Assembly (NCBI GenBank): GCA_943846595.1 | Contig: OX044355.1 | Location: forward strand, 2,099,501-2,163,500 | DNA from: an uncultured Polaribacter sp. | GTDB lineage: Bacteria > Bacteroidota > Bacteroidia > Flavobacteriales > Flavobacteriaceae | Direction: 5' to 3' | Length of the DNA stretch: 64,000 nt | In this document: piece by piece, positions 1 to 64,000 of the stretch | Layout of the letters: the number at the start of each line of letters is the position of its first letter | Numbering within the stretch: the stretch's first letter is position 1 | Made by a program: the position numbers and the translations under genes | Notes under the pieces: generated by a model | The model's database searches: none | Told to the model about the DNA's origin: nothing | Seen by the model: the letters and a program-made list of their open reading frames with translations, nothing else

Positions 1-1
1 A

Positions 2-766
2 AATAATGACATTGTCAATCTTCTAAGAAGTGGGAATCAAACTCCTGTAAAAGTAGCATTCAACAATCAAGACACCCTAGAAAAACTAGCACATAGAATT
101 GCGACACAAGTGGAAACAGACTCCACCAAATTAATGCAGGCTTTCTTAGACCCTCTTTTTTTGAAAGAAAACAACTTTACAGAGAAAACAGTGCTAGGCA
201 TTTTCATTCCAAATCGTTATGAAGTATATTGGACCATATCTGCTGAAAAGTTTCGTAATAAGATGCTGAAAGAATACACCCTTTTTTGGAATACAAAAAG
301 AGTAGAAAAAGCAAAAAAACTAAACTTATCAAAAAAAGAAGTCATTACATTAGCATCAATTGTTCAAAAAGAAACAGCTCAGATAATCGAAAGACCCATT
401 GTAGCAGGCTTGTATTTAAACCGACTAAAAAAAGGATGGCCCTTGCAAGCAGACCCTACAATAATCTTCTGTATTCGTCAGAAAAAGGGACAAAATACGT
501 TGATTAAAAGAGTATTAACAGCCGATTTAAAAATTGATTCCCCATACAACACCTATTTAAATAAAGGTTTGCCTCCTGGATTGATTTCAATGCCTGACGT
601 TTCCGCAATTGATGCAGTATTAAATGCCAGCAAACACAACTATTTCTACATGTGTGCAAATATTGAAAAAATAGGCTTTCATACATTTGCAAAAACACTT
701 TCTGAGCACAATAGAAATGCAGAAAAGTACCACCGATGGCTTAATAAAAAAGGAATAAATCGATAA
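2..766 (+). CDS. mltG: Endolytic murein transglycosylase MltG, 3' part
   Basis: The reading frame is open from the left edge, so the N-terminal membrane anchor and part of the LysM-like domain lie outside the window. The visible part has the family landmarks: a YEVYW stretch, the IVQKET segment that carries the catalytic glutamate, the QADPT motif, and the SPYNTYLNKGLPPGLI segment near the C-terminus. MltG cleaves nascent glycan strands at the outer face of the inner membrane and so sets their length. A GTG at 110 is an internal codon, not a start, because coding similarity continues upstream of it. Nothing looks broken in the visible part. Confidence 0.93.
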   Translation, partial: NNDIVNLLRSGNQTPVKVAFNNQDTLEKLAHRIATQVETDSTKLMQAFLDPLFLKENNFTEKTVLGIFIPNRYEVYWTISAEKFRNKMLKEYTLFWNTKRVEKAKKLNLSKKEVITLASIVQKETAQIIERPIVAGLYLNRLKKGWPLQADPTIIFCIRQKKGQNTLIKRVLTADLKIDSPYNTYLNKGLPPGLISMPDVSAIDAVLNASKHNYFYMCANIEKIGFHTFAKTLSEHNRNAEKYHRWLNKKGINR

Positions 767-850
767 AAAAAAGATTTGCCTTCAACGAAAACTAACTCAA
801 TGAGTTACCAATCCCTTTACAAAAGCAATCCCAAAGGAGGTTCAAAGGTG

Positions 851-881
851 TGATCTATTTAAATCATATGGTTTTTTTTTA
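851..881 (+). terminator. Weak candidate terminator after mltG
   Basis: An imperfect hairpin (TGATCTAT paired with TTAAATCA, one mismatch) is followed after five bases by a run of nine or more T. It lies about 85 bases after the mltG stop. The stem is weak and the T-run is not immediately adjacent, so this is tentative. The rest of 767-1050 shows no gene that I can support. Confidence 0.3.
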
Positions 882-1050
882 GAATTCCATTAAAAGTAAT
901 AAATAATGAAAACCCTGTTTTTTATTATCAAATTCACAAAAAATATGGTTTTGCCACAACAATTTGACAGCAAAAAAGAGCAAAACCCATATTATTTATA
1001 TTTATTTTAAAATTTAACATTCTGATAATCAGTAGTATGAAATTAATCTT

Positions 1051-1058
1051 TAAATTTG
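1051..1058 (+). promoter_or_regulatory. -7 box TAAATTTG before the lysozyme-like gene
   Basis: It matches the Bacteroidota -7 consensus TAnnTTTG exactly. Transcription would begin at about 1064, leaving roughly 20 bases of leader before the proposed ATC start at 1086. No clear TTG -33 element is seen at normal spacing. Confidence 0.45.
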
Positions 1059-1085
1059 TAAACGCAAAACAGAAAGTTATTATTT

Positions 1086-1667
1086 ATCAGAAAGTTATTT
1101 TTATTAGCACTTACGCTATTTTTATTCATCAATGCAACGCTTATAGAACCAGTTAAGAGCATTGAAGTTAAAAATAACAATTCTCCAAAAAACAACTCAT
1201 TAGAATTCCCTTACCTACAAAAAAACTTTGTTGGCTTTAAAGAAGCGCTTGCTTTTAAAGAATCTCAAGGAAGGTATAATGTGATCAACACCTTAGGATA
1301 TCTCGGAAAATATCAATTCGGAAAAACAACATTAATGCGATTTCGAATATACAATACAAAAGAATTTTTAAAAAACCCAGAATTGCAAGAAAAAGCGTTT
1401 GCTGCTTACTGCTCTGTAAACAAATGGATTTTAAGAAAAGATATTAGACGCACTGTTGGAAAAATAATCAATGGAATAAAAATTACTGAATCTGGAATTT
1501 TAGCAGCGGCTCATTTAGGCGGTGCAGGAAATGTAAAAAAATATTTGCGAAGTAACGGAAAAATCCGTTTCTCAGATGCTTACGGATCTTCGATTCAATC
1601 TTATTTAAAAAAATTTGCGGGTTACAATGTTTCTAACATCAAAGCAGATAGGATGGCAAAAGTTTAA
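1086..1667 (+). CDS. Secreted lysozyme/transglycosylase-like protein with an apparent ATC start
   Basis: The frame contains an N-terminal signal peptide (RKLFLLALTLFLFINA) followed by a linker and a domain with KEALAFKESQGRYNVIN, GYLGKYQFG and HLGGAGNVKKYL. This pattern resembles small lysozyme- or SLT-like peptidoglycan enzymes of Flavobacteria, with the E of the ES-G segment as the likely acid catalyst. The first in-frame upstream stop is at 1059-1061, and no ATG, GTG or TTG lies between it and the signal peptide. The codon just before RKLFLL is ATC at 1086, giving 193 residues. A GTG at 1281 would remove the signal peptide and the catalytic region, so it is unlikely to be the start. The gene is either read from ATC, damaged at its start codon, or affected by a sequence error. 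The enzymatic function is inferred. Confidence 0.6.
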   Translation: MRKLFLLALTLFLFINATLIEPVKSIEVKNNNSPKNNSLEFPYLQKNFVGFKEALAFKESQGRYNVINTLGYLGKYQFGKTTLMRFRIYNTKEFLKNPELQEKAFAAYCSVNKWILRKDIRRTVGKIINGIKITESGILAAAHLGGAGNVKKYLRSNGKIRFSDAYGSSIQSYLKKFAGYNVSNIKADRMAKV

Positions 1668-1721
1668 ATAATTCATGAGAACATAACAGAGCATACTAAT
1701 TTTAATGCTACTCTAAATAAG

Positions 1722-1749
1722 CAGTATCAAAATCTCTTTAGTGATACTG
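1722..1749. terminator. Hairpin between convergent genes
   Basis: CAGTATCA and TGATACTG form a perfect 8-bp stem with a 12-base loop, between the rightward lysozyme-like gene and the leftward methylase. There is no strong T-run on either side, so terminator function is plausible but not certain. Confidence 0.4.
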
Positions 1750-1755
1750 TTACTC

Positions 1756-2460
1756 TTATTTATGAATAATAAAAATCGCTGGCTTCTTATATAAATCTGG
1801 AGACTGCTGTTTCCAATCTTGTACGGCAAATGTTTTGATGTATTCTGAAGAGAGGGTAATGTCTGCTGCAATACACAAGCGGGTAGATGGAGACAAAACC
1901 GCCTTCAAATCTGCAAACATTTTCTGATTTCGATAGGGAGTTTCAATAAAGATTTGTGATTGATTTTTATCGACAGATAACTTTTCCAATTCCTTAATTG
2001 CCTTTTTACGTTCCCCTTTATCAATTGGCAAATATCCATTAAACGCAAAATTCTGACCATTCATTCCAGAACTCATCATTGCCATTAATATTGAAGAAGG
2101 TCCTACTAAAGGAACCACTTGAATTCCTTTTTCATGGGCCAACTTAACAATCGATGCGCCAGGATCTGCAACGGCAGGCACCCCAGCTTCAGACAACAAA
2201 CCAACATTGGTTCCGTTATTACAAATATCCAAATAGAAGCGTGTTTCTAATTCTTCAGCATACTTATCTAATGGCATAAGATGTAATGAAGACTGCATTT
2301 TTTTTGGAGTAATTTTTTTAATAAACCTTCTAGCAGTTTTTTCATTTTCAACAATAAAAAAATCAATATCCTTAATCACCTTTTTCACAGATAAAGGCAT
2401 TACTTCTAAAGGTTCTGTATCTCCTAGCGTAGTTGGAATTAAATATAATTTACCGTTCAT
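1756..2460 (-). CDS. SAM-dependent methyltransferase, RsmI/tetrapyrrole-methylase fold
   Basis: This 234-residue protein has the class III (tetrapyrrole methylase) methyltransferase layout: an N-terminal GKLYLIPTTLGD strand, a central GLLSEAGVPAVADPG loop, then VVPLVGPSSILMAMMSSG, and a C-terminal half with QIFIETPYRN. The motifs match RsmI, which 2'-O-methylates C1402 of 16S rRNA. However, it is shorter than classical RsmI and belongs to the RsmI-like group usually annotated simply as SAM-dependent methyltransferase, so the exact target is uncertain. Its start overlaps the 3' end of the phosphatase gene by 11 bases, so the two are probably co-transcribed and translationally coupled. Confidence 0.85.
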   Translation of the reverse strand: MNGKLYLIPTTLGDTEPLEVMPLSVKKVIKDIDFFIVENEKTARRFIKKITPKKMQSSLHLMPLDKYAEELETRFYLDICNNGTNVGLLSEAGVPAVADPGASIVKLAHEKGIQVVPLVGPSSILMAMMSSGMNGQNFAFNGYLPIDKGERKKAIKELEKLSVDKNQSQIFIETPYRNQKMFADLKAVLSPSTRLCIAADITLSSEYIKTFAVQDWKQQSPDLYKKPAIFIIHK

Positions 2461-2911
2461 TTTGTAATTTTTCTGCGATTATTGAACAAGCTTCTTCAAG
2501 CATCATATATACTTTTTCAAATCCCTGAGTACCCCCGTAATAAGGGTCTGGGACACTATGATTTGAAAGTGGATTGACTTCATTTAAAATCAGTTTCACT
2601 TTAGCAATATGTGCATTTTTTTTAGCCAATTTTAAAATATTTTGATAATTACTTTCATCCATTGCGTAAATAGTATCAAAATTTTCAAAATCGGTCACCC
2701 TAAATTTTCGTGCTTTTTGATTTTTCAAATTTACATTGTATTTTGACGCGATGTATATTGAGCGTTTGTCTGGAGCATTCCCAATATGATACGCAGCAGT
2801 TCCAGCAGAATCAACAAAAACAAGAGCTGAATTCACTTTCGATTGCAGCACCCCTTCAGCAATTGGAGAACGACAAATGTTTCCCAAACAAACCATGAGT
2901 ATTTTATGCAT
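2450..2911 (-). CDS. Low-molecular-weight protein tyrosine phosphatase
   Basis: The protein begins with the P-loop VCLGNICRS (C8-x5-R14-S15), the catalytic signature of this family, and ends with the general-acid loop VPDPYYGG. Length 153 is normal for the family. These enzymes remove phosphate from tyrosine; bacterial relatives control bacterial tyrosine kinases and polysaccharide export, but no kinase or capsule gene is nearby. It lies 10 bases after the dnaA stop and overlaps the next methylase gene, forming a dnaA-phosphatase-methylase group that appears typical of Flavobacteria. Confidence 0.93.
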   Translation of the reverse strand: MHKILMVCLGNICRSPIAEGVLQSKVNSALVFVDSAGTAAYHIGNAPDKRSIYIASKYNVNLKNQKARKFRVTDFENFDTIYAMDESNYQNILKLAKKNAHIAKVKLILNEVNPLSNHSVPDPYYGGTQGFEKVYMMLEEACSIIAEKLQNER

Positions 2912-2921
2912 AAAAACGGAA

Positions 2922-4349
2922 TTAGAAAGTCAATTTCTTCGTTAAATCTTCAACGTATTTTTTAAATTGCTTATCCGTTTCAGTTAAGTTATCAACAGTT
3001 TTACAAGCATGCAAAACAGTTGCATGGTCTCTTTGTCCAATTTGATTCCCAATACTTGCCAATGAAGTTTTTGTTAATCTTTTGGCAAAAAACATGGCCA
3101 GTTGTCTTGCTTGAACAATGTGGCGCTTCCTAGTTTTAGATTGTAAGGTAGCAACATCCATATCGAAGTATTTCGAAACTTCTTTTTGTATGTAATCGAT
3201 AGAAACTTCTTTTTTGGTATTTTTTACAAACTTATCGACAATTTGTTTTGCCAATTCGATAGAAAATTCTCGTCTATTAAACGAAGCTTGTGCAATCATT
3301 GAAATAATTACTCCCTCTAACTCTCGAACATTTGATTTGATATTCTTAGCAATATACTCTACAATCTCTTCGGGCATTTCAACACCATCTCTGAAAATTT
3401 TATTGTGAAGAATAGAAACTCTTGTTTCGTAATCTGGTGCTTGTAATTCTGCAGACAATCCCCATTTAAAACGAGATAACAAACGCTGCTCTATGTCTTG
3501 CATATCTACAGGTGCTTTGTCTGAAGTTAAAATTACTTGCTTTCCATTTTGATGTAGGTGATTGAATATGTGGAAGAAAACATCTTGTGTTCCTGCCTTA
3601 CCCGATAAAAACTGAACGTCATCAATCAATAAAACATCAATCATTTGATAAAAATGAATAAAATCATTTCTAGTATTTGATTTTACAGAGTCTATAAATT
3701 GTTGTGTGAATTTTTCTGAAGAAATATACAAAACAGTTTTGTCTGGATACTTGTCCTTTATGTCAACACCAATAGCATGTGCTAAATGTGTTTTTCCTAA
3801 ACCAACACCACCATAGATTAACAATGGATTGAAGGAAGTTCCTCCCGGTTTGTTGGCTACCGCCATACCTGCAGAACGTGCCAATCTATTAGAATCTCCT
3901 TCAACAAAATTATTAAAGTTATAATTCGGGTTTAATTGAGATTCTATTTTTACTTTTTGTAATCCAGGAATTATAAATGGATTTCTCAATTCTCTTTTAC
4001 CAGCTTCCAAAGGCATCGTTACCTTTTGTGGTTTTAGAGGATCTCTGTTAGCGCTTGGGATTTTAACAATTTGGGGCCTATTACTACTGTAGGTGTTTTC
4101 CATACGAACGTCATAAACCAACTTTGCATCATTCCCTAATTGACGCACTAAAGCAACTCTTAATAATTTAATATAATGTTCCTCTAACCATTCGTAAAAA
4201 AATTTACTAGGCACCTGAATCGTTAACGCTTCTCCGGATAATTTTACTGGTTTGATGGGCTCAAACCAAGTTTTATATGCTTGTGGCTTAATATTGTCTT
4301 TTATAAAAGACAAACATTCAGTCCAAACGGAATCGGCAGTTAATGTCAT
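2922..4349 (-). CDS. dnaA: Chromosomal replication initiator DnaA
   Basis: The 475-residue protein has all DnaA domains: the N-terminal interaction domain (TADSVWTECLSFIKDNI), a linker, the AAA+ domain with Walker A GGVGLGKT at about 180-187 and Walker B VLLIDDVQF, an arginine-bearing SRFKWG segment, and the C-terminal DNA-binding domain with the RDHATVLHACKTV signature. It binds DnaA boxes and opens oriC. I found no cluster of TTATCCACA-type boxes in the flanking 168-base upstream gap, so the origin is probably elsewhere, as is common in Bacteroidota. No clear TAnnTTTG box was found directly upstream. Confidence 0.98.
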   Translation of the reverse strand: MTLTADSVWTECLSFIKDNIKPQAYKTWFEPIKPVKLSGEALTIQVPSKFFYEWLEEHYIKLLRVALVRQLGNDAKLVYDVRMENTYSSNRPQIVKIPSANRDPLKPQKVTMPLEAGKRELRNPFIIPGLQKVKIESQLNPNYNFNNFVEGDSNRLARSAGMAVANKPGGTSFNPLLIYGGVGLGKTHLAHAIGVDIKDKYPDKTVLYISSEKFTQQFIDSVKSNTRNDFIHFYQMIDVLLIDDVQFLSGKAGTQDVFFHIFNHLHQNGKQVILTSDKAPVDMQDIEQRLLSRFKWGLSAELQAPDYETRVSILHNKIFRDGVEMPEEIVEYIAKNIKSNVRELEGVIISMIAQASFNRREFSIELAKQIVDKFVKNTKKEVSIDYIQKEVSKYFDMDVATLQSKTRKRHIVQARQLAMFFAKRLTKTSLASIGNQIGQRDHATVLHACKTVDNLTETDKQFKKYVEDLTKKLTF

Positions 4350-4517
4350 TTAGGGTAATTATATTAATGAGTTAATGATTGTTTAAAGCGGAATTTTAAT
4401 GCTCTCCCAAAAGCACTACAAAAGTGTGAATAAAATTCAGTATAAAAAAATCTATTTGCTATTGATTATTAACTTTTTTTTGCGTACACTACTAACCCTA
4501 ATATAAATTTCATTTTT

Positions 4518-4916
4518 TTGAAAAAAAATACTACAAAAATTCGAGTTCGGTATTCTGAAACCGATCAGATGGGCGTTGTATATCATGGAAATTACGCACA
4601 GTTTTTTGAAATTGGTAGAACAGAATGGCTTAGAGACATGGGAGTTACGTATAAAAAAATGGAAACCACAGGCATTATGCTACCCGTAATTTCTTTGCAA
4701 TGCAACTTCATTAAATCAGCGCTCTATGATGATATTTTAATAATTGATACCCTACTCAAAAAAAAACCAACGGTTAAAATTGAATTTGATTATGAAATAA
4801 AAAATCAAACCAACGATTTAATCTGTACAGGAAACTCCGTTTTAGCATTTATAAATATGGAAACGATGAAACCGACACGATGTCCAGCATATCTATTAGA
4901 GCTTTTAGAATTTTAA
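4518..4916 (+). CDS. Acyl-CoA thioesterase, YbgC/4-hydroxybenzoyl-CoA family
   Basis: The 132-residue hot-dog fold protein carries the family signature RYSETDQMGVVYHGNY, in which the aspartate is the catalytic residue, and EIGRTEWLRDMG after it. It hydrolyses acyl-CoA or acyl-ACP thioesters in the cytoplasm; the substrate cannot be read from the sequence. The start appears to be a TTG at 4518, directly before KKNTTKIRVRYSETDQ, and there is no in-frame ATG before the core domain. It runs alone, divergent from dnaA and convergent with yigZ. Confidence 0.88.
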   Translation: MKKNTTKIRVRYSETDQMGVVYHGNYAQFFEIGRTEWLRDMGVTYKKMETTGIMLPVISLQCNFIKSALYDDILIIDTLLKKKPTVKIEFDYEIKNQTNDLICTGNSVLAFINMETMKPTRCPAYLLELLEF

Positions 4917-4928
4917 AAACACTAAAAC

Positions 4929-5537
4929 TTATACCATTTCTTTAATAACAACTTTGTACAAAGCATCAAAAATTTGAAAAATACGATTTGCTTCACTTTT
5001 TCTAACTGAAATTATGTAGGTGCAATCCATCTCTAGTTTTTGATGTACGATAACAATCTGGTTCTCTTTGACAATTCTCATCACTGGATTCATCAAATCA
5101 TAATTACAGGTCAACTTGAACTGAGCATTTATCGTCTTTTCTATAATTTCAGATGCTTCTAATGCGAGCTGTGCTGACTTTTTATAGGCAGCAATCAATC
5201 CACCAACACCCAATTTTGTACCTCCAAAATAACGCACGGAAACAATAAGAATATTGGTGACTTCAAAAGATTGAATTTGCCCATAAATTGGCAACCCTGC
5301 AGAATTGTTTGGCTCCCCATCATCATTTACTCTATACTGAATATGTTCCACTCCTATTTGGTAGGCATAGCAGAAATGGCGTGCAGAATGATGTTTCTTT
5401 TTCAATATTTCAAGACCGTCTTTAACATCATCTTCAGATAAAACAGGAAAAGCATATCCAAAAAACTTACTCCCCTTTTCTTTAAAAAGAGTTTCCTCGG
5501 AAGCAATATCAATTGTTTTATAAGCGTCTTCTTTCAT
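4929..5537 (-). CDS. yigZ: YigZ/IMPACT family protein
   Basis: The 202-residue protein has an N-terminal UPF0029/IMPACT domain (KKHHSARHFCYAYQIG, VNDDGEPNNSAGLPIYGQI, VRYFGGTKLGVGGLIAAYK) and a C-terminal ferredoxin-like DUF1949 domain. Relatives are linked to translation control and proline-peptide turnover, but no firm biochemical role is known. It starts immediately after the stop of the EamA transporter gene, so it is the last gene of the lea-ribD-HAD-EamA-yigZ operon. Confidence 0.9.
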   Translation of the reverse strand: MKEDAYKTIDIASEETLFKEKGSKFFGYAFPVLSEDDVKDGLEILKKKHHSARHFCYAYQIGVEHIQYRVNDDGEPNNSAGLPIYGQIQSFEVTNILIVSVRYFGGTKLGVGGLIAAYKKSAQLALEASEIIEKTINAQFKLTCNYDLMNPVMRIVKENQIVIVHQKLEMDCTYIISVRKSEANRIFQIFDALYKVVIKEMV

Positions 5538-6398
5538 TTAGGCAATGGTAACTAGTATAATTCCAAAAACGGCTAACACCACACCTATTTTGTTTTTCAA
5601 ACTAAATGTTTCTTTAAAGATTAGCAATCCAACTAAAGTAGATAAAATTACGATTCCAACATTATTGACAGTAAACAACACAGAACTTTCAAAATCTTCA
5701 TTCTGTAAAGCTTTTATTAAAAATATGATAGAAAAGTAGTTTGGAACTCCTAAAACAAAACCTGCAATGATATTTTTAATCCCAAAAGAGGCTTTTTTTT
5801 TAATTTGTTGAATGAGTAAGATAGTAGCTGCAAAAACGGCTGCAATCCCAAACAAACTTCCAGAAAACAAAGACACATCTTTTTGAAGGACAAAATTTAC
5901 CTCAACATACTTAAGCGTCGTATCGATAACTCCCGATCCAAAAAACAATAAAACAGGAAATAAAATCCCACCAGATTTTGTGTTTGTTTCATTTTTAACA
6001 GAGGCCAAATAAACAGCAATCAATGCAATCAAAATTCCAATTACCTTCAAGATAGTAACCGACTCATTATATAAAAAAGTTCCAAATAGTACTGGAACAA
6101 CCACCGACATCTTCCCAGCAACAGAAGCAACTGAGACACCATTTCGTTGCGCTGTAGTAGCCATGACAAAAAAGATAGAAACAAACAAGGCACCTAAAAA
6201 CAGTGCTCCTAAAAACCAAGGTTGCTCAGGAATCTCTGAAAGAGAAACCGCTCCATCTGCCAGTACAACCCCCATGATAAATGCGACAATGTAGTTCACA
6301 AAAATTGCTTTTAAAGTATCTATTTTATAGATTCCAAAATATTTAAAAATAACAAATAAGCCCGTAGAAAAAAGAATACTTAATAATAGGTAGATCAA
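5538..6398 (-). CDS. EamA/DMT-family transporter, TTG start
   Basis: The protein has about ten hydrophobic helices typical of EamA-like drug/metabolite transporters. The frame is open far upstream, but that extension lies inside the HAD gene and is not hydrophobic. The best start is the TTG at 6396-6398, giving IYLLLSILFSTGLFVIFKY as the first helix and a length of 286 residues. That TTG overlaps the TGA stop of the HAD gene (TTGA), which suggests translational coupling. The substrate is unknown. Its position after ribD might suggest a riboflavin-linked or unrelated small metabolite, but this is speculation. Confidence 0.82.
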   Translation of the reverse strand: MIYLLLSILFSTGLFVIFKYFGIYKIDTLKAIFVNYIVAFIMGVVLADGAVSLSEIPEQPWFLGALFLGALFVSIFFVMATTAQRNGVSVASVAGKMSVVVPVLFGTFLYNESVTILKVIGILIALIAVYLASVKNETNTKSGGILFPVLLFFGSGVIDTTLKYVEVNFVLQKDVSLFSGSLFGIAAVFAATILLIQQIKKKASFGIKNIIAGFVLGVPNYFSIIFLIKALQNEDFESSVLFTVNNVGIVILSTLVGLLIFKETFSLKNKIGVVLAVFGIILVTIA

Positions 6399-7006
6399 TT
6401 TGAAAATTGTTTTTGATTGAACAAATGAATGATGTCGTCTTGTCCAGGAATTAAATTCCAAGTTTGTATTCCTAATAACTTTGCTGCATCTATATTCTCC
6501 TGTGTATCGTCTATAAAAAGTGTTTCTTTTGGAACTAAAGAATGCTTCTTTAAAACGTATTCGAAGATATTTGCATTGGGTTTTCTCATTCTCATTTCGT
6601 GCGACAGATAAAAATATCCAAAACAATTTTTAAAAGTATTGTAAAGTCGCATTCCCCAGTTTTCTTGAATCCAAGAAATGTGTAACTCATTGGTATTGCT
6701 TAGTAAAAACAAGTTGTAGTTTGCATTTTTTGCCAATTCTTGGAGAAATAGTAATCGATGTTCTGGAAAATCTAATAAAATGGCATTCCAAGCTGCAATT
6801 AATTTTTCAGATGAAATTTGAAACTTCGCTTCAAAAAAATCAACAAAACTTTTTGTTGACAACATCCCCATTTCATACTGTTGACAGACCCTTACTGTTT
6901 CTTCAGAAATCTCCGAAACCCCTAACTGAGCTAATGCGTTCACTGTTGCTTCTTTATCTAAATTGATAAAAATATCGCCAAAGTCGAAAATGATATTTTT
7001 AAGCAT
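6395..7006 (-). CDS. HAD-family hydrolase (subfamily IA)
   Basis: The 203-residue protein starts with the HAD motif I region FDFGDIFINLD, whose first aspartate is the nucleophile. It has motif II in LFLLSNTNE, a lysine in RMRKPNANIFEYVL, and motif IV LFIDDTQENIDAA. It is likely a small-molecule phosphatase. Its placement directly after ribD, overlapping it by 8 bases, makes it a candidate for the often unassigned phosphatase that dephosphorylates the RibD product in riboflavin synthesis. That role is inferred from position only. Confidence 0.88.
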   Translation of the reverse strand: MLKNIIFDFGDIFINLDKEATVNALAQLGVSEISEETVRVCQQYEMGMLSTKSFVDFFEAKFQISSEKLIAAWNAILLDFPEHRLLFLQELAKNANYNLFLLSNTNELHISWIQENWGMRLYNTFKNCFGYFYLSHEMRMRKPNANIFEYVLKKHSLVPKETLFIDDTQENIDAAKLLGIQTWNLIPGQDDIIHLFNQKQFSN

Positions 7007-8042
7007 TAGTGTATATTTTTAGAAGGTCATTATCAATCCGCGTTTCTGACACTTTTTCTGAAGCTAGACAAGGTGCTTTTACACCCTTATTAAAACTAAC
7101 AGCTCCAACATAAACATGTGCTTCATCCCAAATTCTAGCATCAATAAAAGTCTGTAACGTTTGAGAACCTCCTTCAATGATGAGCGATTGAATTTTATAT
7201 TTTCGTAATACTTCACAAATTTGTACTGCTATATTTTTAGAAAAATCAATCGATTCAACATGTATTTCTGGACTGCAATCAAAAGGATATTTTTGTTTTT
7301 CAGAAAAAACAATCGTTTGGACACTTCCGTCTAAAACGGCTGCCGTTGCAGAAATTCTTGCAGAGCGATCCAAAACAACTCGAATTGGATTAATACCCGA
7401 CCAACTTCGTACATTTAATTTCGGATTATCATCAAGAACCGTACGAGTGCCAACCAATACCGCATGTTCCTTACTACGCAGTTGATGGACTTTTTGCTGT
7501 GAATACGCATTGGAAATCCAAACAGGTTTTTGGACTGTTCTAGAGTGCGGTGCCACAAAACCATCTTTCGTTTCTGCCCATTTTAAAATGACATAGGGTC
7601 TCTTTTTATTTTGAACTGTAAAAAATCTTTTGTGATGGGCTTTACAGGCAGTTTCCAACACCCCTACAACAACATTAATTCCTGAATTTTGAAGCTGTGC
7701 GATTCCTTTACCCGCTACAAGAGCATTGGAGTCTTCGCAGCCTATGACTACATTTTTAAGTTGATGTTTCACTATCAAGTCGGCACAAGGTGGCGTTTTA
7801 CCAAAGTGCGAACAAGGCTCTAAAGTAACATAGAGTGTCGCTTGTTTTAGCAGGGTTTTATTCGCCACAGCATTAATTGCATTTACTTCAGCATGATTGC
7901 CACCATAGGGAGCGGTAAACCCTTCTCCAATAATTTTATTATTGACAACGATCACAGCTCCTACAGACGGATTTGGTCGTGTGGTTCCAATTCCATTTTT
8001 AGCAATTTGCAAGCAGCGCTGTATATAAAATTCGTGACTCAA
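6999..8042 (-). CDS. ribD: Bifunctional riboflavin biosynthesis deaminase/reductase RibD
   Basis: The protein has an N-terminal deaminase domain (about residues 1-145) with the zinc motif NHAEVNAI and PCSHFGKTPPC, and a C-terminal NADPH-dependent reductase domain (about 150-347) with KWAETKDGFVAP, GTRTVLDDNPKLNVR and LIIEGGSQTLQTF. It converts the pyrimidine intermediate of riboflavin synthesis in two steps. Length 347 is normal. The other rib genes are not in the window. It follows the LEA-like lipoprotein gene by six bases and overlaps the HAD gene. Confidence 0.96.
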   Translation of the reverse strand: MSHEFYIQRCLQIAKNGIGTTRPNPSVGAVIVVNNKIIGEGFTAPYGGNHAEVNAINAVANKTLLKQATLYVTLEPCSHFGKTPPCADLIVKHQLKNVVIGCEDSNALVAGKGIAQLQNSGINVVVGVLETACKAHHKRFFTVQNKKRPYVILKWAETKDGFVAPHSRTVQKPVWISNAYSQQKVHQLRSKEHAVLVGTRTVLDDNPKLNVRSWSGINPIRVVLDRSARISATAAVLDGSVQTIVFSEKQKYPFDCSPEIHVESIDFSKNIAVQICEVLRKYKIQSLIIEGGSQTLQTFIDARIWDEAHVYVGAVSFNKGVKAPCLASEKVSETRIDNDLLKIYTNA

Positions 8043-8048
8043 TAGATT

Positions 8049-8507
8049 TTAAAGTTTAATTTCTTGTATTTTATCAATAGGATAAGTATTCGAAAAACCA
8101 AATACTTTGTATCTTAAATTCCCTTTGAACCTTACTTTAATCGATTTGTTTAAAAAGGAATTGATCAACCCTCCAAGAATACCATTCTTATTATTTTGAA
8201 AAACTTTTTTGGTTGGAATCACAGCCGTTAAGGGTACTGAAAATGAAGCTCTCGCTGGCACTTTAAATTCAGCTACAAAAACAGATGCAATCGCTGCACC
8301 ATTTACAATTATTTGAATTTCATCAGTAGAAATCGTACCGCCAACCCCATTTGGATTCTCAAAAAATGCAACGGCTTTTAATTGAATTGTGTCCGAAGTA
8401 ACCGCTACAATTTTCACATCATCTACTTTGATAAAAATCGGTTTTTTCTTGACTGAACAACTGCTCATCAACAAAAATAGCACAGAAAAATATAGTAGGT
8501 TTTTCAT
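8049..8507 (-). CDS. LEA type 2 (WHy-domain) lipoprotein
   Basis: The protein starts with a lipoprotein signal (MKNLLYFSVLFLLMSSC, cysteine at about 17) and continues as a single LEA14/WHy-like beta domain: VKIVAVTSDTIQLKAVAFFENPN, then the IIVNGAAIASV and FSVPLTAVIPT strands. Such proteins are found in the periplasm or envelope and are linked with desiccation or stress tolerance in other organisms; no enzymatic role is expected. It heads the ribD operon. Confidence 0.8.
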   Translation of the reverse strand: MKNLLYFSVLFLLMSSCSVKKKPIFIKVDDVKIVAVTSDTIQLKAVAFFENPNGVGGTISTDEIQIIVNGAAIASVFVAEFKVPARASFSVPLTAVIPTKKVFQNNKNGILGGLINSFLNKSIKVRFKGNLRYKVFGFSNTYPIDKIQEIKL

Positions 8508-8542
8508 GAAAAATATTTAAAAAAATTGATACCTTGCTATTG

Positions 8543-8550
8543 CAAAAATA
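8543..8550 (-). promoter_or_regulatory. -7 box (TATTTTTG on the minus strand) for the LEA-ribD operon
   Basis: CAAAAATA on the plus strand reads as TATTTTTG on the minus strand, matching TAnnTTTG. It lies 35 bases before the lipoprotein start, leaving a leader of about 30 bases. Confidence 0.45.
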
Positions 8551-8559
8551 GGGGAATAA

Positions 8560-9051
8560 ATGACAACAGAAGATTTTATCATTAGAGAAATTCAATCCAA
8601 AGACAATACGCAGGTTGCTAAAGTAATCCGAAGTGTATTAATTGAATTGGGTGTTCCCAAGGTAGGGACTGCTTATGAGGATAAAGCAACGGATGAAATG
8701 TTTGAAAACTTTCAAAAAAAAACGGCTGAATACTATGTACTTGAATACCAAAAACAAATTGTTGGTGGTGCAGGAGTTGCAAAATTAGACAATTTTGAAG
8801 GTAATGTTTGCGAGCTTCAAAAAATGTACCTTGCCCCGATCGCAAGAGGAAAAGGACTGGGATCTAAATTGATAGAAAAATGCTTAGAAAAAGCAAAATC
8901 TCTAAATTTTGAAAGTTGTTATTTAGAAACAATGCCCTACATGAATGCTGCAAAAGAGCTTTATAAAAAAAAAGGATTTAAAAACCTAGATAAACCCTTG
9001 GGGAATACCGGACACTATTCTTGCAATGTTTGGATGCTAAAAAAATTATGA
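8560..9051 (+). CDS. GNAT-family N-acetyltransferase
   Basis: The 163-residue protein fits the GNAT fold, with the acetyl-CoA-binding motif A in LQKMYLAPIARGKGLGSKLIEKCLEKA and motif B in CYLETMPYMNAAKELYKKKGF. It transfers an acetyl group to an unknown amine. Its stop overlaps the ATG of prmC (ATGA at 9048-9051), so the two genes are coupled. Confidence 0.9.
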   Translation: MTTEDFIIREIQSKDNTQVAKVIRSVLIELGVPKVGTAYEDKATDEMFENFQKKTAEYYVLEYQKQIVGGAGVAKLDNFEGNVCELQKMYLAPIARGKGLGSKLIEKCLEKAKSLNFESCYLETMPYMNAAKELYKKKGFKNLDKPLGNTGHYSCNVWMLKKL

Positions 9052-9914
9052 CTTTAAAAGAATACAAAAACCTCTTTTCAAAAACATTGTCGGGAAAATA
9101 TCCGCAAACAGAAATTGATACGTTCTTTTTTTATTTGATGGAAGCCTACTTAGATTTCCAAAGCATTGATCTTGTCTTAAGACCCAATTTTGAACTCTCA
9201 ACCAAAGTAATCATAGAATTTAAAAGAGCCTTAGAAGCACTCACAAAAGAAATACCAATACAATACATTCTGGGAGAAACTGAATTTTATGGATATCCCT
9301 TTATTGTAAACAGGCATACCTTAATACCAAGACCAGAAACAGAAGAATTAGTCGCCTGGATTTTAGACAGCGCAGCTAAAAATACCAAGATACAAATTAT
9401 GGACATTGGTACAGGAACCGGTTGTATTCCCATTACTTTGGCAAAAAACCTACCCAAAGCAAACCTCTTTGCTATTGATATTTCTAGAGAGGCGTTAAAA
9501 ATTGCTACTAAAAATGCACAACAGCATGAGGTCAAGATCCAGTTTATTGAAAAAAACATATTGGAAATCACAAACCTTCCTCAAAAATTTGACATTATTG
9601 TCTCCAATCCACCCTACGTGAGAAAATTGGAAAAAATAGAAATTAAAAAAAATGTTTTAGAATACGAACCGCATATCGCACTGTTTGTAGAAGATGACAA
9701 CCCGTTGCTTTTTTATGATAAAATAGCAGACTTATCAAAAGAACACCTTACTAAAAATGGATTGCTTTTTTTTGAAATCAATCAATATCTAGGAACTGAA
9801 ACCGTTGAAATGCTGCATAAAAAAGGGTTTAAAAATATTGAACTAAGGAAAGATATATTTGGGAAGGACCGAATGATACAATGTACATTTAATGAAGTAG
9901 ATTCAAAAATTTAG
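9048..9914 (+). CDS. prmC: Peptide chain release factor N5-glutamine methyltransferase PrmC
   Basis: The 288-residue protein has the PrmC N-terminal helical domain and a Rossmann methyltransferase domain with the SAM loop MDIGTGTGCIPITLA, the catalytic-site motif SNPPYV and the family segment LIPRPETEELV. It methylates the GGQ glutamine of RF1/RF2. The frame is open upstream to 9021, but the ATG at 9048, which overlaps the GNAT stop, gives the usual N-terminus. Confidence 0.95.
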   Translation: MTLKEYKNLFSKTLSGKYPQTEIDTFFFYLMEAYLDFQSIDLVLRPNFELSTKVIIEFKRALEALTKEIPIQYILGETEFYGYPFIVNRHTLIPRPETEELVAWILDSAAKNTKIQIMDIGTGTGCIPITLAKNLPKANLFAIDISREALKIATKNAQQHEVKIQFIEKNILEITNLPQKFDIIVSNPPYVRKLEKIEIKKNVLEYEPHIALFVEDDNPLLFYDKIADLSKEHLTKNGLLFFEINQYLGTETVEMLHKKGFKNIELRKDIFGKDRMIQCTFNEVDSKI

Positions 9915-9942
9915 TCTCTAGGAAACACTTCAGAAAACGTTT

Positions 9943-9968
9943 AAAAAGATTCAATTTTAAATCTTTTT
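9943..9968 (+). terminator. Intrinsic terminator after prmC
   Basis: AAAAAGATT (9943-9951) pairs with AATCTTTTT (9960-9968) around an 8-base loop. The T-rich right arm serves as the tail. It also isolates the next gene, whose own -7 box starts eight bases later. Confidence 0.65.
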
Positions 9969-9975
9969 ATTTCCA

Positions 9976-9983
9976 TACTTTTG
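9976..9983 (+). promoter_or_regulatory. -7 box TACTTTTG, nearly leaderless promoter
   Basis: It matches TAnnTTTG exactly and ends only four bases before the ATG at 9988. Transcription would start at or next to the start codon, so the mRNA is probably leaderless or almost so. Confidence 0.5.
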
Positions 9984-9987
9984 CCAA

Positions 9988-11544
9988 ATGATTAAAGAGA
10001 TTCAACTCCGCGTAAATTTAATAGAAGAACGCAAAGAAAATATCCTCTTACACAAGGCCGCCAAGCAATTAGACGTGGCTAAAAATGATATTTCAGCTGT
10101 AAAAGTATTGCGCAAATCAATTGATGCTCGTAAAAAAGATATCATCTTTAATTACAAAGTAGCCGTATATATCTCGGAAAATATTCCTGAAAAGTCAGCG
10201 TATATTTTTAATTACAAAGATGTTTCTAATGCCAAAGAAGTACATATAGTAGGTTTTGGGCCTGCGGGAATGTATGCTGCATTGCGATGTATCGAATTAG
10301 GCTTCAAACCTATTGTACTAGAACGCGGAAAAAACGTCCAAGATCGAAGACGTGACATCAAAGCCATTAACCAGGATCATATTGTAGATAATGACTCAAA
10401 CTACTGTTATGGGGAAGGCGGTGCCGGTACCTATTCCGATGGAAAACTCTACACTCGATCATTAAAACGTGGAGACGTGAGACGGATTTTTGAAAACTTA
10501 GTTTTTCATGGGGCAACAGAACAAATTTTAATAGACGCTCATCCACATATTGGAACCAACAAGCTTCCAAAAATCATACAAAATATACGAGAAAACATCC
10601 TCAAATATGGTGGCGAGATTCATTTTGAAACACGCGTGGAGGATTTTGTAATCAAAAACCATAAAATACAAGCATTACAACTGCAAAACGGTGAGGAAAT
10701 GACGGTAAATTCCGTGATTTTAGCAACTGGTCATTCCGCTAGAGACATCTATGAACTGTTGCATAGAAAGAACATTGCCCTAAAAGCTAAATCTTTTGCA
10801 ATGGGTGTTCGTGTAGAGCATCCCCAAGAAATTATCGACCAAATCCAATATAGCTGTTCTGGTGAAAGAGATGAATTATTACCTGCAGCTGCCTACAGTT
10901 TGGTACAACAAGTAAACAACCGTGGAGTCTATTCATTTTGCATGTGCCCCGGTGGATTTATTGTTCCAGCAGCAACAGCAGCAGGAGAAGTGGTCGTAAA
11001 CGGCATGTCGCCTTCACGTAGAAACAACAAGTTTGCTAACTCAGGAATTGTTGTAGAATTAGACATTGACCGAGATTTTAAAAAATACGAAGAATTTGGC
11101 GCTTTAAAAGGACTAGAATTTCAGAAAGATTTGGAAAAAATTTCCTTTTTTGCTGGTGGAAGAACACAAACAGCTCCCGCACAAAGATTGGTGGATTTTG
11201 TGGAGGGTAAACTCTCTGCAAATTTAAATGAAACCTCCTATCAACCTGGGTTGAATTCGGCACCACTTCACTCCTTATTACCAAAAATTATTGGAAGTAG
11301 ATTACGAAAAGGATTTGAAGGTTTTGGAAAAAAAATGCACGGATACTATACCAACGAAGCAAATATTGTTGGAGTAGAATCGCGCACCTCATCACCTGTA
11401 AACATTCCAAGAAAAGAGGATTTGGAACATCCGGAAATTGAAGGATTGTTTCCTTGTGGCGAAGGTGGTGGTTATGCTGGCGGAATTGTTTCTGCCGCAA
11501 TGGACGGAGAACGTTGTGCTGAAGCTGCAATTGCAAAAATTTAA
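9988..11544 (+). CDS. NAD(P)/FAD-dependent oxidoreductase, COG2509-like
   Basis: The 518-residue protein has a small N-terminal domain, then a dinucleotide-binding loop VGFGPAGMYAALRCIELG, an FAD segment YGEGGAGTYSDGKLYTR, and conserved later segments FCMCPGGFIVPA and GRTQTAPAQRLVDF, ending in GLFPCGEGGGYAGGI. This matches the family of uncharacterised FAD-dependent dehydrogenases (HI0933/COG2509-like). The substrate is unknown. It is followed by the protease/rimK cluster 34 bases downstream, but has no known functional tie to it. Confidence 0.9.
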   Translation: MIKEIQLRVNLIEERKENILLHKAAKQLDVAKNDISAVKVLRKSIDARKKDIIFNYKVAVYISENIPEKSAYIFNYKDVSNAKEVHIVGFGPAGMYAALRCIELGFKPIVLERGKNVQDRRRDIKAINQDHIVDNDSNYCYGEGGAGTYSDGKLYTRSLKRGDVRRIFENLVFHGATEQILIDAHPHIGTNKLPKIIQNIRENILKYGGEIHFETRVEDFVIKNHKIQALQLQNGEEMTVNSVILATGHSARDIYELLHRKNIALKAKSFAMGVRVEHPQEIIDQIQYSCSGERDELLPAAAYSLVQQVNNRGVYSFCMCPGGFIVPAATAAGEVVVNGMSPSRRNNKFANSGIVVELDIDRDFKKYEEFGALKGLEFQKDLEKISFFAGGRTQTAPAQRLVDFVEGKLSANLNETSYQPGLNSAPLHSLLPKIIGSRLRKGFEGFGKKMHGYYTNEANIVGVESRTSSPVNIPRKEDLEHPEIEGLFPCGEGGGYAGGIVSAAMDGERCAEAAIAKI

Positions 11545-11578
11545 ACAACCAGAAAATTAAACAAAAAACCAAGGGGAA

Positions 11579-12010
11579 ATGAAAATAACAATTGGCCGTT
11601 CAGACAAAGCTGATTTTCCAGAATTATCACTTTTTGACATCGACTTAAAAGTAGATTCGGGTGCTTATACATCCTCTATTCATTGTACAGACATTCAAGA
11701 AATCACTTTAAACGATGCATCCCATATTCAATTCACCCTATTGGACCCAACCCATCCATTATTTAATAACAGTATTTTTAAAACAAAAAAATATACTTCG
11801 AAAGCTGTAAAAAGCTCGAATGGAATTACAGAAATACGTTTTTTGATCGCCACAGAAATCAATATTTTTGGGCAATTATTCCCGATAGAATTAACATTAA
11901 CAGAAAGAAATGAAATGAAATTTCCTATATTGCTAGGAAGGAAATTTTTAAACAAGAAGTTCATCATCGATACTACAAAAAAGAATTTATCCTACAAATT
12001 AAAAAACTAG
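11579..12010 (+). CDS. RimK-associated retropepsin-like aspartic protease
   Basis: The 143-residue protein has the aspartic-protease signature [12 protein letters not shown] (DSGA triad) and a second conserved segment [12 protein letters not shown]. This is the family often labelled ATP-dependent zinc protease, although the sequence resembles retropepsins rather than zinc enzymes. It is commonly found beside rimK and here ends five bases before it. A role in trimming or processing glutamate-tagged proteins is plausible but inferred from context. Confidence 0.85.
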
Positions 12011-12015
12011 AACGA

Positions 12016-12891
12016 ATGCGCATTGTAATTTTATCAAGAAACCCAAAATTGTATTCTACCAGAAGACTCGTAGAAACAGCAGAGAAAAGAGGCCATGAAG
12101 TCTTAGTAGTAGATCATTTGAAATGTAATATTGAGATTGAAAAAAAGTCTCCAAAAATTCACTACAAAGGAGAATATTTAGAAAATATTGACGCAATTAT
12201 CCCTAGAATTGGTGCTTCAGTCACTTTCTATGGAACAGCGGTAATCCGTCAATTTGAAATGATGAAAGTTTTCACTTCTGTATCATCGCAAGCTTTGACA
12301 AGATCTAGAGATAAATTAAGCAGTTTACAAATCTTAGCCAGAGCGGGTGTAGGTTTGCCAAAAACAGTTTTCACAAACTACACAAAGGATGTAGAACATG
12401 TTGTTAAATCGGTAGGAGGCGCACCTTTGGTTTTAAAGTTACTCGAAGGAACACAGGGATTAGGAGTTGTTTTGGCAGAAACTAAGAATGCTGCAACATC
12501 TGTTCTTGAAGCATTTAACGGCTTAGGAGCTCGAGTAATCGCCCAACAATTCATTAAAGAAGCTGGAGGAGCAGACATTAGAGTATTTGTGGTTGACGGA
12601 AAAGTAATTGGAGCAATGAAGCGTCAAGGAAAAGAAGGAGAATTTCGCTCCAATCTTCACAGAGGCGGAAATGCAACCATCATCGAATTGACCGATGAAG
12701 AAGAAAAAACAGCCTTAAAAGCAACCAAAGCTTTAGGTTTGGGAGTCGCTGGTGTAGACATGTTACAGTCTTCTAAAGGACCATTGGTATTAGAAGTAAA
12801 CTCTTCACCAGGTTTGGAAGGGATAGAAACTGCTACCGGAAAAAACATTGCGAAAGAGATTATCAGATATTTAGAAATTCATGCTGAATAA
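12016..12891 (+). CDS. rimK: RimK-type ATP-grasp L-glutamate ligase
   Basis: The 291-residue protein is a full ATP-grasp ligase: an N-terminal domain ([18 protein letters not shown]), then [16 protein letters not shown] for ATP binding, [15 protein letters not shown], and the metal-binding end [22 protein letters not shown]. coli RimK adds glutamates to the C-terminus of ribosomal protein S6. The gene overlaps the next gene by 11 bases, so this is a compact three-gene unit. Confidence 0.94.
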
Positions 12892-13831
12892 AACTTTTGT
12901 CATTTTAGGAAAAGAAATTCCTGAAGGAACCCGTACTATATTGGACCTCGAGGTGGCCAAATTACATACCAGAACAACGGTAAAAATCCCAGTGATTATT
13001 GAACGTTCTAAAAACCCGGGACCTGTTGTTTTATTATTAGCAGGAATTCATGGTGATGAGATTAATGGCGTTGGAATTATCAGAGAAATTATTAGTCAGA
13101 AAATAAACAAACCAATATCAGGAACGATTATCTGTATTCCTGTTTTTAATATTTTTGGCTATCTAATCCAAACAAGAGAGTTTCCTGATGGACGAGATTT
13201 GAATCGGATGTTTCCAGGTTCTTTAAATGGGTCTTTAGCGAGTCAGTTTGCCCATCAGTTTACCAAAGAAATTGCGCCACAGGTAGATTATGTCATTGAT
13301 TTCCATACAGGAGGTGGAGAACGAGATAATATTGCTCAAATTAGATGTAGCAAAGAAGATCTAAAAGGATTGGAACTTGCGAAAATATTCAATCCGCCAA
13401 TGATTGTTTTTTCAGAGACTATTTCTAAATCTTTGAGAGATACGCTGCTAAAGATGGGAAAGACCAGCTTATTGTTTGAAGGAGGAAAATCAAAGGAATT
13501 AGATGCCTCAATTATAAGTGAAGGTGTAAACGGAACCAGAAACGTCCTAACCCATTTAGGATTGCTTGAAGGTGAAATAACCGTCAGAAAAACACCCATC
13601 TTTGTGGAAAAAGCAAAATGGTTAAGAGCATCTTATTCTGGAATGTTTAAAATTATGGTCAAAAATGGAACTTATGTGAAGAAAAAAGAAATTCTTGGAA
13701 TTATTCAAGATCCTTTTGGCGAATTTAAAAAGAAAATACAGGCTCCTTTTGATGGTCACATCTTCTGTATTAACAAAACACCTATCGTTAACAAAGGAGA
13801 TGCACTGTTCCACTTAAGCATTGATAAATAA
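12881..13831 (+). CDS. Succinylglutamate desuccinylase/aspartoacylase-family zinc hydrolase
   Basis: The 316-residue protein has the M14-like zinc site of this family: [11 protein letters not shown] (HxxE), the [11 protein letters not shown] segment, and YVIDFHTGG with the third ligand. A C-terminal biotinyl-like beta domain follows (about residue 250 onwards). Family members deacylate amino acids or cleave C-terminal residues. Being fused in an operon with rimK and a protease suggests that it may act on glutamylated products; this is an inference. No arginine catabolism genes are nearby, which argues against a role as AstE. Confidence 0.88.
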
Positions 13832-13852
13832 AAAAACTACAGATCGCATAAA

Positions 13853-14011
13853 ATGCCAAAAAAAGGAAAAGCAAAGAATACCACTACCAAGGCAAAGTAC
13901 AATCGATTGATGCTGCAGAAAGTGAATAAAGTAAAGCTTGAAAAGCAAAGGCATAAAGAGCGTATCAAAGCACTCATAAAAAAAATAAACGAAGAAAAAC
14001 AGCATTCATAA
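13853..14011 (+). CDS. Small basic protein, 52 residues, unknown
   Basis: An ATG at 13853 opens a 52-residue frame beginning MPKKGKAKNTTTKAKYN and rich in lysine and arginine, with a helical-looking second half. It sits 21 bases after the desuccinylase gene and just before a strong terminator, in the same direction. I do not recognise a family. The charge suggests nucleic-acid or ribosome binding, but there is no motif to prove it. It could also be a chance frame in AT-rich DNA. Confidence 0.5.
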   Translation: MPKKGKAKNTTTKAKYNRLMLQKVNKVKLEKQRHKERIKALIKKINEEKQHS

Positions 14012-14013
14012 AA

Positions 14014-14039
14014 AAACCCAAGTTTTCACTTGGGTTTTT
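14014..14039. terminator. Intrinsic terminator, likely bidirectional
   Basis: AAACCCAAG (14014-14022) pairs perfectly with CTTGGGTTT (14029-14037) around a six-base loop, with an A-run on the left and T-rich sequence on the right. It separates the rightward rimK cluster from the leftward peroxiredoxin group. Confidence 0.8.
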
Positions 14040-14059
14040 AATTTTCATAATTAAAACTA

Positions 14060-14317
14060 CTACTTATCTATCGCTCCTAAGACACGTTTCATAAAAGCGT
14101 TTAATGCTTCTTTTTTCGGTGTTCCTTCTTTGATCATTTTATCAACTTCAACCGCTCCATAAAGATTGGAAATCAATTCGCCAATAACGTCTAATTCTTC
14201 ATCTTTTAAGGACGGGACTTCTGTGAGTGCCTCTAGGGTTTCAATTGTTTCTAAAACGTAATCTTGATCGTTTTCTTCGATAAAATTGGTCAAGTGTTTT
14301 ATAATAGGTAGCTTCAT
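14060..14317 (-). CDS. Conserved small protein (possibly DUF6952)
   Basis: This 85-residue acidic helical protein (MKLPIIKHLTNFIEEND, then SLKDEELDVIGELISNLYGAVEV and GTPKKEALNAFMKRVLG) looks like a small family conserved in Bacteroidota next to thioredoxin and peroxiredoxin genes. The DUF6952 label is from memory and not verified. It directly follows the thioredoxin gene (one base gap), so it probably works with the peroxide-reducing pair, for example as a partner or stabiliser. Confidence 0.75.
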   Translation of the reverse strand: MKLPIIKHLTNFIEENDQDYVLETIETLEALTEVPSLKDEELDVIGELISNLYGAVEVDKMIKEGTPKKEALNAFMKRVLGAIDK

Positions 14318-14318
14318 T

Positions 14319-14627
14319 CTATAAAATTTCTGATAAGAATTCTTTCAAAACATCAAACTTATTGGTTTGTGTCTGACCTGCAAATTTACCATCTACAAAA
14401 GTAGCAAAAGTTGGAAGATTACTAACATCTGCCAATTTTCTGCTCTCTGGAAATTTCTCCGCGTCAACAATTACGAATGTTGCTGCTTCGTTTTCTGTAG
14501 ATAACTTCTTAAATTTTGGCTTCATAATTCTACAATTACCACACCATCCTGCAGAATATTGTACGATAACCGTTTGGTTATCGGCAACAATTTCTGCTAA
14601 ATTGTCTTGATTTAACTCTTGTATCAT
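14319..14627 (-). CDS. Thioredoxin-family protein with CGNC active site
   Basis: The 102-residue protein has a single thioredoxin domain with the active site GWCGNCRIMKPKF (CGNC instead of the usual CGPC) and the cis-proline segment SNLPTFATFVDG. No signal peptide is seen, so it is cytoplasmic. It sits 12 bases after the peroxiredoxin gene and is a natural reductant for it. The CGNC motif should alter its redox potential relative to classical thioredoxin. Confidence 0.92.
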   Translation of the reverse strand: MIQELNQDNLAEIVADNQTVIVQYSAGWCGNCRIMKPKFKKLSTENEAATFVIVDAEKFPESRKLADVSNLPTFATFVDGKFAGQTQTNKFDVLKEFLSEIL

Positions 14628-14639
14628 AGGAATCGAATA

Positions 14640-15281
14640 TTAGTTTGCTGCTAAATAAGCGGCAGTTCCTTTTGCATTTGGCGCCATCGCTGTTTTTCCA
14701 TCTTCCCAGTTTGCTGGACATACTTCACCGTTCTTTTGAACATGTGCATACGCATCTACCAAACGTATAAATTCATTTACATTTCTACCCACTGGCATGT
14801 GGTTTACTCCTTCATGAAATACCGTTCCTTCTTCATCAATTAAATAAGTAGCTCTGTAAGTTACGTTATCTCCTTCAACTTGAATGGTCTGTGTTGCTTC
14901 ATCAAAAGTTTCATTCGTAATGTCTAAAATGCCTAATACAGAAGATAAATTACGGTTACTATCTGCTAAAATTGGGTAGGTTACACCTTCAATTCCTCCA
15001 TTATCTTTTGCAGTACTTAACCATGCAAAATGCACTTCTGGAGTATCACAAGAGGCACCAATTACGATGGTGTTTCTTTTTTCAAATTCTCCTAAAGCAG
15101 CTTGAAATGCGTGTAATTCTGTAGGACACACAAATGTAAAATCTTTCGGATACCAAAATAACAACACTTTTTTGTTGTTTTTCTTAGCTTCTTCCAATAC
15201 ATTGATTTTAAATGTATCGCCCATTTCATTCATTGCATCTACGCTTAAATCTGGAAATTGTTTCCCTACTAATGTTGCCAT
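14640..15281 (-). CDS. 2-Cys peroxiredoxin (AhpC/Prx1 type)
   Basis: The 213-residue protein has the peroxidatic cysteine in DFTFVCPTELHAF, the resolving cysteine in NGEVCPANWEDG near the C-terminus, and the usual HEGVNHMPVGRN segment. It reduces peroxides using a dithiol donor, probably the CGNC thioredoxin encoded next. Length and motifs are complete. Confidence 0.94.
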   Translation of the reverse strand: MATLVGKQFPDLSVDAMNEMGDTFKINVLEEAKKNNKKVLLFWYPKDFTFVCPTELHAFQAALGEFEKRNTIVIGASCDTPEVHFAWLSTAKDNGGIEGVTYPILADSNRNLSSVLGILDITNETFDEATQTIQVEGDNVTYRATYLIDEEGTVFHEGVNHMPVGRNVNEFIRLVDAYAHVQKNGEVCPANWEDGKTAMAPNAKGTAAYLAAN

Positions 15282-15321
15282 CTTTTTTTTTATTGTTGAT
15301 TAATATTTATCTTTATAAGTA

Positions 15322-15329
15322 CAAATGTA
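15322..15329 (-). promoter_or_regulatory. -7 box (TACATTTG) for the peroxiredoxin operon
   Basis: CAAATGTA on the plus strand reads TACATTTG on the minus strand, matching TAnnTTTG. It lies 40 bases before the peroxiredoxin ATG, giving a leader of about 35 bases. Confidence 0.5.
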
Positions 15330-15351
15330 GAGAAAATGAAAGCCTAAATCG

Positions 15352-15391
15352 AAAAAAGTTGATGGGAACTTTTTATATTCTCATCAACTTT
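15352..15391 (-). terminator. Terminator after the sigma-54 activator gene
   Basis: AAAGTTGATGGGAA (15355-15368) pairs with TTCTCATCAACTTT (15378-15391), with one G-T pair. Read leftward, the hairpin is followed by a T-run (A-run at 15352-15357 on the plus strand), so it ends the leftward ABC-MscS-regulator unit before the peroxiredoxin promoter. Confidence 0.7.
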
Positions 15392-15425
15392 ATTGATACT
15401 AAACACTACTTTAAATAGTTTTACA

Positions 15426-16589
15426 CTATTTGGATGCATAAAGGGTAACATCCATCTCAGAAACTTCATTTTCACCGAGAATGATAAGCCGTTCAACAAC
15501 ATTTCTTAGTTCCCTAATATTTCCAGTCCAGTCGTATGTTTGTAACTTTTTAAGCGCATTTTCTGAAAAGGTCTTCAGAGGTGTTCCTTGTTCTTTAGCA
15601 ATTTTTGTGGAAAAGAATGCAACCAACAATGGAATATCTTCTCTTCGTTCGTTTAATGCTGGTACCTTTATTAAAATAACCGCCAATCTATGGTATAAAT
15701 CCTCTCTAAAACGACCTGCTTCAATTTCTTTCTTCAAATCTTTGTTTGTAGCTGCCACCACTCTAACATTTACTTTTATGTCTCTGTCGGAACCTACTCT
15801 TGATATTTTACTTTCTTGAAGTGCTCGCAATACTTTGGCTTGTGCAGACAAGCTCATGTCTCCTATTTCGTCCAAGAAAATGGTGCCTCCAGTAGCGGCT
15901 TCAAACTTTCCTGCTCGGTCTTTATTGGCACCTGTAAATGATCCTTTAACGTGGCCAAAAAGCTCACTTTCAATCAATTCCGAAGGGATTGCTGCACAAT
16001 TTACTTCAATCATAGGCGCTTTTGAACGGTCAGATTTTTCATGCAACCAATGGGCTACTAATTCTTTTCCAGTTCCATTTGGCCCTGTAATTAAAACCCT
16101 AGCATCTGTTACAGCAACTTTTTCGATGATCTCTTTGATGTGAGAAATTTCTGGGCTCTCACCAATCATTTCATAGTTTTTACTGACTTTCTTTTTCAAG
16201 CGTTTGTTCTCTAGAATCAGCTCTTTTTTATCCAAAGCATTTCGAACGGTATTTAACAAACGATTTAAATCTGGCGGTTTCGAAATATAGTCAAAAGCGC
16301 CCAATCGCATCGTATTTACTGCAGTATCTAAATCGCCATGACCCGAAATCATCACAATCGGAATTTCAGGTTTTACTTTTTTTACTTTCTCTAATACCTC
16401 AACACCATCCATTTTGGGCATTTTGATATCACACAAAACCAAATCATAATCGTTGTTTAAAATCATTTCTAGACCTTGCAAACCATCGGCTGCTTCTTCA
16501 ACTTCATAACCTTCATTTTCTTCAGAAATAATTTTTTTCAAAACTCTTCTAATGGCTGCTTCGTCTTCTATGATTAATATTTTGCTCAT
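15426..16589 (-). CDS. Sigma-54 activator/response regulator lacking a DNA-binding domain
   Basis: The 387-residue protein has a receiver domain (about 1-118; LVLCDIKMPKMDG holds the phospho-acceptor aspartate) and an AAA+ sigma-54 interaction domain (about 140-370) with Walker A TGPNGTGKE, loop 1 GSFTGA and Walker B GGTIFLDEIGDM. After NIRELRNVVERLIILGE only about a dozen residues remain, so the Fis-type helix-turn-helix of NtrC-like proteins (usually 440-480 residues) is missing. The loop reads GSFTGA rather than GAFTGA. It may activate sigma-54 from solution or through a partner. No histidine kinase is adjacent. Confidence 0.92.
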   Translation of the reverse strand: MSKILIIEDEAAIRRVLKKIISEENEGYEVEEAADGLQGLEMILNNDYDLVLCDIKMPKMDGVEVLEKVKKVKPEIPIVMISGHGDLDTAVNTMRLGAFDYISKPPDLNRLLNTVRNALDKKELILENKRLKKKVSKNYEMIGESPEISHIKEIIEKVAVTDARVLITGPNGTGKELVAHWLHEKSDRSKAPMIEVNCAAIPSELIESELFGHVKGSFTGANKDRAGKFEAATGGTIFLDEIGDMSLSAQAKVLRALQESKISRVGSDRDIKVNVRVVAATNKDLKKEIEAGRFREDLYHRLAVILIKVPALNERREDIPLLVAFFSTKIAKEQGTPLKTFSENALKKLQTYDWTGNIRELRNVVERLIILGENEVSEMDVTLYASK

Positions 16590-16597
16590 AATTTTGT

Positions 16598-17431
16598 TTA
16601 AACTTCTTTTTGTTGATATAAATGCACATCTCTTTGTGGAAAAGGTATTGAAATCTTATTTTCTCGAAACAAAGCATCAATTTTAAAACGAATATCACTT
16701 TGTGTTGTTGCAGCTTCAAAACTATTATTTAATGTAAAAACAACTTTAAATTCCAATGCACTGTCTCCAAAATTGGTGAAATAGACGGTAGGTCCTGGTT
16801 TGGATATGACCTTCGAGCTTGAATTGACTGCTTTTATTAACAAACTTTTCACAAGTTGCACATCCGTTCCGTAAGCAACACCTACAGTAACGGACTCCCT
16901 AGTTTCCTCGCCATTTTCTGTCCAATTATATAGACTGTTGGTAAGGTATAAATGGTTGGGAATCACCAATACCTTATTGTCAATTGTTACCGCTCGGGTG
17001 GTTCTTAACTTTATTTCTACTACGCGTCCTACTTTTCCTTCCAATTCAATAATATCTCCTACATGCACAGATTGGTCTATCAAAATAAAAATTCCAGAGA
17101 TGATGTCTTGAAAGAGGGTTTGCAATGCCAAACCAACACCAATAAGTAAAGCTGCTGATGCCGCAAAGATTGCGGTAACATTTACTCCAGAAGATTGCAT
17201 GGTCACCAAAAAAATGATAATATAAGCCAGCCACCTTAAATACCCAAAAACAGAAACAAATTTCTCTTTGTCATTTTTGGGTAATTTTCTTGTGATTAAT
17301 TTCATTGAAAACCGCAATAGATAAGAGGCCAAAATTAAAGCAAGAATGACTACTATAATTGTTTGAACAGAAATATGTACATCATCTCCGAAACTGAAAC
17401 TATAACTTAAAAACGTTTTTATTTTATCCAT
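16598..17431 (-). CDS. Small-conductance mechanosensitive channel, MscS family
   Basis: The 277-residue protein has three N-terminal hydrophobic helices, then the pore-lining TM3 with glycine/alanine packing (GVGLALQTLFQDIISGIFILID), and the cytoplasmic beta domain with VGDIIELEGKVGRVVEI, VIPNHLY and a C-terminal alpha/beta domain. It should act as a tension-gated valve in the inner membrane. It lies between the ABC exporter genes and the sigma-54 activator, with gaps of 8-12 bases. Confidence 0.92.
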   Translation of the reverse strand: MDKIKTFLSYSFSFGDDVHISVQTIIVVILALILASYLLRFSMKLITRKLPKNDKEKFVSVFGYLRWLAYIIIFLVTMQSSGVNVTAIFAASAALLIGVGLALQTLFQDIISGIFILIDQSVHVGDIIELEGKVGRVVEIKLRTTRAVTIDNKVLVIPNHLYLTNSLYNWTENGEETRESVTVGVAYGTDVQLVKSLLIKAVNSSSKVISKPGPTVYFTNFGDSALEFKVVFTLNNSFEAATTQSDIRFKIDALFRENKISIPFPQRDVHLYQQKEV

Positions 17432-17443
17432 ATATTGAATTTT

Positions 17444-18769
17444 TTATCCCTTATATTTTATCCATTTGTACAAATCTTTGTAAGTTGGTTTTTTACCATA
17501 CATTAAGATTCCAACCCTATAAATCTTCGCTGATAACCAAACCATAAAGACAAAGGTAATAATTAATAATGCCATCGAAATGACAAGTTCATACCAAGAA
17601 ACTCCATAGGGTATTCTCATTAACATAACGATTGGGCTGGTAAACGGGATGATCGAACAAATAGTTGCAATGGGTCCGTGTGGATCATTCATTACCGTTG
17701 CAAAACCTACATAGAGCCCTAGGATTAAGGGTGCTATTATTGGCAACATAAACTGTTGTGTATCTGTTTCATTATCTACCGCTGCACCCACAGCTGCAAA
17801 TAGGGAACTGTATAAAAAGAAACCTCCTAAGAAGTAAAAAATGAATAGCACAAATAATTTTAAAATAGGTAGTCTCGAAATTTCTTGTAAAATTAACTGT
17901 AATTTATCTGGATTTACAGCTTCTTTTGCTGCATTCAATTGGTCCTCTGGGATTTTAGATGCTTGCATTTCTAGCATATCTATGCCAAAAACGGCAGATA
18001 CGATGATGCTTATTACAAACAAAAGTATTCCCCAAATAAAGAATTGCAAGAGTCCTGCAGAGGCATTTCCAATAATTTTACCTAGCATTAATTGAAAGGG
18101 TTTTACAGACGAAACAATGATTTCTACAATTCTGCTTGTTTTTTCTTCAATAACGCTTCGCATAACAGAAGTTCCATAAATCATTACAAACATCATTAAT
18201 AAATATCCAGCGATTGCTCCTACTGCTATTTTTAAACCATTGATTAGTTTGGAAGATTCTTCTCCAGAAAAATTAAACATTTTAATATCCGAAGCGATTT
18301 CTGATGCTTTTATTTGCATTAAATCAATTTCAAAATGGATGAGTTTTAAATTTCTTAGATGGGTTTCTACCCGAGCCTCTAATCCGTTCATCAGCGACAT
18401 TCCCGGGGAATCTATCGAATAAAACGCTATGGATTTGGCCAACAATTCTAAACTGTCTTTTTTAGGAATATAAAGTACGCCATCAAAATCCCCATTTTCT
18501 ACTTTTTTCTTTGTTTCCGTTAATCCAAGTGCTGTATAATCTTGGTATTTTACGGTTTTAGAATCTTTAAAAATTTCCTTTGTAAATAACCCCGAAGCAT
18601 CTACGTAAACGATTTCTTTTACTTTTTCGTCGTTCTTTTTCATTAGAAAAACCACCAAAGCACCCATTACCACAATTAAAATAGGACTTAAAAAAGTCAT
18701 TATTAAAAAGGATTTGTTCCTAACTTTCGCAATAAACTCTCTGTGAATAATTAATTTTAACTTGCTCAT
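17444..18769 (-). CDS. ABC transporter permease, NatB/YhaP type
   Basis: The 441-residue protein begins with a short cytoplasmic part and one helix (SFLIMTFLSPILIVVMGALVVFLM), has a large external domain of about 150 residues, and ends with five or six hydrophobic helices with the typical TSVMRSVIEEKTSRIVEIIVSS motif between them. This is the ABC-2 family of export permeases with a NatB-like layout. It sits one base from the stop of the ATP-binding gene and forms the exporter with it. The substrate is unknown (sodium, peptides or drugs are known in relatives). Confidence 0.9.
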   Translation of the reverse strand: MSKLKLIIHREFIAKVRNKSFLIMTFLSPILIVVMGALVVFLMKKNDEKVKEIVYVDASGLFTKEIFKDSKTVKYQDYTALGLTETKKKVENGDFDGVLYIPKKDSLELLAKSIAFYSIDSPGMSLMNGLEARVETHLRNLKLIHFEIDLMQIKASEIASDIKMFNFSGEESSKLINGLKIAVGAIAGYLLMMFVMIYGTSVMRSVIEEKTSRIVEIIVSSVKPFQLMLGKIIGNASAGLLQFFIWGILLFVISIIVSAVFGIDMLEMQASKIPEDQLNAAKEAVNPDKLQLILQEISRLPILKLFVLFIFYFLGGFFLYSSLFAAVGAAVDNETDTQQFMLPIIAPLILGLYVGFATVMNDPHGPIATICSIIPFTSPIVMLMRIPYGVSWYELVISMALLIITFVFMVWLSAKIYRVGILMYGKKPTYKDLYKWIKYKG

Positions 18770-18770
18770 C

Positions 18771-19700
18771 TTAACTATTTTTATTTACAGCCTGCATAAA
18801 TATTTCATTCACGTCAGGAACTAATTCTACAAAATGTTGTACATGCCCTTGTGAGGTTAAAAAGGATAATAAATCATTTGGATTTTCTCCTTTTTTTAAA
18901 GTTACGTTTAATTTCAACCCCGCATTTATGATTCTAAAATCTGCGGGAGAAACTGCATACAATTGTTTTAATTTTGCTTCTACTTCATTTGGATTTGTAG
19001 TTGCTAACCCTACTTGAAATGTATTGGTGCGAAAAGCACGTTTTATGTCATCTAGTTTCCCTTCTAAGATTTTATTAGATTGATCTATTAAAGCAATATA
19101 ATCACACATTTCTTCTACCGATTCCATTCGATGTGTAGAAAAAATAATGGTAGTACCTTCAGCTCTCAATTGCAAAATTTCTTTTGCAATTAACTGAGCG
19201 TTTATAGGATCAAAACCCGAGAAAGGTTCATCAAAAATCAACAACTTTGGTTTGTGCATTACCGTCACAATAAATTGGACTTTTTGCGCCATTCCTTTAG
19301 AAAGTTCTTCTATTTTCTTATTCCACCAAGCAGAAATATCAAATTTATCAAACCAATACTTCAATCGTTTCTTTGCTTCCGATTTGCTCAACCCCTTCAA
19401 TTGTGCTAAATACAACGCTTGCTCTCCTACCTTCATGCTTTTATACAAACCGCGTTCTTCTGGCATATACCCTATGTGTTCCACATCATTTGGAGCTAAC
19501 AATTTACCATCAAAATAAACTTCACCTGTATCTTGCATCGTGATCTGATTGATAATTCTTATCAAAGAAGTTTTTCCAGCTCCGTTTGGACCCAACAAAC
19601 CAAAGACACTTCCTCTAGGTATGGTCAGTGAAACGTTATTTAATGCCGTAAAATCTCCATAGGTTTTTACTACATTTTTAATTTCTAACAAGTTATTCAT
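18771..19700 (-). CDS. ABC transporter ATP-binding protein, NatA type
   Basis: The 309-residue protein has a complete nucleotide-binding domain: Walker A GLLGPNGAGKTSL, a Q-loop near VEHIGYMPEERGLYKSM, a signature region ELSKGMAQKVQ, Walker B LLIFDEPFSGFDP and the H-loop FSTHRM, followed by a C-terminal extension of about 80 residues. The signature reads LSKGM in place of LSGGQ, as in other NatA/YhaQ-like proteins. It is the first gene of the leftward unit. Confidence 0.93.
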   Translation of the reverse strand: MNNLLEIKNVVKTYGDFTALNNVSLTIPRGSVFGLLGPNGAGKTSLIRIINQITMQDTGEVYFDGKLLAPNDVEHIGYMPEERGLYKSMKVGEQALYLAQLKGLSKSEAKKRLKYWFDKFDISAWWNKKIEELSKGMAQKVQFIVTVMHKPKLLIFDEPFSGFDPINAQLIAKEILQLRAEGTTIIFSTHRMESVEEMCDYIALIDQSNKILEGKLDDIKRAFRTNTFQVGLATTNPNEVEAKLKQLYAVSPADFRIINAGLKLNVTLKKGENPNDLLSFLTSQGHVQHFVELVPDVNEIFMQAVNKNS

Positions 19701-19739
19701 TGTTTTTTCATTTGATTTTTCAGAAACATACTATCCATA

Positions 19740-19747
19740 CAAAACTA
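19740..19747 (-). promoter_or_regulatory. -7 box (TAGTTTTG) for the ABC exporter operon
   Basis: CAAAACTA on the plus strand reads TAGTTTTG on the minus strand. It lies 39 bases before the ATP-binding protein start. The twin palindromes at 19809-19854 are 62 bases or more upstream of it, so the MarR protein might influence both directions. Confidence 0.4.
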
Positions 19748-19808
19748 CATTTTTTACACTGAATAAGACACATAACTACTCCTATTGTTACACGTTATAA
19801 AAATATAA

Positions 19809-19854
19809 TTACTATGCATGCATAACTTTTTTACAATTTACTATGCATGCATAA
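19809..19854. promoter_or_regulatory. Twin palindromic operators before the MarR gene
   Basis: The 17-base sequence TTACTATGCATGCATAA occurs at 19809-19825 and again at 19838-19854, each holding the 12-base perfect palindrome TATGCATGCATA, 29 bases apart. The second copy abuts the -7 box at 19855. This is a good candidate binding site for the MarR protein encoded just downstream, giving autoregulation and possibly control of the fad genes. Confidence 0.75.
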
Positions 19855-19862
19855 TAAATTTG
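19855..19862 (+). promoter_or_regulatory. -7 box TAAATTTG of the MarR-fad unit
   Basis: It matches TAnnTTTG exactly and directly follows the second palindrome. Transcription would start near 19869, leaving a leader of about ten bases. A second match, TATCTTTG at 19865-19872, would give a leaderless message. Confidence 0.55.
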
Positions 19863-19877
19863 TATATCTTTGAGCCA

Positions 19878-20336
19878 ATGAAGAAACAGAAGTCGATAGA
19901 TCATGAATTAAGAGCCACTTGGCAAGCAGTTGCTAAGATGTACAATGAGCAAGCCGTTAAACATGAAAGTACCATGGCTACAGCATTTGTTCTTTTAAAC
20001 ATAGATGCTGAAAAAGGAACCCCATCTACAGCATTGGGTCCACTAATGGGAATGGAGCCAACGAGCCTTTCGCGTATATTAAAGAACATGGAAGACAAAG
20101 GAGCCATTTCTCGAGAAAAAAATCCAGATGACGGTAGAAGTGTTATTATAAAATTGACGCCCTATGGAAAAGAAATGCGTTCGATTTCTAAAGGCCACGT
20201 GTACCAATTTAATAACAAAGTAAGAGAACACATAACGGAAGAAGAATTAGAAAGCTTCTTTAAAGTAACCTCTACAATAAATAAATTAATCGCTACTAAA
20301 AAGGTTTTTGAAGATCTTAATTTAAAAGCGATTTAA
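19878..20336 (+). CDS. MarR-family transcriptional regulator
   Basis: The 152-residue protein has a winged helix-turn-helix with STALGPLMGMEPTSLSRILKNMEDKGAISREKNPDDGRSVIIKLTPYG, the hallmark MarR recognition helix and wing, flanked by dimerisation helices. The frame is open from 19818, but that region contains the operators and promoter, so the ATG at 19878 is the true start. It lies 17 bases before the fadN-like gene, so it probably senses an acyl-CoA or fatty acid and represses the operon. The ligand is inferred. Confidence 0.93.
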   Translation: MKKQKSIDHELRATWQAVAKMYNEQAVKHESTMATAFVLLNIDAEKGTPSTALGPLMGMEPTSLSRILKNMEDKGAISREKNPDDGRSVIIKLTPYGKEMRSISKGHVYQFNNKVREHITEEELESFFKVTSTINKLIATKKVFEDLNLKAI

Positions 20337-20353
20337 AATCAAACTACAAACAA

Positions 20354-22759
20354 ATGACTAGAAGAATTAAAAAAGTAGCAATCATCGGTTCTGGAATTAT
20401 GGGAAGCGGCATTGCATGTCATTTTGCCAACATTGGCGTTGAAGTTCTCTTGTTGGACATTGTACCAAGAGAACTAAATGACAAAGAAAAAGCAAAAGGA
20501 CTCACATTAGAAAGTAAAGTTGTTCGTAATCGTTTAGTAAATGATGCTTTAGGAACATCTTTAAAGTCAAAACCCTCCCCTATTTACAATCAGAAATTTG
20601 CCAGTAGAATAACAACTGGAAACATTGATGATGATATACATTTAATTAAGCATGTTGATTGGGTAATGGAAGTTGTTGTAGAGCGATTGGATATCAAAAA
20701 AGTGGTTTTCGAGAAAATTGAAAATCACAGAACACCAGGAACATTGATTACTTCAAATACTTCTGGAATTCCAATTAAATTCATGAATGAAGGACGTAGT
20801 GTTGACTTTCAAAAACACTTTGCAGTAACTCACTTTTTCAATCCTCCACGATATTTAAAATTATTTGAAGTAGTTCCAGGGCCGAATTGTGATCAGGAAG
20901 TAACAGATTTCTTAATGATGTATGGTGACAAATTCTTAGGGAAAACTTCGGTTTTAGCGAAAGACACTCCTGCCTTTATCGGAAACAGAATTGGAATCTT
21001 TAGCATTATGAATTTATTTCATATTGTAAAAGAAATGGACTTAACGATTGAAGAAGTAGACAAATTAACGGGACCTGTTATTGGTCGTCCAAAATCAGCA
21101 ACTTTCAGAACCATTGATGTAGTAGGATTAGACACCCTAGTACATACTGCAAATGGTGTAAAAGACAACTGTCCTGAAGACGAAATGAGAGCTCAGTTTG
21201 AAATCCCTGCATTTGTAAACCAAATGATGGAGAACAAATGGTTAGGAAGCAAAACAAAGCAGGGATTCTATAAAAGAGTTGTAAATGCAGACGGTAAAAA
21301 AGAAATCTTATCACTGGACTTGAATACCTTAGAATACCGTTCTAAGAAACGCGCTTCTTTTGCAACATTAGAATTAACGAAAACAATAGATAATGTAGGT
21401 GATCGTTTTAAAGTATTGGTCAAAGGAAAAGACAAGGCAGGAGAGTTTTATAGAAAATGCTTGTCTGCCCTATTTGCATATGTACAAAACAGAGTGCCCG
21501 AAATTTCGGATGAAATATATCGAATAGATGACGGTTTAAGAGCTGGATTTGGTTGGGAACACGGTCCATTTCAAATTTGGAATGAAATCGGTGTTGCTGC
21601 TGGAGTTGAACTCATGAAAGCAACAGGAAAAGAACCTGCTGCATGGGTTACCGAAATGTTAGAAAAAGGAGAAACTTCATTTTACACTGTAAAAGAGGGT
21701 GCAACTTATTATTATGACATTCCTGCAAAAGCACAGGTAAAAAAACCAGGACAAGATTCCTTTATCATTTTAGACAATATTAGAAAATCGACTGAAGTCT
21801 TCAAAAACTCAGGGGTTTCTCTACAAGACATTGGAGATGGAATTTTAAACTTAGAATTCCGTTCTAAAATGAATACAATTGGTGGTGATGTTTTAACAGG
21901 ATTGAACAAAGCGATTGATATTGCTGAAAAAGACTTTCAAGGATTGGTTGTTGGAAATCAAGCACCCAACTTTTCTGTAGGTGCCAATATCGGAATGATC
22001 TTTATGATGGCTGCAGAACAAGAATATGATGAGCTAAACATGGCCATTAAATATTTCCAAGATTCTATGATGCGTATGCGTTATTCATCGATCCCAACAA
22101 TTTCTGCTCCTCATGGAATGGCTTTAGGGGGCGGTTGTGAAATTTCACTACATGCAGACAAGGTAGTTGCAGCAGCAGAAACCTACATGGGATTAGTTGA
22201 ATTTGGAGTAGGTGTTATTCCAGGAGGTGGTGGCTCTAAAGAAATGGCTTTGAGAGCCTCTGATGCCTTCCAAAAAGGAGATGTAGAACTCAATCTTTTA
22301 CAAGAAAACTTCTTAACCATTGGAATGGCAAAAGTATCTACTTCAGCCTATGAAGCCTTCGACTTAGGATTACTTCAAAAAGGAAAAGACATTGTCGTTG
22401 TCAATAAAGAAAGACAAATTGCAACGGCAAAAGCACACGCAAAATTAATGGCAGAAAGCGGATATACACAACCAGTGACTCGGAAGGATGTAAAAGTGTT
22501 AGGAAAACAAGCCTTAGGAATGTTCTTAGTAGGAACCGACTCCATGGAACACTCCAAGTACATTTCTGCCCACGATCAAAAAATAGCAAACAAGTTAGCA
22601 AATGTAATGGCAGGTGGTGATTTATCAGAGCCTACATTGGTAAGCGAACAATACCTGTTAGATCTTGAAAGAGAAGCCTTTTTATCGCTTTGTACCGAAA
22701 GAAAGACCTTAGAACGTATCCAACACATGTTAAAAACTGGGAAACCATTAAGAAACTAA
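20354..22759 (+). CDS. fadN: 3-hydroxyacyl-CoA dehydrogenase/enoyl-CoA hydratase, FadN-like
   Basis: The 801-residue protein starts with a 3-hydroxyacyl-CoA dehydrogenase domain (NAD loop VAIIGSGIMGSGIACHFA; catalytic region HFFNPPRYLKLFEVVP) and ends with an enoyl-CoA hydratase/crotonase domain (GMALGGGCEISLHADKV and GLVEFGVGVIPGGGGSKE with the two acidic catalytic positions). This order is the reverse of E. coli FadB and matches B. subtilis FadN. It performs the hydration and NAD-dependent oxidation steps of beta-oxidation. Spacing of 4 bases to the thiolase gene shows an operon. Confidence 0.93.
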   Translation: MTRRIKKVAIIGSGIMGSGIACHFANIGVEVLLLDIVPRELNDKEKAKGLTLESKVVRNRLVNDALGTSLKSKPSPIYNQKFASRITTGNIDDDIHLIKHVDWVMEVVVERLDIKKVVFEKIENHRTPGTLITSNTSGIPIKFMNEGRSVDFQKHFAVTHFFNPPRYLKLFEVVPGPNCDQEVTDFLMMYGDKFLGKTSVLAKDTPAFIGNRIGIFSIMNLFHIVKEMDLTIEEVDKLTGPVIGRPKSATFRTIDVVGLDTLVHTANGVKDNCPEDEMRAQFEIPAFVNQMMENKWLGSKTKQGFYKRVVNADGKKEILSLDLNTLEYRSKKRASFATLELTKTIDNVGDRFKVLVKGKDKAGEFYRKCLSALFAYVQNRVPEISDEIYRIDDGLRAGFGWEHGPFQIWNEIGVAAGVELMKATGKEPAAWVTEMLEKGETSFYTVKEGATYYYDIPAKAQVKKPGQDSFIILDNIRKSTEVFKNSGVSLQDIGDGILNLEFRSKMNTIGGDVLTGLNKAIDIAEKDFQGLVVGNQAPNFSVGANIGMIFMMAAEQEYDELNMAIKYFQDSMMRMRYSSIPTISAPHGMALGGGCEISLHADKVVAAAETYMGLVEFGVGVIPGGGGSKEMALRASDAFQKGDVELNLLQENFLTIGMAKVSTSAYEAFDLGLLQKGKDIVVVNKERQIATAKAHAKLMAESGYTQPVTRKDVKVLGKQALGMFLVGTDSMEHSKYISAHDQKIANKLANVMAGGDLSEPTLVSEQYLLDLEREAFLSLCTERKTLERIQHMLKTGKPLRN

Positions 22760-22763
22760 AATT

Positions 22764-23954
22764 ATGAAAACAGCATATATAGTAAAAGCATATAGAACGG
22801 CAGTTGGTAAAGCCCCAAAAGGTGTTTTCCGATTTAAACGTGCAGATGAATTGGGCGCAGAAACCATTCAACATATGATGAAAGAATTGCCAAATTTAGA
22901 CGTAAAACGTATTGACGACGTTATTGTTGGTAATGCAATGCCAGAAGGTGCACAAGGGTTAAACATGGCACGTTTTATTTCATTAATCGGATTGGATTCT
23001 GTGGATGTCCCGGGAGTTACCGTAAATCGTTTTTGTTCCTCAGGGATTGAAACCATTGGAATGGCTGCAGCAAAAATTCAAGCAGGAATGGCAGATTGTA
23101 TCATTGCTGGTGGAGCAGAAAGTATGAGCTCGGTACCTATGACTGGATTTAAACCAGAATTGAACTACAACACCATTTATGCAGGTCACGCAGATTATTA
23201 TTGGGGGATGGGAAACACAGCAGAAGCAGTTGCCAACCAATTCAAAGTATCTCGAGAAGATCAAGATGAATTTGCTTTTAACTCACACATGAAAGCTTTA
23301 AAAGCACAAGCAGAAAATCGTTTTCAGGAGCAAATTGCACCCATCGAAGTTGAAGAAACCTACTTGGATGACAATGGTAAAAAAGCAACCCGAAAATATA
23401 CCGTAACCAAAGATGAAGGCCCTAGAAAAGGAACTTCTACCGCCGTTTTAAACAAATTGCGCCCAGTATTTGCAGCAGGAGGTAGTGTTACCGCAGGAAA
23501 TTCATCACAAATGAGTGACGGTGCGGCTTTTGTAATGGTCATGAGTGAAGAAATGGTGAAGGAATTGAACATTGAACCAATAGCTAGAATGGTCAACTAT
23601 GCTGCGGCAGGTGTGGAACCAAGAATTATGGGAATTGGACCAGTCGCTGCAATTCCAAAGGTTTTAAGACAAGCTGGATTGCAACAAAATGACATCGATT
23701 TAATTGAATTGAATGAAGCATTTGCATCTCAATCATTGGCAGTAATACGTGAATTGAATCTAAACCAAGACATCGTAAACGTAAATGGAGGTGCCATTGC
23801 ACTAGGGCATCCATTAGGCTGTACTGGGGCAAAATTATCCGTACAATTATTTGATGAAATGCGCAAAAGAGACATGAAAGGAAAATATGGAATGGTCACC
23901 ATGTGTGTTGGAACTGGACAAGGTGCAGCAGGTGTATTTGAATTCTTAAATTAA
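22764..23954 (+). CDS. fadA: Acetyl-CoA C-acyltransferase (3-ketoacyl-CoA thiolase)
   Basis: The 396-residue thiolase has the nucleophilic cysteine in [16 protein letters not shown], the NEAFA motif ([13 protein letters not shown]), and the C-terminal [10 protein letters not shown] and [13 protein letters not shown] motifs with the histidine and second cysteine. It cleaves 3-ketoacyl-CoA, the last step of beta-oxidation. It stands between the fadN-like and acyl-CoA dehydrogenase genes, as in the fadNAE operon of Bacillus. Confidence 0.95.
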
Positions 23955-23980
23955 TAAATAAAGATTTAAAAAAAAATAAA

Positions 23981-25777
23981 ATGGCAGAATTATTAAGAGG
24001 TGGTCAGTTTCTTGTAAAAGAAACAAAATGTGAAGATGTATTTACTCCAGAAGACTTTTCTGAAGAGCAACTAATGATGAAGGAGGCCGTTAAAGAATTT
24101 AACGAAAGAGAGATTATTGCTCATAAAGATCGTTTTGAGGCTAAAGACTACAAGCTTACTGAAGAAGTAATGAAAAAGGCTGGGGAACTTGGTTTCTTAG
24201 GGGTCGCTGTTCCAGAAGCCTATGGAGGAATGGGTATGGGCTTTGTATCTACAATGCTTACTTGTGAATACATTTCTAGCGGGAATGGATCTTTAAGTAC
24301 TGCTTTTGGTGCACATACAGGTATTGGTACCATGCCAATTACTTTATATGGTACCGAAGCGCAAAAACAAAAATATGTAACAAAATTGGCAACCGGTGAG
24401 TGGATGGGTGCGTATTGTTTGACAGAACCCGGAGCTGGATCAGATGCAAACTCTGGTAAAACAACTGCTGAACTTTCAGTAGATGGAAAATCCTACAAAA
24501 TAAACGGTCAGAAAATGTGGATTTCCAATGCCGGATTCTGCAATATGATGATTGTTTTTGCCCGTATTGAAGAAGATAAAAACATCACCGGTTTTATTGT
24601 TGAATATGATCCTGCCAATCCAAATGGAATTACTCTAGGAGAAGAAGAGCGCAAATTAGGAATTCGAGCAAGCTCTACCCGACAAGTGTTCTTTAGTGAT
24701 ACCCTAGTCCCAGCAGAAAATATGTTATCTGTGCGTGGAGGTGGATTTAAAATCGCTGTGAATGCATTGAATGTTGGTCGTATTAAATTGGCAGCAGCCT
24801 GTATTGATTCTCAAAGAAGAGTTACAGAAACCGCTTTACAATATGCCACTGAACGAAGACAATTTAAAACACCCATTGCAGATTTTGGCGCTATCAAAGC
24901 AAAATTAGCAGAGATGGCAACAAACACCTATGCGGGGGAAGCTGCAAGTTATAGAGCAGCAAAAAATATCGAAGATCGTATTGCAATGCGTCTGGAAGGT
25001 GGAAATACACACCAAGAAGCAGAATTAAAAGGAGTTGAGGAATACGCTATAGAATGTTCTATTTTAAAAGTGACCGTTTCCGAAGATGTACAAGCATGTG
25101 CAGATGAAGGGATTCAAATTTTTGGTGGAATGGGATTCTCTGAAGAAGCTCCAATGGAAGCTGCCTGGAGAGATTCAAGAATTTCTCGTATTTACGAAGG
25201 AACCAATGAAATCAACAAAATGCTTTCTGTAGGAATGTTGATAAAAAAAGCGATGAAAGGACATGTAGACTTATTAGGGCCGGCGACAGCTGTTGCAGAT
25301 GAGTTAATGGGCATTCCTTCTTTTGACACACCAGATTACTCTGAATTGTTTGCGGAAGAAAAAGAAATGATTGGAAAATTAAAAAAGGTTTTCTTAATGG
25401 TTGCAGGTGCTGCTATCCAAAAATTTGGAACAGAATTAGACCAGCACCAACAATTATTGATGGCCGCTGCTAATATTTTAAATGAAATATACATGGCAGA
25501 ATCTACCCTACTGCGTGCAGAGAAAAATGCGAAACGCTTTGGTGAAGTGGCACAAGAGGGGCAAATTGCCATGGCAAAATTATATTTATATAATGCCGTA
25601 GAAATTGTAACACAAAATGGTAAGGAAGGAATTATCTCCTTTGCTGAAGGCGACGAACAACGCATGATGTTAATGGGATTAAAACGATTTACCAAATACA
25701 GCAATTATCCGAATGTAATTGCATTACGTAATGAAATTGCAGAGAAGTTAAAAGCAGCAAATAAATACTGCTTCTAA
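23981..25777 (+). CDS. fadE: Acyl-CoA dehydrogenase, long form (FadE-like)
   Basis: The 598-residue protein has the acyl-CoA dehydrogenase core (about 30-420), with AYCLTEPGAGSDANSGKT for FAD contact, KMWISNAGFCNMMIVFAR, and YEGTNEINKMLSVGML near the catalytic region, plus a C-terminal helical extension of about 170 residues. This length and extension are like B. subtilis FadE and VLCAD-type enzymes. The catalytic base is likely the glutamate in RIYEGTNE. It introduces the first double bond of beta-oxidation. A strong terminator follows, which ends the operon. Confidence 0.93.
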   Translation: MAELLRGGQFLVKETKCEDVFTPEDFSEEQLMMKEAVKEFNEREIIAHKDRFEAKDYKLTEEVMKKAGELGFLGVAVPEAYGGMGMGFVSTMLTCEYISSGNGSLSTAFGAHTGIGTMPITLYGTEAQKQKYVTKLATGEWMGAYCLTEPGAGSDANSGKTTAELSVDGKSYKINGQKMWISNAGFCNMMIVFARIEEDKNITGFIVEYDPANPNGITLGEEERKLGIRASSTRQVFFSDTLVPAENMLSVRGGGFKIAVNALNVGRIKLAAACIDSQRRVTETALQYATERRQFKTPIADFGAIKAKLAEMATNTYAGEAASYRAAKNIEDRIAMRLEGGNTHQEAELKGVEEYAIECSILKVTVSEDVQACADEGIQIFGGMGFSEEAPMEAAWRDSRISRIYEGTNEINKMLSVGMLIKKAMKGHVDLLGPATAVADELMGIPSFDTPDYSELFAEEKEMIGKLKKVFLMVAGAAIQKFGTELDQHQQLLMAAANILNEIYMAESTLLRAEKNAKRFGEVAQEGQIAMAKLYLYNAVEIVTQNGKEGIISFAEGDEQRMMLMGLKRFTKYSNYPNVIALRNEIAEKLKAANKYCF

Positions 25778-25820
25778 AATATCTAGCGAACCATTGGTCT
25801 ATGGTCCATTATTTGTATAG

Positions 25821-25852
25821 AAAGATCACCCTTAACGGGTGATCTTTTTTTT
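25821..25852 (+). terminator. Strong intrinsic terminator of the fad operon
   Basis: AAAGATCACCC (25821-25831) pairs perfectly with GGGTGATCTTT (25837-25847) around the five-base loop TTAAC, followed by further T residues. This is a textbook rho-independent terminator, 44 bases after the acyl-CoA dehydrogenase stop. Confidence 0.92.
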
Positions 25853-25904
25853 GTCGAAAAAAAAGTTGCAAATTATTAGTAATTAACTGCATCTTAAATT
25901 GATA

Positions 25905-25940
25905 TTTTGCTGTTTAATCAATTTAATATCAATACTTTTG
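25905..25940 (+). promoter_or_regulatory. Promoter of the J-domain/KTSC gene
   Basis: A -7 box TACTTTTG at 25933-25940 matches TAnnTTTG, and a TTTG at 25906-25909 lies 23 bases upstream as a possible -33 element. Transcription should start near 25947, which shows that the upstream in-frame codon at 25907 cannot be the start. Confidence 0.55.
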
Positions 25941-25963
25941 CAGGCAATTTGAAAACAGCACAC

Positions 25964-26410
25964 ATGAAGCGTATTAAAGAATACAAAAAACTTTTTAAAA
26001 TAGAAGCTCCAATAGATTTGAAAGAATTAAAAAAAGCCTACAGAGGATTGGTAAAAGAATGGCATCCTGACAAGTTTTTAGAAGAGGATCAAAAAGCCGA
26101 AGCTGAAATAAAAAGCACACAAATTATCGATGGGTATCACTTTTTAGTAAGCATTGCACCAGAAACAAAAGAAGCACATTTAGAAGCTTATAAAAAAACA
26201 ATTACAGAATTTCAAGTAGCTGACTGGCATCATAAAAGCATGCTTTTAGAAGTTACTTTTACCGATGGTAATTCTTATGAATACTTTGGTGTAAGTAAAA
26301 TTTTGTTTGGAAAATTTGTCAATGCAAAATCTATGAACAATTTTGGAAAAAGAAATATTTTCAATTCTTTTATCTATCGAAAATCAATGAAAGCTTCTGT
26401 TACAGCATAA
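25964..26410 (+). CDS. J-domain/KTSC-domain protein
   Basis: From the ATG at 25964 the protein has 148 residues. The N-terminal third looks like a J domain: YKKLFKIEAPIDLKELKKAYRGLVKEWHPDKF, including the HPD triad needed to stimulate Hsp70. The C-terminal third is a KTSC domain: SMLLEVTFTDGNSYEYFGVSKILFGKFVNAKSMNNFGKRNI. KTSC domains occur in phage and lysyl-tRNA-synthetase-linked proteins, with a suspected RNA or protein-binding role. No partner gene is adjacent. Both domain calls come from motif recognition. Confidence 0.8.
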   Translation: MKRIKEYKKLFKIEAPIDLKELKKAYRGLVKEWHPDKFLEEDQKAEAEIKSTQIIDGYHFLVSIAPETKEAHLEAYKKTITEFQVADWHHKSMLLEVTFTDGNSYEYFGVSKILFGKFVNAKSMNNFGKRNIFNSFIYRKSMKASVTA

Positions 26411-26460
26411 ATCATTGTTATTTCTTAAATTCTAAAAAAACAAAATACAACCATAAAATA

Positions 26461-26490
26461 AAGAGATTACTGAATCAGTAATCTCTTTTT
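26461..26490. terminator. Bidirectional terminator
   Basis: AAGAGATTACTGA (26461-26473) pairs with TCAGTAATCTCTT (26475-26487) as an almost perfect inverted repeat, with T-runs outside it on both strands. It lies between the convergent J/KTSC and S1/P1 nuclease genes. Confidence 0.9.
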
Positions 26491-26522
26491 TGTTTTATGT
26501 AACTTCTATTTTACATTGCTCC

Positions 26523-27302
26523 TTAATAAATGTCATTCAAAATTTTAGCCAAACGAATTCCACCTCGCTGTAACTGATTTCTAACAGTACCAAAATGATC
26601 GTAAGAATAGCGGTAACGCAAGTTCTCTCCTTCTTTTACAGAACTGTATAGTTCCTTGGTAATTTCATGTACTTCATTTACCCAATCTTCTACAGAACCC
26701 TTTTCAATGGCTTTCAATTGTGCTTTAGACAGGTCTTTGGTATTGTTTGCCAACTCAATATAGCTCATATTCCAAGCTTCAATCATTTTGGTATCCCAAA
26801 CAGAATGCAAATTCGTTCCTTGTCCAAACCATTGAACTTTTATTCGATTTCCTCCACGGTCTTCTTTCTGACCAATATGCATGGGCTGATGCAAGTCTCC
26901 TACAAAATGAACCAACATTTTTAAATAAAATACTTTGTCCGATTCCTTACTCATCGGGTCTTTTAAAACCGAAATACACTTTGCAATAGCAGTAACCAAA
27001 TCTCCTTTTGGATTTTTTTCTGCCGTTTCATAATTTTCATCTATCCCCATATTGACATAATGCCATGCAGAAAATGCGCTGTATTTCCAATCTGATTTTA
27101 TTTCGTCAGCAAAAGTAGAAACAAAGGCCAAACTCTGGCCTTTCAATAATTTATCAATCTTTCTCTTTGCTCTTTTTGTCAAATGCTGTGTTGCAATTTC
27201 ACCTGTTGCTCGGTGACCGTTTTGTCCCCAAAAAACAGATTCATCCACATTAGGAGTCGTTGCGAAGAAGATAGAAATAAATAGAAGTACAGATGCTTTC
27301 AT
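26523..27302 (-). CDS. Secreted S1/P1-type zinc nuclease
   Basis: The 259-residue protein has a signal peptide followed by FWGQNGHRATGEIA, in which the tryptophan would become the mature N-terminus and bind zinc. Further zinc ligands lie in FADEIKSDWKYSAFSAWHYVN, HFVGDLHQPMHIG and GGNRIKVQWFGQGTNLHSVWDTKMIE. This is the S1/P1 single-strand nuclease fold with three zinc ions. It probably degrades external nucleic acids or nucleotides in the periplasm for phosphate and nucleoside uptake. Confidence 0.93.
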   Translation of the reverse strand: MKASVLLFISIFFATTPNVDESVFWGQNGHRATGEIATQHLTKRAKRKIDKLLKGQSLAFVSTFADEIKSDWKYSAFSAWHYVNMGIDENYETAEKNPKGDLVTAIAKCISVLKDPMSKESDKVFYLKMLVHFVGDLHQPMHIGQKEDRGGNRIKVQWFGQGTNLHSVWDTKMIEAWNMSYIELANNTKDLSKAQLKAIEKGSVEDWVNEVHEITKELYSSVKEGENLRYRYSYDHFGTVRNQLQRGGIRLAKILNDIY

Positions 27303-27381
27303 TTTAAATTTTTAAAATTAATTTTTAGCTAAATTATAAAAATAAAGATGAAAAAAATTGAAATAACAAAAAAATATATCA

Positions 27382-27389
27382 TATCTTTG
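27382..27389 (+). promoter_or_regulatory. -7 box TATCTTTG of the SPFH operon
   Basis: It matches TAnnTTTG, with a TTG at 27358-27360 located 21 bases upstream as a likely -33 element. Transcription should begin near 27395, leaving a leader of about 25 bases. A related ATCAATTTAATATCAA sequence in the leader also occurs upstream of the J/KTSC gene. Confidence 0.55.
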
Positions 27390-27420
27390 TGATATCAATT
27401 TAATATCAAAATTAAAAATT

Positions 27421-28281
27421 ATGAAATCAGAAAAAATCATCAAGCCCGCAAATGGCTATTTAATGTTATTTATCCTAATCGCATTGTTATTTGGATGCAT
27501 CGCAACAGCAATACGAACAGAAGATCCGCGTTTTTTAATAGGTACTTTTATTGGTTTGTTTGGTTTGTTTGGCTTTATCTTAGTAAACCCAAATACTTCG
27601 AAGGTGGTTTTGCTTTTCGGAAAGTACATCGGAACGATTAAAGACAACGGTCTTTACTGGGCTAACCCTTTATTCAGAAAAAAAACCATTTCATTAAGAG
27701 CGAGTAATTTTGACAGTGAACGCTTAAAAGTAAACGACAAATTAGGAAATCCAATTATGATTTCTACCATTTTAGTTTGGCGGGTTACCAATACCTACAA
27801 AGCTGCATTTGATGTCGATAATTATGAAAATTTTGTACGCGTTCAAACCGATGCTGCAGTTCGAAAGTTAGCAAGTATGTATCCCTACGATAATTTTGCT
27901 GATGAGGGACATGACGAAGACATTACCTTACGCTCTAGTGTGAATGAGGTTTCTGAAGCTTTGGAGAAAGAAATTGACGAGCGCCTATCCATTGCCGGAA
28001 TTGAAGTTTTAGAAGCTCGAATTGGCTACTTGGCATATGCCCAAGAAATTGCAAGTGCCATGCTAAAAAGACAACAAGCAACTGCAATTGTTGCCGCTAG
28101 ACATAAAATCGTGCAAGGAGCCGTAGAGATGGTAGAAATGGCCTTGGAAGAATTAGATAAAAAGGAAATTGTTGTACTAGATGACGAACGAAAAGCAGCG
28201 ATGGTGAGTAACTTATTGGTGATCTTATGTGGAGATAAAGAGGCCTCTCCTGTGGTGAATACAGGAACTTTGAATCATTAA
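27421..28281 (+). CDS. SPFH-domain (band 7/slipin-like) membrane protein
   Basis: The 286-residue protein has two N-terminal hydrophobic helices (LMLFILIALLFGCIATAI; LIGTFIGLFGLFGFILV) and then an SPFH domain: VVLLFGKYIGTIKDNGLYWANP, TISLRASNFDSERLKVNDKLGNPI, ending in an oligomerising helix (KEIDERLSIAGIEVLEARIGYL). Such proteins form large membrane assemblies linked to lipid microdomains and stress. It heads a cassette with DUF4177, DUF6141-like, hydrolase and Arc-like genes. Confidence 0.9.
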   Translation: MKSEKIIKPANGYLMLFILIALLFGCIATAIRTEDPRFLIGTFIGLFGLFGFILVNPNTSKVVLLFGKYIGTIKDNGLYWANPLFRKKTISLRASNFDSERLKVNDKLGNPIMISTILVWRVTNTYKAAFDVDNYENFVRVQTDAAVRKLASMYPYDNFADEGHDEDITLRSSVNEVSEALEKEIDERLSIAGIEVLEARIGYLAYAQEIASAMLKRQQATAIVAARHKIVQGAVEMVEMALEELDKKEIVVLDDERKAAMVSNLLVILCGDKEASPVVNTGTLNH

Positions 28282-28303
28282 TAGACCGTAAAAAAATAAA
28301 AAA

Positions 28304-28462
28304 ATGAAAGAATATAAAGTAGTAACATTAAAATTAGGTTTTAGAAATAGAACTCAAAACTTTGAGGACCTTTTAAATCAATATGCAAGAGAAGGTTGGA
28401 CTTTAAAAGATGTGCCTACCAATTGGAATTCAATGATATTAGAAAGAGATAAAAATAGGTAA
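28304..28462 (+). CDS. DUF4177-like small protein, 52 residues
   Basis: An ATG at 28304 opens a 52-residue frame: MKEYKVVTLKLGFRN, then FEDLLNQYAREGWTLKDV and a C-terminal MILERDKNR. The pattern of a beta strand, a helix ending in EGW, and a final F/I-L-E-R strand is that of DUF4177 domains. It lies 22 bases after the SPFH gene and 2 bases before the next gene, so it is within the operon. Function unknown. Confidence 0.75.
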   Translation: MKEYKVVTLKLGFRNRTQNFEDLLNQYAREGWTLKDVPTNWNSMILERDKNR

Positions 28463-28464
28463 GC

Positions 28465-28959
28465 ATGAAAGTTTTCAATGAAGAACAACAATTTAGACAG
28501 CTTTGGCTCATGGTGCTTTTAGGATTTAGCCTCCTGGTTCCAGTGGGTTTGATTATCAATGAATATATAAAAGACAACACCAGCATGACAAATAATGAAT
28601 TCCTGGGATCACTTATTGGAATCATTGCCTCAGTTTTGTTGATTTTCATATTCAAATTATCTACAAGAATCGATGAAAAAGGGATTCATTATCAATTTTT
28701 TCCATTCCATTTTTCAATGAAAACACTTTTATGGTCAGAAATCACCAAAGCAGAAGTAAGAACTTACGACCCCATAGGAGAATATGGGGGTTGGGGTTTG
28801 CGTTACAGTTTCAACAAAAAGAAAGGGAATGCCGTAAATGTTTCTGGTGATATTGGTATCCAATTAACACTAAAAAACGGTAAAAAATTACTGATTGGAA
28901 CCCAAAAAAAAGAAGCTGTAAGCAGGGTTTTGAAAACTTATAATCTGAAACAAGTATGA
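28465..28959 (+). CDS. DUF6141-like membrane protein
   Basis: The 164-residue protein has two hydrophobic helices (LWLMVLLGFSLLVPVGLII; IGIIASVLLIFIFKL) followed by a soluble beta-rich part with AEVRTYDPIGEYGGWGLRYS and IGIQLTLKNGKKLLIGTQ. The YxPIxEYGGWG motif recalls DUF6141 proteins; this name is from memory. It overlaps the hydrolase gene by four bases (ATGA). The function is unknown, but it is probably a membrane partner of the SPFH protein. Confidence 0.75.
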   Translation: MKVFNEEQQFRQLWLMVLLGFSLLVPVGLIINEYIKDNTSMTNNEFLGSLIGIIASVLLIFIFKLSTRIDEKGIHYQFFPFHFSMKTLLWSEITKAEVRTYDPIGEYGGWGLRYSFNKKKGNAVNVSGDIGIQLTLKNGKKLLIGTQKKEAVSRVLKTYNLKQV

Positions 28960-29870
28960 TACGATCATTTTCCTTTATGATGTTTGTTTTAATGGGAATT
29001 ACAAACGGATTTTCACAAATAACAACCGAAGAAATTACAATTCAAAACCAAGCAATACAATTGCCGGGTACGCTCAGCTATCCAGCAGAAAAAAGTCCAC
29101 TCATTATTTGGGTTCATGGATCTGGTGGTGTTGATCGAAATGGAAATCAACCTCAATACATCAAACAATTTAGGGCTGCAGTAAACAAAGAAAATATCGC
29201 TTTCTTTAGCTACGATAAGCGAACCGCAAATCCCCAAAATAATACATTCTTAAAAGACGGTGTTTTTTTTAATGATTTCATTTTTGACCTAAAGGAGGTT
29301 GTAAATCATTTTAAAAACGACACCCGTTTTAACAGTATTACTCTGGTAGGACACAGCCAGGGTTCTTTAACTGCCATGATGGCTTTGAAAAATGTGGACA
29401 AATACATTTCTATTGCAGGTGCAGGAGAAAGGATTGACAAAATTTTGATAAAACAACTCAATGCACAGAGTCCTGAATACGGCAAAATAGCAAAAGCACA
29501 TTTTAAAGAACTTAAAGAAACAGGAAGTATTAAAGAAGTAAATCCAAATTTGATGGCAATTTTCGCAAAGCCGAACCAAGAGTTTTGGTCTTCGTGGATA
29601 GTCATAGATCCCTTAACAGAAATTAAAAAAATAACCATTCCCACACTTATTGTAAACGGTGACAAAGATATTCAAGTAGGGATTGAAAATGCTTCAAATC
29701 TTAAAGAAGCAAAACCAACTGCATCTTATGTGATCATCCAAAACATGAACCACATTTTAAAGGACATTCAAAACGAGGAAGACAATATCAAATCGTATAG
29801 TTCTCCAGAGTTCCCAATCTCAAAAAAACTCATTGAGACGATTGTTTCATTTATAAAAAAGACCCCTTAA
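28956..29870 (+). CDS. Secreted alpha/beta hydrolase
   Basis: The 304-residue protein has a signal peptide (SFMMFVLMGITNGFSQ) and an alpha/beta-hydrolase fold with the oxyanion strand LIIWVHGSGGVDRNGN, the nucleophile elbow VGHSQGS, the acidic residue region VNGDKDIQVG and a C-terminal histidine in NMNHILKDI. The enzyme is probably a periplasmic esterase or peptidase-like hydrolase. Its substrate cannot be read from the sequence. Confidence 0.9.
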   Translation: MIRSFSFMMFVLMGITNGFSQITTEEITIQNQAIQLPGTLSYPAEKSPLIIWVHGSGGVDRNGNQPQYIKQFRAAVNKENIAFFSYDKRTANPQNNTFLKDGVFFNDFIFDLKEVVNHFKNDTRFNSITLVGHSQGSLTAMMALKNVDKYISIAGAGERIDKILIKQLNAQSPEYGKIAKAHFKELKETGSIKEVNPNLMAIFAKPNQEFWSSWIVIDPLTEIKKITIPTLIVNGDKDIQVGIENASNLKEAKPTASYVIIQNMNHILKDIQNEEDNIKSYSSPEFPISKKLIETIVSFIKKTP

Positions 29871-29871
29871 A

Positions 29872-30039
29872 ATGTCTAAGAAAAAAGCCTTTGCATTGCG
29901 CGTTAATGAAGATATGATGAAAGCCATTGAAAAATGGGCTGCCGATGAATTTCGCTCAACAAACGGTCAGATAGAATGGATGCTAATGCAAGCTTTAAAA
30001 GAGACAAAAAGAGCCCCCATAAAAAAAGAGAAATCATAA
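29872..30039 (+). CDS. Arc-like ribbon-helix-helix small protein
   Basis: The ATG at 29872 opens a 55-residue frame: KKAFALRVNEDMMKAIEKWA, then FRSTNGQIEWMLMQALKETK. The strand followed by two helices, with the N-G-Q-I-E-W segment, is the Arc/MetJ ribbon-helix-helix pattern. It may be the regulator of the SPFH cassette or a structural homologue without DNA binding. It follows the hydrolase gene by one base and precedes a terminator. Confidence 0.8.
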   Translation: MSKKKAFALRVNEDMMKAIEKWAADEFRSTNGQIEWMLMQALKETKRAPIKKEKS

Positions 30040-30067
30040 AAAAAGCGACCTCAAAAAGGCGCTTTTT
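30040..30067 (+). terminator. Terminator after the SPFH cassette
   Basis: AAAAGCG-ACC pairs with GG-CGCTTTT with one bulge, followed by a T-run. It lies directly after the Arc-like gene and marks the end of the cassette. Confidence 0.7.
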
Positions 30068-30086
30068 TAGGTATTCGTTTTAAGTA

Positions 30087-30758
30087 TTAATACCTTTTGA
30101 TAATCTTAGCGGTATAATTTCTAACATGCTCAACTTTTCCTCGACTTTTATAATACTTTTTCCAAGGTTTTGTAATTTTTTTCATTGCTCTTCGAGTTGA
30201 AATCAAGTCTGCCCAATCATTTGCTGTAATAGCAACCCAATGGGTCGCTCCTTGAAATCCAGCGATTTCATAACTTCCAAAACCAACTTCTCCTTTTCTG
30301 TAAGAGGTCATTTCACTAACGATTTCATCATGAGCTGCTTTAAAAGCTACTGGATCGCTCGCTTTAAATTCAAAAATCTGAACATAATTATACGCTTCAT
30401 TGTCCCCAACCCAACTCATTACATTTCCAGAAGAACTATGCGTCCATTTCTCAATATGATTGTTTAATTTCTGAATAAAAACACCCCATTTATTTGCCGC
30501 TGATATCGAGTCATTTCTTCCCCAATTTCCAGGATCACCGTACAAGACAATTCTGTGTGTAGACCCCTCATTACCAATACTGAAAGACTCAATATTAATC
30601 CCTCCAGATTTAAATTTTGCATCTCCCCAAATATCATCTGTTAGGGCTAAAATTGCACTTTCCGTTCCTCTTTTAGCAGAAAATTGGTATTCCATAAAAG
30701 CGTTTTGAGAATATGAAACCATACTAACAAACAATAATAAATAAACTAATTTTTTCAT
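30087..30758 (-). CDS. Secreted protein of unknown function
   Basis: From the ATG at 30756-30758 the protein has 223 residues, with a signal peptide (KKLVYLLLFVSMVSYSQ). The mature part contains two similar alpha/beta-looking stretches (RIVLYGDPGNWGRND; QIFEFKASDPVAFKAAHDEIVSEM) and a basic C-terminus. I do not recognise a family with confidence. The upstream in-frame ATG at 30812 lies inside the operator region and is unlikely to be used. Confidence 0.75.
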   Translation of the reverse strand: MKKLVYLLLFVSMVSYSQNAFMEYQFSAKRGTESAILALTDDIWGDAKFKSGGINIESFSIGNEGSTHRIVLYGDPGNWGRNDSISAANKWGVFIQKLNNHIEKWTHSSSGNVMSWVGDNEAYNYVQIFEFKASDPVAFKAAHDEIVSEMTSYRKGEVGFGSYEIAGFQGATHWVAITANDWADLISTRRAMKKITKPWKKYYKSRGKVEHVRNYTAKIIKRY

Positions 30759-30781
30759 AAATATATGATTTTGATTAGTAA

Positions 30782-30789
30782 CAAACTTA
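30782..30789 (-). promoter_or_regulatory. -7 box (TAAGTTTG) of the secreted protein gene
   Basis: CAAACTTA reads TAAGTTTG on the minus strand. A TTG (CAA at 30810-30812) lies 20 bases upstream as a -33 element and falls inside the first operator repeat. Confidence 0.5.
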
Positions 30790-30797
30790 CTAATATT

Positions 30798-30846
30798 AAT
30801 TGTATAATGCAATTAATTATATGATAATTAATTGTATAAAGCAATT
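30798..30846. promoter_or_regulatory. Two AATTG-N7-CAATT operator-like repeats
   Basis: AATTGTATAATGCAATT (30798-30814) and AATTGTATAAAGCAATT (30830-30846) are near-identical inverted repeats spaced 32 bases apart, about three helical turns. The first overlaps the -33 region of the leftward gene. They look like binding sites for a dimeric regulator, possibly MarR- or TetR-like; no such gene is adjacent. Confidence 0.6.
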
Positions 30847-30940
30847 GATAATATTGTTATTAATATTGACCTTTTAGCGAGAAGAAAAAAATCTATTTTG
30901 TATCTTGTTGCCTGTTATTTAATACTAATAAAACATCCTA

Positions 30941-33900
30941 ATGAAAAAATTACTCACGCTTTTATTTTTATGTACTGCCTCCCTTTCATTCTCTCAAGAG
31001 TTTTCGATGGACATGGTCAAAAATATGAAACCCAGAAACATTGGTCCTGGAGGAATGTCTGGTCGTGTGACTGCTATTGATGTTGTAGAATCGAATCCTG
31101 AAATAATGTATGTGGGTACTGCTTCTGGCGGAATTTGGAAATCTACTTCTGGCGGCATCAAATGGGTCCCCATATTCGAAAATGAAGTAACGGCTTCTAT
31201 CGGTGCCATTGCCATTCAACAATCAAACCCAAGTGTTCTTTGGGCAGGAACCGGTGAAGGAAACCCAAGAAATAGTTTGAATGGTGGGTTTGGAATTTAC
31301 AAATCTTTAGATGCCGGAAAAACATGGAAATCCATGGGATTGGAAATGACACGACACATACACCGAGTACTCATTCATCCAACAAACCCAGACATAGTAT
31401 ATGTAGGTGCCATTGGATCTCCTTGGGGAGAACACAAAGAACGTGGGGTATATAAAACAATCGATGGAGGAAAAACTTGGATACAGATTTTATTTACAAA
31501 TAATAAGTCTGGGACTGCTGATTTAATTATGGATCCAAAAAATCCAAATAAAATCATCGCAGCAATGTGGGAACACAAACGCGACCCTTGGTTTTTTAAG
31601 TCTGGTGGTAAAGGAAGTGGTTTATACATTACCCATGACGGTGGAGAAAACTGGAAACAAATTACAGAAAAAGAAGGGTTTCCAAAGGGGGAACTAGGGA
31701 GAATTGGTGTGGCCATAGCGCCCAACAATCCTGAGGTAATTTATGCCTTGGTAGAAGCGAAAAAAAACGCACTCTATAAAAGTGAGGATGGTGGTTTTAA
31801 ATGGAAAAAAATCAATGACAAACCTGGAATTGGAAATCGTCCCTTTTATTATTCAGAAATTTACGTAGATCCACAAAACGAAAACAAACTATACACCGTT
31901 TTTACCTATGTCAATATTTCAGAAGATGGCGGAAAATCATTCAAACAATTAATGCCCGCATATGGTGTAAACAATGGCGTACACCCAGACCATCATGCGT
32001 GGTGGATACACCCTACTAATGGGAAATTTATGATTGATGGAAATGATGGTGGTTTAAACATCACAAAAGATGGAGGAAAAACCTGGCGTTTTATCGGAAA
32101 CATTCCCGTCGCACAATTTTATCATATCAATGTAGACGATGAGTTTCCATACAATGTCTATGGCGGGATGCAAGATAATGGTTCTTGGCGTGGCCCTGCA
32201 TATGTGTGGAAAAGTCAAGGAATCCGCAATTCATATTGGCAAGAAATCAGTTTTGGTGATGGTTTTGATGTAGTCCCAGACAAAGAGGATGCGCGGTATG
32301 GATGGACGATGAGTCAACAAGGATCCGTTTCAAGATATGATTATCTAACAGGAAATAACTACGGAGTAAAACCGACTCACAAAGATGCAGCAGTACAATT
32401 ACGTTTCAATTGGAATGCGGCTATAAATATAGATCCTTTTGATAATTCAACATTGTATTTTGGAAGTCAGTTTGTACACAAATCAACAGACAAAGGATTA
32501 ACCTGGAATACGATTTCTCCAGATCTATCTACCAATGATCCAGAAAAATTGAAACAAGCAGAAAGTGGGGGTTTAACGATGGACGCAACAGGTGCAGAAA
32601 ACCATTGTACGATCCTAGTTATAGAACCTACTGTTTTGGAGAAAGATGTTTTGTGGGCAGCAACAGATGATGGTCAAGTACACCTTACTAAAAATGGTGG
32701 TGAAAGTTGGACCAATGTTGCCAAAAACATCAAAGGGTTGCCAAAAAATTCTTGGATAACACAAATAAAAGCATCCAACAAAAACAAAGGAGAAGCACTC
32801 TTAATTGCAAATGATTATCGTCGCTTTAACTATACACCCTATGCTTACAGAACCAAAAACTATGGAAAAACATGGACTCGAATTGTTGATGAAAATGACG
32901 TACAGAGTTATACTTTATGTATTGTAGAAGATCCTGAAAATGAAAATTTATTATTTTTAGGAACCGATGATGGATTGTATATTTCGATCAATGCAGGAAA
33001 AAAATGGACGAAATGGACGGCTGGCTTTCCAACAGTACCTGTTAAAGATTTGGTCATTCAAGAAAGAGAACACGATTTAGTAATTGGTACTTTTGGAAGA
33101 GCTGCATGGGTTTTAGATGATATTCGTCCCCTAAGATCCTTGGCAAATAGCAATATTACCAAAGAAGAACTCGTCTTATTTTCACCACCAACAGCCTATC
33201 AGGCTGCATATCAACAACCCACTGGAAGCCGATTTGGAGCCGATGCGATCTATCAAGGTGAAAATAGAAGAAGAGGAGCACTTATTTCTTATTACATCAA
33301 AAAACCTGTTGCCCAAAAAAAGGAGGTATCTAAAGATAATAAGAAAGAAATACGTCACGATTCCATAAAATTAGAAATTTTTGACGGTGGTAAAAAAATA
33401 AGAACACTGCAATTTAAAACACCCAAAGAAAGTGGCATTCACAAAACCACCTGGTATTTGAGAGAAAAAGGGGTTGCAAGAGCTTCCAGAAAAATAAGAA
33501 AATCCAAAAGAGAACCAGCAGGGGTTGCTGTAAAACCTGGAACTTATCATTTAAAAATGACTTTCGGGACCGCTGTATCTGAGCAAGACATCACAGTTGC
33601 ATTTGATCCAAGGCTTGAAATATCTCAGAATGCCATCCATCAAAAATATGATGCAAGCAAAGAATTAGAAGGTTATCAAGCAAAAATTGCAGCGATCGTA
33701 AAGCAATTGGTTGAAAGTAAAAATACGGCAAGCACTTTGAAAGTAAAATTAGAAAAAGAGGATGCTAAAAAATATAAAAATGAAATTACCACATCCAATG
33801 AAATTATTAAAAAGGTAGACGGATTAATTGCTATGTTTTTAGGAAAGATTGATAAAAGACAAGGAATTACTAGAAACCCAGAAGTGACCGTTAATCAGCG

Positions 33901-34111
33901 TTTGGGACTCGCTAGTAGATATATTGGATCCCGTTTTGGTGAGCAAACGGATACAGAAAAAACACTTATGAATCAATTTAAAGAAACATTTGAAAAAACG
34001 GTCTCCAAAACAAACTCCTTTTTTAAGGAGGATTGGTTAGCTTATATCGCTTCTTTTGAAAAAATAGAAATCTCTCCTTTTAAGGACTTCAAAATTTTTA
34101 TCACCAATTAA
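30941..34111 (+). CDS. Large secreted VPS10/BNR-repeat protein
   Basis: The 1056-residue protein has a signal peptide (KKLLTLLFLCTASLSFSQ) and a beta-propeller region with at least eight Asp-box (BNR) repeats of the S-x-D-x-G-x-x-W type: KSLDAGKTW, KTIDGGKTW, ITHDGGENW, KSEDGGFKW, ITKDGGKTW, KSTDKGLTW, LTKNGGESW and SINAGKKW. A C-terminal part with beta strands and a coiled helical segment (about 860-1050) follows. It matches VPS10-domain/glycosyl-hydrolase-like proteins common in Bacteroidota. The enzymatic activity is not established. Confidence 0.92.
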   Translation: MKKLLTLLFLCTASLSFSQEFSMDMVKNMKPRNIGPGGMSGRVTAIDVVESNPEIMYVGTASGGIWKSTSGGIKWVPIFENEVTASIGAIAIQQSNPSVLWAGTGEGNPRNSLNGGFGIYKSLDAGKTWKSMGLEMTRHIHRVLIHPTNPDIVYVGAIGSPWGEHKERGVYKTIDGGKTWIQILFTNNKSGTADLIMDPKNPNKIIAAMWEHKRDPWFFKSGGKGSGLYITHDGGENWKQITEKEGFPKGELGRIGVAIAPNNPEVIYALVEAKKNALYKSEDGGFKWKKINDKPGIGNRPFYYSEIYVDPQNENKLYTVFTYVNISEDGGKSFKQLMPAYGVNNGVHPDHHAWWIHPTNGKFMIDGNDGGLNITKDGGKTWRFIGNIPVAQFYHINVDDEFPYNVYGGMQDNGSWRGPAYVWKSQGIRNSYWQEISFGDGFDVVPDKEDARYGWTMSQQGSVSRYDYLTGNNYGVKPTHKDAAVQLRFNWNAAINIDPFDNSTLYFGSQFVHKSTDKGLTWNTISPDLSTNDPEKLKQAESGGLTMDATGAENHCTILVIEPTVLEKDVLWAATDDGQVHLTKNGGESWTNVAKNIKGLPKNSWITQIKASNKNKGEALLIANDYRRFNYTPYAYRTKNYGKTWTRIVDENDVQSYTLCIVEDPENENLLFLGTDDGLYISINAGKKWTKWTAGFPTVPVKDLVIQEREHDLVIGTFGRAAWVLDDIRPLRSLANSNITKEELVLFSPPTAYQAAYQQPTGSRFGADAIYQGENRRRGALISYYIKKPVAQKKEVSKDNKKEIRHDSIKLEIFDGGKKIRTLQFKTPKESGIHKTTWYLREKGVARASRKIRKSKREPAGVAVKPGTYHLKMTFGTAVSEQDITVAFDPRLEISQNAIHQKYDASKELEGYQAKIAAIVKQLVESKNTASTLKVKLEKEDAKKYKNEITTSNEIIKKVDGLIAMFLGKIDKRQGITRNPEVTVNQRLGLASRYIGSRFGEQTDTEKTLMNQFKETFEKTVSKTNSFFKEDWLAYIASFEKIEISPFKDFKIFITN

Positions 34112-34120
34112 AGTTTACCT

Positions 34121-34798
34121 ATGAAAAAAGTCATTTTATTATGTTGCTTGAGTTTTATTTTCACAAAAGTACAGGCACAAGAATCTCCAGAAAACAAATT
34201 AGGGGCATGGTTTATGTACAACGGTTCGCATAAAGTATCCAATCAATTCTCACTAAAAACAATGGCACACTATCGTTATTTTGAAACAACGAGTGAATTT
34301 CAACAATCGATCTACCGATTGGGTTTAAATTATACCGCAAACAAAAATTTTAATTTTACATTGGGAATCAGTCCTGTAAAAACAGATACACAATATCAAG
34401 ATCCTTCCGAATTTGAAACAGAATTTAGAATATATGAAGATATTAATTGGAATACTAATTTAACAAAATTAAAAATAAGACATCGTTTTCGATTTGAACA
34501 TCGTTTTATAGAATTTCAAGGTGAAAAATCTACTCTAAATTGGGTTCGTTATGATTTGAATGCCACCTATCCTCTTTCAAAAAATTGGAGTATTTATGCT
34601 TTCAATGAAATTTTTATCAATTTTAAAGGAGAAACCATTCCTCAAAATTGGACAGGTGGTGGATTGCTATACAAGCTTAATTCTCATTTGAAATTGAAGG
34701 CAGGATATTTCAATCAACAATTTAAGAACAGGGCTTTTGACAGGCTTCAATTAGGCATCCTTTTAAATACTGATTTTAGAAAAAAAGCCATCCAATAA
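34121..34798 (+). CDS. DUF2490-family outer-membrane protein
   Basis: The 225-residue protein has a signal peptide (KKVILLCCLSFIFTKVQAQ) and alternating beta strands typical of a small outer-membrane barrel, with the family-like segments LKTMAHYRYFETTSEFQQ, IRHRFRFEHRFIEF and LKLKAGYFNQQF. It matches DUF2490. It follows the VPS10 gene by nine bases, so they are probably co-transcribed. Confidence 0.85.
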   Translation: MKKVILLCCLSFIFTKVQAQESPENKLGAWFMYNGSHKVSNQFSLKTMAHYRYFETTSEFQQSIYRLGLNYTANKNFNFTLGISPVKTDTQYQDPSEFETEFRIYEDINWNTNLTKLKIRHRFRFEHRFIEFQGEKSTLNWVRYDLNATYPLSKNWSIYAFNEIFINFKGETIPQNWTGGGLLYKLNSHLKLKAGYFNQQFKNRAFDRLQLGILLNTDFRKKAIQ

Positions 34799-34809
34799 AA
34801 ATTTAGAAA

Positions 34810-36117
34810 ATGACAGCACCCACTTTCACAAATGACGCAATCGTATTTGGGATTTTAATGGTTTCATTAGGTTTCGTTTTTTATACTGAAAATTTAAAAA
34901 CCGGCTTTTGGGCAAAATTCTATAAAATTGTACCTGGGTTATTTATGGCCTATTTAATCCCTGCAATTTTTACAACATTTGGTTTGATCTCTCCAGAATG
35001 GGAAACCACCAACACATTGGGAGAAACTGTCGCAACAAAATCTCAACTATACTATGTTTCCAGTCGATTCTTACTGCCAGCCGCATTGGTATTAATGACC
35101 TTAAGTATCGATTTGAAGGCAATTTTCAATCTAGGTTCCAAAGCATTGATCATGTTTTTCACAGGCACCCTAGGCATAATAATTGGAGGTCCCTTAGCCA
35201 TTTTGTTCATTGCTATTTTTTCTCCTGAAACTGTTGGAGCGGAAGGTTTTGACGCTGTTTGGCGTGGACTTTCTACCTTGGCAGGAAGTTGGATTGGTGG
35301 GGGTGCCAACCAAACGGCCATGTTCGAAATTTACCAATACAATCCGTCCAAATACGGCGGAATGGTCATTGTAGATATTGTTGTAGCTAATGTATGGATG
35401 GCTATTTTATTGATTGGAATTGGTAAAAAAGACAAGATTAATAAATGGCTTAAAGCAGATACTTCTGCCATTGAGAAACTAAAAGAAAAAGTCATTGACT
35501 TTACAGAAAAAGTAAAAAGAAACCCCTCATTAACGGACATCATGATCATGCTAGCAATTGCTTTTGGAACGGTGGGTTTTGGACATTTTTCATCAAAATA
35601 CCTCAGTCGCTTCTTTACAGAAATTGTGAACTCAATGGATTCTCAGACGGGGAGAAATATTTTTTCTTTCTTAGGGTCTAACTTCTTTTGGCTAATTAGT
35701 ATTGCTACAATTATCGCCATTATTTTATCCTATACGAAGGCAAAAAATTATGAAGGTGCAGGTGCCAGTAAATTGGGAAGTGTCTTTATCTACATTTTGG
35801 TAGCTACCATTGGTATGAAAATGGATTTAAATCAGGCTCTTGAAAACCCTGGTTTAATTGCAATTGGATTTGTGTGGATGTTTATTCATGCTGGTTTACT
35901 CATTTTTGTTGCAAAAATGATTCGGGCGCCTTATTTCTTTTTAGCAGTTGGTAGTCAGGCAAATGTTGGCGGCGCAGCCTCTGCACCTGTTGTAGCACAA
36001 GCATTTCATCCATCATTGGCTACTGTGGGAGTTTTATTGGCAGTATTTGGGTATGCAATTGGTACAGTTGGTGCCATTTTGTGTACCATTTTAATGGAAT
36101 TATCAGCACCAATTTAA
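34810..36117 (+). CDS. DUF819-family membrane protein (YjcL-like)
   Basis: The 435-residue protein has about eleven to twelve hydrophobic helices and the DUF819 glycine-rich motifs GSWIGGGANQTAMFE and GSQANVGGAASAPVVAQAF. The two repeated halves resemble an inverted-repeat transporter. The substrate is unknown. It follows the DUF2490 gene by eleven bases. Confidence 0.9.
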   Translation: MTAPTFTNDAIVFGILMVSLGFVFYTENLKTGFWAKFYKIVPGLFMAYLIPAIFTTFGLISPEWETTNTLGETVATKSQLYYVSSRFLLPAALVLMTLSIDLKAIFNLGSKALIMFFTGTLGIIIGGPLAILFIAIFSPETVGAEGFDAVWRGLSTLAGSWIGGGANQTAMFEIYQYNPSKYGGMVIVDIVVANVWMAILLIGIGKKDKINKWLKADTSAIEKLKEKVIDFTEKVKRNPSLTDIMIMLAIAFGTVGFGHFSSKYLSRFFTEIVNSMDSQTGRNIFSFLGSNFFWLISIATIIAIILSYTKAKNYEGAGASKLGSVFIYILVATIGMKMDLNQALENPGLIAIGFVWMFIHAGLLIFVAKMIRAPYFFLAVGSQANVGGAASAPVVAQAFHPSLATVGVLLAVFGYAIGTVGAILCTILMELSAPI

Positions 36118-36157
36118 ATAAAATTCAGCATATTTGCATTCGAAAAACACAGACAAA

Positions 36158-36871
36158 ATGAAGAAAATTATTACAGGGATTGTTTTTGCTATTTTAATTG
36201 TTGCTTGTGCAACTGAGAAGGAAGGAAACATGGTTGTTCAAGGTAAAATTGAAGGTTTAAAAAAAGGAACTTTATACCTACAAAAAATGAAAGATACGGT
36301 CTTAATCTCTGTAGATTCTGTTGCTATTTTTGGAGACAACACCTTCAGGCTGGCAGACAACATTGATGCACCAGAATTATTTTTCTTAACTTTTGAAGGA
36401 TCAAATGCAAAAGAAAGAATTTTGTTTTTTGGAGAAGAAGGAGTGATTACAATTAACGATAAGATTGAGAAATTTGGTTTAAATCCGGAGATTAGCGGTT
36501 CTAAAAACCAAGATGTCTTAGATAAATTCAATAAAATAAACAGACGTTTTGTAAACCAGCGTTTGGATTTCATTCAAAAAGATTTTGAAGCAAAAAAATC
36601 TGGAGATGAAGCAGTAATGAAAAAGTTAGATGCCGAGTATAATAAATTGACAAGACGTAGGGTTTTATTTGTTGCCAATTATGCGATTTCAAATGCTGAT
36701 TTTGAAGCAGCTCCATACATTGGACTCACCGAACTCTACAATGCAAGCACTCAAATGTTAGATACCGTTAATAATTCTTTTTCTGAAAAAATAAAAAATT
36801 CAGTATATGGAAAACGTTTTAACGAATATGTAACAAACATCAAGAAAAATGAATCCCTAGCAAAGCAATAA
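36158..36871 (+). CDS. DUF4369-domain lipoprotein
   Basis: From the ATG at 36158 the 237-residue protein has a lipoprotein signal (KKIITGIVFAILIVAC) and a DUF4369-like beta domain: MVVQGKIEGLKKGTLYLQKMKDTVLISVDSV, FFLTFEGSNAKERILFFGEEG. A helical C-terminal part follows. Such proteins often carry a thioredoxin domain, which is missing here. An in-frame start at 36134 is possible but gives an unlikely longer leader. Confidence 0.83.
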   Translation: MKKIITGIVFAILIVACATEKEGNMVVQGKIEGLKKGTLYLQKMKDTVLISVDSVAIFGDNTFRLADNIDAPELFFLTFEGSNAKERILFFGEEGVITINDKIEKFGLNPEISGSKNQDVLDKFNKINRRFVNQRLDFIQKDFEAKKSGDEAVMKKLDAEYNKLTRRRVLFVANYAISNADFEAAPYIGLTELYNASTQMLDTVNNSFSEKIKNSVYGKRFNEYVTNIKKNESLAKQ

Positions 36872-36914
36872 CAACAATTATTACATTATTTCTAAACTAC
36901 TAAAAAAGCAAAAT

Positions 36915-37289
36915 TTAATTTCGAATGGCAATCGCTTCAGAAATTAAATTTACTTTTTCGTTGGTTGCTTCAGCAGATAATGTGGTTCCAATCAAATTAC
37001 TATTCTCATAAGGATCCACTACTAAGTTGTACAATTCCTCATCTCCATTGTCATACTTCATTAATTTATAGGTTGCATTTCGAATTGCGTAGCCATCTAC
37101 TATTTCAGTATACACATATAATCTATCATCATTGGTAGTAGAAGTTAATTGTGGGTAAAAACTCTTGCTATTGTGAATTTCTGATACAGATACTCCTGTA
37201 ATATTTGCGATAGTAGCAAACAAATCCGTTGTGTGAATCAAAGCATCTTCTCGTTCTCCGAATCGATTCACATCTCTTCTGTTGTTTTT
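36915..37289 (-). pseudogene. Relic: C-terminal fragment of a sulfatase
   Basis: The open frame (stop upstream at 37290-37292) codes only for a C-terminal piece: FGEREDALIHTTDLFATIANITGVSVSEI and then LYVYTEIVDGYAIRNATYKLMKYDNGDEELYNLVVDPYENSNLI. These segments match the last third of an arylsulfatase. The N-terminal catalytic part with C/S-x-P-x-R is absent, and no start codon with a promoter is visible. It is probably a deletion remnant next to the Mpo1-like gene. Confidence 0.8.
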
Positions 37290-37330
37290 TTATAAAAAAT
37301 ATCAATATCTTTAAAATATAATTTAAAGAA

Positions 37331-37810
37331 ATGAAAACAGCAAAACAATGGTTTGATGAGTACGCAGTAAGCCATCAAAATGAGACCAACCAAAAAGTGC
37401 ATTACATCTGTGTTCCTTTAATTTTCTTTAGTGTTTTTGGACTATTAATGAGCATCCCAACTACATTTTTAGAAAACACATTTCATCTTTACAATCCGAT
37501 TTTAGAAAACTGGGGACTCGTTTTTGGACTGCTGGTTTCGCTTTTTTACCTCCGTTTAGGATTTTGGTATTTCCTAGAGATGTTCTTTGTAATGTTATTA
37601 GCGATTGTTGGTAATTTTTGGTTAGGAAACAATGTGAATTTACTATACACTTCCATCATCATTTTTATTTTGGCATGGATCGGTCAATTTTGGGGACACA
37701 AAGTAGAAGGTCTAAAACCTTCCTTTGCCAAAGATTTACAGTTTCTATTGATCGGACCACTATGGGTGATTCAGAAATTAGGAAAGAAAAAAAATAAACC
37801 CTCCGAATAA
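37331..37810 (+). CDS. Mpo1/DUF962-like membrane protein
   Basis: The 159-residue protein starts with the conserved WFDEYAVSHQNETNQKVHYICVPLI segment (histidines at the SHQN and VHY positions) and has four hydrophobic helices, then HKVEGLKPSFAKDLQFLLIGPLWVIQKL. This is the YGL010w/Mpo1 family, Fe-dependent 2-hydroxy-fatty-acid dioxygenases in yeast. The bacterial substrate is unknown. The start codon is 9 bases after a run of A/T; a TATCTTTA box lies upstream. Confidence 0.88.
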   Translation: MKTAKQWFDEYAVSHQNETNQKVHYICVPLIFFSVFGLLMSIPTTFLENTFHLYNPILENWGLVFGLLVSLFYLRLGFWYFLEMFFVMLLAIVGNFWLGNNVNLLYTSIIIFILAWIGQFWGHKVEGLKPSFAKDLQFLLIGPLWVIQKLGKKKNKPSE

Positions 37811-37863
37811 AATTCTTGCTCCTCTTGTTTCTGATAAAGAACAAATAATTTAAAAATAATTCT

Positions 37864-38202
37864 ATGAAACCAGAAATAAATTTTGAAGACTTTTTAAAAG
37901 TAGATCTTCGAGTTGGAACCATTATCGAAGTCAACGATTTCCCAAAAGCAAAAAAACCTGCCTATCAATTAAAAATAGATTTTGGAGCATTGGGGATCAG
38001 AAAGTCCAGTGCTCAAATCACCGATTTATACACGAAAGAAGCATTGCTAAACAGACAGGTTTCTGCAATTTTAAACTTCAAACCGAGGCAAATTGCAAAT
38101 TTTATGAGTGAATGTTTGGTATTAGGTATTTATAATTCTAATGGAGATGTTGTATTATTACAAGCGTCTAAACCCGTCAAAAATGGCGTACAAATTAATT
38201 AA
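37864..38202 (+). CDS. csaA: tRNA-binding CsaA-like protein
   Basis: The 112-residue protein is a stand-alone tRNA-binding OB-fold: FEDFLKVDLRVGTIIEVNDFPKAKKPAYQLKIDFG, then SSAQITDLY and NFKPRQIANFMSECLVLGI. It matches CsaA, a chaperone-like tRNA-binding protein. It probably acts in translation quality control. Length is normal. Confidence 0.92.
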   Translation: MKPEINFEDFLKVDLRVGTIIEVNDFPKAKKPAYQLKIDFGALGIRKSSAQITDLYTKEALLNRQVSAILNFKPRQIANFMSECLVLGIYNSNGDVVLLQASKPVKNGVQIN

Positions 38203-38221
38203 GATTGTTTAAATAATTCGA

Positions 38222-38281
38222 CCTGTGGGAATCCATCTGCGAAGCACTCGCAAAAAAGCACAGGCTTTCTCTAAAGAGAAA
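38222..38281. other. Stretch with three nested or tandem stems
   Basis: Between convergent csaA and the M14 peptidase gene, CCTGTG (38222-38227) can pair with CACAGG (38259-38264), enclosing a TGCGA/TCGCA hairpin at 38238-38252. A TTTCTC/GAGAAA hairpin follows at 38266-38281. There is no T-run, so it is not an ordinary terminator. It may be a structured 3' end, a small RNA, or chance. Confidence 0.35.
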
Positions 38282-38313
38282 ATGGCGGTAAATCATTTGA
38301 CGAACGCTAAAAA

Positions 38314-40806
38314 TTACATTTGACTTCCAAAGAAAATCGCATTCATTAAAAGCTTGTTGGTACCGTACCAAAATGCTCTAAAGTTCGTATTATCTGTAAA
38401 GACAATAACGCGTCCTTTCCCCATTTTTTGCACTTGGAAAGGCACTGAATTTTTCAAAACAGCAAGATTTGGAGCTGAAACATAACCACTTAAAAGCGGG
38501 GATTCTGTATACTGAATCGGATTGTTATAACTTCTTTTATCGGGTTTTATAAAAATAGTCGTGTTTCTAAACAGCGCCAGTTTGTCATTTTTATATCCAA
38601 AATTAATAGGATGAGAACGATCCAATGTTGCCTCAAATATAGCACCACCAATAACTTGGGCTCCAGAATTCAATGATTTTTCTTCAAAAGAAACTCCTTT
38701 CGTATGGGGTCTTTTTACGGCATCAAATTCTAAATTGATGAATTTATTTTTGGCCAACATTCTAACAGCACTTCGATAGCCTATTAATGTCCCACCATTT
38801 TTTACCCATGTCTTTAGTTTGTCTTGAGAAGCGGTATCTAAAGAAGAAAGGCTTGGAATGATAATGGTAGTATATTTTTGGATATCTGTACGTGAAAAGT
38901 AACTCAGATCCAACTTGGTCAACAACATATCAAAACGTTGATCTAACAAATGCCAAACTTCACCGGCATCATTCCCAAAAACGCGCCCTCCGACCAGCAT
39001 GGCAATCTTTTGTTTTTTTAGTGCGCGAAAGTTATTACTCCCCAAATCAATTCCGTCATTCAGTCCCGTAGCAACTCCTTTAATTTCTAGATGATTTTCT
39101 TGTGCGACTGTTTCCAAAAAGGCAAACAAATCGGTCTCTTTTAGTTGCTGATTTTGCGAAGGAATAAAAATAGTACCATAATCATAATCAATACCGTCAT
39201 TTTTAAAATTCTTCATAGAAACCTTAGCGCGAATTCCTTTTTGAAGGATCGTATTCAATGCCTTGGGTGCATAATATTCATTCCATGGCATTAAATAACC
39301 AACGGAACTCATCAAACGATTTCCTCCTTTTTTCATTGCTAAATTGACAATCTCATTCCCTGCTTTGGATAGCGAAATGTTCTTTGCAAAATCAACTCCA
39401 AAAGCGTGGTTAAACGTCCATGCAGAAACATCATAAAACAAACTGTCATTAAACTGAGTTCTCACATCAAACATTGCTTTTACCAAACGATGATTCTTTT
39501 GATTCATTGGCACCAAATAACTAGCCCCTTTTTTAAAGGTTTTTCCATTTTTCGTAAAATCCGCTTTTACTTCGTGAATTTTTACTTGATGTCTTTTTAA
39601 AACCTCTGCCAAATGGTAACTTTTAGCAGCATCTTTTTCATCTCCAAAAACAAAAGCCTTCTTCTCCGCTGTTTCTCTCGCTTCTTTGTAAAAATCTTGT
39701 TGATATTCTAAAATTTTTACGCGCATTTTATTAGCAGCTTCTAAAGTAGATAATGCAGCAGTAAATTGGTTTCTGATGGTAAAAGGAAAGGTCAATATAC
39801 CATTTGCAGTTCCTTGCGCATGCCCTCTAGAACTCGCTTGTTCAAAAAGAATTCCAATACTTCCATTGATGTCTGGAAAGGTGGAGCCTTTTCCGTAATA
39901 AAAATCATCAAAGCTTTCTTCAGAATAATAGGTGGATCCCAATTTGTCAAAAGCCTTTGCATGGTAAGTTCCTATTTCTTTGGTAAGTTCTTGGTTTAAT
40001 TTTGGTGTCAAAGGATGGGTTCTACTTTGTATTCCAGGTTGAAAAAAGAAGGTAGAATTACTACCCATTTCGTGATGATCGGTTAAAATGTTTGGCAACC
40101 ACTCATGAAAACTTGCAATTCTTGCTCGACTCTCTGGCAATTGCACTGGCAACCAATCTCTATTCATATCAAACCAATAATGATTGGTTCTTCCTCGTGG
40201 CCATATTTCTGTATATTCTCTATCGTTAGGATCGGGATTAATGTTCTTACTCTTATTGGTGTTTGCCCAATAAGCAAAACGCTGTAAGCCGTCTGGATTA
40301 TAAGAGGGATCAAAAAGAATCACGGTATTGTCTAAGAGATTGTCGATACCATTTGCAGCAGCTAAATAGTAGGCTACTGCCAAAGCTGCATTGGAGCCAC
40401 TCGGCTCGTTTCCATGAATCGAAAATCCTTGATAAACAACAATGGGATCCTTAGAAACATCCTTCTTACTAGTATTGGTTCCATCCATATGATTTGCTTT
40501 AATATCTGCAATGTTTCTATGGTTTTTAGGTGAAGTGATCGTCAATAAGAGTAAAGGTCTTCCTTCAAAAGTAACTCCTCTATTTTCAATAGAAATCCGG
40601 TCAGAAGCCTTCGCCAACGCGTTCATGTATTCGACCAATTTATCATGAGTAATATGCCACGCTCCTACTTCATGACCAATGATACTTTTGGGTGTTGGAA
40701 TATTTTGGTTATAAGTGACCCCTTTAGGTAGATAATAAGACAAATCTAGTTCTTGAGAAGAAATCGTAAATGAAATGCAGAAAAAAAGTAACAGTAATTT
40801 TTTCAT
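38314..40806 (-). CDS. Secreted M14 zinc carboxypeptidase with extra C-terminal domain
   Basis: From the ATG at 40804-40806 the protein has 830 residues, starting with a signal peptide (KKLLLLFFCISFTISSQ). The M14 domain is in the first half, with zinc ligands in YQGFSIHGNEPSGSN and in the DHHEMGSNS region, and the conserved LFDPSYNPDGLQRF motif. A C-terminal half of about 350 residues includes a glutamine-amidotransferase-like fold (AMLVGGRVFGNDAG, TTIIIPSLSS, GGTLIGYRSAV). The in-frame start at 40902 lies upstream of the -7 box and is not used. Confidence 0.9.
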   Translation of the reverse strand: MKKLLLLFFCISFTISSQELDLSYYLPKGVTYNQNIPTPKSIIGHEVGAWHITHDKLVEYMNALAKASDRISIENRGVTFEGRPLLLLTITSPKNHRNIADIKANHMDGTNTSKKDVSKDPIVVYQGFSIHGNEPSGSNAALAVAYYLAAANGIDNLLDNTVILFDPSYNPDGLQRFAYWANTNKSKNINPDPNDREYTEIWPRGRTNHYWFDMNRDWLPVQLPESRARIASFHEWLPNILTDHHEMGSNSTFFFQPGIQSRTHPLTPKLNQELTKEIGTYHAKAFDKLGSTYYSEESFDDFYYGKGSTFPDINGSIGILFEQASSRGHAQGTANGILTFPFTIRNQFTAALSTLEAANKMRVKILEYQQDFYKEARETAEKKAFVFGDEKDAAKSYHLAEVLKRHQVKIHEVKADFTKNGKTFKKGASYLVPMNQKNHRLVKAMFDVRTQFNDSLFYDVSAWTFNHAFGVDFAKNISLSKAGNEIVNLAMKKGGNRLMSSVGYLMPWNEYYAPKALNTILQKGIRAKVSMKNFKNDGIDYDYGTIFIPSQNQQLKETDLFAFLETVAQENHLEIKGVATGLNDGIDLGSNNFRALKKQKIAMLVGGRVFGNDAGEVWHLLDQRFDMLLTKLDLSYFSRTDIQKYTTIIIPSLSSLDTASQDKLKTWVKNGGTLIGYRSAVRMLAKNKFINLEFDAVKRPHTKGVSFEEKSLNSGAQVIGGAIFEATLDRSHPINFGYKNDKLALFRNTTIFIKPDKRSYNNPIQYTESPLLSGYVSAPNLAVLKNSVPFQVQKMGKGRVIVFTDNTNFRAFWYGTNKLLMNAIFFGSQM

Positions 40807-40830
40807 TTGAATGCGTGTTTTTGTGTCAAA

Positions 40831-40838
40831 CAAATATA
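40831..40838 (-). promoter_or_regulatory. -7 box (TATATTTG) of the M14 peptidase gene
   Basis: CAAATATA reads TATATTTG on the minus strand. It lies 24 bases before the ATG at 40806, giving a leader of roughly 20 bases and fixing that start. Confidence 0.5.
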
Positions 40839-41048
40839 GGAATTCAAAAATGTTTCTTCGATACATTTTCTTAAGATTTAGAAAGTAGTAATCGGAAGCC
40901 ATTTCGATCTAAACAAAACCTCGATTTCGTAGAAATAGACGAAAAAAAATAGCAAATCAGTAAAAATGTTGAAACTAATTGAGAATGTTGTTATTATGAT
41001 TTTTTTTATTCAGATATTTGTAATGGAAGAATCTTTTTAGCCCTATCT

Positions 41049-43955
41049 ATGATTTCAAGTGCCACTTTAGAAAAATTACACCAATCAATTTCTGGCAGCG
41101 TTTTGTTTGATGATTTACACAAAACCATCTATGCGACAGATGCTTCTGTATATCGTAAAATTCCAACGGCAGTTGCATTTCCCAAAGATGAAAAAGATAT
41201 AAAAACACTCATTGCCTTTGCAACCGAACATAAAACGACTTTAATTCCAAGAACGGCGGGAACCTCGTTGGCAGGACAATGTGTTGGAGATGGAATTGTA
41301 GTAGATGTTTCAAAACATTTTACGGCCATTTTAGAATTTGATGAATTGGGAAAAACAATTACAGTTCAACCCGGTATTGTACGAGACGAACTCAATCTTT
41401 TCTTAAAACCCTTTGGATTGTTTTTTGGCCCAAACACCTCAACATCCAACCGGTGTATGATTGGTGGAATGGTAGGAAACAACTCATCTGGAAGTACCTC
41501 TATAAAGTATGGTGTAACTAGGGATAAAGTATTGCAAATTGACAGCATTTTAAGTGATGGAACTACAGCAATATTTAATGAAATTTCCTCGGCAGATTTC
41601 AACCAAAAAAAAGGAGAAAACACATTAGAAGGTAGTATTTATAAATCAATTTTTACAGAGCTTTCTTCTGTAGAAAACCAACAAGAAATTAAAGCACAGT
41701 TTCCTAAGGAAACGATTCACCGAAGAAATACTGGATATGCTGTTGACGAATTTTTAACTTCTGATTTATTTGGCGGAAACGAACCCACGATAAATGTTGC
41801 GAAATTTTTATCAGGAAGTGAAGGTACCTTGGCTTTTTCTACTGCAATTACTCTACAATTAGATGCCTTGCCTCCTACTGAAAGCATTATGGTTACGGCT
41901 CATTTTACAAGCATCAATGAAAGTTTAATAGCAACCGTAGTTGCCATGAACCACAATTTATACAATTGTGAATTAATGGACAAAACAATTTTAGATTGTA
42001 CAAAGAGCAATCGTGAACAAGTTAAAAACAGGTTTTTCTTACAAGGAGATCCTGAAGCGGTATTGATGCTGGAAGTTGCTGCAAATACCCTTGAGGAAGC
42101 AGAAATATTGGCTGACAACTTAATTACCGATTTAAAAGAAAACAACTTTGGATACCATCATCCTAAGGTGTATGGAAAGGACATTGCCAAAGTACACCAC
42201 TTAAGAAAAGCGGGCTTGGGCTTACTAGGCAACATGGTAGGAGATAAAAAAGCAGTGGCCTGTATTGAAGATACTGCAGTCGCATTGGAAGACTTGCCGA
42301 CCTATATTGAAGAGTTTACGCAAATTATGGACAAATATCAGCAAGAAGCGGTGTATTATGCACATGCTGGTGCAGGAGAATTGCATTTGCGTCCAATTTT
42401 AAATTTAAAGAAGAAGGAAGATGTTGTTTTGTTTCGAAAAATAACCACTGAAACGGCAGAATTAGTAAAAAAATATAAAGGTTCTTTTAGTGGTGAACAT
42501 GGAGACGGAATTGTTCGTGCCGAATTTATTCCACTCATGATTGGTGAACAAAATTACCAGTTGCTAAGACGGATCAAAAAAGCTTTTGACCCCAACAATA
42601 TTTTCAATAAAGGAAAAATTACCGATGCTTTTTCTATGGACGAAAGTTTGCGTTATGAAATGGACAGGATTGAACCCGAAATTGAAACACTTCAAGATTT
42701 TTCCGACAGTGAGGGGATTTTAAAACTTGCTGAAAAGTGTAATGGTTCTGGTGATTGTAGAAAACCGGCATCTTCAGGGGGCACCATGTGTCCAAGCTAC
42801 AGAGCTACTAAAAACGAGAAGGACACCACCCGAGCTAGGGCGAATATGCTCCGGGAAGTATTGACAAACAACGAGGCAAAAAACAAATTTAATTCCACCG
42901 AATTAAAAGAAATATTTGACCTGTGTTTGAGCTGTAAGGCCTGTGCTTCTGAATGTCCAAGTAATGTTGATATTGCAACTTTGAAAGCAGAATTCTTATA
43001 TCAATACCAAGAAACGAATGGATACTCTTTTAGAAGTAAGTTGTTTGCGAACAATGTAAAGTACAATAAACTAGGGAGTATTGCCCCTGCGCTTACCAAT
43101 GCAATTCTGAATACTCCGTTTACAAAAGCAGCTATGGGAGTTGCACAAAAAAGAAGTGTACCAAAATTGGCGCCAAAGACTTTGAAAAAATGGGCACAAA
43201 AACAAGCCAAAACATCACATGTCAAAACGGTCTATTTCTTTTGTGATGAGTTTACTAATTTTTATGATGTCGAAATTGGGAAAGATGCCTTTTACCTATT
43301 TGATAAATTGGGCTATAATTTAAAATTGATTGCCCATGAAGAATCTGGAAGAAGTTTTATTTCGAAAGGATTTTTAAAACAGGCAAAAGCAATTTGTAAT
43401 TTGAATGTTTCCATTTTTAAAGACCTTATTAACGAAGAAACACCTTTAATAGGAATCGAACCTTCTGCTATTTTAACCTTTAGAGATGAGTACATTCGTT
43501 TGGCAGACGACCCTGTTTCGGCAGAAAAAATTGCTAAAAATGCATTTACTTTTGAAGAATTTTTAGCAAAAGAATTTGAAAAGGGGGCATTCGATACGGA
43601 GGTATTTACTTCAGCAACAAAGCGCTTAAAAATCCATGGACATTGTCATCAAAAGGCATTGTCTGGTACGCATTCAAGTTTTCAAATATTAAACATTCCA
43701 AAAAATTATACCGTGACCATTATGAATACAGGATGTTGCGGAATGGCAGGTTCTTTTGGGTATGAAAAGGAACATTACGCAATTTCAATGCAAGTAGGTG
43801 AAGATACCTTGTTTCCAAAAGTAAGAAAGACTCCCTTAGATACAGAAATTGTCGCGGCGGGCACCAGTTGTAGACATCAAATTTATGACGGCACAAAACG
43901 ACTTGCTAAACATCCAATTAGCATTTTAAAGGAAGCATTAAAGAAAGAATTATAA
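41049..43955 (+). CDS. FAD/Fe-S oxidoreductase, D-lactate dehydrogenase/YdiJ-like
   Basis: The 968-residue protein has an N-terminal FAD-binding PCMH domain (PRTAGTSLAGQCVGDGIVVDVSKHF, GPNTSTSNRCMIGGMVGNNSSG), a C-terminal FAD-linked oxidase domain with GSFSGEHGDGIVRAEFI, then a GlpC-type part with two cysteine clusters (CNGSGDCRKP and CLSCKACASECP), and CCGMAGSFG motifs near the end. This fusion is found in YdiJ and similar D-lactate or D-2-hydroxyacid dehydrogenases. It probably oxidises a D-2-hydroxyacid and passes electrons to the quinone pool. Confidence 0.93.
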   Translation: MISSATLEKLHQSISGSVLFDDLHKTIYATDASVYRKIPTAVAFPKDEKDIKTLIAFATEHKTTLIPRTAGTSLAGQCVGDGIVVDVSKHFTAILEFDELGKTITVQPGIVRDELNLFLKPFGLFFGPNTSTSNRCMIGGMVGNNSSGSTSIKYGVTRDKVLQIDSILSDGTTAIFNEISSADFNQKKGENTLEGSIYKSIFTELSSVENQQEIKAQFPKETIHRRNTGYAVDEFLTSDLFGGNEPTINVAKFLSGSEGTLAFSTAITLQLDALPPTESIMVTAHFTSINESLIATVVAMNHNLYNCELMDKTILDCTKSNREQVKNRFFLQGDPEAVLMLEVAANTLEEAEILADNLITDLKENNFGYHHPKVYGKDIAKVHHLRKAGLGLLGNMVGDKKAVACIEDTAVALEDLPTYIEEFTQIMDKYQQEAVYYAHAGAGELHLRPILNLKKKEDVVLFRKITTETAELVKKYKGSFSGEHGDGIVRAEFIPLMIGEQNYQLLRRIKKAFDPNNIFNKGKITDAFSMDESLRYEMDRIEPEIETLQDFSDSEGILKLAEKCNGSGDCRKPASSGGTMCPSYRATKNEKDTTRARANMLREVLTNNEAKNKFNSTELKEIFDLCLSCKACASECPSNVDIATLKAEFLYQYQETNGYSFRSKLFANNVKYNKLGSIAPALTNAILNTPFTKAAMGVAQKRSVPKLAPKTLKKWAQKQAKTSHVKTVYFFCDEFTNFYDVEIGKDAFYLFDKLGYNLKLIAHEESGRSFISKGFLKQAKAICNLNVSIFKDLINEETPLIGIEPSAILTFRDEYIRLADDPVSAEKIAKNAFTFEEFLAKEFEKGAFDTEVFTSATKRLKIHGHCHQKALSGTHSSFQILNIPKNYTVTIMNTGCCGMAGSFGYEKEHYAISMQVGEDTLFPKVRKTPLDTEIVAAGTSCRHQIYDGTKRLAKHPISILKEALKKEL

Positions 43956-43962
43956 AACACAA

Positions 43963-43994
43963 AAAAAAAGCGAAGTATATACTTCGCTTTTTTT
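43963..43994. terminator. Perfect palindromic bidirectional terminator
   Basis: A 32-base perfect palindrome centred between 43978 and 43979 has arms AAAAAAAGCGAAGTAT and ATACTTCGCTTTTTTT. The A-run and T-run make it work in both directions. It separates the convergent YdiJ-like and accA genes. Confidence 0.93.
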
Positions 43995-44008
43995 ATTTAA
44001 GTTAGCCT

Positions 44009-44962
44009 TTAGTCTTTATAAACACCCATTGCTGAGTATTTGTCCATTCTTTGGGCAACTAGGTCTTCTTTTGTCAAGTCTTTTAATTCGTCAAAAGCCA
44101 TTGTAATTTGTTCTTCTACTGCTAAAAAAGCACCTTCTCTATCGTAGTGAGCTCCTCCAAGAGGTTCTTTTATGATTCCATCAATTAGCTTCAATTTTTT
44201 CATATCCGTTCCCGTCAATTTGAGTGCCGCAGCGGCCTGCTCTTTGAACTCCCAACTTCTCCATAAGATCGAAGAACAAGATTCTGGAGAAATTACGGTA
44301 TACCAAGTGTTTTCCATCATGTATACTTTATCTCCAACACCTATTCCTAAAGCTCCACCTGAAGCTCCTTCACCAATAACAATGGTAATAATAGGGGTCT
44401 TTAAACGGGTCATTTCTAAGATATTTCTGGCAATTGCCTCTCCTTGACCACGTTCTTCTGCTTCTAATCCAGGATAGGCTCCGGGGGTGTCTAATAAAGT
44501 AACAACAGGAATGTTAAATTTCTCTGCCATTTTCATAAGACGCAAAGCTTTTCGATATCCTTCTGGATTTGCCATCCCAAAATTACGATACTGACGTGTT
44601 TTTGTATTGTACCCTTTTTGTTGCCCAATAAACATGTAGGATTGGTCACCAATTTTACCCAAACCACCAATCATCGCTTTGTCGTCTTTTACATTTCTGT
44701 CGCCGTGAAGCTCCATAAAGGTATCTCCACACAAGGCTTTGATATAATCTAAGGTATACGGTCTGTTTGGATGACGAGACAATTGAACACGTTGCCAAGG
44801 GCTTAGATTTTTGTAGATATCTTTCTTTGCTTTTACAAGCTTTTGTTCTATTTTCTTACAAGTAGCAGTAACATCAACCTCGTTATCTGCACCAATTTCA
44901 TGACATTTAATGAGTTGTTGTTCTAACTCTTTAATTGGCATTTCAAAATCTAAATATTCCAT
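44009..44962 (-). CDS. accA: Acetyl-CoA carboxylase carboxyltransferase subunit alpha
   Basis: The 317-residue protein has the complete AccA features: N-terminal helical region ([19 protein letters not shown]), [83 protein letters not shown] and [16 protein letters not shown], the last forming the oxyanion site. It transfers carboxyl from biotin to acetyl-CoA together with AccD. The other acc genes are not in the window. Confidence 0.97.
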
Positions 44963-44997
44963 TTAGTAGTTCTTTGATTTGAGTTTGTTCTTAAGGA

Positions 44998-45005
44998 CAA
45001 ACATA
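44998..45005 (-). promoter_or_regulatory. -7 box (TATGTTTG) of accA
   Basis: CAAACATA reads TATGTTTG on the minus strand, 35 bases before the accA ATG. It suggests that accA has its own promoter in addition to any read-through from the tgt-LptF/G-EamA genes. Confidence 0.45.
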
Positions 45006-45037
45006 CTATAAAATTTACTTTTTAATGTAAATTAGGA

Positions 45038-45958
45038 TTAATTTTTGTCAATAGTTTTACGAGAAAACTTCTTTTTTAAGGTTGTTTTGTTCTTTAAAAT
45101 TCCATTTAACAACACTACAAAAAGAACGACAAAGGCCCCATAATAAAATTCAGAATTCATTTTTTCTTTCTCTCCAAAAATAAACAACGCCAAGAGAATC
45201 GCATAAATGGGTTCTAAATTAATGGTTAACATGAACGTATATGGCGAAATATATCTCATCACTTCTACAGAAGCAATAAACGCGTAAGCTGTGCAAATGC
45301 TACTCAAGATGAAAAGATAGACCCAATCCAATTGTGGCAATTGAAAAAAGGCGGCATTAAAACTACCGAGATATAAAAGGTAGCCTGTAACAAATAGTAC
45401 GCCAAATAAAAGTTGATACAATGAAATAACGTCTGCTTCATAGTCTTTAACGTACAATCCATTTAGAACGGCAAAAAGGGCTCCTAAAAAGGAAGCAATG
45501 GACGCATAAATAACACCTACTTTGTATTGGGCCACTTCAAAATTGTCAAAAATAATATAGAGTCCCAAAACAACCACCAAGCCTAAAATTATTTCGACAG
45601 GTTTTATTTTTCTTTTAAAGAAAAAAGGTTCAATTAAAGCCGTAAAAAAAGCGCCTGTACCCATGGTAACTAATGCGACAGAAACATTGGAAATTTTTAT
45701 GGCTTTAAAAAAGAAAATCCAATGCAACGCAATAATAATTCCGGTTAGCAAAAATTTTACAACTCCTTTCCGGTCGAGTTTAAATGATTTTTTTCTCAAC
45801 AAAAAATAAACGGCTATGAGGAGCACTGCCAATCCCATACGAAACCAAACCAACGGCACTGCTTCTATGGTAATTAAAGCACCTAAAATTGCGGTAAATC
45901 CCCAAATAAAAATAATGAAATGAAGAAGCGCATAATTCTTTAATTTATTTTCTTGCAT
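45038..45958 (-). CDS. EamA/DMT-family transporter
   Basis: The 306-residue protein has ten hydrophobic helices with two EamA repeats, including GFTAILGALITIEAVPLVWFRMG and the second repeat with IYASIASFLGALFAVLNG. Two start codons (45958 and 45964) lie inside the end of the LptF/LptG gene; the overlap indicates translational coupling. The substrate is unknown. Confidence 0.88.
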   Translation of the reverse strand: MQENKLKNYALLHFIIFIWGFTAILGALITIEAVPLVWFRMGLAVLLIAVYFLLRKKSFKLDRKGVVKFLLTGIIIALHWIFFFKAIKISNVSVALVTMGTGAFFTALIEPFFFKRKIKPVEIILGLVVVLGLYIIFDNFEVAQYKVGVIYASIASFLGALFAVLNGLYVKDYEADVISLYQLLFGVLFVTGYLLYLGSFNAAFFQLPQLDWVYLFILSSICTAYAFIASVEVMRYISPYTFMLTINLEPIYAILLALFIFGEKEKMNSEFYYGAFVVLFVVLLNGILKNKTTLKKKFSRKTIDKN

Positions 45959-47027
45959 TGACATATAAATAAAGGGCTAAACAACCAAAAATGATGTTTG
46001 GAATCCAAACATATAAAAGAGAATTCACCCCTGCTACGGCTCCTAATACCTCAGCAATTTTTAACAAAAAAACATACACAAACATCACCGAAATCCCGAT
46101 GGCAAGGTTGACACCTGTACCGCCTCTTTTCTTCCTAAAAGCTAAGGCTACGGCAATAATTGTTAAAATATAAGACGCAATTGGCAAACTGGTTCTCTTG
46201 TAATACTCAACATAATACGCATTCAGATTTTTAATACCTCTTTTTTTGGACAATGCAATAAAAGCACTCAATTCATTGGAAGGCATTTCTTGAGACAATG
46301 CCGATTTATAAATGAGATCTTTGGGAGTAAATGCAAAAACTGTATCCAACCTTCGTGCTTGAGAAATACTGTCTTTATTGGGGTGAAGAATGCGTAACTT
46401 CCAATTTAACAGCGTAAAAGTGCTATCTGCTTCTTTCCAATTAATGTTGTCTGCGACTAGCTTTGACTTTAATTTTAGGCCATCATAGAGTTCTGATGAA
46501 AAATTAAATCCAGAATTGGATTTTGTGTCAAAATTTTGAATAAAAATATAGGTGCTATCCGTCAGTTGCAAGCTAAAATTCTTTACATATTTTGCTTGGT
46601 AATCTTTTTGTTTTATATAAGTGTTTTCAAACTTCTTTCTTTCTTTGCTACTGCTTGGCACTACAAAATGATTCATTAATAGCGCCAGAATAGTGACCAA
46701 AGTGGCACCAATAAAATAAGGATACAAAAACCTTGTAAAAGAAACTTTGGCATTATTAATGGCAATAATCTCTGTATTGTTTGAAAGTTTTGAAGTAAAT
46801 AAAATTACAGCAATAAATAACGCCAAGGGCATAAAGGTATTGGCATAATAAATAATAAAATTACTGTAGTACTCATCAACAACTTGATAAAAAGAAAGAT
46901 TGTTATTTATAAATTTATCGATCTTTTCTGATATGTCTATTGCAATTGCAATAGGAATCAAAATTAGTAAGGTAAAAAAGAAAGTTACCAAATAACGTTT
47001 TAATATGTACCAATCTAAAATCTTCAA
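45945..47027 (-). CDS. LptF/LptG-family LPS transport permease
   Basis: The 360-residue protein has an N-terminal pair of helices (ILDWYILKRYLVTFFFTLLILIPIAIAI), a large periplasmic beta-jellyroll domain (about 120-280) and three to four C-terminal helices (SYILTIIAVALAFRKKRGGTGVNLAIGISVMFVYVF). This is the YjgP/YjgQ family, which extracts lipopolysaccharide from the inner membrane with LptB. I cannot decide between F and G. It follows tgt by 37 bases. Confidence 0.92.
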   Translation of the reverse strand: MKILDWYILKRYLVTFFFTLLILIPIAIAIDISEKIDKFINNNLSFYQVVDEYYSNFIIYYANTFMPLALFIAVILFTSKLSNNTEIIAINNAKVSFTRFLYPYFIGATLVTILALLMNHFVVPSSSKERKKFENTYIKQKDYQAKYVKNFSLQLTDSTYIFIQNFDTKSNSGFNFSSELYDGLKLKSKLVADNINWKEADSTFTLLNWKLRILHPNKDSISQARRLDTVFAFTPKDLIYKSALSQEMPSNELSAFIALSKKRGIKNLNAYYVEYYKRTSLPIASYILTIIAVALAFRKKRGGTGVNLAIGISVMFVYVFLLKIAEVLGAVAGVNSLLYVWIPNIIFGCLALYLYVNARK

Positions 47028-47064
47028 AAGTGCGCTTTATAGTGTTTCTTTTTATTTAATTTAC

Positions 47065-48195
47065 TTACAAACGTTTGTCCATTTGCTTGACCATTTTATC
47101 TTTCCATTCTCTAAAGTCTCCTGCTAAAATATGCTTTCTTGCCTCTCTAGTAAGCCAAACATAAAAACCAAGATTATGAATCGATGCAATTTGTTTTCCC
47201 AACATTTCTTTGGCTGCAAATAAATGGCGTAAATAGGCTTTTGAATACATGGTATCTACACCTGTGATTCCCATCTCATCAATTGGAGAAAAGTCATCTG
47301 CCCACTTTTTGTTTTTTATATTGATACTTCCGTGAGCAGTAAACAACATGCCATTTCTAGCATTCCGTGTTGGCATCACACAATCAAACATATCAACTCC
47401 GAGTCCAATATTTTCTAAAATATTGATCGGAGTCCCTACTCCCATTAAATAACGAGGTTTGTCTTCAGGTAAAATTTCAGTAACAATTTCTGTCATTGCA
47501 TACAGCTCTTCTGCAGGTTCTCCTACAGATAGGCCACCAATTGCATTTCCTTGGGCCCCAACATTGGCAATGTATTCTGCAGATTGTCTTCTCAAGTCTT
47601 TATAGGTACTTCCTTGTACAATTGGGAAGAAGGTTTGTTCATACCCGTACTTAAAGGGTAATTTCTCTAGGTGATTCATACATCGATTCAACCATCGATG
47701 GGTCATATGCATTGAGCGTTTTGCGTAATTGTATTCACAGGGATAGGGTGTGCATTCATCAAAAGCCATAATAATATCAGCTCCAATGGTACGTTGAATT
47801 TCCATGACATTCTCAGGTGAAAAAAAATGTATAGAACCGTCAATATGACTTTTAAAGTTAACACCTTCTTCCTTTATTTTTCTTCTCCCTGAAAGAGAAT
47901 ATACCTGATATCCTCCCGAATCGGTTAGAATATTACGATCCCAATTCATAAATTTATGCAAACCACCTGCTTTTTCTAGAATATCGGTCCCTGGACGTAA
48001 ATATAAGTGATAGGTATTACCTAAAATAATATCAGGATTTACCTCATTTTTAAGTTCTGTTTGGTGCACTCCCTTTACAGTACCAACGGTTCCAACAGGC
48101 ATAAAAATTGGCGTTTCTATCGTTCCATGATCGGTAGTGATCACTCCTGCTCTTGCCTTACTTTTAGGGTCGGTTTTTTTTAAATCAAATTTCAT
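47065..48195 (-). CDS. tgt: Queuine tRNA-guanine transglycosylase, without zinc cysteines
   Basis: The 376-residue protein has the TGT barrel with NTYHLYLRPGTDI, the nucleophile region FDCVMPTRNARNG, ILTDSGGYQVYSLS, and MAFDECTPYP. It exchanges guanine for a queuosine precursor at position 34 of certain tRNAs. The usual zinc site, C-x-C-x-x-C ahead of YSRAYLRHL, is replaced here by MGITGVDTMYSKAYLRHL with no cysteine, so the zinc subdomain is probably metal-free or different. Other parts look complete. Confidence 0.95.
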   Translation of the reverse strand: MKFDLKKTDPKSKARAGVITTDHGTIETPIFMPVGTVGTVKGVHQTELKNEVNPDIILGNTYHLYLRPGTDILEKAGGLHKFMNWDRNILTDSGGYQVYSLSGRRKIKEEGVNFKSHIDGSIHFFSPENVMEIQRTIGADIIMAFDECTPYPCEYNYAKRSMHMTHRWLNRCMNHLEKLPFKYGYEQTFFPIVQGSTYKDLRRQSAEYIANVGAQGNAIGGLSVGEPAEELYAMTEIVTEILPEDKPRYLMGVGTPINILENIGLGVDMFDCVMPTRNARNGMLFTAHGSINIKNKKWADDFSPIDEMGITGVDTMYSKAYLRHLFAAKEMLGKQIASIHNLGFYVWLTREARKHILAGDFREWKDKMVKQMDKRL

Positions 48196-48200
48196 TGCGG

Positions 48201-48208
48201 CAAAGATA
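48201..48208 (-). promoter_or_regulatory. -7 box (TATCTTTG) of tgt
   Basis: CAAAGATA reads TATCTTTG on the minus strand. It ends five bases before the tgt ATG, so the message is likely almost leaderless. Confidence 0.5.
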
Positions 48209-48255
48209 CTATTATTTAAGAAGTGAAAAATTAAAAGATTCTTAAAGGTTTACCT

Positions 48256-49149
48256 TTAAAATCTACGTTTCTTTTTGGACGAAAAACTGGTAGTTGTTTT
48301 TTTAGATTTTGGTGAAGATTTTCGAAAACTTGCACTTTTCTTATTAAAATTGTCTTTGGCAGGTACTGCTCTTTTCTTGGAGGTTGTTTTTTTTATTTGC
48401 TGTTTTTTCGGAGAGGCTTCAGCGGTTTTTGAAGAAGTGGAAATCATTTTATTGATTTCATTCATTTCTTCGTGAGTAAGTTCTCTCCAATCTCCCGTTT
48501 GTAAATAGCCCAACGCTACATTCATAATTCGGGTTCGCTTTAACTTTGTCACTTCATAGCCTAAATATTCACACATGCGTCGAATTTGACGATTGAGTCC
48601 TTGTGTTAAAACAATTTTAAATACTTTATCACTTACTTTTTCTACGAAACACTTTTTAGTAACTGCACCTAAAACAGGAATTCCGTTCCCCATTTTTTGA
48701 ACAAAATCTTCAGTGATTGTTTTATTCACAGACACATAATACTCTTTCTCATGATTGTTTCCTGCGCGTAAAATTTTATTGACAATATCTCCATCATTGG
48801 TTAAAAAAATCAACCCTTCCGAGGGTTTGTCTAAACGTCCAATCGGAAATAATCGATCAGGGTAATTAATGTGCTGTATGATGTTGTTTGGTTCTTGTTC
48901 ATCAGTTGTAGAGACAATTCCAACAGGCTTATTGAGTGCAATGTATAAGGTAGTATTTTGAGGAACTACAAGACGACCGTCTAGTTTAACTACATCCCTT
49001 TTTGCAACCCTATTTCCTAATTGAGTTGGTTTTCCATTAATCGTAACCCTGCCTTCACTAATAAATTTTTCGGCTTCTCTTCTAGAACATATTCCAGAGG
49101 AGCTGATGTATTTATTTAAATTTGTTGTTGCTTGTATCTTAGAGTCCAA
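48256..49149 (-). CDS. rluF: RluF-like 23S rRNA pseudouridine synthase with basic tail
   Basis: The 297-residue protein starts with an S4 RNA-binding domain ([25 protein letters not shown]) and the RsuA/RluF catalytic domain with the active aspartate in [20 protein letters not shown], and [18 protein letters not shown]. The last 60 or so residues are rich in lysine and serine. The start is probably a TTG at 49149. It makes one pseudouridine in 23S rRNA, probably near 2604 in E. coli numbering. Confidence 0.9.
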
Positions 49150-49165
49150 TTGAGGTCCGTTTCTG

Positions 49166-49173
49166 CAAAAGTA
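49166..49173 (-). promoter_or_regulatory. -7 box (TACTTTTG) of the RluF-like gene
   Basis: CAAAAGTA reads TACTTTTG on the minus strand, 16 bases before the TTG start. It overlaps the gap after the AlkB-like gene. Confidence 0.45.
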
Positions 49174-49182
49174 ATTGAATCT

Positions 49183-49785
49183 TTACAATTCAATGGTTCT
49201 AAATGTTAAATTTATTCTGGGTGAATTCACCTTTTTTGTGGGCGGCAATCGATGCAACCAATGTTTTTGTGTAGTGCCTTTCATCACCAGAAGGCTTCCA
49301 TTTTCTAGGAGCACATCTACTTTTTGCTTTGTTTCTTTATGTTTGAAAGAAAATTTTCGCGCTGCGCCAAGGGTTACAGAGGCAATTTCGCCATTCTTTT
49401 TAAGCATTTTCTCATCGTCCGAATGCCAAGCCATTCCTTCTTCTCCAGTATGGTACAAATTCAATAGGCACGAATTGTAGGTAGCCTTGCTTTCCTTTTC
49501 TATGATTTTTTTTAAATTGAGTAATTCTTCGGTGAATACCATAGCGGTTTTCGTCACATTAGAATAGGTGTACGAAAATTCCGATTCGCCATACCAAGCC
49601 ACTTTTCGCTTTGTGATAATGTGTTTTCCAAAAATAAAGGCTTCATCATTTTTCCAATGAATGCTGCGCATAAAAGCCTTATAGAAAAAAGCACATTGTT
49701 GGCTATTTAAAATTTGACCATGATAATTGGTGATTCCATCAAAAGGTAAAATGTTGTTTATAAGTGAAGTATTGAATAAATCCAT
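49183..49785 (-). CDS. AlkB-like 2-oxoglutarate/Fe(II) dioxygenase
   Basis: The 200-residue protein has the iron-binding HxD in GMAWHSDDE, the distal histidine in HWLHRLPPT and the 2-oxoglutarate-binding arginine in RINLTFR. This is the AlkB fold that removes alkyl groups from DNA or RNA bases. It is divergent from the S24-type repressor gene with only 66 bases between them, and an inverted repeat covers the shared promoter region. Confidence 0.92.
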   Translation of the reverse strand: MDLFNTSLINNILPFDGITNYHGQILNSQQCAFFYKAFMRSIHWKNDEAFIFGKHIITKRKVAWYGESEFSYTYSNVTKTAMVFTEELLNLKKIIEKESKATYNSCLLNLYHTGEEGMAWHSDDEKMLKKNGEIASVTLGAARKFSFKHKETKQKVDVLLENGSLLVMKGTTQKHWLHRLPPTKKVNSPRINLTFRTIEL

Positions 49786-49793
49786 AAGATTCT

Positions 49794-49801
49794 CAAAAAT
49801 A
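49794..49801 (-). promoter_or_regulatory. -7 box (TATTTTTG) of the AlkB-like gene
   Basis: CAAAAATA reads TATTTTTG on the minus strand. It ends eight bases before the AlkB-like start, giving a very short leader. Confidence 0.45.
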
Positions 49802-49811
49802 GTAAATATAA

Positions 49812-49848
49812 ACTACAAAAAATAGTTTTTGAATCTTATATTTGTAGT
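49812..49848. promoter_or_regulatory. Inverted repeat in the alkB/S24 divergent promoter
   Basis: ACTACAAA (49812-49819) and TTTGTAGT (49841-49848) form a perfect 8-base inverted repeat with 21 bases between. The right half-site overlaps the -7 box of the repressor gene (49837-49844), and the left half-site lies upstream of the AlkB-like -7 box. It is a good candidate operator for the S24-type repressor. Confidence 0.55.
49837..49844 (+). promoter_or_regulatory. -7 box TATATTTG of the S24-type repressor gene
   Basis: It matches TAnnTTTG exactly and ends seven bases before the ATG at 49852. Transcription would begin next to the start codon. The right operator half-site overlaps this box, which would allow autorepression. 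Confidence 0.5.
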
Positions 49849-49851
49849 ATT

Positions 49852-50619
49852 ATGAATTATATTTCACAAAATATTCGCCATTTAAGAAAATTAAGAAAAC
49901 TCACACAAGAAGAGTTTTCAAAGGAATTAAACATGACCAAATCTAGAATTGGTTCCTATGAGGAAGGGCGCTCTGAACCCTCTATTGAGACCTTAATAGA
50001 GCTTTCTAACTTCTTTAAATTACCCGTAGATGTATTGATTAAGAACAACTTGTCATTCGCTACAGATGCTTCCTTTATAGAAATCGGAAATCAACGCGTA
50101 TTGTTTCCTATTATGGTAGAAGCAGATGATGACAATCTGATTGAAGTGGTTCCTGTAAAAGCTTCTGCAGGGTATTTACTTGGTTATAACGATCCTGAAT
50201 ATATTGAACAATTACAGAAAATAAAATTGCCTTTTTTACCTACCGGAAAACACCGTGCCTTTCCAATAAAAGGAGATTCTATGCTGCCTATGAAAGACGG
50301 TGCCTATGTAGTTGCCAAATTTGTAGACGATTTTAATGACATTAAAAATGGAAGTTCTTATGTGGTCGTTACTGCCAATGACGGAATGACCTATAAACGT
50401 ATTTATGACAAGGTGGAAGAAAAAGGGGCACTCCTATTATCCCCGGATAATACTTCCTATCAATCTTATCATGTGCCCATTTCCGAAGTGTTAGAATTGT
50501 GGGAATTTACCTGTAGCATTAACACCCAAGAATATGACGAACGTGATTTAAAATTGAGTAGTATCATTAAGATGTTTAATGATTTAAAAGTAGAATTGGA
50601 AACCTTTGTAAGAAACTAA
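49852..50619 (+). CDS. XRE-HTH/S24-peptidase (LexA/CI-like) repressor
   Basis: The 255-residue protein has an N-terminal helix-turn-helix (about 1-65; IRHLRKLRKLTQEEFSKELNMTKSRIGSYEEGR) and a C-terminal S24 domain with the serine in PIKGDSMLPMKDG and the lysine in GMTYKRIYDKV. A possible Ala-Gly cleavage site is in KASAGYLLGY. The features point to a repressor that self-cleaves with RecA after DNA damage, which fits the divergent AlkB-like gene. A role as LexA itself is not shown. Confidence 0.93.
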   Translation: MNYISQNIRHLRKLRKLTQEEFSKELNMTKSRIGSYEEGRSEPSIETLIELSNFFKLPVDVLIKNNLSFATDASFIEIGNQRVLFPIMVEADDDNLIEVVPVKASAGYLLGYNDPEYIEQLQKIKLPFLPTGKHRAFPIKGDSMLPMKDGAYVVAKFVDDFNDIKNGSSYVVVTANDGMTYKRIYDKVEEKGALLLSPDNTSYQSYHVPISEVLELWEFTCSINTQEYDERDLKLSSIIKMFNDLKVELETFVRN

Positions 50620-50622
50620 AGC

Positions 50623-50979
50623 ATGACAGTTCAAGATATTGTTGGTAGGTATGCAATTCTCGGAAACAATCAAGATGCAATAGGCTCTGCATACAATGGA
50701 TTTCTTACACTTTCTTTAGATGCCCATCAGAAAATTATTGCTGAATGGACGATCAATCACGATCAGCAACAATCTGGTACTGGTTTTTTTAGAGACAACC
50801 TGCTGGTTGTTAATTTTAAGTATACGGGTGAAAACGCAAAAATCTTTAAAGGAACTGTGGTTTATAAATTCTTCGACAAAGAAACTTTTGAAGGCTTTTG
50901 GTCGGAAAAACATGCAGATCAACAATTTTTAGGCTTGGAAAGAGGGGCTAAAATTAATAAAGAACTTCTTCAAAATTAA
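50623..50979 (+). CDS. Small protein of unknown function
   Basis: The 118-residue protein, beginning MTVQDIVGRYAILGNNQDA, looks like a small beta-barrel protein (alternating strands IIAEWTINH, LLVVNFKYTGENAKIFKGTVVYKFF, EGFWSE). No signal peptide is seen. I do not recognise a family. It starts three bases after the repressor gene, so it may belong to the same damage-response unit. Confidence 0.7.
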   Translation: MTVQDIVGRYAILGNNQDAIGSAYNGFLTLSLDAHQKIIAEWTINHDQQQSGTGFFRDNLLVVNFKYTGENAKIFKGTVVYKFFDKETFEGFWSEKHADQQFLGLERGAKINKELLQN

Positions 50980-50983
50980 TTCG

Positions 50984-51294
50984 TTGGGTATCATTAATAA
51001 GAAATTCAATGCGAACTTCAATTTGGTTTATACAGGTAAAATGATAATGCCTCATTTTGGAGGTGCCCCAAATCTATTGATTGAAGAAATTTAGACTTCA
51101 GACCCTTTTTCGGAATTAAGCACAAAAATTGGTTATACGATTGAGGTTGAAAAAATACAATCCAACATAGAATTTTACAGTGGTATAAAAAAAATTTTAA
51201 CGCCTATCAGTCTAACTTTGATATTGGAAAAAATAGAGATAGTAATTTTGTTTTTGGACCTTCGCTACCAAGAACAATTTATATTGGTATGAAA
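50984..51294 (+). pseudogene. Relic: C-terminus of a TonB-dependent receptor
   Basis: One frame reads INKKFNANFNLVYTGKMIM then PHFGGAPNLLIEEI and a TAG stop at 51092-51094, followed by TSDPFSELSTKIGYTIEV and NIEFYSGIKKI. After a frameshift near 51190 the sequence continues NAYQSNFDIGKNRDSNFV and FGPSLPRTIYIGMK. These are the last beta strands of a TonB-dependent receptor (the GPSLPRT segment close to the end is typical). With a stop, a frameshift and no N-terminal part, it is a decayed remnant. Confidence 0.85.
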
Positions 51295-51311
51295 TGCTAC
51301 ATTTGGACAAA

Positions 51312-51345
51312 AAAAACCTCACAGTCTAATATCTGTAAGGTTTTT
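51312..51345. terminator. Terminator of tRNA-Ser
   Basis: AAAAACCTCACAG (51312-51324) pairs with CTGTAAGGTTTTT (51333-51345), with one mismatch. Read leftward it follows the tRNA 3' end directly and is followed by a T-run (A-run on the plus strand). Confidence 0.75.
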
Positions 51346-51346
51346 G

Positions 51347-51428
51347 CGGAGAGAACAGGATTCGAACCTGCAACGGTTTAACCCGCGATAGTTTTCAAGA
51401 CTACTTGACGACCACTGTCCATCTCTCC
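51347..51428 (-). tRNA. tRNA-Ser, anticodon TGA
   Basis: On the minus strand GGAGAGA (5' end) pairs with TCTCTCC (3' end). The anticodon stem GTAGT/ACTAT encloses loop CTTGAAA, giving anticodon TGA. A long variable arm (GCGGGTTAAACCG) and a T-arm GCAGGTTCGAATCCTGT are present. The D-stem is short (GAC/GTC). CCA is not encoded. The long variable arm is characteristic of serine tRNAs. Confidence 0.95.
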
Positions 51429-51462
51429 AGTTGTCGTATCAGATATTCTCTGAATGCGGATG

Positions 51463-51470
51463 CAAATATA
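51463..51470 (-). promoter_or_regulatory. -7 box (TATATTTG) of tRNA-Ser
   Basis: CAAATATA reads TATATTTG on the minus strand, 34 bases before the tRNA 5' end. The space 51471-51672 beyond it holds only the aroC upstream region; no gene is seen. Confidence 0.5.
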
Positions 51471-51672
51471 GAAAGTTTTTTACTTTTTGGAAATTAATTG
51501 ACCATTATTTTTTATCTTTTTTGAATATCGTAAAATGGAATTTCTATCGCCTTAAAAACCAAGCTATTTCGTTCAATTTTCAATTATGAATTTGGTAACA
51601 AAATTTAAAAAAAAGAAGCGCTGTCTGTAAGACTTTAGTATCTTTACCCATTAGCTGATAAAACAACACATT

Positions 51673-52737
51673 ATGTCTTTCAATTCATTTGGAAATCTTT
51701 TAAAACTAACCACCTATGGAGAATCTCACGGAATAGCTATTGGAGGGGTTATTGATGGATTCCCTGCAGGTTTACAAGTAGATTTTGAGGCCATTCAAGA
51801 AGAATTAAACCGACGGAAACCGGGGCAATCTAAAATCGTAACACAAAGAAAAGAGCCAGATACTGTTCAGTTTTTATCCGGAATTTTTGAAGGAAAAACC
51901 ACAGGTACTTCCATCGGTTTCACCATTCAAAACACCAATCAAAAATCAAAAGATTACAATCACAACACCAATATTTACAGACCTTCTCATGCAGATTATA
52001 CCTATGATAAAAAATTTGGTGAGCGCGATTATAGAGGTGGTGGTAGAAGTTCTGCCAGAGAAACAGCAAACTGGGTGGTTGCAGGCGCACTTGCAAAACA
52101 ATTAATTGCAGAGATCTCCATCAACGCATTTACCTCGTCTGTGGGAGATATTTTCCTTGACAAACCCTATCAAGAATTGGATTTCTCTAAAACTGAGGAC
52201 AATATCATTCGCTGTCCAGATGAAATTTCTGCACAAAAAATGATTGACAAAGTAAAAGAAATCAGAAAAGCTGGAGACACCATAGGCGGGACCATTACCT
52301 GTGTTGCTCAAAATATACCGGTAGGTTTGGGAGAACCCATTTTTCACAAATTGCATGCTGAATTAGGAAAAGCAATGCTGTCGATCAATGCCGTCAAAGG
52401 GTTTGAATTTGGTAGCGGCTTTTGTGGTGCAAAAATGAAAGGTTCAGAGCACAATGATATTTTCAACCAAGATGGTTCTACACAATCAAATCTTTCGGGA
52501 GGAATTCAGGGAGGAATTAGCAATGGAATGGACATCTATTTTAGAGTAGCCTTCAAACCTGTTGCTACGATTATGAGCTCGCAACAAACCATTAATTCTG
52601 AAAATGAAATTGCAGAAATCACGGGCAAAGGAAGACACGACCCATGTGTGGTTCCAAGAGCAGTGCCAATTGTAGAAGCAATGACTGCTTTGGTGCTTGC
52701 AGATTACTATTTATTGAACAAAACAAGAACGGTTTAA
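51673..52737 (+). CDS. aroC: Chorismate synthase
   Basis: The 354-residue protein has all AroC signatures: [23 protein letters not shown] at the N-terminus, [29 protein letters not shown] in the flavin-binding region, [10 protein letters not shown] and [19 protein letters not shown] at the C-terminus. It makes chorismate from EPSP using reduced FMN. A near-consensus -7 box (TATCTTTA) lies upstream. Confidence 0.97.
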
Positions 52738-52756
52738 AATCCATCTTCATTCAAAC

Positions 52757-52790
52757 AAAAAGCGCGTACAGAAATGTACGCGCTTTTTGT
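52757..52790. terminator. Strong terminator with GAAA loop
   Basis: AAAAAGCGCGTACA (52757-52770) pairs perfectly with TGTACGCGCTTTTT (52775-52788) around the stable GAAA loop. It sits between the convergent aroC and trxB genes and has A- and T-runs on both sides. Confidence 0.93.
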
Positions 52791-52814
52791 TTGTATCTTG
52801 AATACAAGAACTAA

Positions 52815-53762
52815 TTATTCCAACGCACCGAGATAACGTTCTGCATCTAAAGCGGCCATACACCCGGTTCCAGCTGCAGTAACTGCTTGTCTGTATTCTT
52901 TATCTTGAATGTCTCCAGCAGCAAAAACACCCGGTCTGTTCGTTTTGGTCGTTTTTCCTTCGGTAATTAAATACCCCGTTTCGTCCATATCCAAAACACC
53001 TTTAAACAAACTGGAGTTTGGCGTGTGTCCAATGGCAATAAAAACGCCCGTTACGGGAATATCATGCTTCTCCTTCGTTTGGTTGTTAATAGCTCTTACC
53101 CCTTCCACAACACTGTCACCTAAAACCTCATCGATTTCTGTATTGTACAAAACATCAATATTTTCTGTTTTATGCACTCGGTGCTGCATTGCTTTAGAAG
53201 CTCTCATAAAATCTTTACGAACCAGCATGGTAACCTTGTTACAAATATTTGACAAATAGGTTGCTTCTTCCGCAGCAGTATCTCCTGCTCCAACAACCAC
53301 AACATCTTGTCCCTTGTAGAAAAATCCATCACAGGTAGCACAGGCAGAAACACCTCCACCAATCAAACGCTGTTCACTCTCAATTCCTAAATATTTTGCG
53401 GTAGCTCCTGTAGAAATAATGATTGTTTCGGCTTCAATATGTTTCGACTCATCCACAATTACTTGATGGATTCCACCAACGTCCTCACTTAAAGTAACTT
53501 CAGTAACCATACCAAAACGTACTTCGGTTCCAAAACGCTCTGCTTGATTTTTTAAATCTTCCATCATGGCAGTTCCGTCAGTTCCATTTGCATACCCTGG
53601 AAAATTATCAACTTCTGTCGTGGTGGTTAGTTGACCTCCCATTTGCAATCCAGTATACATTACTGGTTTCATATCTGCTCTAGCAGCATAAATTGCAGCG
53701 GTATAACCTGCAGGTCCCGAACCAATAATTAAACATTTTATTTTCTCTGTATTTTCTGACAT
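52815..53762 (-). CDS. trxB: Thioredoxin-disulfide reductase
   Basis: The 315-residue protein has the FAD loop IIGSGPAGYTAAIYAARADM, the redox motif SACATCDGFFYKG (CATC), the NADPH loop VVVGAGDTAAEEATYLSNI and the C-terminal GVFAAGDIQDKEYRQAVTAAGTGCMAA. It reduces thioredoxin with NADPH and probably serves the thioredoxin/peroxiredoxin pair encoded at 14.3-15.3 kb. Confidence 0.97.
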   Translation of the reverse strand: MSENTEKIKCLIIGSGPAGYTAAIYAARADMKPVMYTGLQMGGQLTTTTEVDNFPGYANGTDGTAMMEDLKNQAERFGTEVRFGMVTEVTLSEDVGGIHQVIVDESKHIEAETIIISTGATAKYLGIESEQRLIGGGVSACATCDGFFYKGQDVVVVGAGDTAAEEATYLSNICNKVTMLVRKDFMRASKAMQHRVHKTENIDVLYNTEIDEVLGDSVVEGVRAINNQTKEKHDIPVTGVFIAIGHTPNSSLFKGVLDMDETGYLITEGKTTKTNRPGVFAAGDIQDKEYRQAVTAAGTGCMAALDAERYLGALE

Positions 53763-53914
53763 TGTTTTCTTCTTTTTAGAAGCGTAAATGTATCAATTTT
53801 TACAACTTATTGAAACCAATGTTTATAAGTTTTAATAATGCATACATAAATCTTTACAATCAAATTGATAGAATAAAAAAACACTAAGAAAGCGAGATTT
53901 TTAAGAAAAGAGTG

Positions 53915-53922
53915 TATATTTG
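53915..53922 (+). promoter_or_regulatory. -7 box TATATTTG of tRNA-Pro
   Basis: It matches TAnnTTTG exactly, 26 bases before the tRNA 5' end. The precursor would carry about 20 bases of leader. Confidence 0.55.
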
Positions 53923-53948
53923 CCGACCATAAATGAGTAATCATTTAT

Positions 53949-54023
53949 CGGGGTGTAGCGTAGCCCGGTCATCGCGCCTCGTTTGGGACGAGGAGGTCGC
54001 AGGTTCGAATCCTGCCACCCCGA
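53949..54023 (+). tRNA. tRNA-Pro, anticodon TGG
   Basis: The CGGGGTG acceptor strand (53949-53955) pairs with CACCCCG (54016-54022), with discriminator A. The anticodon stem CCTCG/CGAGG encloses loop TTTGGGA with anticodon TGG. The T-arm reads CGCAGGTTCGAATCCTGCC. No CCA is encoded. The length is 75. Confidence 0.96.
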
Positions 54024-54025
54024 CT

Positions 54026-54057
54026 AAAACCAGTAACTCTTTGTTGCTGGTTTTTTT
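54026..54057 (+). terminator. Terminator of tRNA-Pro
   Basis: AAAACCAGTAAC (54026-54037) pairs with GTTGCTGGTTTT (54043-54054) around a five-base loop, with one T-G pair, and continues into a T-run. Confidence 0.85.
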
Positions 54058-54166
54058 GTTTTGTAAAAATAATAAAACTAAACAAGATTGCGGCAGGCTA
54101 AAAGCTTGAAAACCATAACGCAACTCCAGTCTACTTTAAGAAAATCATTCTAAAATTAACAAAACA

Positions 54167-54213
54167 TTTTGTTTAGACTTAACCTTAAATTGTTAAACAT
54201 TATGTATCTTTGT
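54167..54213 (+). promoter_or_regulatory. Regulated promoter of the TetR-photolyase operon
   Basis: TGTTTA (54170-54175) and TAAACA (54194-54199) form an inverted repeat with an 18-base spacer. A -7 box TATCTTTG (54205-54212) follows five bases later. The same three elements at the same spacings occur upstream of the gene at 62804. The repeat covers the region where polymerase binds, so a repressor bound there would block transcription. Confidence 0.7.
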
Positions 54214-54232
54214 ACAGATAAAATCAATCATT

Positions 54233-54889
54233 ATGGCAAGAAAAAAAACCGTTAAAAAGCAGGATTTAATCTCCATGTTTATGGAATACGTTTTAGAAAA
54301 CGACCATCCACCAAAATCTGTATTTAGTTTCGCAAAAGAGAATAATTTTGAAGAGGCTAGTTTTTACGAATTTTTCGGTTCGTTTGAAGCACTGGAAGGG
54401 GCTGTATTTGAAACTTTTTTTGATAACACATTGCAATTACTTTCTAAAAGTGAGGAATATCAAGATTATGATGCCAGAAACAAATTACTAAGTTTCTATT
54501 TTACATTCTTTGAACTGCTAACTGCTAACAGGAGTTATGTTGTTTACGCTTTTAACAAAGGAAAAAACAACCTTAAAAGCTTGCATAGCTTAAAAGGATT
54601 TCACAAACACTTCAAACAGTTTATAGATGATCTAGACATAGAAACACTGGACATTCAACAAGATCAGATAGAAAAATTTCAACACAAAGCCCTCCAAGAA
54701 TCTGCATGGATTCAGCTTTTAGTGACCATGAAGTTCTGGTTAGAAGACACATCATCTTCATTTGAAAAAACAGATGTTTTTATTGAAAAATCGGTCAACA
54801 CTAGTTTCGATTTATTAAACATCAAACCCTTGAAAAGCATTATTGACTTTGGAAAATTCCTATTCAAAGAAAAAATGGTGCAAAAATAA
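54233..54889 (+). CDS. TetR-family transcriptional regulator
   Basis: The 218-residue protein starts with a basic segment and a helix-turn-helix region of TetR type (LISMFMEYVLENDHPPKSVFSFAKENNFEEASFYEFFGSFEALEGAVFETFFD), with the diagnostic FYEFFGS pattern in the recognition helix region. The rest is helical, as expected for a ligand-binding domain. It is the first gene of the light-stress operon and probably binds the inverted repeat upstream. The inducer is not known. Confidence 0.88.
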   Translation: MARKKTVKKQDLISMFMEYVLENDHPPKSVFSFAKENNFEEASFYEFFGSFEALEGAVFETFFDNTLQLLSKSEEYQDYDARNKLLSFYFTFFELLTANRSYVVYAFNKGKNNLKSLHSLKGFHKHFKQFIDDLDIETLDIQQDQIEKFQHKALQESAWIQLLVTMKFWLEDTSSSFEKTDVFIEKSVNTSFDLLNIKPLKSIIDFGKFLFKEKMVQK

Positions 54890-54894
54890 AAACG

Positions 54895-56205
54895 ATGAAA
54901 ACATTAGACTCAATACCAACATCAAAAATTCAACGTGCCACAAAACTAGTAACAACGGGTGCAAAGGTTGGTGTGAACTATTTAAAATATTACGGTGACA
55001 AAATTGTTAATAACGAAATAGATGCCAAAGCAAGACTCAATGAAAACAATGCTGAAGACATCTACGACGGTTTAAAACAATTAAAGGGAAGTGCCTTAAA
55101 GGTTGCCCAGATGCTAAGTATGGAAAAGAGTATTCTTCCTGCAGCTTATGTAGAAAAATTTTCTTTGGCTCAATTTTCTGTACCTCCACTTTCGCCACCA
55201 TTGGTCAGTAAAACCTTTAAAAAATACTTTGGTAAAAACCCAAATGATATCTTTGATAAATTCAATTTGACTTCTGTAAATGCAGCCAGTATTGGTCAGG
55301 TTCACAAAGCAGAAAAAGACGGTAAAACACTTGCGGTTAAAATTCAATATCCAGGCGTTGCTGAAAGTGTTGCATCTGATTTGGCATTGGTAAAACCGAT
55401 TGCCATAAAGATGTTTAACATTCGAGGTAAAGACTCTGACAAATATTTTAAAGAGGTTGAGGACAAACTAACGGAGGAAACCAACTACATCTTAGAAATT
55501 GAGCAAAGTAAAGAAATTGTTGAAAAATGCAAGCACATTCCAAATTTAAAATTTCCTGAATATTATTCAAAATACTCTTCCGATAGGATCATTACAATGG
55601 ACTGGATGAAAGGAGAACACCTATCAGAGTTCACAGCACACAACAAGGATCCTGAGGTTTCAAATAAATTGGGACAAGCTTTGTGGGATTTTTATATGCA
55701 CCAAATTCACAACCTTCGAAAAGTACACGCAGACCCACATCCAGGAAATTTTTTAGTTTCAAAAGAAGCCGATTTGATTGCCTTAGATTTTGGTTGTATG
55801 AAAACCATTCCTGAAAAATTTTACATACCATATTTCGAATTGGCAAAACCCGAAAGTATTGCAGATCCTGCTATTTTTGAAAAAAAATTATACGAATTAG
55901 AAATCCTGAGAGCAGACGATTCAAAAGAAGAATTGGTATTTTTTAGAGCAATGTTTCACGAAATGTTGAGTTTATTTACCCAACCTTTTCATGGAGAAGA
56001 ATTCGATTTTTCGGATGCAGAATTCTTTGGACGCATTTCTGATTTAGGGGCAAAGTATGCCAAAAGTTCTGAATTAAAAAACATGAATGGAAACAGAGGT
56101 TCCAAACATTTTATTTATATTAACAGAACCTTTTTTGGCTTGTACAACCTAATGCATGACTTGAAAGCAACGAATGTGAAAATTAACAATTTTAATAACT
56201 TTTAA
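54895..56205 (+). CDS. ABC1/UbiB-family atypical kinase
   Basis: The 436-residue protein has the ABC1 hallmarks: the KxGQ-like region LKGSALKVAQMLSMEKSILP (KVAQ replaces the usual KxGQ), the nucleotide loop VNAASIGQVHKAEKDGKTLAVKIQYPG (alanine-rich loop), the catalytic HADPHPGNFLV and DFGCMKT. Family members support quinone synthesis or prenyl-lipid metabolism, and plant members protect against photo-oxidative stress. In a menaquinone-using bacterium the role is unknown. It starts five bases after the TetR stop. Confidence 0.9.
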   Translation: MKTLDSIPTSKIQRATKLVTTGAKVGVNYLKYYGDKIVNNEIDAKARLNENNAEDIYDGLKQLKGSALKVAQMLSMEKSILPAAYVEKFSLAQFSVPPLSPPLVSKTFKKYFGKNPNDIFDKFNLTSVNAASIGQVHKAEKDGKTLAVKIQYPGVAESVASDLALVKPIAIKMFNIRGKDSDKYFKEVEDKLTEETNYILEIEQSKEIVEKCKHIPNLKFPEYYSKYSSDRIITMDWMKGEHLSEFTAHNKDPEVSNKLGQALWDFYMHQIHNLRKVHADPHPGNFLVSKEADLIALDFGCMKTIPEKFYIPYFELAKPESIADPAIFEKKLYELEILRADDSKEELVFFRAMFHEMLSLFTQPFHGEEFDFSDAEFFGRISDLGAKYAKSSELKNMNGNRGSKHFIYINRTFFGLYNLMHDLKATNVKINNFNNF

Positions 56206-56822
56206 TGGCTTTTTATCAAAGAGAGGACATCGACAACTTAGAGAAAATTTTTAAAATAAATTTAATTAACAGTTGTTCTGGATTTAAATCTGCAAATCTT
56301 CTCGGTTCGATTTCGAATGAAGGAGTTTCCAATGTTGCAGTTTTTAGCTCCGTGATTCACTTAGGCTCTAACCCGCCTACCTTGGGCTTTATTTTAAGAC
56401 CTACAACGGTTCCAAGAGACACCTATAAAAACATAAAAGAAAGTGGTGTATTTACCATCAATCATATATATGAGGAAATTATAGAAGACGCACATCATAC
56501 TTCGGCGAAGTATCCAGAGAGCGTGTCCGAATTTGATATTACAAATTTAGAAGAGGAATATAAAGGGGCTTTTAAAGCACCTTTTGTAAAAGGATCTCCG
56601 GTTCAAATGAGTATGAAATTTATTGAAGAAATTCCGGTTCCCTCCAACAATGTAATGTTAATTGTTGCACAAATTGAGGAACTCTATATTCAGGATGCAC
56701 TTTTACAGAGTGATGGATTGATCAATCTTTCAATTGGAAAAGTTGCCACAATAAATGGATTGGATACCTATGCGATTCCAACCTTTAAAAAACAATTATC
56801 TTACCAAAGACCCAAAAAATAA
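56205..56822 (+). CDS. Flavin reductase-like FMN-binding protein
   Basis: The 205-residue protein has a split-barrel flavin-reductase fold with SCSGFKSANLLGSISNEGVSNVAVFSSVIHLGSNPP and LRPTTVPRDTYKNIKESGVFTINH. Such proteins bind FMN and reduce or carry flavins. Its start overlaps the stop of the ABC1 gene by one base. It may supply reduced flavin to the photolyases encoded downstream, which need FADH-minus; this is an inference. Confidence 0.88.
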   Translation: MAFYQREDIDNLEKIFKINLINSCSGFKSANLLGSISNEGVSNVAVFSSVIHLGSNPPTLGFILRPTTVPRDTYKNIKESGVFTINHIYEEIIEDAHHTSAKYPESVSEFDITNLEEEYKGAFKAPFVKGSPVQMSMKFIEEIPVPSNNVMLIVAQIEELYIQDALLQSDGLINLSIGKVATINGLDTYAIPTFKKQLSYQRPKK

Positions 56823-56834
56823 AATAAAAATGTC

Positions 56835-58259
56835 ATGAAAATTCTCGTTACAGGAGCAACAGGCTATATTGGTAAACGGTTGATTCCGTTGTTACTAAAT
56901 GATGGCCATACCGTTGTTTGTGCTGTACGAGACAAGGCAAGAGCTAAAAATTATTTCCGAGATCGGAAAAACATTGTACTTGTTGAGATAGACTTTCTAA
57001 ACTACGAGAGTTTGGAAGCCATTCCCAAAGATATAGAGAGTGCTTATTACCTGATTCATTCGATGTCAAATTCTGCAAAGGAATTTCATATATTGGAAGA
57101 GAAATGTGCATTTAACTTTAAACGATTTGCTGAAAAAACGGCTTTAAAACAAGTTATTTATTTAAGCGGAATTACCAATGACACCCAATTATCGAAACAT
57201 TTACTTTCGAGAAAAAATGTAGAAGAGACCTTGTCCTCCACTGTCTATGCTTTAACTACTTTTAAGGCGGGAATCATTGTTGGATCTGGAAGTTCATCCT
57301 TTGAAATTATTAGAGATATTGTTGAAAAACTACCTGTAATGGTGGCACCAAAGTGGCTGAATACAAAAACACAGCCTCTAGGCATTCGTGATGTATTGTC
57401 TTTTTTACACCGGGCACTAAAGAAAGAAGCATTGTACAACAAATCTTTTGATGTTTTTGGACCAGAGGTAATGACCTACAAAGAAATGCTTTTACAATTT
57501 GCAGAAGTTAGAGAATTGAAAAGGTGGATTTTTACGGTACCGGTAATGACGCCAAAGCTTTCTTCTTATTGGTTGTATTTCGTTACCTCTACCTCCTACA
57601 AATTGGCCAATTCGTTGGTAAATTCTATGGGTGTTGAAGTGATTGGAAACCAAAGTGCCATTAACAAAATATTAGAAGTAAATCCAATGACCTATAAACA
57701 GGCGGTTGAATTTGCATTCGTTAAAATAAAACAAAATAGTATCATCTCTAGCTGGAAAGATTCATACATCAGTAGTGGAAAACTAAAGAACTATGTTCAT
57801 GAATTTATTAATGTACCTAAGCACGGTTGTTTCCGAGATTTAAAGCGTCGAAAAATTGTAGACAGTGAGAAATCTTTGAATAAAATTTGGGCAATTGGTG
57901 GTGATACAGGCTGGTATTACGGTACTTTTTTATGGAAAGTAAGAGGTTTTATGGATCAATTTTTTGGAGGCGCTGGTTTGCGACGAGGAAGAAGACATCC
58001 TACGGAATTAAATGCAGGGGATGCTTTGGATTTTTGGCGTGTCATTTATGCAGATAAAAACAATCAAAAATTACTCTTATATGCTGAAATGGTATTGCCT
58101 GGAGAAGCATGGTTGGAATTTAAAATTGAAGATGGCACCTTATATCAAACAGCAACATTTCGTCCAAAGGGATTGGCTGGGCGGTTATATTGGTATTCCG
58201 TAGCCCCTTTTCATTGGTTTATTTTTAATGGGATGATTGATAAAATTTCTAAAACCTAA
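56835..58259 (+). CDS. NAD(P)-binding epimerase-like protein with C-terminal DUF2867
   Basis: The 474-residue protein starts with the Rossmann loop VTGATGYIGKRLIPLLL and atypical-SDR features (about 1-300), followed by a C-terminal DUF2867 domain (about 310-474; DTGWYYGTFLWKVRGFMDQFFGG, PGEAWLEFKI, ATFRPKGLAGRLYWYSVAPFH). This fusion is repeatedly found near photolyase genes in marine bacteria. The substrate is unknown; a quinone or carotenoid-like reductant is conceivable. Confidence 0.88.
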   Translation: MKILVTGATGYIGKRLIPLLLNDGHTVVCAVRDKARAKNYFRDRKNIVLVEIDFLNYESLEAIPKDIESAYYLIHSMSNSAKEFHILEEKCAFNFKRFAEKTALKQVIYLSGITNDTQLSKHLLSRKNVEETLSSTVYALTTFKAGIIVGSGSSSFEIIRDIVEKLPVMVAPKWLNTKTQPLGIRDVLSFLHRALKKEALYNKSFDVFGPEVMTYKEMLLQFAEVRELKRWIFTVPVMTPKLSSYWLYFVTSTSYKLANSLVNSMGVEVIGNQSAINKILEVNPMTYKQAVEFAFVKIKQNSIISSWKDSYISSGKLKNYVHEFINVPKHGCFRDLKRRKIVDSEKSLNKIWAIGGDTGWYYGTFLWKVRGFMDQFFGGAGLRRGRRHPTELNAGDALDFWRVIYADKNNQKLLLYAEMVLPGEAWLEFKIEDGTLYQTATFRPKGLAGRLYWYSVAPFHWFIFNGMIDKISKT

Positions 58260-58262
58260 CTT

Positions 58263-58403
58263 TTGAAAAAACAACATTTGCCCGAGAAAATATGTACGGT
58301 TTGTGAAAAACCATACCGTTGGAGAAAAAAGTGGGAAAAGAACTGGGAACATGTAAAATATTGTAGTGAAAGATGCAGAAGAAACAAGAAACAACAGGAT
58401 TAA
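58263..58403 (+). CDS. DUF2256 zinc-ribbon protein, 46 residues
   Basis: A TTG at 58263 opens a 46-residue frame: [39 protein letters not shown]. Two C-x-x-C or C-x-x-x-C pairs and the W-rich centre are the DUF2256 signature, often found beside photolyases. It starts three bases after the epimerase stop and overlaps the next gene by 31 bases in another frame. It is probably a small zinc protein in the light-stress unit. Confidence 0.85.
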
Positions 58404-59683
58404 TTTGGTTGACAAACAACCTTAGGGTTGGAGACAATAAATCCATCGAATTGGCATGTAAAAAACACGATCGAGTACTTGCTGTTTATGTATTCGATAA
58501 ACATATTTTTGAAAGCAACATTTTTGGCTTTAAAAAAATTGAACGCTACAGAGCACAATTTTTACTTGAAACACTGCGGGATTTAAAAAAACACTTAGCA
58601 CAAAAAAACATCACACTACTCACCTATTTTGATTTTCCAGAAGAGGTCATTCCTAAAGTTTGTGAAACCTACCAGGTAGCGGAGGTTTTTACGCAAAAAG
58701 AATGGACCAAAGAGGAAGTGCAAACATTCAAAAAAGTAGCTTCCAATCTCACTGGCATCTGTAAAATCACCGATTCCTATGATCAATTCTTATACCATCC
58801 AGAAGACATCAATATGGATTTTAAATCGATTCCTGCTGTGTTTACACAGTTCAGAAAAAAGGTCGAGAAATATGCATCAATAAGGCCCGAAAGCAAAAGC
58901 ATTCAGAAGGAAGATTCAAACCGTATTGAAAACAACACAAGGTTGCCAGACTTAACCACATTGGGCTATTCAGAAATAAAGAAAGATCCCAGGTCTGCTT
59001 TTCCATTTCATGGTGGAGAAAGTGAGGCCCTAAAGAGAATTGACTATTACTTCTTTGCATCTAAAAAACTAAGCGTTTACAAACAGACCCGCAATGGTTT
59101 AATTGGTTCCGACTACAGTTCAAAGCTCTCTCCTTGGCTAGCAAATGGAAGTATTTCTGCGAAAACTATTTATTGGAAAATTAAGGAATACGAAACTGAA
59201 AATGGCGCGAATAGTTCCACGTATTGGTTAATTTTTGAATTGATTTGGAGAGACTACTTCAAGTTCATTTCACTGAAACATGGGAATGCTTTTTTTAAGA
59301 TTGATGGAATTTTAGAAAAAAAATATGTCTGGAAATCAGAGGAAAAATTGGTTCAAAAATGGATCCACGGACAAACCAATGCGCCCTTTGTAAATGCAAA
59401 TATGATTGAATTGAAAGCAACCGGATTTATGAGCAATCGAGGCAGGCAAAATGTAGCCTCTTACTTTGCAAAAGAACTCTTGTTGGATTGGCGCATCGGA
59501 GCTGCTTACTTTGAATCGATGTTGATTGACTATGATGTGCATTCAAACTACGGAAACTGGCTCTACATATCGGGGGTTGGCAACGACCCAAGAGATCGTA
59601 AATTCAATATAGAGTTTCAAGCTGAACGTTATGATCCAAACAATCAGTATCAAAATAAATGGTTACAAAATCAACTTTTTTAG
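58373..59683 (+). CDS. Cryptochrome/photolyase, DASH-like
   Basis: The 436-residue protein has the N-terminal antenna domain ([20 protein letters not shown]) and the C-terminal FAD domain with [58 protein letters not shown] and the DASH-type end [25 protein letters not shown]. Relatives of this class repair cyclobutane dimers, mainly in single-stranded DNA, or act as light sensors. The ATG at 58373 lies inside the DUF2256 gene, so the two are coupled. Confidence 0.93.
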
Positions 59684-59686
59684 CAT

Positions 59687-61219
59687 ATGAAAATAGTCCG
59701 ATTACTTCTTGGAGATCAATTAAACAGTTCGCATTCTTGGTTTCAAGAAAAAGATGCGAACATCTTATATTGTCTGTTTGAAATGCGTCAAGAAACAAAT
59801 TACATAACCCACCACATTCAAAAAGTTACCGGTTTTTTTGCTGCCATGAGAGATTTCGCTGATGGCTTAACCAAAGCGGGGCATAAAGTAAAATATCTGA
59901 GCATATTAGATCCCGAAAACACCCACGTTTTAACCCAAAACTTAACACAACAGATCGAGTATTTTAAGGCAGATAAGTTTGAATACTTACTTCCCGACGA
60001 ATATCGTCTAGACAAACAACTAAAAGACTTCTGTAGCACATTAACAATAGAAAACTCGGTTACAGACACGGAGCATTTTTATACAAAAAGAGAGGATTTA
60101 GGAGTGTTTTTTGAGGGTAAAAAACAATTTTTGATGGAAAATTTTTATAGAAATATGAGAAAAAAACATCAAATACTAACCGTCAATGAGCAACCAGAAG
60201 GCGGTGTATGGAACTATGACAAAAACAACCGAAAAAAATGGAAAGAAAACACCTTGGTGCCGCCTTTTAAAAGTTTCGATAATAATGTAGTACCTATTTA
60301 TGAAGAAATCCAGCAAGCGGGTATAAAAACCATTGGAAAAATCAACCCAAAATATTTTGAATACCCTATAAACAGAAAGCAGGCACTTGAACAATTGGAT
60401 TATTTCTGTGCCCATTTATTGGTCCACTTTGGGGACTACCAAGATGCAATGCATACAAATCAAATTTATTTGTACCATTCCAGAATTTCATTTGCAATGA
60501 ATATCAAATTGATCTCACCAAAAGAAGTAATTGCCAAAACTCTGGCAAGGTATCGAGATCCAGAAAGTACTATTGAAATTTCACAAGTAGAGGGTTTTAT
60601 TCGACAAATATTAGGTTGGAGAGAATACATGCGAGGGATGTATTGGTCGCTCATGCCTAACTACAAAACACAAAACGCCTTGAACAATACCAATAAATTG
60701 CCCGATTTTTATTGGACAGGAAATACCAAGATGAATTGTTTAAAAAATGCAATCAACAACTCGCTAGACAACAGTTACGCGCACCACATACAACGTTTAA
60801 TGATTACTGGAAATTATGCGCTACTTACACAAACCAATCCAGATGAAGTAGATGCTTGGTATTTGGGCATTTATGCCGATGCTGTAGAATGGGTACAACT
60901 GCCCAATACACGTGGAATGAGTCAATTTGCAGATGGCGGAAAAATAGCAACAAAACCCTACATTTCTAGTGGAAGTTATGTGCATAAAATGGGAAATTAT
61001 TGCGATAGCTGTCACTATAATAAAAAAGAAAAAACAACCAAAGATGCATGTCCATTTAACAGCCTGTATTGGAATTTTTTAGACGATAAAAAAGAAGAAC
61101 TTTCAGGAAATTTTAGAATGGGAATGATGTACAGTTTATTGCGAAAAATTCCTGCAGAAAAATTATTTGAAATAAAAGAAAAAGCAGCACATATAATTGC
61201 AAACCCAAATGAATACTAA
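59687..61219 (+). CDS. Fe-S bacterial cryptochrome/photolyase, PhrB-like
   Basis: The 510-residue protein starts with RLLLGDQLNSSHSWFQEKDANILYCLFEM and has a photolyase FAD domain with REYMRGMYWSLMP and NNSLDNSYAHHIQRLMITGNYALL. Four cysteines that fit the 4Fe-4S ligands of Agrobacterium PhrB are visible: MNCLKNAIN, YCDSCHYN and DACPFNSLYW. PhrB-type enzymes repair (6-4) photoproducts. It begins three bases after the DASH-like gene. Confidence 0.94.
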   Translation: MKIVRLLLGDQLNSSHSWFQEKDANILYCLFEMRQETNYITHHIQKVTGFFAAMRDFADGLTKAGHKVKYLSILDPENTHVLTQNLTQQIEYFKADKFEYLLPDEYRLDKQLKDFCSTLTIENSVTDTEHFYTKREDLGVFFEGKKQFLMENFYRNMRKKHQILTVNEQPEGGVWNYDKNNRKKWKENTLVPPFKSFDNNVVPIYEEIQQAGIKTIGKINPKYFEYPINRKQALEQLDYFCAHLLVHFGDYQDAMHTNQIYLYHSRISFAMNIKLISPKEVIAKTLARYRDPESTIEISQVEGFIRQILGWREYMRGMYWSLMPNYKTQNALNNTNKLPDFYWTGNTKMNCLKNAINNSLDNSYAHHIQRLMITGNYALLTQTNPDEVDAWYLGIYADAVEWVQLPNTRGMSQFADGGKIATKPYISSGSYVHKMGNYCDSCHYNKKEKTTKDACPFNSLYWNFLDDKKEELSGNFRMGMMYSLLRKIPAEKLFEIKEKAAHIIANPNEY

Positions 61220-62702
61220 TAAAGAAATCATCGAAGTTGTCTGGCTAAAACGCGATTTACGGCTGGATGACAATGAAGTAATTTCCAATGCACTGGCATC
61301 GGGAAATCGTGTGCTTTTTGTCTATATTTTTGAAGATTCTCTTAGAAATGACAGGCATTATGATGAGCGACACTGGATCTTTATCAAGCAATCCATAGAA
61401 AATATAAACGATCGATTAAAAAAACACAATACACAGGTTTTAGCTGTACATTCAGAAGTAATTCCGTTTTTTAATCAGTTGCAAATTTTTTTTCAAATAG
61501 ACCATGTGTATTCCCATCAAGAAACCGGACTTTTAATCACCTACAACAGAGACAAATATTTTAAACGCTATTGCAATAACAACTCGATTGACTGGATTGA
61601 AAGCACTAATAATGGTGTTTTAAGAGGATTATTACATCGAGAGGATTGGTTTGAAAACTGGAATCGATACATGCATGACGAAAGATTTTGTTTTGAACCG
61701 AAAACAAAACAATTGATAACGGTTGCAGAAATAACAGAAATATCAAAAGTTTTTAATCTTACTGATTTAAAAACAAAGACATCGCAAATCTTTCAAAAAG
61801 GAGGGACTACTACCGCATGGAAATATGCAAATTCTTTCTTTGAAGAAAGACACAAATCCTATCTATTTAATATTTCTAAACCCGAAAAATCAAGAACGAG
61901 TTCAAGTAGATTATCTCCATATATTGCCTGGGGAAATATCTCTATAAGAGAAGTTTTTCAAAAAGCGACACAACTAAAATCTGAAAAAAAAGACGATCGA
62001 CATTTGGGTGCATTTATCTCAAGATTGCGATGGCAAGCACATTTTATTCAGAAATTTGAAATGGAACATACCATGGAAGCAGCGAGTATTAATAAAGGGT
62101 ATCACAAACTTAAAAAAAGCATCTCTACATCCTATAAAAAAGCTTGGAAAGAAGGAAATACAGGGTTTCCACTGGTAGACGCTAGTATGCGTTGTTTGAA
62201 TGAAACTGGTTTTTTAAATTTTAGAATGCGTGCCATGCTCGTTTCTTTCTTTACACACATTCTATGGCAACCTTGGCAAGAAGCAACATCGCATTTGTCT
62301 AAGATGTTTTTGGATTTTGAACCTGGAATTCATTTTCCACAGATACAGATGCAAGCAGGGGAAACTGGAATCAATAATTTAAGAATTTATAGTCCGGTAA
62401 AAAACAGTCTCGAGCATGATACGAATGCTGTATTTATAAAAAAATGGTGTCCTGAATTGGCAAATTTACCCATTAATTTTATTCATGAACCATCTCTAAT
62501 GACGCCTTTGGACATGCAGTTTAACAATTTTAAATTGGGCGTCGATTATCCGCATCCGATTGTTGATATTAAAGAAAATAGAAAAAAAGCAAGCGATATT
62601 CTCTGGAATTTAAAAAAGAATCCACAGGTACGATCGGAAAGTTTTAGAATCCTTAAAAAACATACGATCACGGACCGAAACAGACTCCTCCGAAGCGATT
62701 AG
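61209..62702 (+). CDS. Third cryptochrome/photolyase, distinct subclass
   Basis: The 497-residue protein starts with VVWLKRDLRLDDNEVISNAL, an antenna domain typical of class I-like enzymes, then the FAD domain with SRLSPYIAWGNISIREVF, FISRLRWQAHFIQKFE, FPLVDASMRCLNETGFLNFRMRAMLVSF, but the usual NGGWQW region is replaced by GIHFPQIQMQAGETGINNLRIYSPVK. This places it in a separate bacterial subclass whose lesion specificity I cannot tell. The ATG at 61209 overlaps the end of the Fe-S photolyase gene by 11 bases. Confidence 0.92.
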   Translation: MNTNKEIIEVVWLKRDLRLDDNEVISNALASGNRVLFVYIFEDSLRNDRHYDERHWIFIKQSIENINDRLKKHNTQVLAVHSEVIPFFNQLQIFFQIDHVYSHQETGLLITYNRDKYFKRYCNNNSIDWIESTNNGVLRGLLHREDWFENWNRYMHDERFCFEPKTKQLITVAEITEISKVFNLTDLKTKTSQIFQKGGTTTAWKYANSFFEERHKSYLFNISKPEKSRTSSSRLSPYIAWGNISIREVFQKATQLKSEKKDDRHLGAFISRLRWQAHFIQKFEMEHTMEAASINKGYHKLKKSISTSYKKAWKEGNTGFPLVDASMRCLNETGFLNFRMRAMLVSFFTHILWQPWQEATSHLSKMFLDFEPGIHFPQIQMQAGETGINNLRIYSPVKNSLEHDTNAVFIKKWCPELANLPINFIHEPSLMTPLDMQFNNFKLGVDYPHPIVDIKENRKKASDILWNLKKNPQVRSESFRILKKHTITDRNRLLRSD

Positions 62703-62741
62703 ATAAAAACCCACTTATGATGTAGTACTATTTTTGATGTT

Positions 62742-62788
62742 TTTTGTTTAATCATTAACATAAAACATTAAACATTTTGTATCTTTGT
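62742..62788 (+). promoter_or_regulatory. Regulated promoter of the TIGR03643 unit
   Basis: TGTTTA (62745-62750) and TAAACA (62769-62774) form the inverted repeat with an 18-base spacer, and a TATCTTTG -7 box follows (62780-62787). Element order and spacing are the same as at 54167-54213. Transcription should start near 62794, about ten bases before the ATG. Confidence 0.7.
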
Positions 62789-62803
62789 GTCGAATCCTAT
62801 ATC

Positions 62804-63229
62804 ATGATTGCAAACACAACCTACAATAACAGAGAGACAACACGAATGATCAATGACCTCATAGGTCCCTCGTATTCTTTTTTTGAAGCCATTCGACGAA
62901 AGGGTGTAGGATCTAAAAGAATGATGATATCCAGTGTAAGTGAAGGCTTTCAAAAAATGATGAATACGGTTTCTGACATCAATTACGCAAATATTGAGCT
63001 GCGCGAAAAAGGGATTTTGGTACACATCAATAAGGGATTGGAAGTTTACAGTTGGGCAATTCCATATTACCAACTCCACACCTACAGAACAAATGGGTAT
63101 AGCATCTATGCACAAGGAAATTTTGTGAAATTTGCCAATAACAAATTGCTAAAGGAGAACAAATCATTTATCGAAAAACTAACGGATTTAAAAATCGAGA
63201 ACGATAAAAATTACGCTTTTTACGAATGA
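62804..63229 (+). CDS. Unknown protein in the photolyase regulon
   Basis: From the ATG at 62804 the protein has 141 residues, begins MIANTTYNNRETTRMINDLIGP, and appears to be a mixed alpha/beta protein (SYSFFEAIRRKGVGSKRMMISSVSEGF, ELREKGILVHINKGLEVYSWAIPYYQLHTYRTN). The earlier in-frame codon at 62777 lies inside the promoter. I do not recognise a family. Its stop overlaps the next ATG (ATGA), so it works as a unit with the TIGR03643 protein. Confidence 0.8.
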   Translation: MIANTTYNNRETTRMINDLIGPSYSFFEAIRRKGVGSKRMMISSVSEGFQKMMNTVSDINYANIELREKGILVHINKGLEVYSWAIPYYQLHTYRTNGYSIYAQGNFVKFANNKLLKENKSFIEKLTDLKIENDKNYAFYE

Positions 63230-63501
63230 TAAAACTAGAGGAAATTGCCATCGACAGAGTCATAGAGATGGCTTGGGAAGACAGAACTACTTTTGAAGCC
63301 ATTGAATATCAATTCGGTTTAAAAGAGCAAGAAGTGATCAACTTAATGCGCAAGCAAATGAAGTTGAAGAGTTTTAAACTTTGGAGAGAAAGAGTTCAGG
63401 GAAGAAAAACAAAGCATGAAAAATTGAGAACTTTCGAAAAAGGAAGGTTTAAATGTAGCCGGCAGCGATCGATTTCCAATAACGGTATTTCAAAAAGGTA
63501 A
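63226..63501 (+). CDS. TIGR03643/DUF2805-family protein
   Basis: The 91-residue protein starts IKLEEIAIDRVIEMAWEDRTTFEAIEYQFGLKEQEVINLMRKQMKLKSFKLWRERVQGRKTKHEKL, a helix-turn-helix-like segment with the WEDRTTF motif of the TIGR03643 family, often encoded beside photolyases and DUF2256 proteins. The basic tail could bind nucleic acid. It is the second gene of the small unit. Confidence 0.88.
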   Translation: MIKLEEIAIDRVIEMAWEDRTTFEAIEYQFGLKEQEVINLMRKQMKLKSFKLWRERVQGRKTKHEKLRTFEKGRFKCSRQRSISNNGISKR

Positions 63502-63680
63502 ATCCATTATTGACCTTATTTTTTTAACCACAAAAAGAATTCTGAAAAAGAAATAAATCATTTGAAGAAATAAACAGGAGGAGTAAAAAAATTAGTTGCT
63601 CAACAATAATCTTATATATTGGCAGTAAATTTAACACACCCAAAATGCTTGAATTGAAAAACTCTTTAAATTACTAAATT

Positions 63681-63905
63681 ATGGAACTAATTGAAAAAGC
63701 TTTAGAATACGAAAAAAGGAAAATGCGATTTCCAACTACGAGTGATCGAATTATGGCAGCTAGAGAAGCGAAAGATTTAATTTTAAGTTTGAATGAGATT
63801 TTCAAAAAAAATAAAGATCCCAACATCATGGAAATTATGAAACGACTTACAGTAATAAAACAAAGAATCGAGAAGCGTTTAAAGGGAAAACCTTTAACAT
63901 CATAA
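63681..63905 (+). CDS. Small helical protein, unknown
   Basis: The 74-residue protein (MELIEKALEYEKRKMRFPTTSDR, AAREAKDLILSLNEIFKKNKD, MKRLTVIKQRIEKRLKG) looks like two charged helices. I do not recognise a family. The stretch 63502-63680 before it contains no gene that I can support. The frame could be a real small gene or a chance frame. Confidence 0.55.
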   Translation: MELIEKALEYEKRKMRFPTTSDRIMAAREAKDLILSLNEIFKKNKDPNIMEIMKRLTVIKQRIEKRLKGKPLTS

Positions 63906-63979
63906 AAATTCAGTTTTATATTGCTTTTCTAACTTTTATATTTATATTCGAGAATTAGACCAAAATCGAAAAAAATATA

Positions 63980-64000
63980 ATGACATTAGCAGAAAAAGCA
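63980..64000 (+). CDS. Possible 5' end of a gene cut by the window edge
   Basis: An ATG at 63980 begins the frame MTLAEKA and runs to the edge. An AT-rich leader precedes it, but no exact TAnnTTTG box. Seven codons are too few to name a function. Confidence 0.35.

Follow-up and report, generated by a model that had tools for sequence, protein, structure and literature searches.

A conserved photolyase gene block in a marine Polaribacter-like bacterium and a B12-type MerR light sensor as its candidate regulator

Why several different photolyase relatives should be encoded side by side behind a single regulatory gene, and which regulator actually governs them, is the question raised by a locus of an uncultured Polaribacter sp., contained in the 64,000-nucleotide stretch of DNA analysed here (the window). 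The open reading frame list and profile searches identify a TetR-family gene followed by seven densely packed genes, three of which encode photolyase relatives of different classes (Table 1).

Gene content and order are read directly from the DNA. Genes 01 to 08 are separated by 5, -1, 12, 3, -31, 3 and about -11 nt, and all the genes named in an earlier note on this DNA were found at the spacing it gave; the three different photolyase classes it had recognised were likewise borne out, by profile and structure-relative matches, as CRY-DASH, four-Cys prokaryotic (6-4) photolyase and CryX. The end of the unit, placed by that note at 62702, has to be moved, as genes 09-17 continue on the same strand, the last one encoding a fourth photolyase. 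Longer gaps are found before TspO (about 178 nt) and before gene 11 (179 nt), and the element described below recurs ahead of gene 09, an arrangement which suggests that the block has more than one promoter. A fold search with the gene 09 product proposed at best a weak, PH-like resemblance (E 4e-3), which was kept out of the evidence.

Table 1. Position of the genes and regulatory sequences of the block (window coordinates, unless stated otherwise).
Feature	Position	Strand	Basis
Element copy upstream of TetR, TGTTTAGA-N14-GTTAAACA	54170..54199		motif scan
TATCTTTG box upstream of TetR	54205-54212		
Gene 01, TetR-family regulator (TetR_C_23)	54233..54889	+	profile search
Gene 02, ABC1/UbiB-like atypical kinase	54895..56205	+	profile search
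Gene 03, flavin-reductase-like protein	56205..56822	+	profile search
Gene 04, SDR/epimerase with C-terminal DUF2867	56835..58259	+	profile search
Gene 05, DUF2256 small protein, TTG start	58263..58403	+	profile search
Gene 06, CRY-DASH	58373..59683	+	TIGR02765 match
Gene 07, prokaryotic (6-4) photolyase, four Cys (351, 439, 442, 455)	59687..61219	+	PF04244
Gene 08, CryX, divergent photolyase/cryptochrome-family protein (listed frame starts at TTG, 61197)	about 61209..62702	+	PF03441
Second element copy, upstream of gene 09, TGTTTAAT-N14-ATTAAACA	62745..62774		motif scan
TATCTTTG box upstream of gene 09	62780-62787		
Gene 09, about 141 aa, without Pfam family	62804..63229	+	profile search
Gene 10, DUF2805/TIGR03643 small protein	63226..63501	+	profile search
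Gene 11, 74-aa protein, without Pfam family	63681..63905	+	profile search
Genes 12-17: 71-aa paralogue, SDR, GPx, TspO, SRPBCC-like, CPD-type photolyase	beyond window	+	
Gene 17, CPD-type photolyase, the fourth photolyase	genome 2165976-2167283, outside window	+	

Class assignment is clear-cut for gene 06, which scores 498.8 bits against the CRY-DASH model (curated cut-off 317.05). CRY-DASH enzymes act on single-stranded DNA. The same is stated for the Vibrio members in the available text of PMC5241685. Gene 07 contains the DPRP domain (239.6 bits), matches PDB 7ykn with 540 bits and, retaining all four cluster cysteines, is predicted to be an FeS-BCP. Among relatives, slot 07 is occupied either by the four-Cys form (54 cases) or by a zero-Cys form (59 cases), with no intermediates. 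Coverage of both cyclobutane dimers and (6-4) photoproducts, as earlier proposed, is consistent with the gene set, provided that the unit is extended to gene 17, which supplies the CPD-type enzyme.

CryX is far more divergent: it matches PF03441 with 199 bits, and its best solved relative with 125 bits only. CryX proteins form a separate and widespread clade, apart from class III CPD photolyases plus plant CRY, with a bootstrap of 100 in a tree of 41 rows whose deeper branches are poorly supported. At the positions of E274, N341, M345 and W384, which we take to be the active-site residues of E. coli Phr (literature numbering, i.e. alignment index minus one), the window protein carries R, F, A and M, falling outside the classical photolyases even with His also allowed at 341 and 345, and the canonical set is missing throughout the clade. 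The core of the clade has lost two residues of the Trp triad (W306, W359 and W382), and a His replaces the Asn at the N5 position, where Asn, Asp or Cys faces the FAD N5; the window protein keeps W359 only and has this His, while haloarchaeal and Nostoc members feature Asn or Asp at this position and keep the Trp at 382. These statements on the pocket are drawn from the alignment only, because the predicted model is of low confidence around the flavin. Judged by its sequence, CryX thus belongs to neither the recognised (6-4) nor the recognised CPD class.

On two Deinococcus plasmids, CryX is fused to a uracil-DNA glycosylase (UDG), and because of this fusion a repair-linked role seems more probable than the light sensor that had been tentatively suggested for one of the three proteins. 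A doubtful extension would see CryX as an undescribed photolyase-fold class which works together with UDG, its substrates being, for instance, UV dimers that contain uracil after deamination; it would have a His-flanked flavin without the usual Trp chain or CPD pocket and, in Flavobacteriaceae, be an output, alongside carotenoids, of a regulon under a B12 light sensor. No report of a CryX-glycosylase fusion, of DUF2805 or of LitR in Flavobacteria was found among the matches listed for the open-access literature.

The comparison across Flavobacteriaceae which the earlier note had proposed indicates that the block is kept in part of the family. All eight genes 01-08 are found together in 60 of the 80 named loci, with median gaps of 5, 0, 5, 2, -31, 1 and -11 nt, and for this reason their grouping is not due to chance; the remaining 20 include short loci, loci truncated where a contig stops, and others truly devoid of TetR-ABC1 or of DASH. 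CryX is found in 86 of 299 family genomes and rhodopsin, above cut-off, in 71 (one match below cut-off, in G045, was not counted), the two being found together in 44, an association with a Fisher p of about 1e-11, uncorrected for kinship. Photolyase clustering in rhodopsin-bearing Flavobacteriia is already reported in the accessible portion of PMC5932025.

The element, seen directly at both positions in the block, is a 30 bp inverted repeat, TGTTTAAC-N14-GTTAAACA. Allowing up to 3 mismatches, it lies upstream of TetR in 62 of 64 named loci and upstream of gene 09 in 66 of 79, the other 13 being without it; 9 of 73 loci carry it upstream of gene 03, and at most 2 (of 72-80) upstream of each of eleven other genes, against 3 out of 1280 in the shuffled control. 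Where TetR-ABC1 is missing, it is found upstream of gene 03 in 8 out of 8 scanned loci, and loci starting with SRPBCC carry it upstream of that gene in 10 out of 10 (at most one half-site mismatch), 9 of them having no TetR. Scanning 59 genomes yielded 64 site readings, compared with 10 for the reversed pattern; when one mismatch is allowed and the box is not required, chance matches prevail, with 126 and 128 for the reversed control and 60 and 81 for the true pattern. No element was found at many distant CryX loci, and no TTG lies 17-23 nt upstream of TAnnTTTG, which together we take to be the standard Bacteroidetes promoter motif, in any of 65 TetR upstream regions.

Both strict sites with a box in the window genome fall within the block. 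A third strict half-site match, lacking the box, lies near the rhodopsin gene within the overlapping 3' ends of two genes that are presumably blh-like and yaaA-like; it was taken as chance, and control of proteorhodopsin by the element was discarded. Fasciclin, TonB-receptor-like and DUF2452 genes also have the element upstream.

Outside the block, the element occurs at a carotenoid cluster, whose genes we take to be crtI, crtB and crtZ, preceded by merR (merR-crtI-crtB-crtZ, genome 1949605-1953355 in the window genome). In all 20 relatives fetched, it is found between the LitR/CarH-like merR and crtI, with 1-3 mismatches, the box being inside in 17; the shuffle fraction is 0/300 in 18 relatives and 0.003 in two. 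The spacer of the window genome contains a weak copy only (4 mismatches, shuffle fraction 0.03), and upstream of its merR no good copy was found (best 7 mismatches). The encoded protein features the MerR_1 HTH and B12-binding_2 domains (PF13411, PF02607) expected of LitR/CarH proteins, along with WQTETLLPAHEH as W-x9-EH and EIHELG as (E/D)xHxxG, presumably motifs of the B12-dependent members; W-x9-EH and ExHxxG recur in all 21 copies of full length, and another two copies are fragmentary.

Since the element is kept in the absence of TetR-ABC1 and sits between merR and crtI, the master switch of the block is likely to be this B12-type MerR light sensor, with TetR a member of the regulon. An alternative is that the local TetR, as the first gene with the element just upstream, binds it, autoregulates and controls the operon, the carotenoid genes of other species being further targets. 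Co-occurrence leaves the two regulators undivided: TetR homologues are found in 30 and merR in 32 of the 33 genomes with the element, and in 5 and 13, respectively, of the 26 without it, and with odds ratios of 42 for TetR and 32 for merR, TetR tracks the element at least as well. A distant TetR in G301 even has a 3-mismatch copy upstream. However, out of ten genomes with a TetR-less operon, G306 contains no TetR match at E<=1e-10 and the other nine only a distant one (42-47% identity), with no good upstream copy in eight (5-6 mismatches) and the element in one, that of G301. Moreover, G131 (100% complete) and G363 lack any TetR match at E<=1e-20, yet the former has the element between merR and crtI and the latter upstream of merR itself. 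TetR as the key switch is therefore unlikely.

Recognition of the element by an ECF sigma factor, or by an activator that responds to singlet oxygen or UV instead of light itself, seems rather improbable, too. In G363 a gene that is presumably sigma-factor-like does lie between merR and crtI. For Vibrio cholerae, the available text of PMC5241685 ascribes blue-light induction of operons that contain photolyase-family genes to ChrR/SigmaE and MerR, with reactive oxygen as the intermediate. However, symmetric half-sites two helical turns apart are more readily explained by a DNA-binding protein acting as a dimer or tetramer than by a sigma factor, and the position of the box relative to the element takes two different values. 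Packing alone, that is, separate unregulated genes that stay together by chance or hitch-hiking, would be in line with the two longer gaps, but is highly improbable, genes 01-10 and 13-17 co-occurring in 56 of 80 named loci with small gaps or overlaps at most junctions.

The reading we prefer, with reasonable though far from full confidence, is thus that of a photoprotection and DNA-photorepair operon with two element-bearing promoters under a dark-active LitR/CarH-type MerR repressor. Both promoters would most likely carry TGTTTAAC-N14-GTTAAACA, bound in the dark by the repressor whose gene lies in the carotenoid cluster; on illumination this protein would lose its adenosyl-B12 through photolytic destruction, so that the photolyases and, in relatives, the carotenoid genes would be transcribed. 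Outputs would include CRY-DASH, the prokaryotic (6-4) photolyase, CryX and the downstream CPD-type photolyase, along with redox proteins, TspO, a peroxidase and others, whose joint function we infer from their grouping; TetR would act as a secondary regulator within the operon. The flavin supply and membrane protection that the earlier note assigned to the flavin reductase and the ABC1 kinase would be speculative roles. Light responses have reportedly been studied in Dokdonia and Polaribacter, and prior expression data may exist.

Related systems share some of these features. According to the accessible text of PMC9758184, Pseudomonas class II LitR represses the light-inducible promoter of a phrB-containing region via TGTACA-N12-TGTACA, and the PplR/PmlR clusters (phrB, SDR, cryB, ufaM, folE) resemble the present block in combining a MerR/LitR-type regulator with photolyase, cryptochrome and SDR genes and in having operators overlapping or near the promoter. 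The operator differs from TGTTTAAC-N14-GTTAAACA in both sequence and spacing, the gene set is unlike the one described here, and class II LitR has a LOV partner and is said there not to need B12. The rhodopsin-linked cluster of Flavobacteriia likewise groups photolyase and related genes, but subclass, regulator and promoter element, given here for the block, were not found in the accessible description (PMC5932025). The UV-B-inducible operon of Synechococcus PCC 7335 also joins photolyases, but consists, in the available text of PMC9649867, of two genes, the second of the bifunctional PhrSph98-like class, and co-transcription is a feature of the Synechococcus operon. Both FeS-BCP and a Cys-less subgroup M appear in the accessible part of PMC9178010, and the Cys-less form of slot 07 would correspond to the latter; here, in contrast, the two forms swap at one fixed operon position.

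This swap of four-Cys and zero-Cys enzymes provides a natural experiment on the FeS cluster of prokaryotic (6-4) photolyases, the function of which is described as yet unknown in the available text of PMC12082625. CryX adds a photolyase-fold class that is widespread, lacks a closely related solved structure and occurs fused to a glycosylase. The conserved sunlight-protection block of this marine Polaribacter-like bacterium encodes four kinds of photolyase relatives, and the shared element suggests that this block may be switched on jointly with carotenoid genes by a B12 light sensor and not by the neighbouring TetR. One 30-bp element and one candidate light sensor would thus define a concrete candidate regulon through which marine Flavobacteriia respond to light.

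All eight genes which the earlier note had grouped into one operon, running from a TetR regulator (gene 01) through ABC1, flavin reductase (gene 03), SDR-DUF2867, DUF2256, CRY-DASH and a prokaryotic (6-4) photolyase (gene 07) to CryX (gene 08), a divergent photolyase/cryptochrome-family protein, were found at the spacing it gave by profile and gene scans of the window. In the wider genome the run goes on past CryX on the same strand. The protein just before the last photolyase, which we take to be SRPBCC-like, has no Pfam match; the photolyase itself retains CPD-type active-site residues, as judged by alignment, and the gene next after it presumably encodes a uridine kinase. A genome-wide search found three PF03441 members, all within the operon stretch: together with the DPRP-type gene, counted at gene 07 only, four photolyase-family genes lie within 9.4 kb.

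Positions of features in the window, its genome and related loci
Feature	Position	Remark
Element before TetR	window 54170-54199	
Element before gene 09	window 62745-62774	
Genes after CryX, in order: gene 09, DUF2805, two 71-74-aa proteins, SDR, glutathione peroxidase, TspO, SRPBCC-like, photolyase		same strand
74-aa protein	window 63681-63905	no Pfam match; resembles the 71-aa protein
71-aa protein	locus L005, 3480-3695	
Four photolyase-family genes	genome 2157873-2167283	
Last photolyase of the run	genome 2165976-2167283	same strand as operon
DASH-like protein	locus L151, ~14594-15751	flavin-site motif altered
Rhodopsin gene near CryX	genome G191, contig 3, 1033664-1036841	~<=1 kb from CryX, opposite strand
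CryX-UDG-superfamily uracil-DNA glycosylase fusion	locus L179, 5980-8262	Deinococcus plasmid
CryX-UDG-superfamily uracil-DNA glycosylase fusion	locus L189, 2992-5313	Deinococcus plasmid

Conservation elsewhere, on which the earlier note had made its reading depend, was borne out by neighbourhood comparison. Among the best 80 of 204 loci retrieved via CryX, mainly from Polaribacter and Winogradskyella, 60 contain all eight genes, 76 the three photolyase relatives together and 56 genes 01-10 along with 13-17; the remaining loci are in part short or cut by a contig end, in part devoid of TetR-ABC1 or DASH. CRY-DASH was not found in four otherwise similar operons (L011, L042, L048 and L074), and in the first three DUF2256 directly overlaps gene 07. 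Of 59 loci from the wider family, 18 carry the full set, 25 have the three photolyase relatives together, and 11 have CryX without any other tested gene. The block splits into three movable parts: TetR, ABC1, flavin reductase and SDR-DUF2867; DUF2256, DASH, (6-4) photolyase, CryX and DUF2805; SRPBCC, SDR and photolyase. The photoprotection operon is real and conserved. As a cluster it is not new in kind, and the excerpted text of PMC5932025 already links photolyase clusters to rhodopsin.

The operon position of gene 07, slot 07, is bimodal: among 113 full-length proteins, counting that of the window (loci L006-L085 and L116-L175), 54 have all four cluster cysteines, 59 have none, and no intermediates were found. 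A quick tree built from four neighbouring operon proteins, with 79 rows scored, implies a minimum of 7 switches of state, or 4 if only well-supported branches are considered. Cys-less members of this photolyase family are known as subgroup M (PMC9178010, in excerpt); the exchange of the two types at one fixed operon position is, as far as our searches went, the new part.

CryX, detected in 86 of 299 family genomes (E<=1e-60), contains both photolyase domains by Pfam scan. A fold search listed 50 structures, covering class I/III photolyases, DASH, animal (6-4) photolyases and plant and animal cryptochromes, to which CryX is 16-23% identical; it has no close solved relative. By alignment, in E. 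coli Phr numbering, E274, N341, M345 and W384 are replaced by R, F, A and M, W306 and W382 are missing, and a His, invariant across 50 aligned members, occupies the position that faces flavin N5. Relatives occur in Vibrio, Pseudoalteromonas, Tritonibacter, Novosphingobium, Duffyella, Deinococcus, haloarchaea and Nostoc, in a clade with bootstrap 100, deeper branches being poorly supported; a plasmid search matched 90 records, and three weaker ones that were placed group with class III instead. DUF2256 is again a neighbour in Tritonibacter, as are flavin reductase and TIGR03643, about 3 kb off, in Vibrio fortis. In L156, L158 and L163, CryX adjoins short photolyase-like proteins of 371-382 aa, apparently without the N-terminal antenna domain. 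Two Deinococcus plasmids encode CryX as a fusion with a UDG-superfamily domain. Since photoreversal of a dimer with a deaminated cytosine leaves uracil, a glycosylase would make sense as a partner of CryX. The clade with its glycosylase fusion is new, as far as we could search.

Upstream of TetR lies a symmetric repeat, TGTTTAAC-N14-GTTAAACA. Behind it come a TATCTTTG-like box and, 20 nt further on in the window, the start codon. Allowing up to 3 mismatches, this element is found upstream of TetR (62 of 64 loci), gene 09 (66 of 79) and gene 03 (9 of 73, including 8 of 8 scanned loci that lack TetR and ABC1), against at most 2 loci each for eleven other genes (n=72-80) and 3 matches in 1280 shuffled-letter controls. 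In SRPBCC-first operons of the wider family it precedes SRPBCC in 10 of 10, TetR being missing from 9. Strict element plus box occurs exactly twice in the window genome, at the TetR and gene 09 promoters. The element was not seen in L128, L134, L135, L139, L142 and L148, nor in many of the most distant CryX loci. We found no earlier account of this shared element in our searches.

Across 59 genomes, 64 strict readings, some of them one palindrome counted on both strands, were obtained in 33 genomes, versus 10 with the reversed pattern. In 37 stretches fetched around chosen sites and read in 42 orientations (6 with no or a tiny downstream reading frame), the genes behind the element include TetR, flavin reductase, gene 09, stand-alone CryX, SDR, crtI-like, fasciclin lipoprotein, DUF2452 and a product we presume to be TonB-receptor-like; in another family merR itself stands there. 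Fasciclin-like lipoprotein genes recur behind the element in L233, L237, L240, L248, L249 and L257 (domain scan of the L233 protein only), several adjoined by merR.

Coordinate comparison often places a LitR/CarH-like merR, a candidate B12-type light-sensor gene, directly 5' of these sites. From 20 of the 32 same-genus relatives, merR was fetched together with its flanks. In all 20 it is followed by a gene homologous to crtI of the window genome (identity 58-96% in the fetched portion), and the spacer holds the element with 1-3 mismatches, equalled by 0 of 300 shuffles in 18 relatives and by a fraction of 0.003 in 2. Four of the 20 also have a variant repeat, with 3 mismatches, upstream of merR. 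In 17 of 20 the box falls inside the element, while the photolyase operon has it downstream; either position is compatible with a blocking repressor. The window genome carries a merR cluster whose further genes we take to be, in order, crtI, crtB and crtZ; crtI is Amino_oxidase by Pfam, and the site at this crtI is weak (4 mismatches, shuffle fraction 0.03).

The element might be read by the operon's TetR, toward which co-occurrence across genomes tilts slightly, although by itself it does not separate TetR from MerR. G131 and G363, however, have no TetR match at E<=1e-20 and still retain the element at crtI or merR. Nine genomes whose operon is devoid of this TetR have only a distant one, with no good upstream copy at 8 of the 9; the distant TetR of G301 does have a 3-mismatch copy upstream. 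Considering the merR-crtI sites, the TetR-less genomes, the distant-TetR scan and co-occurrence together, we rank TetR second and hypothesize, from sequence comparison, that a LitR/CarH-like MerR would be the first candidate reader of the element, a B12-MerR hypothesis which is new as far as searches went.
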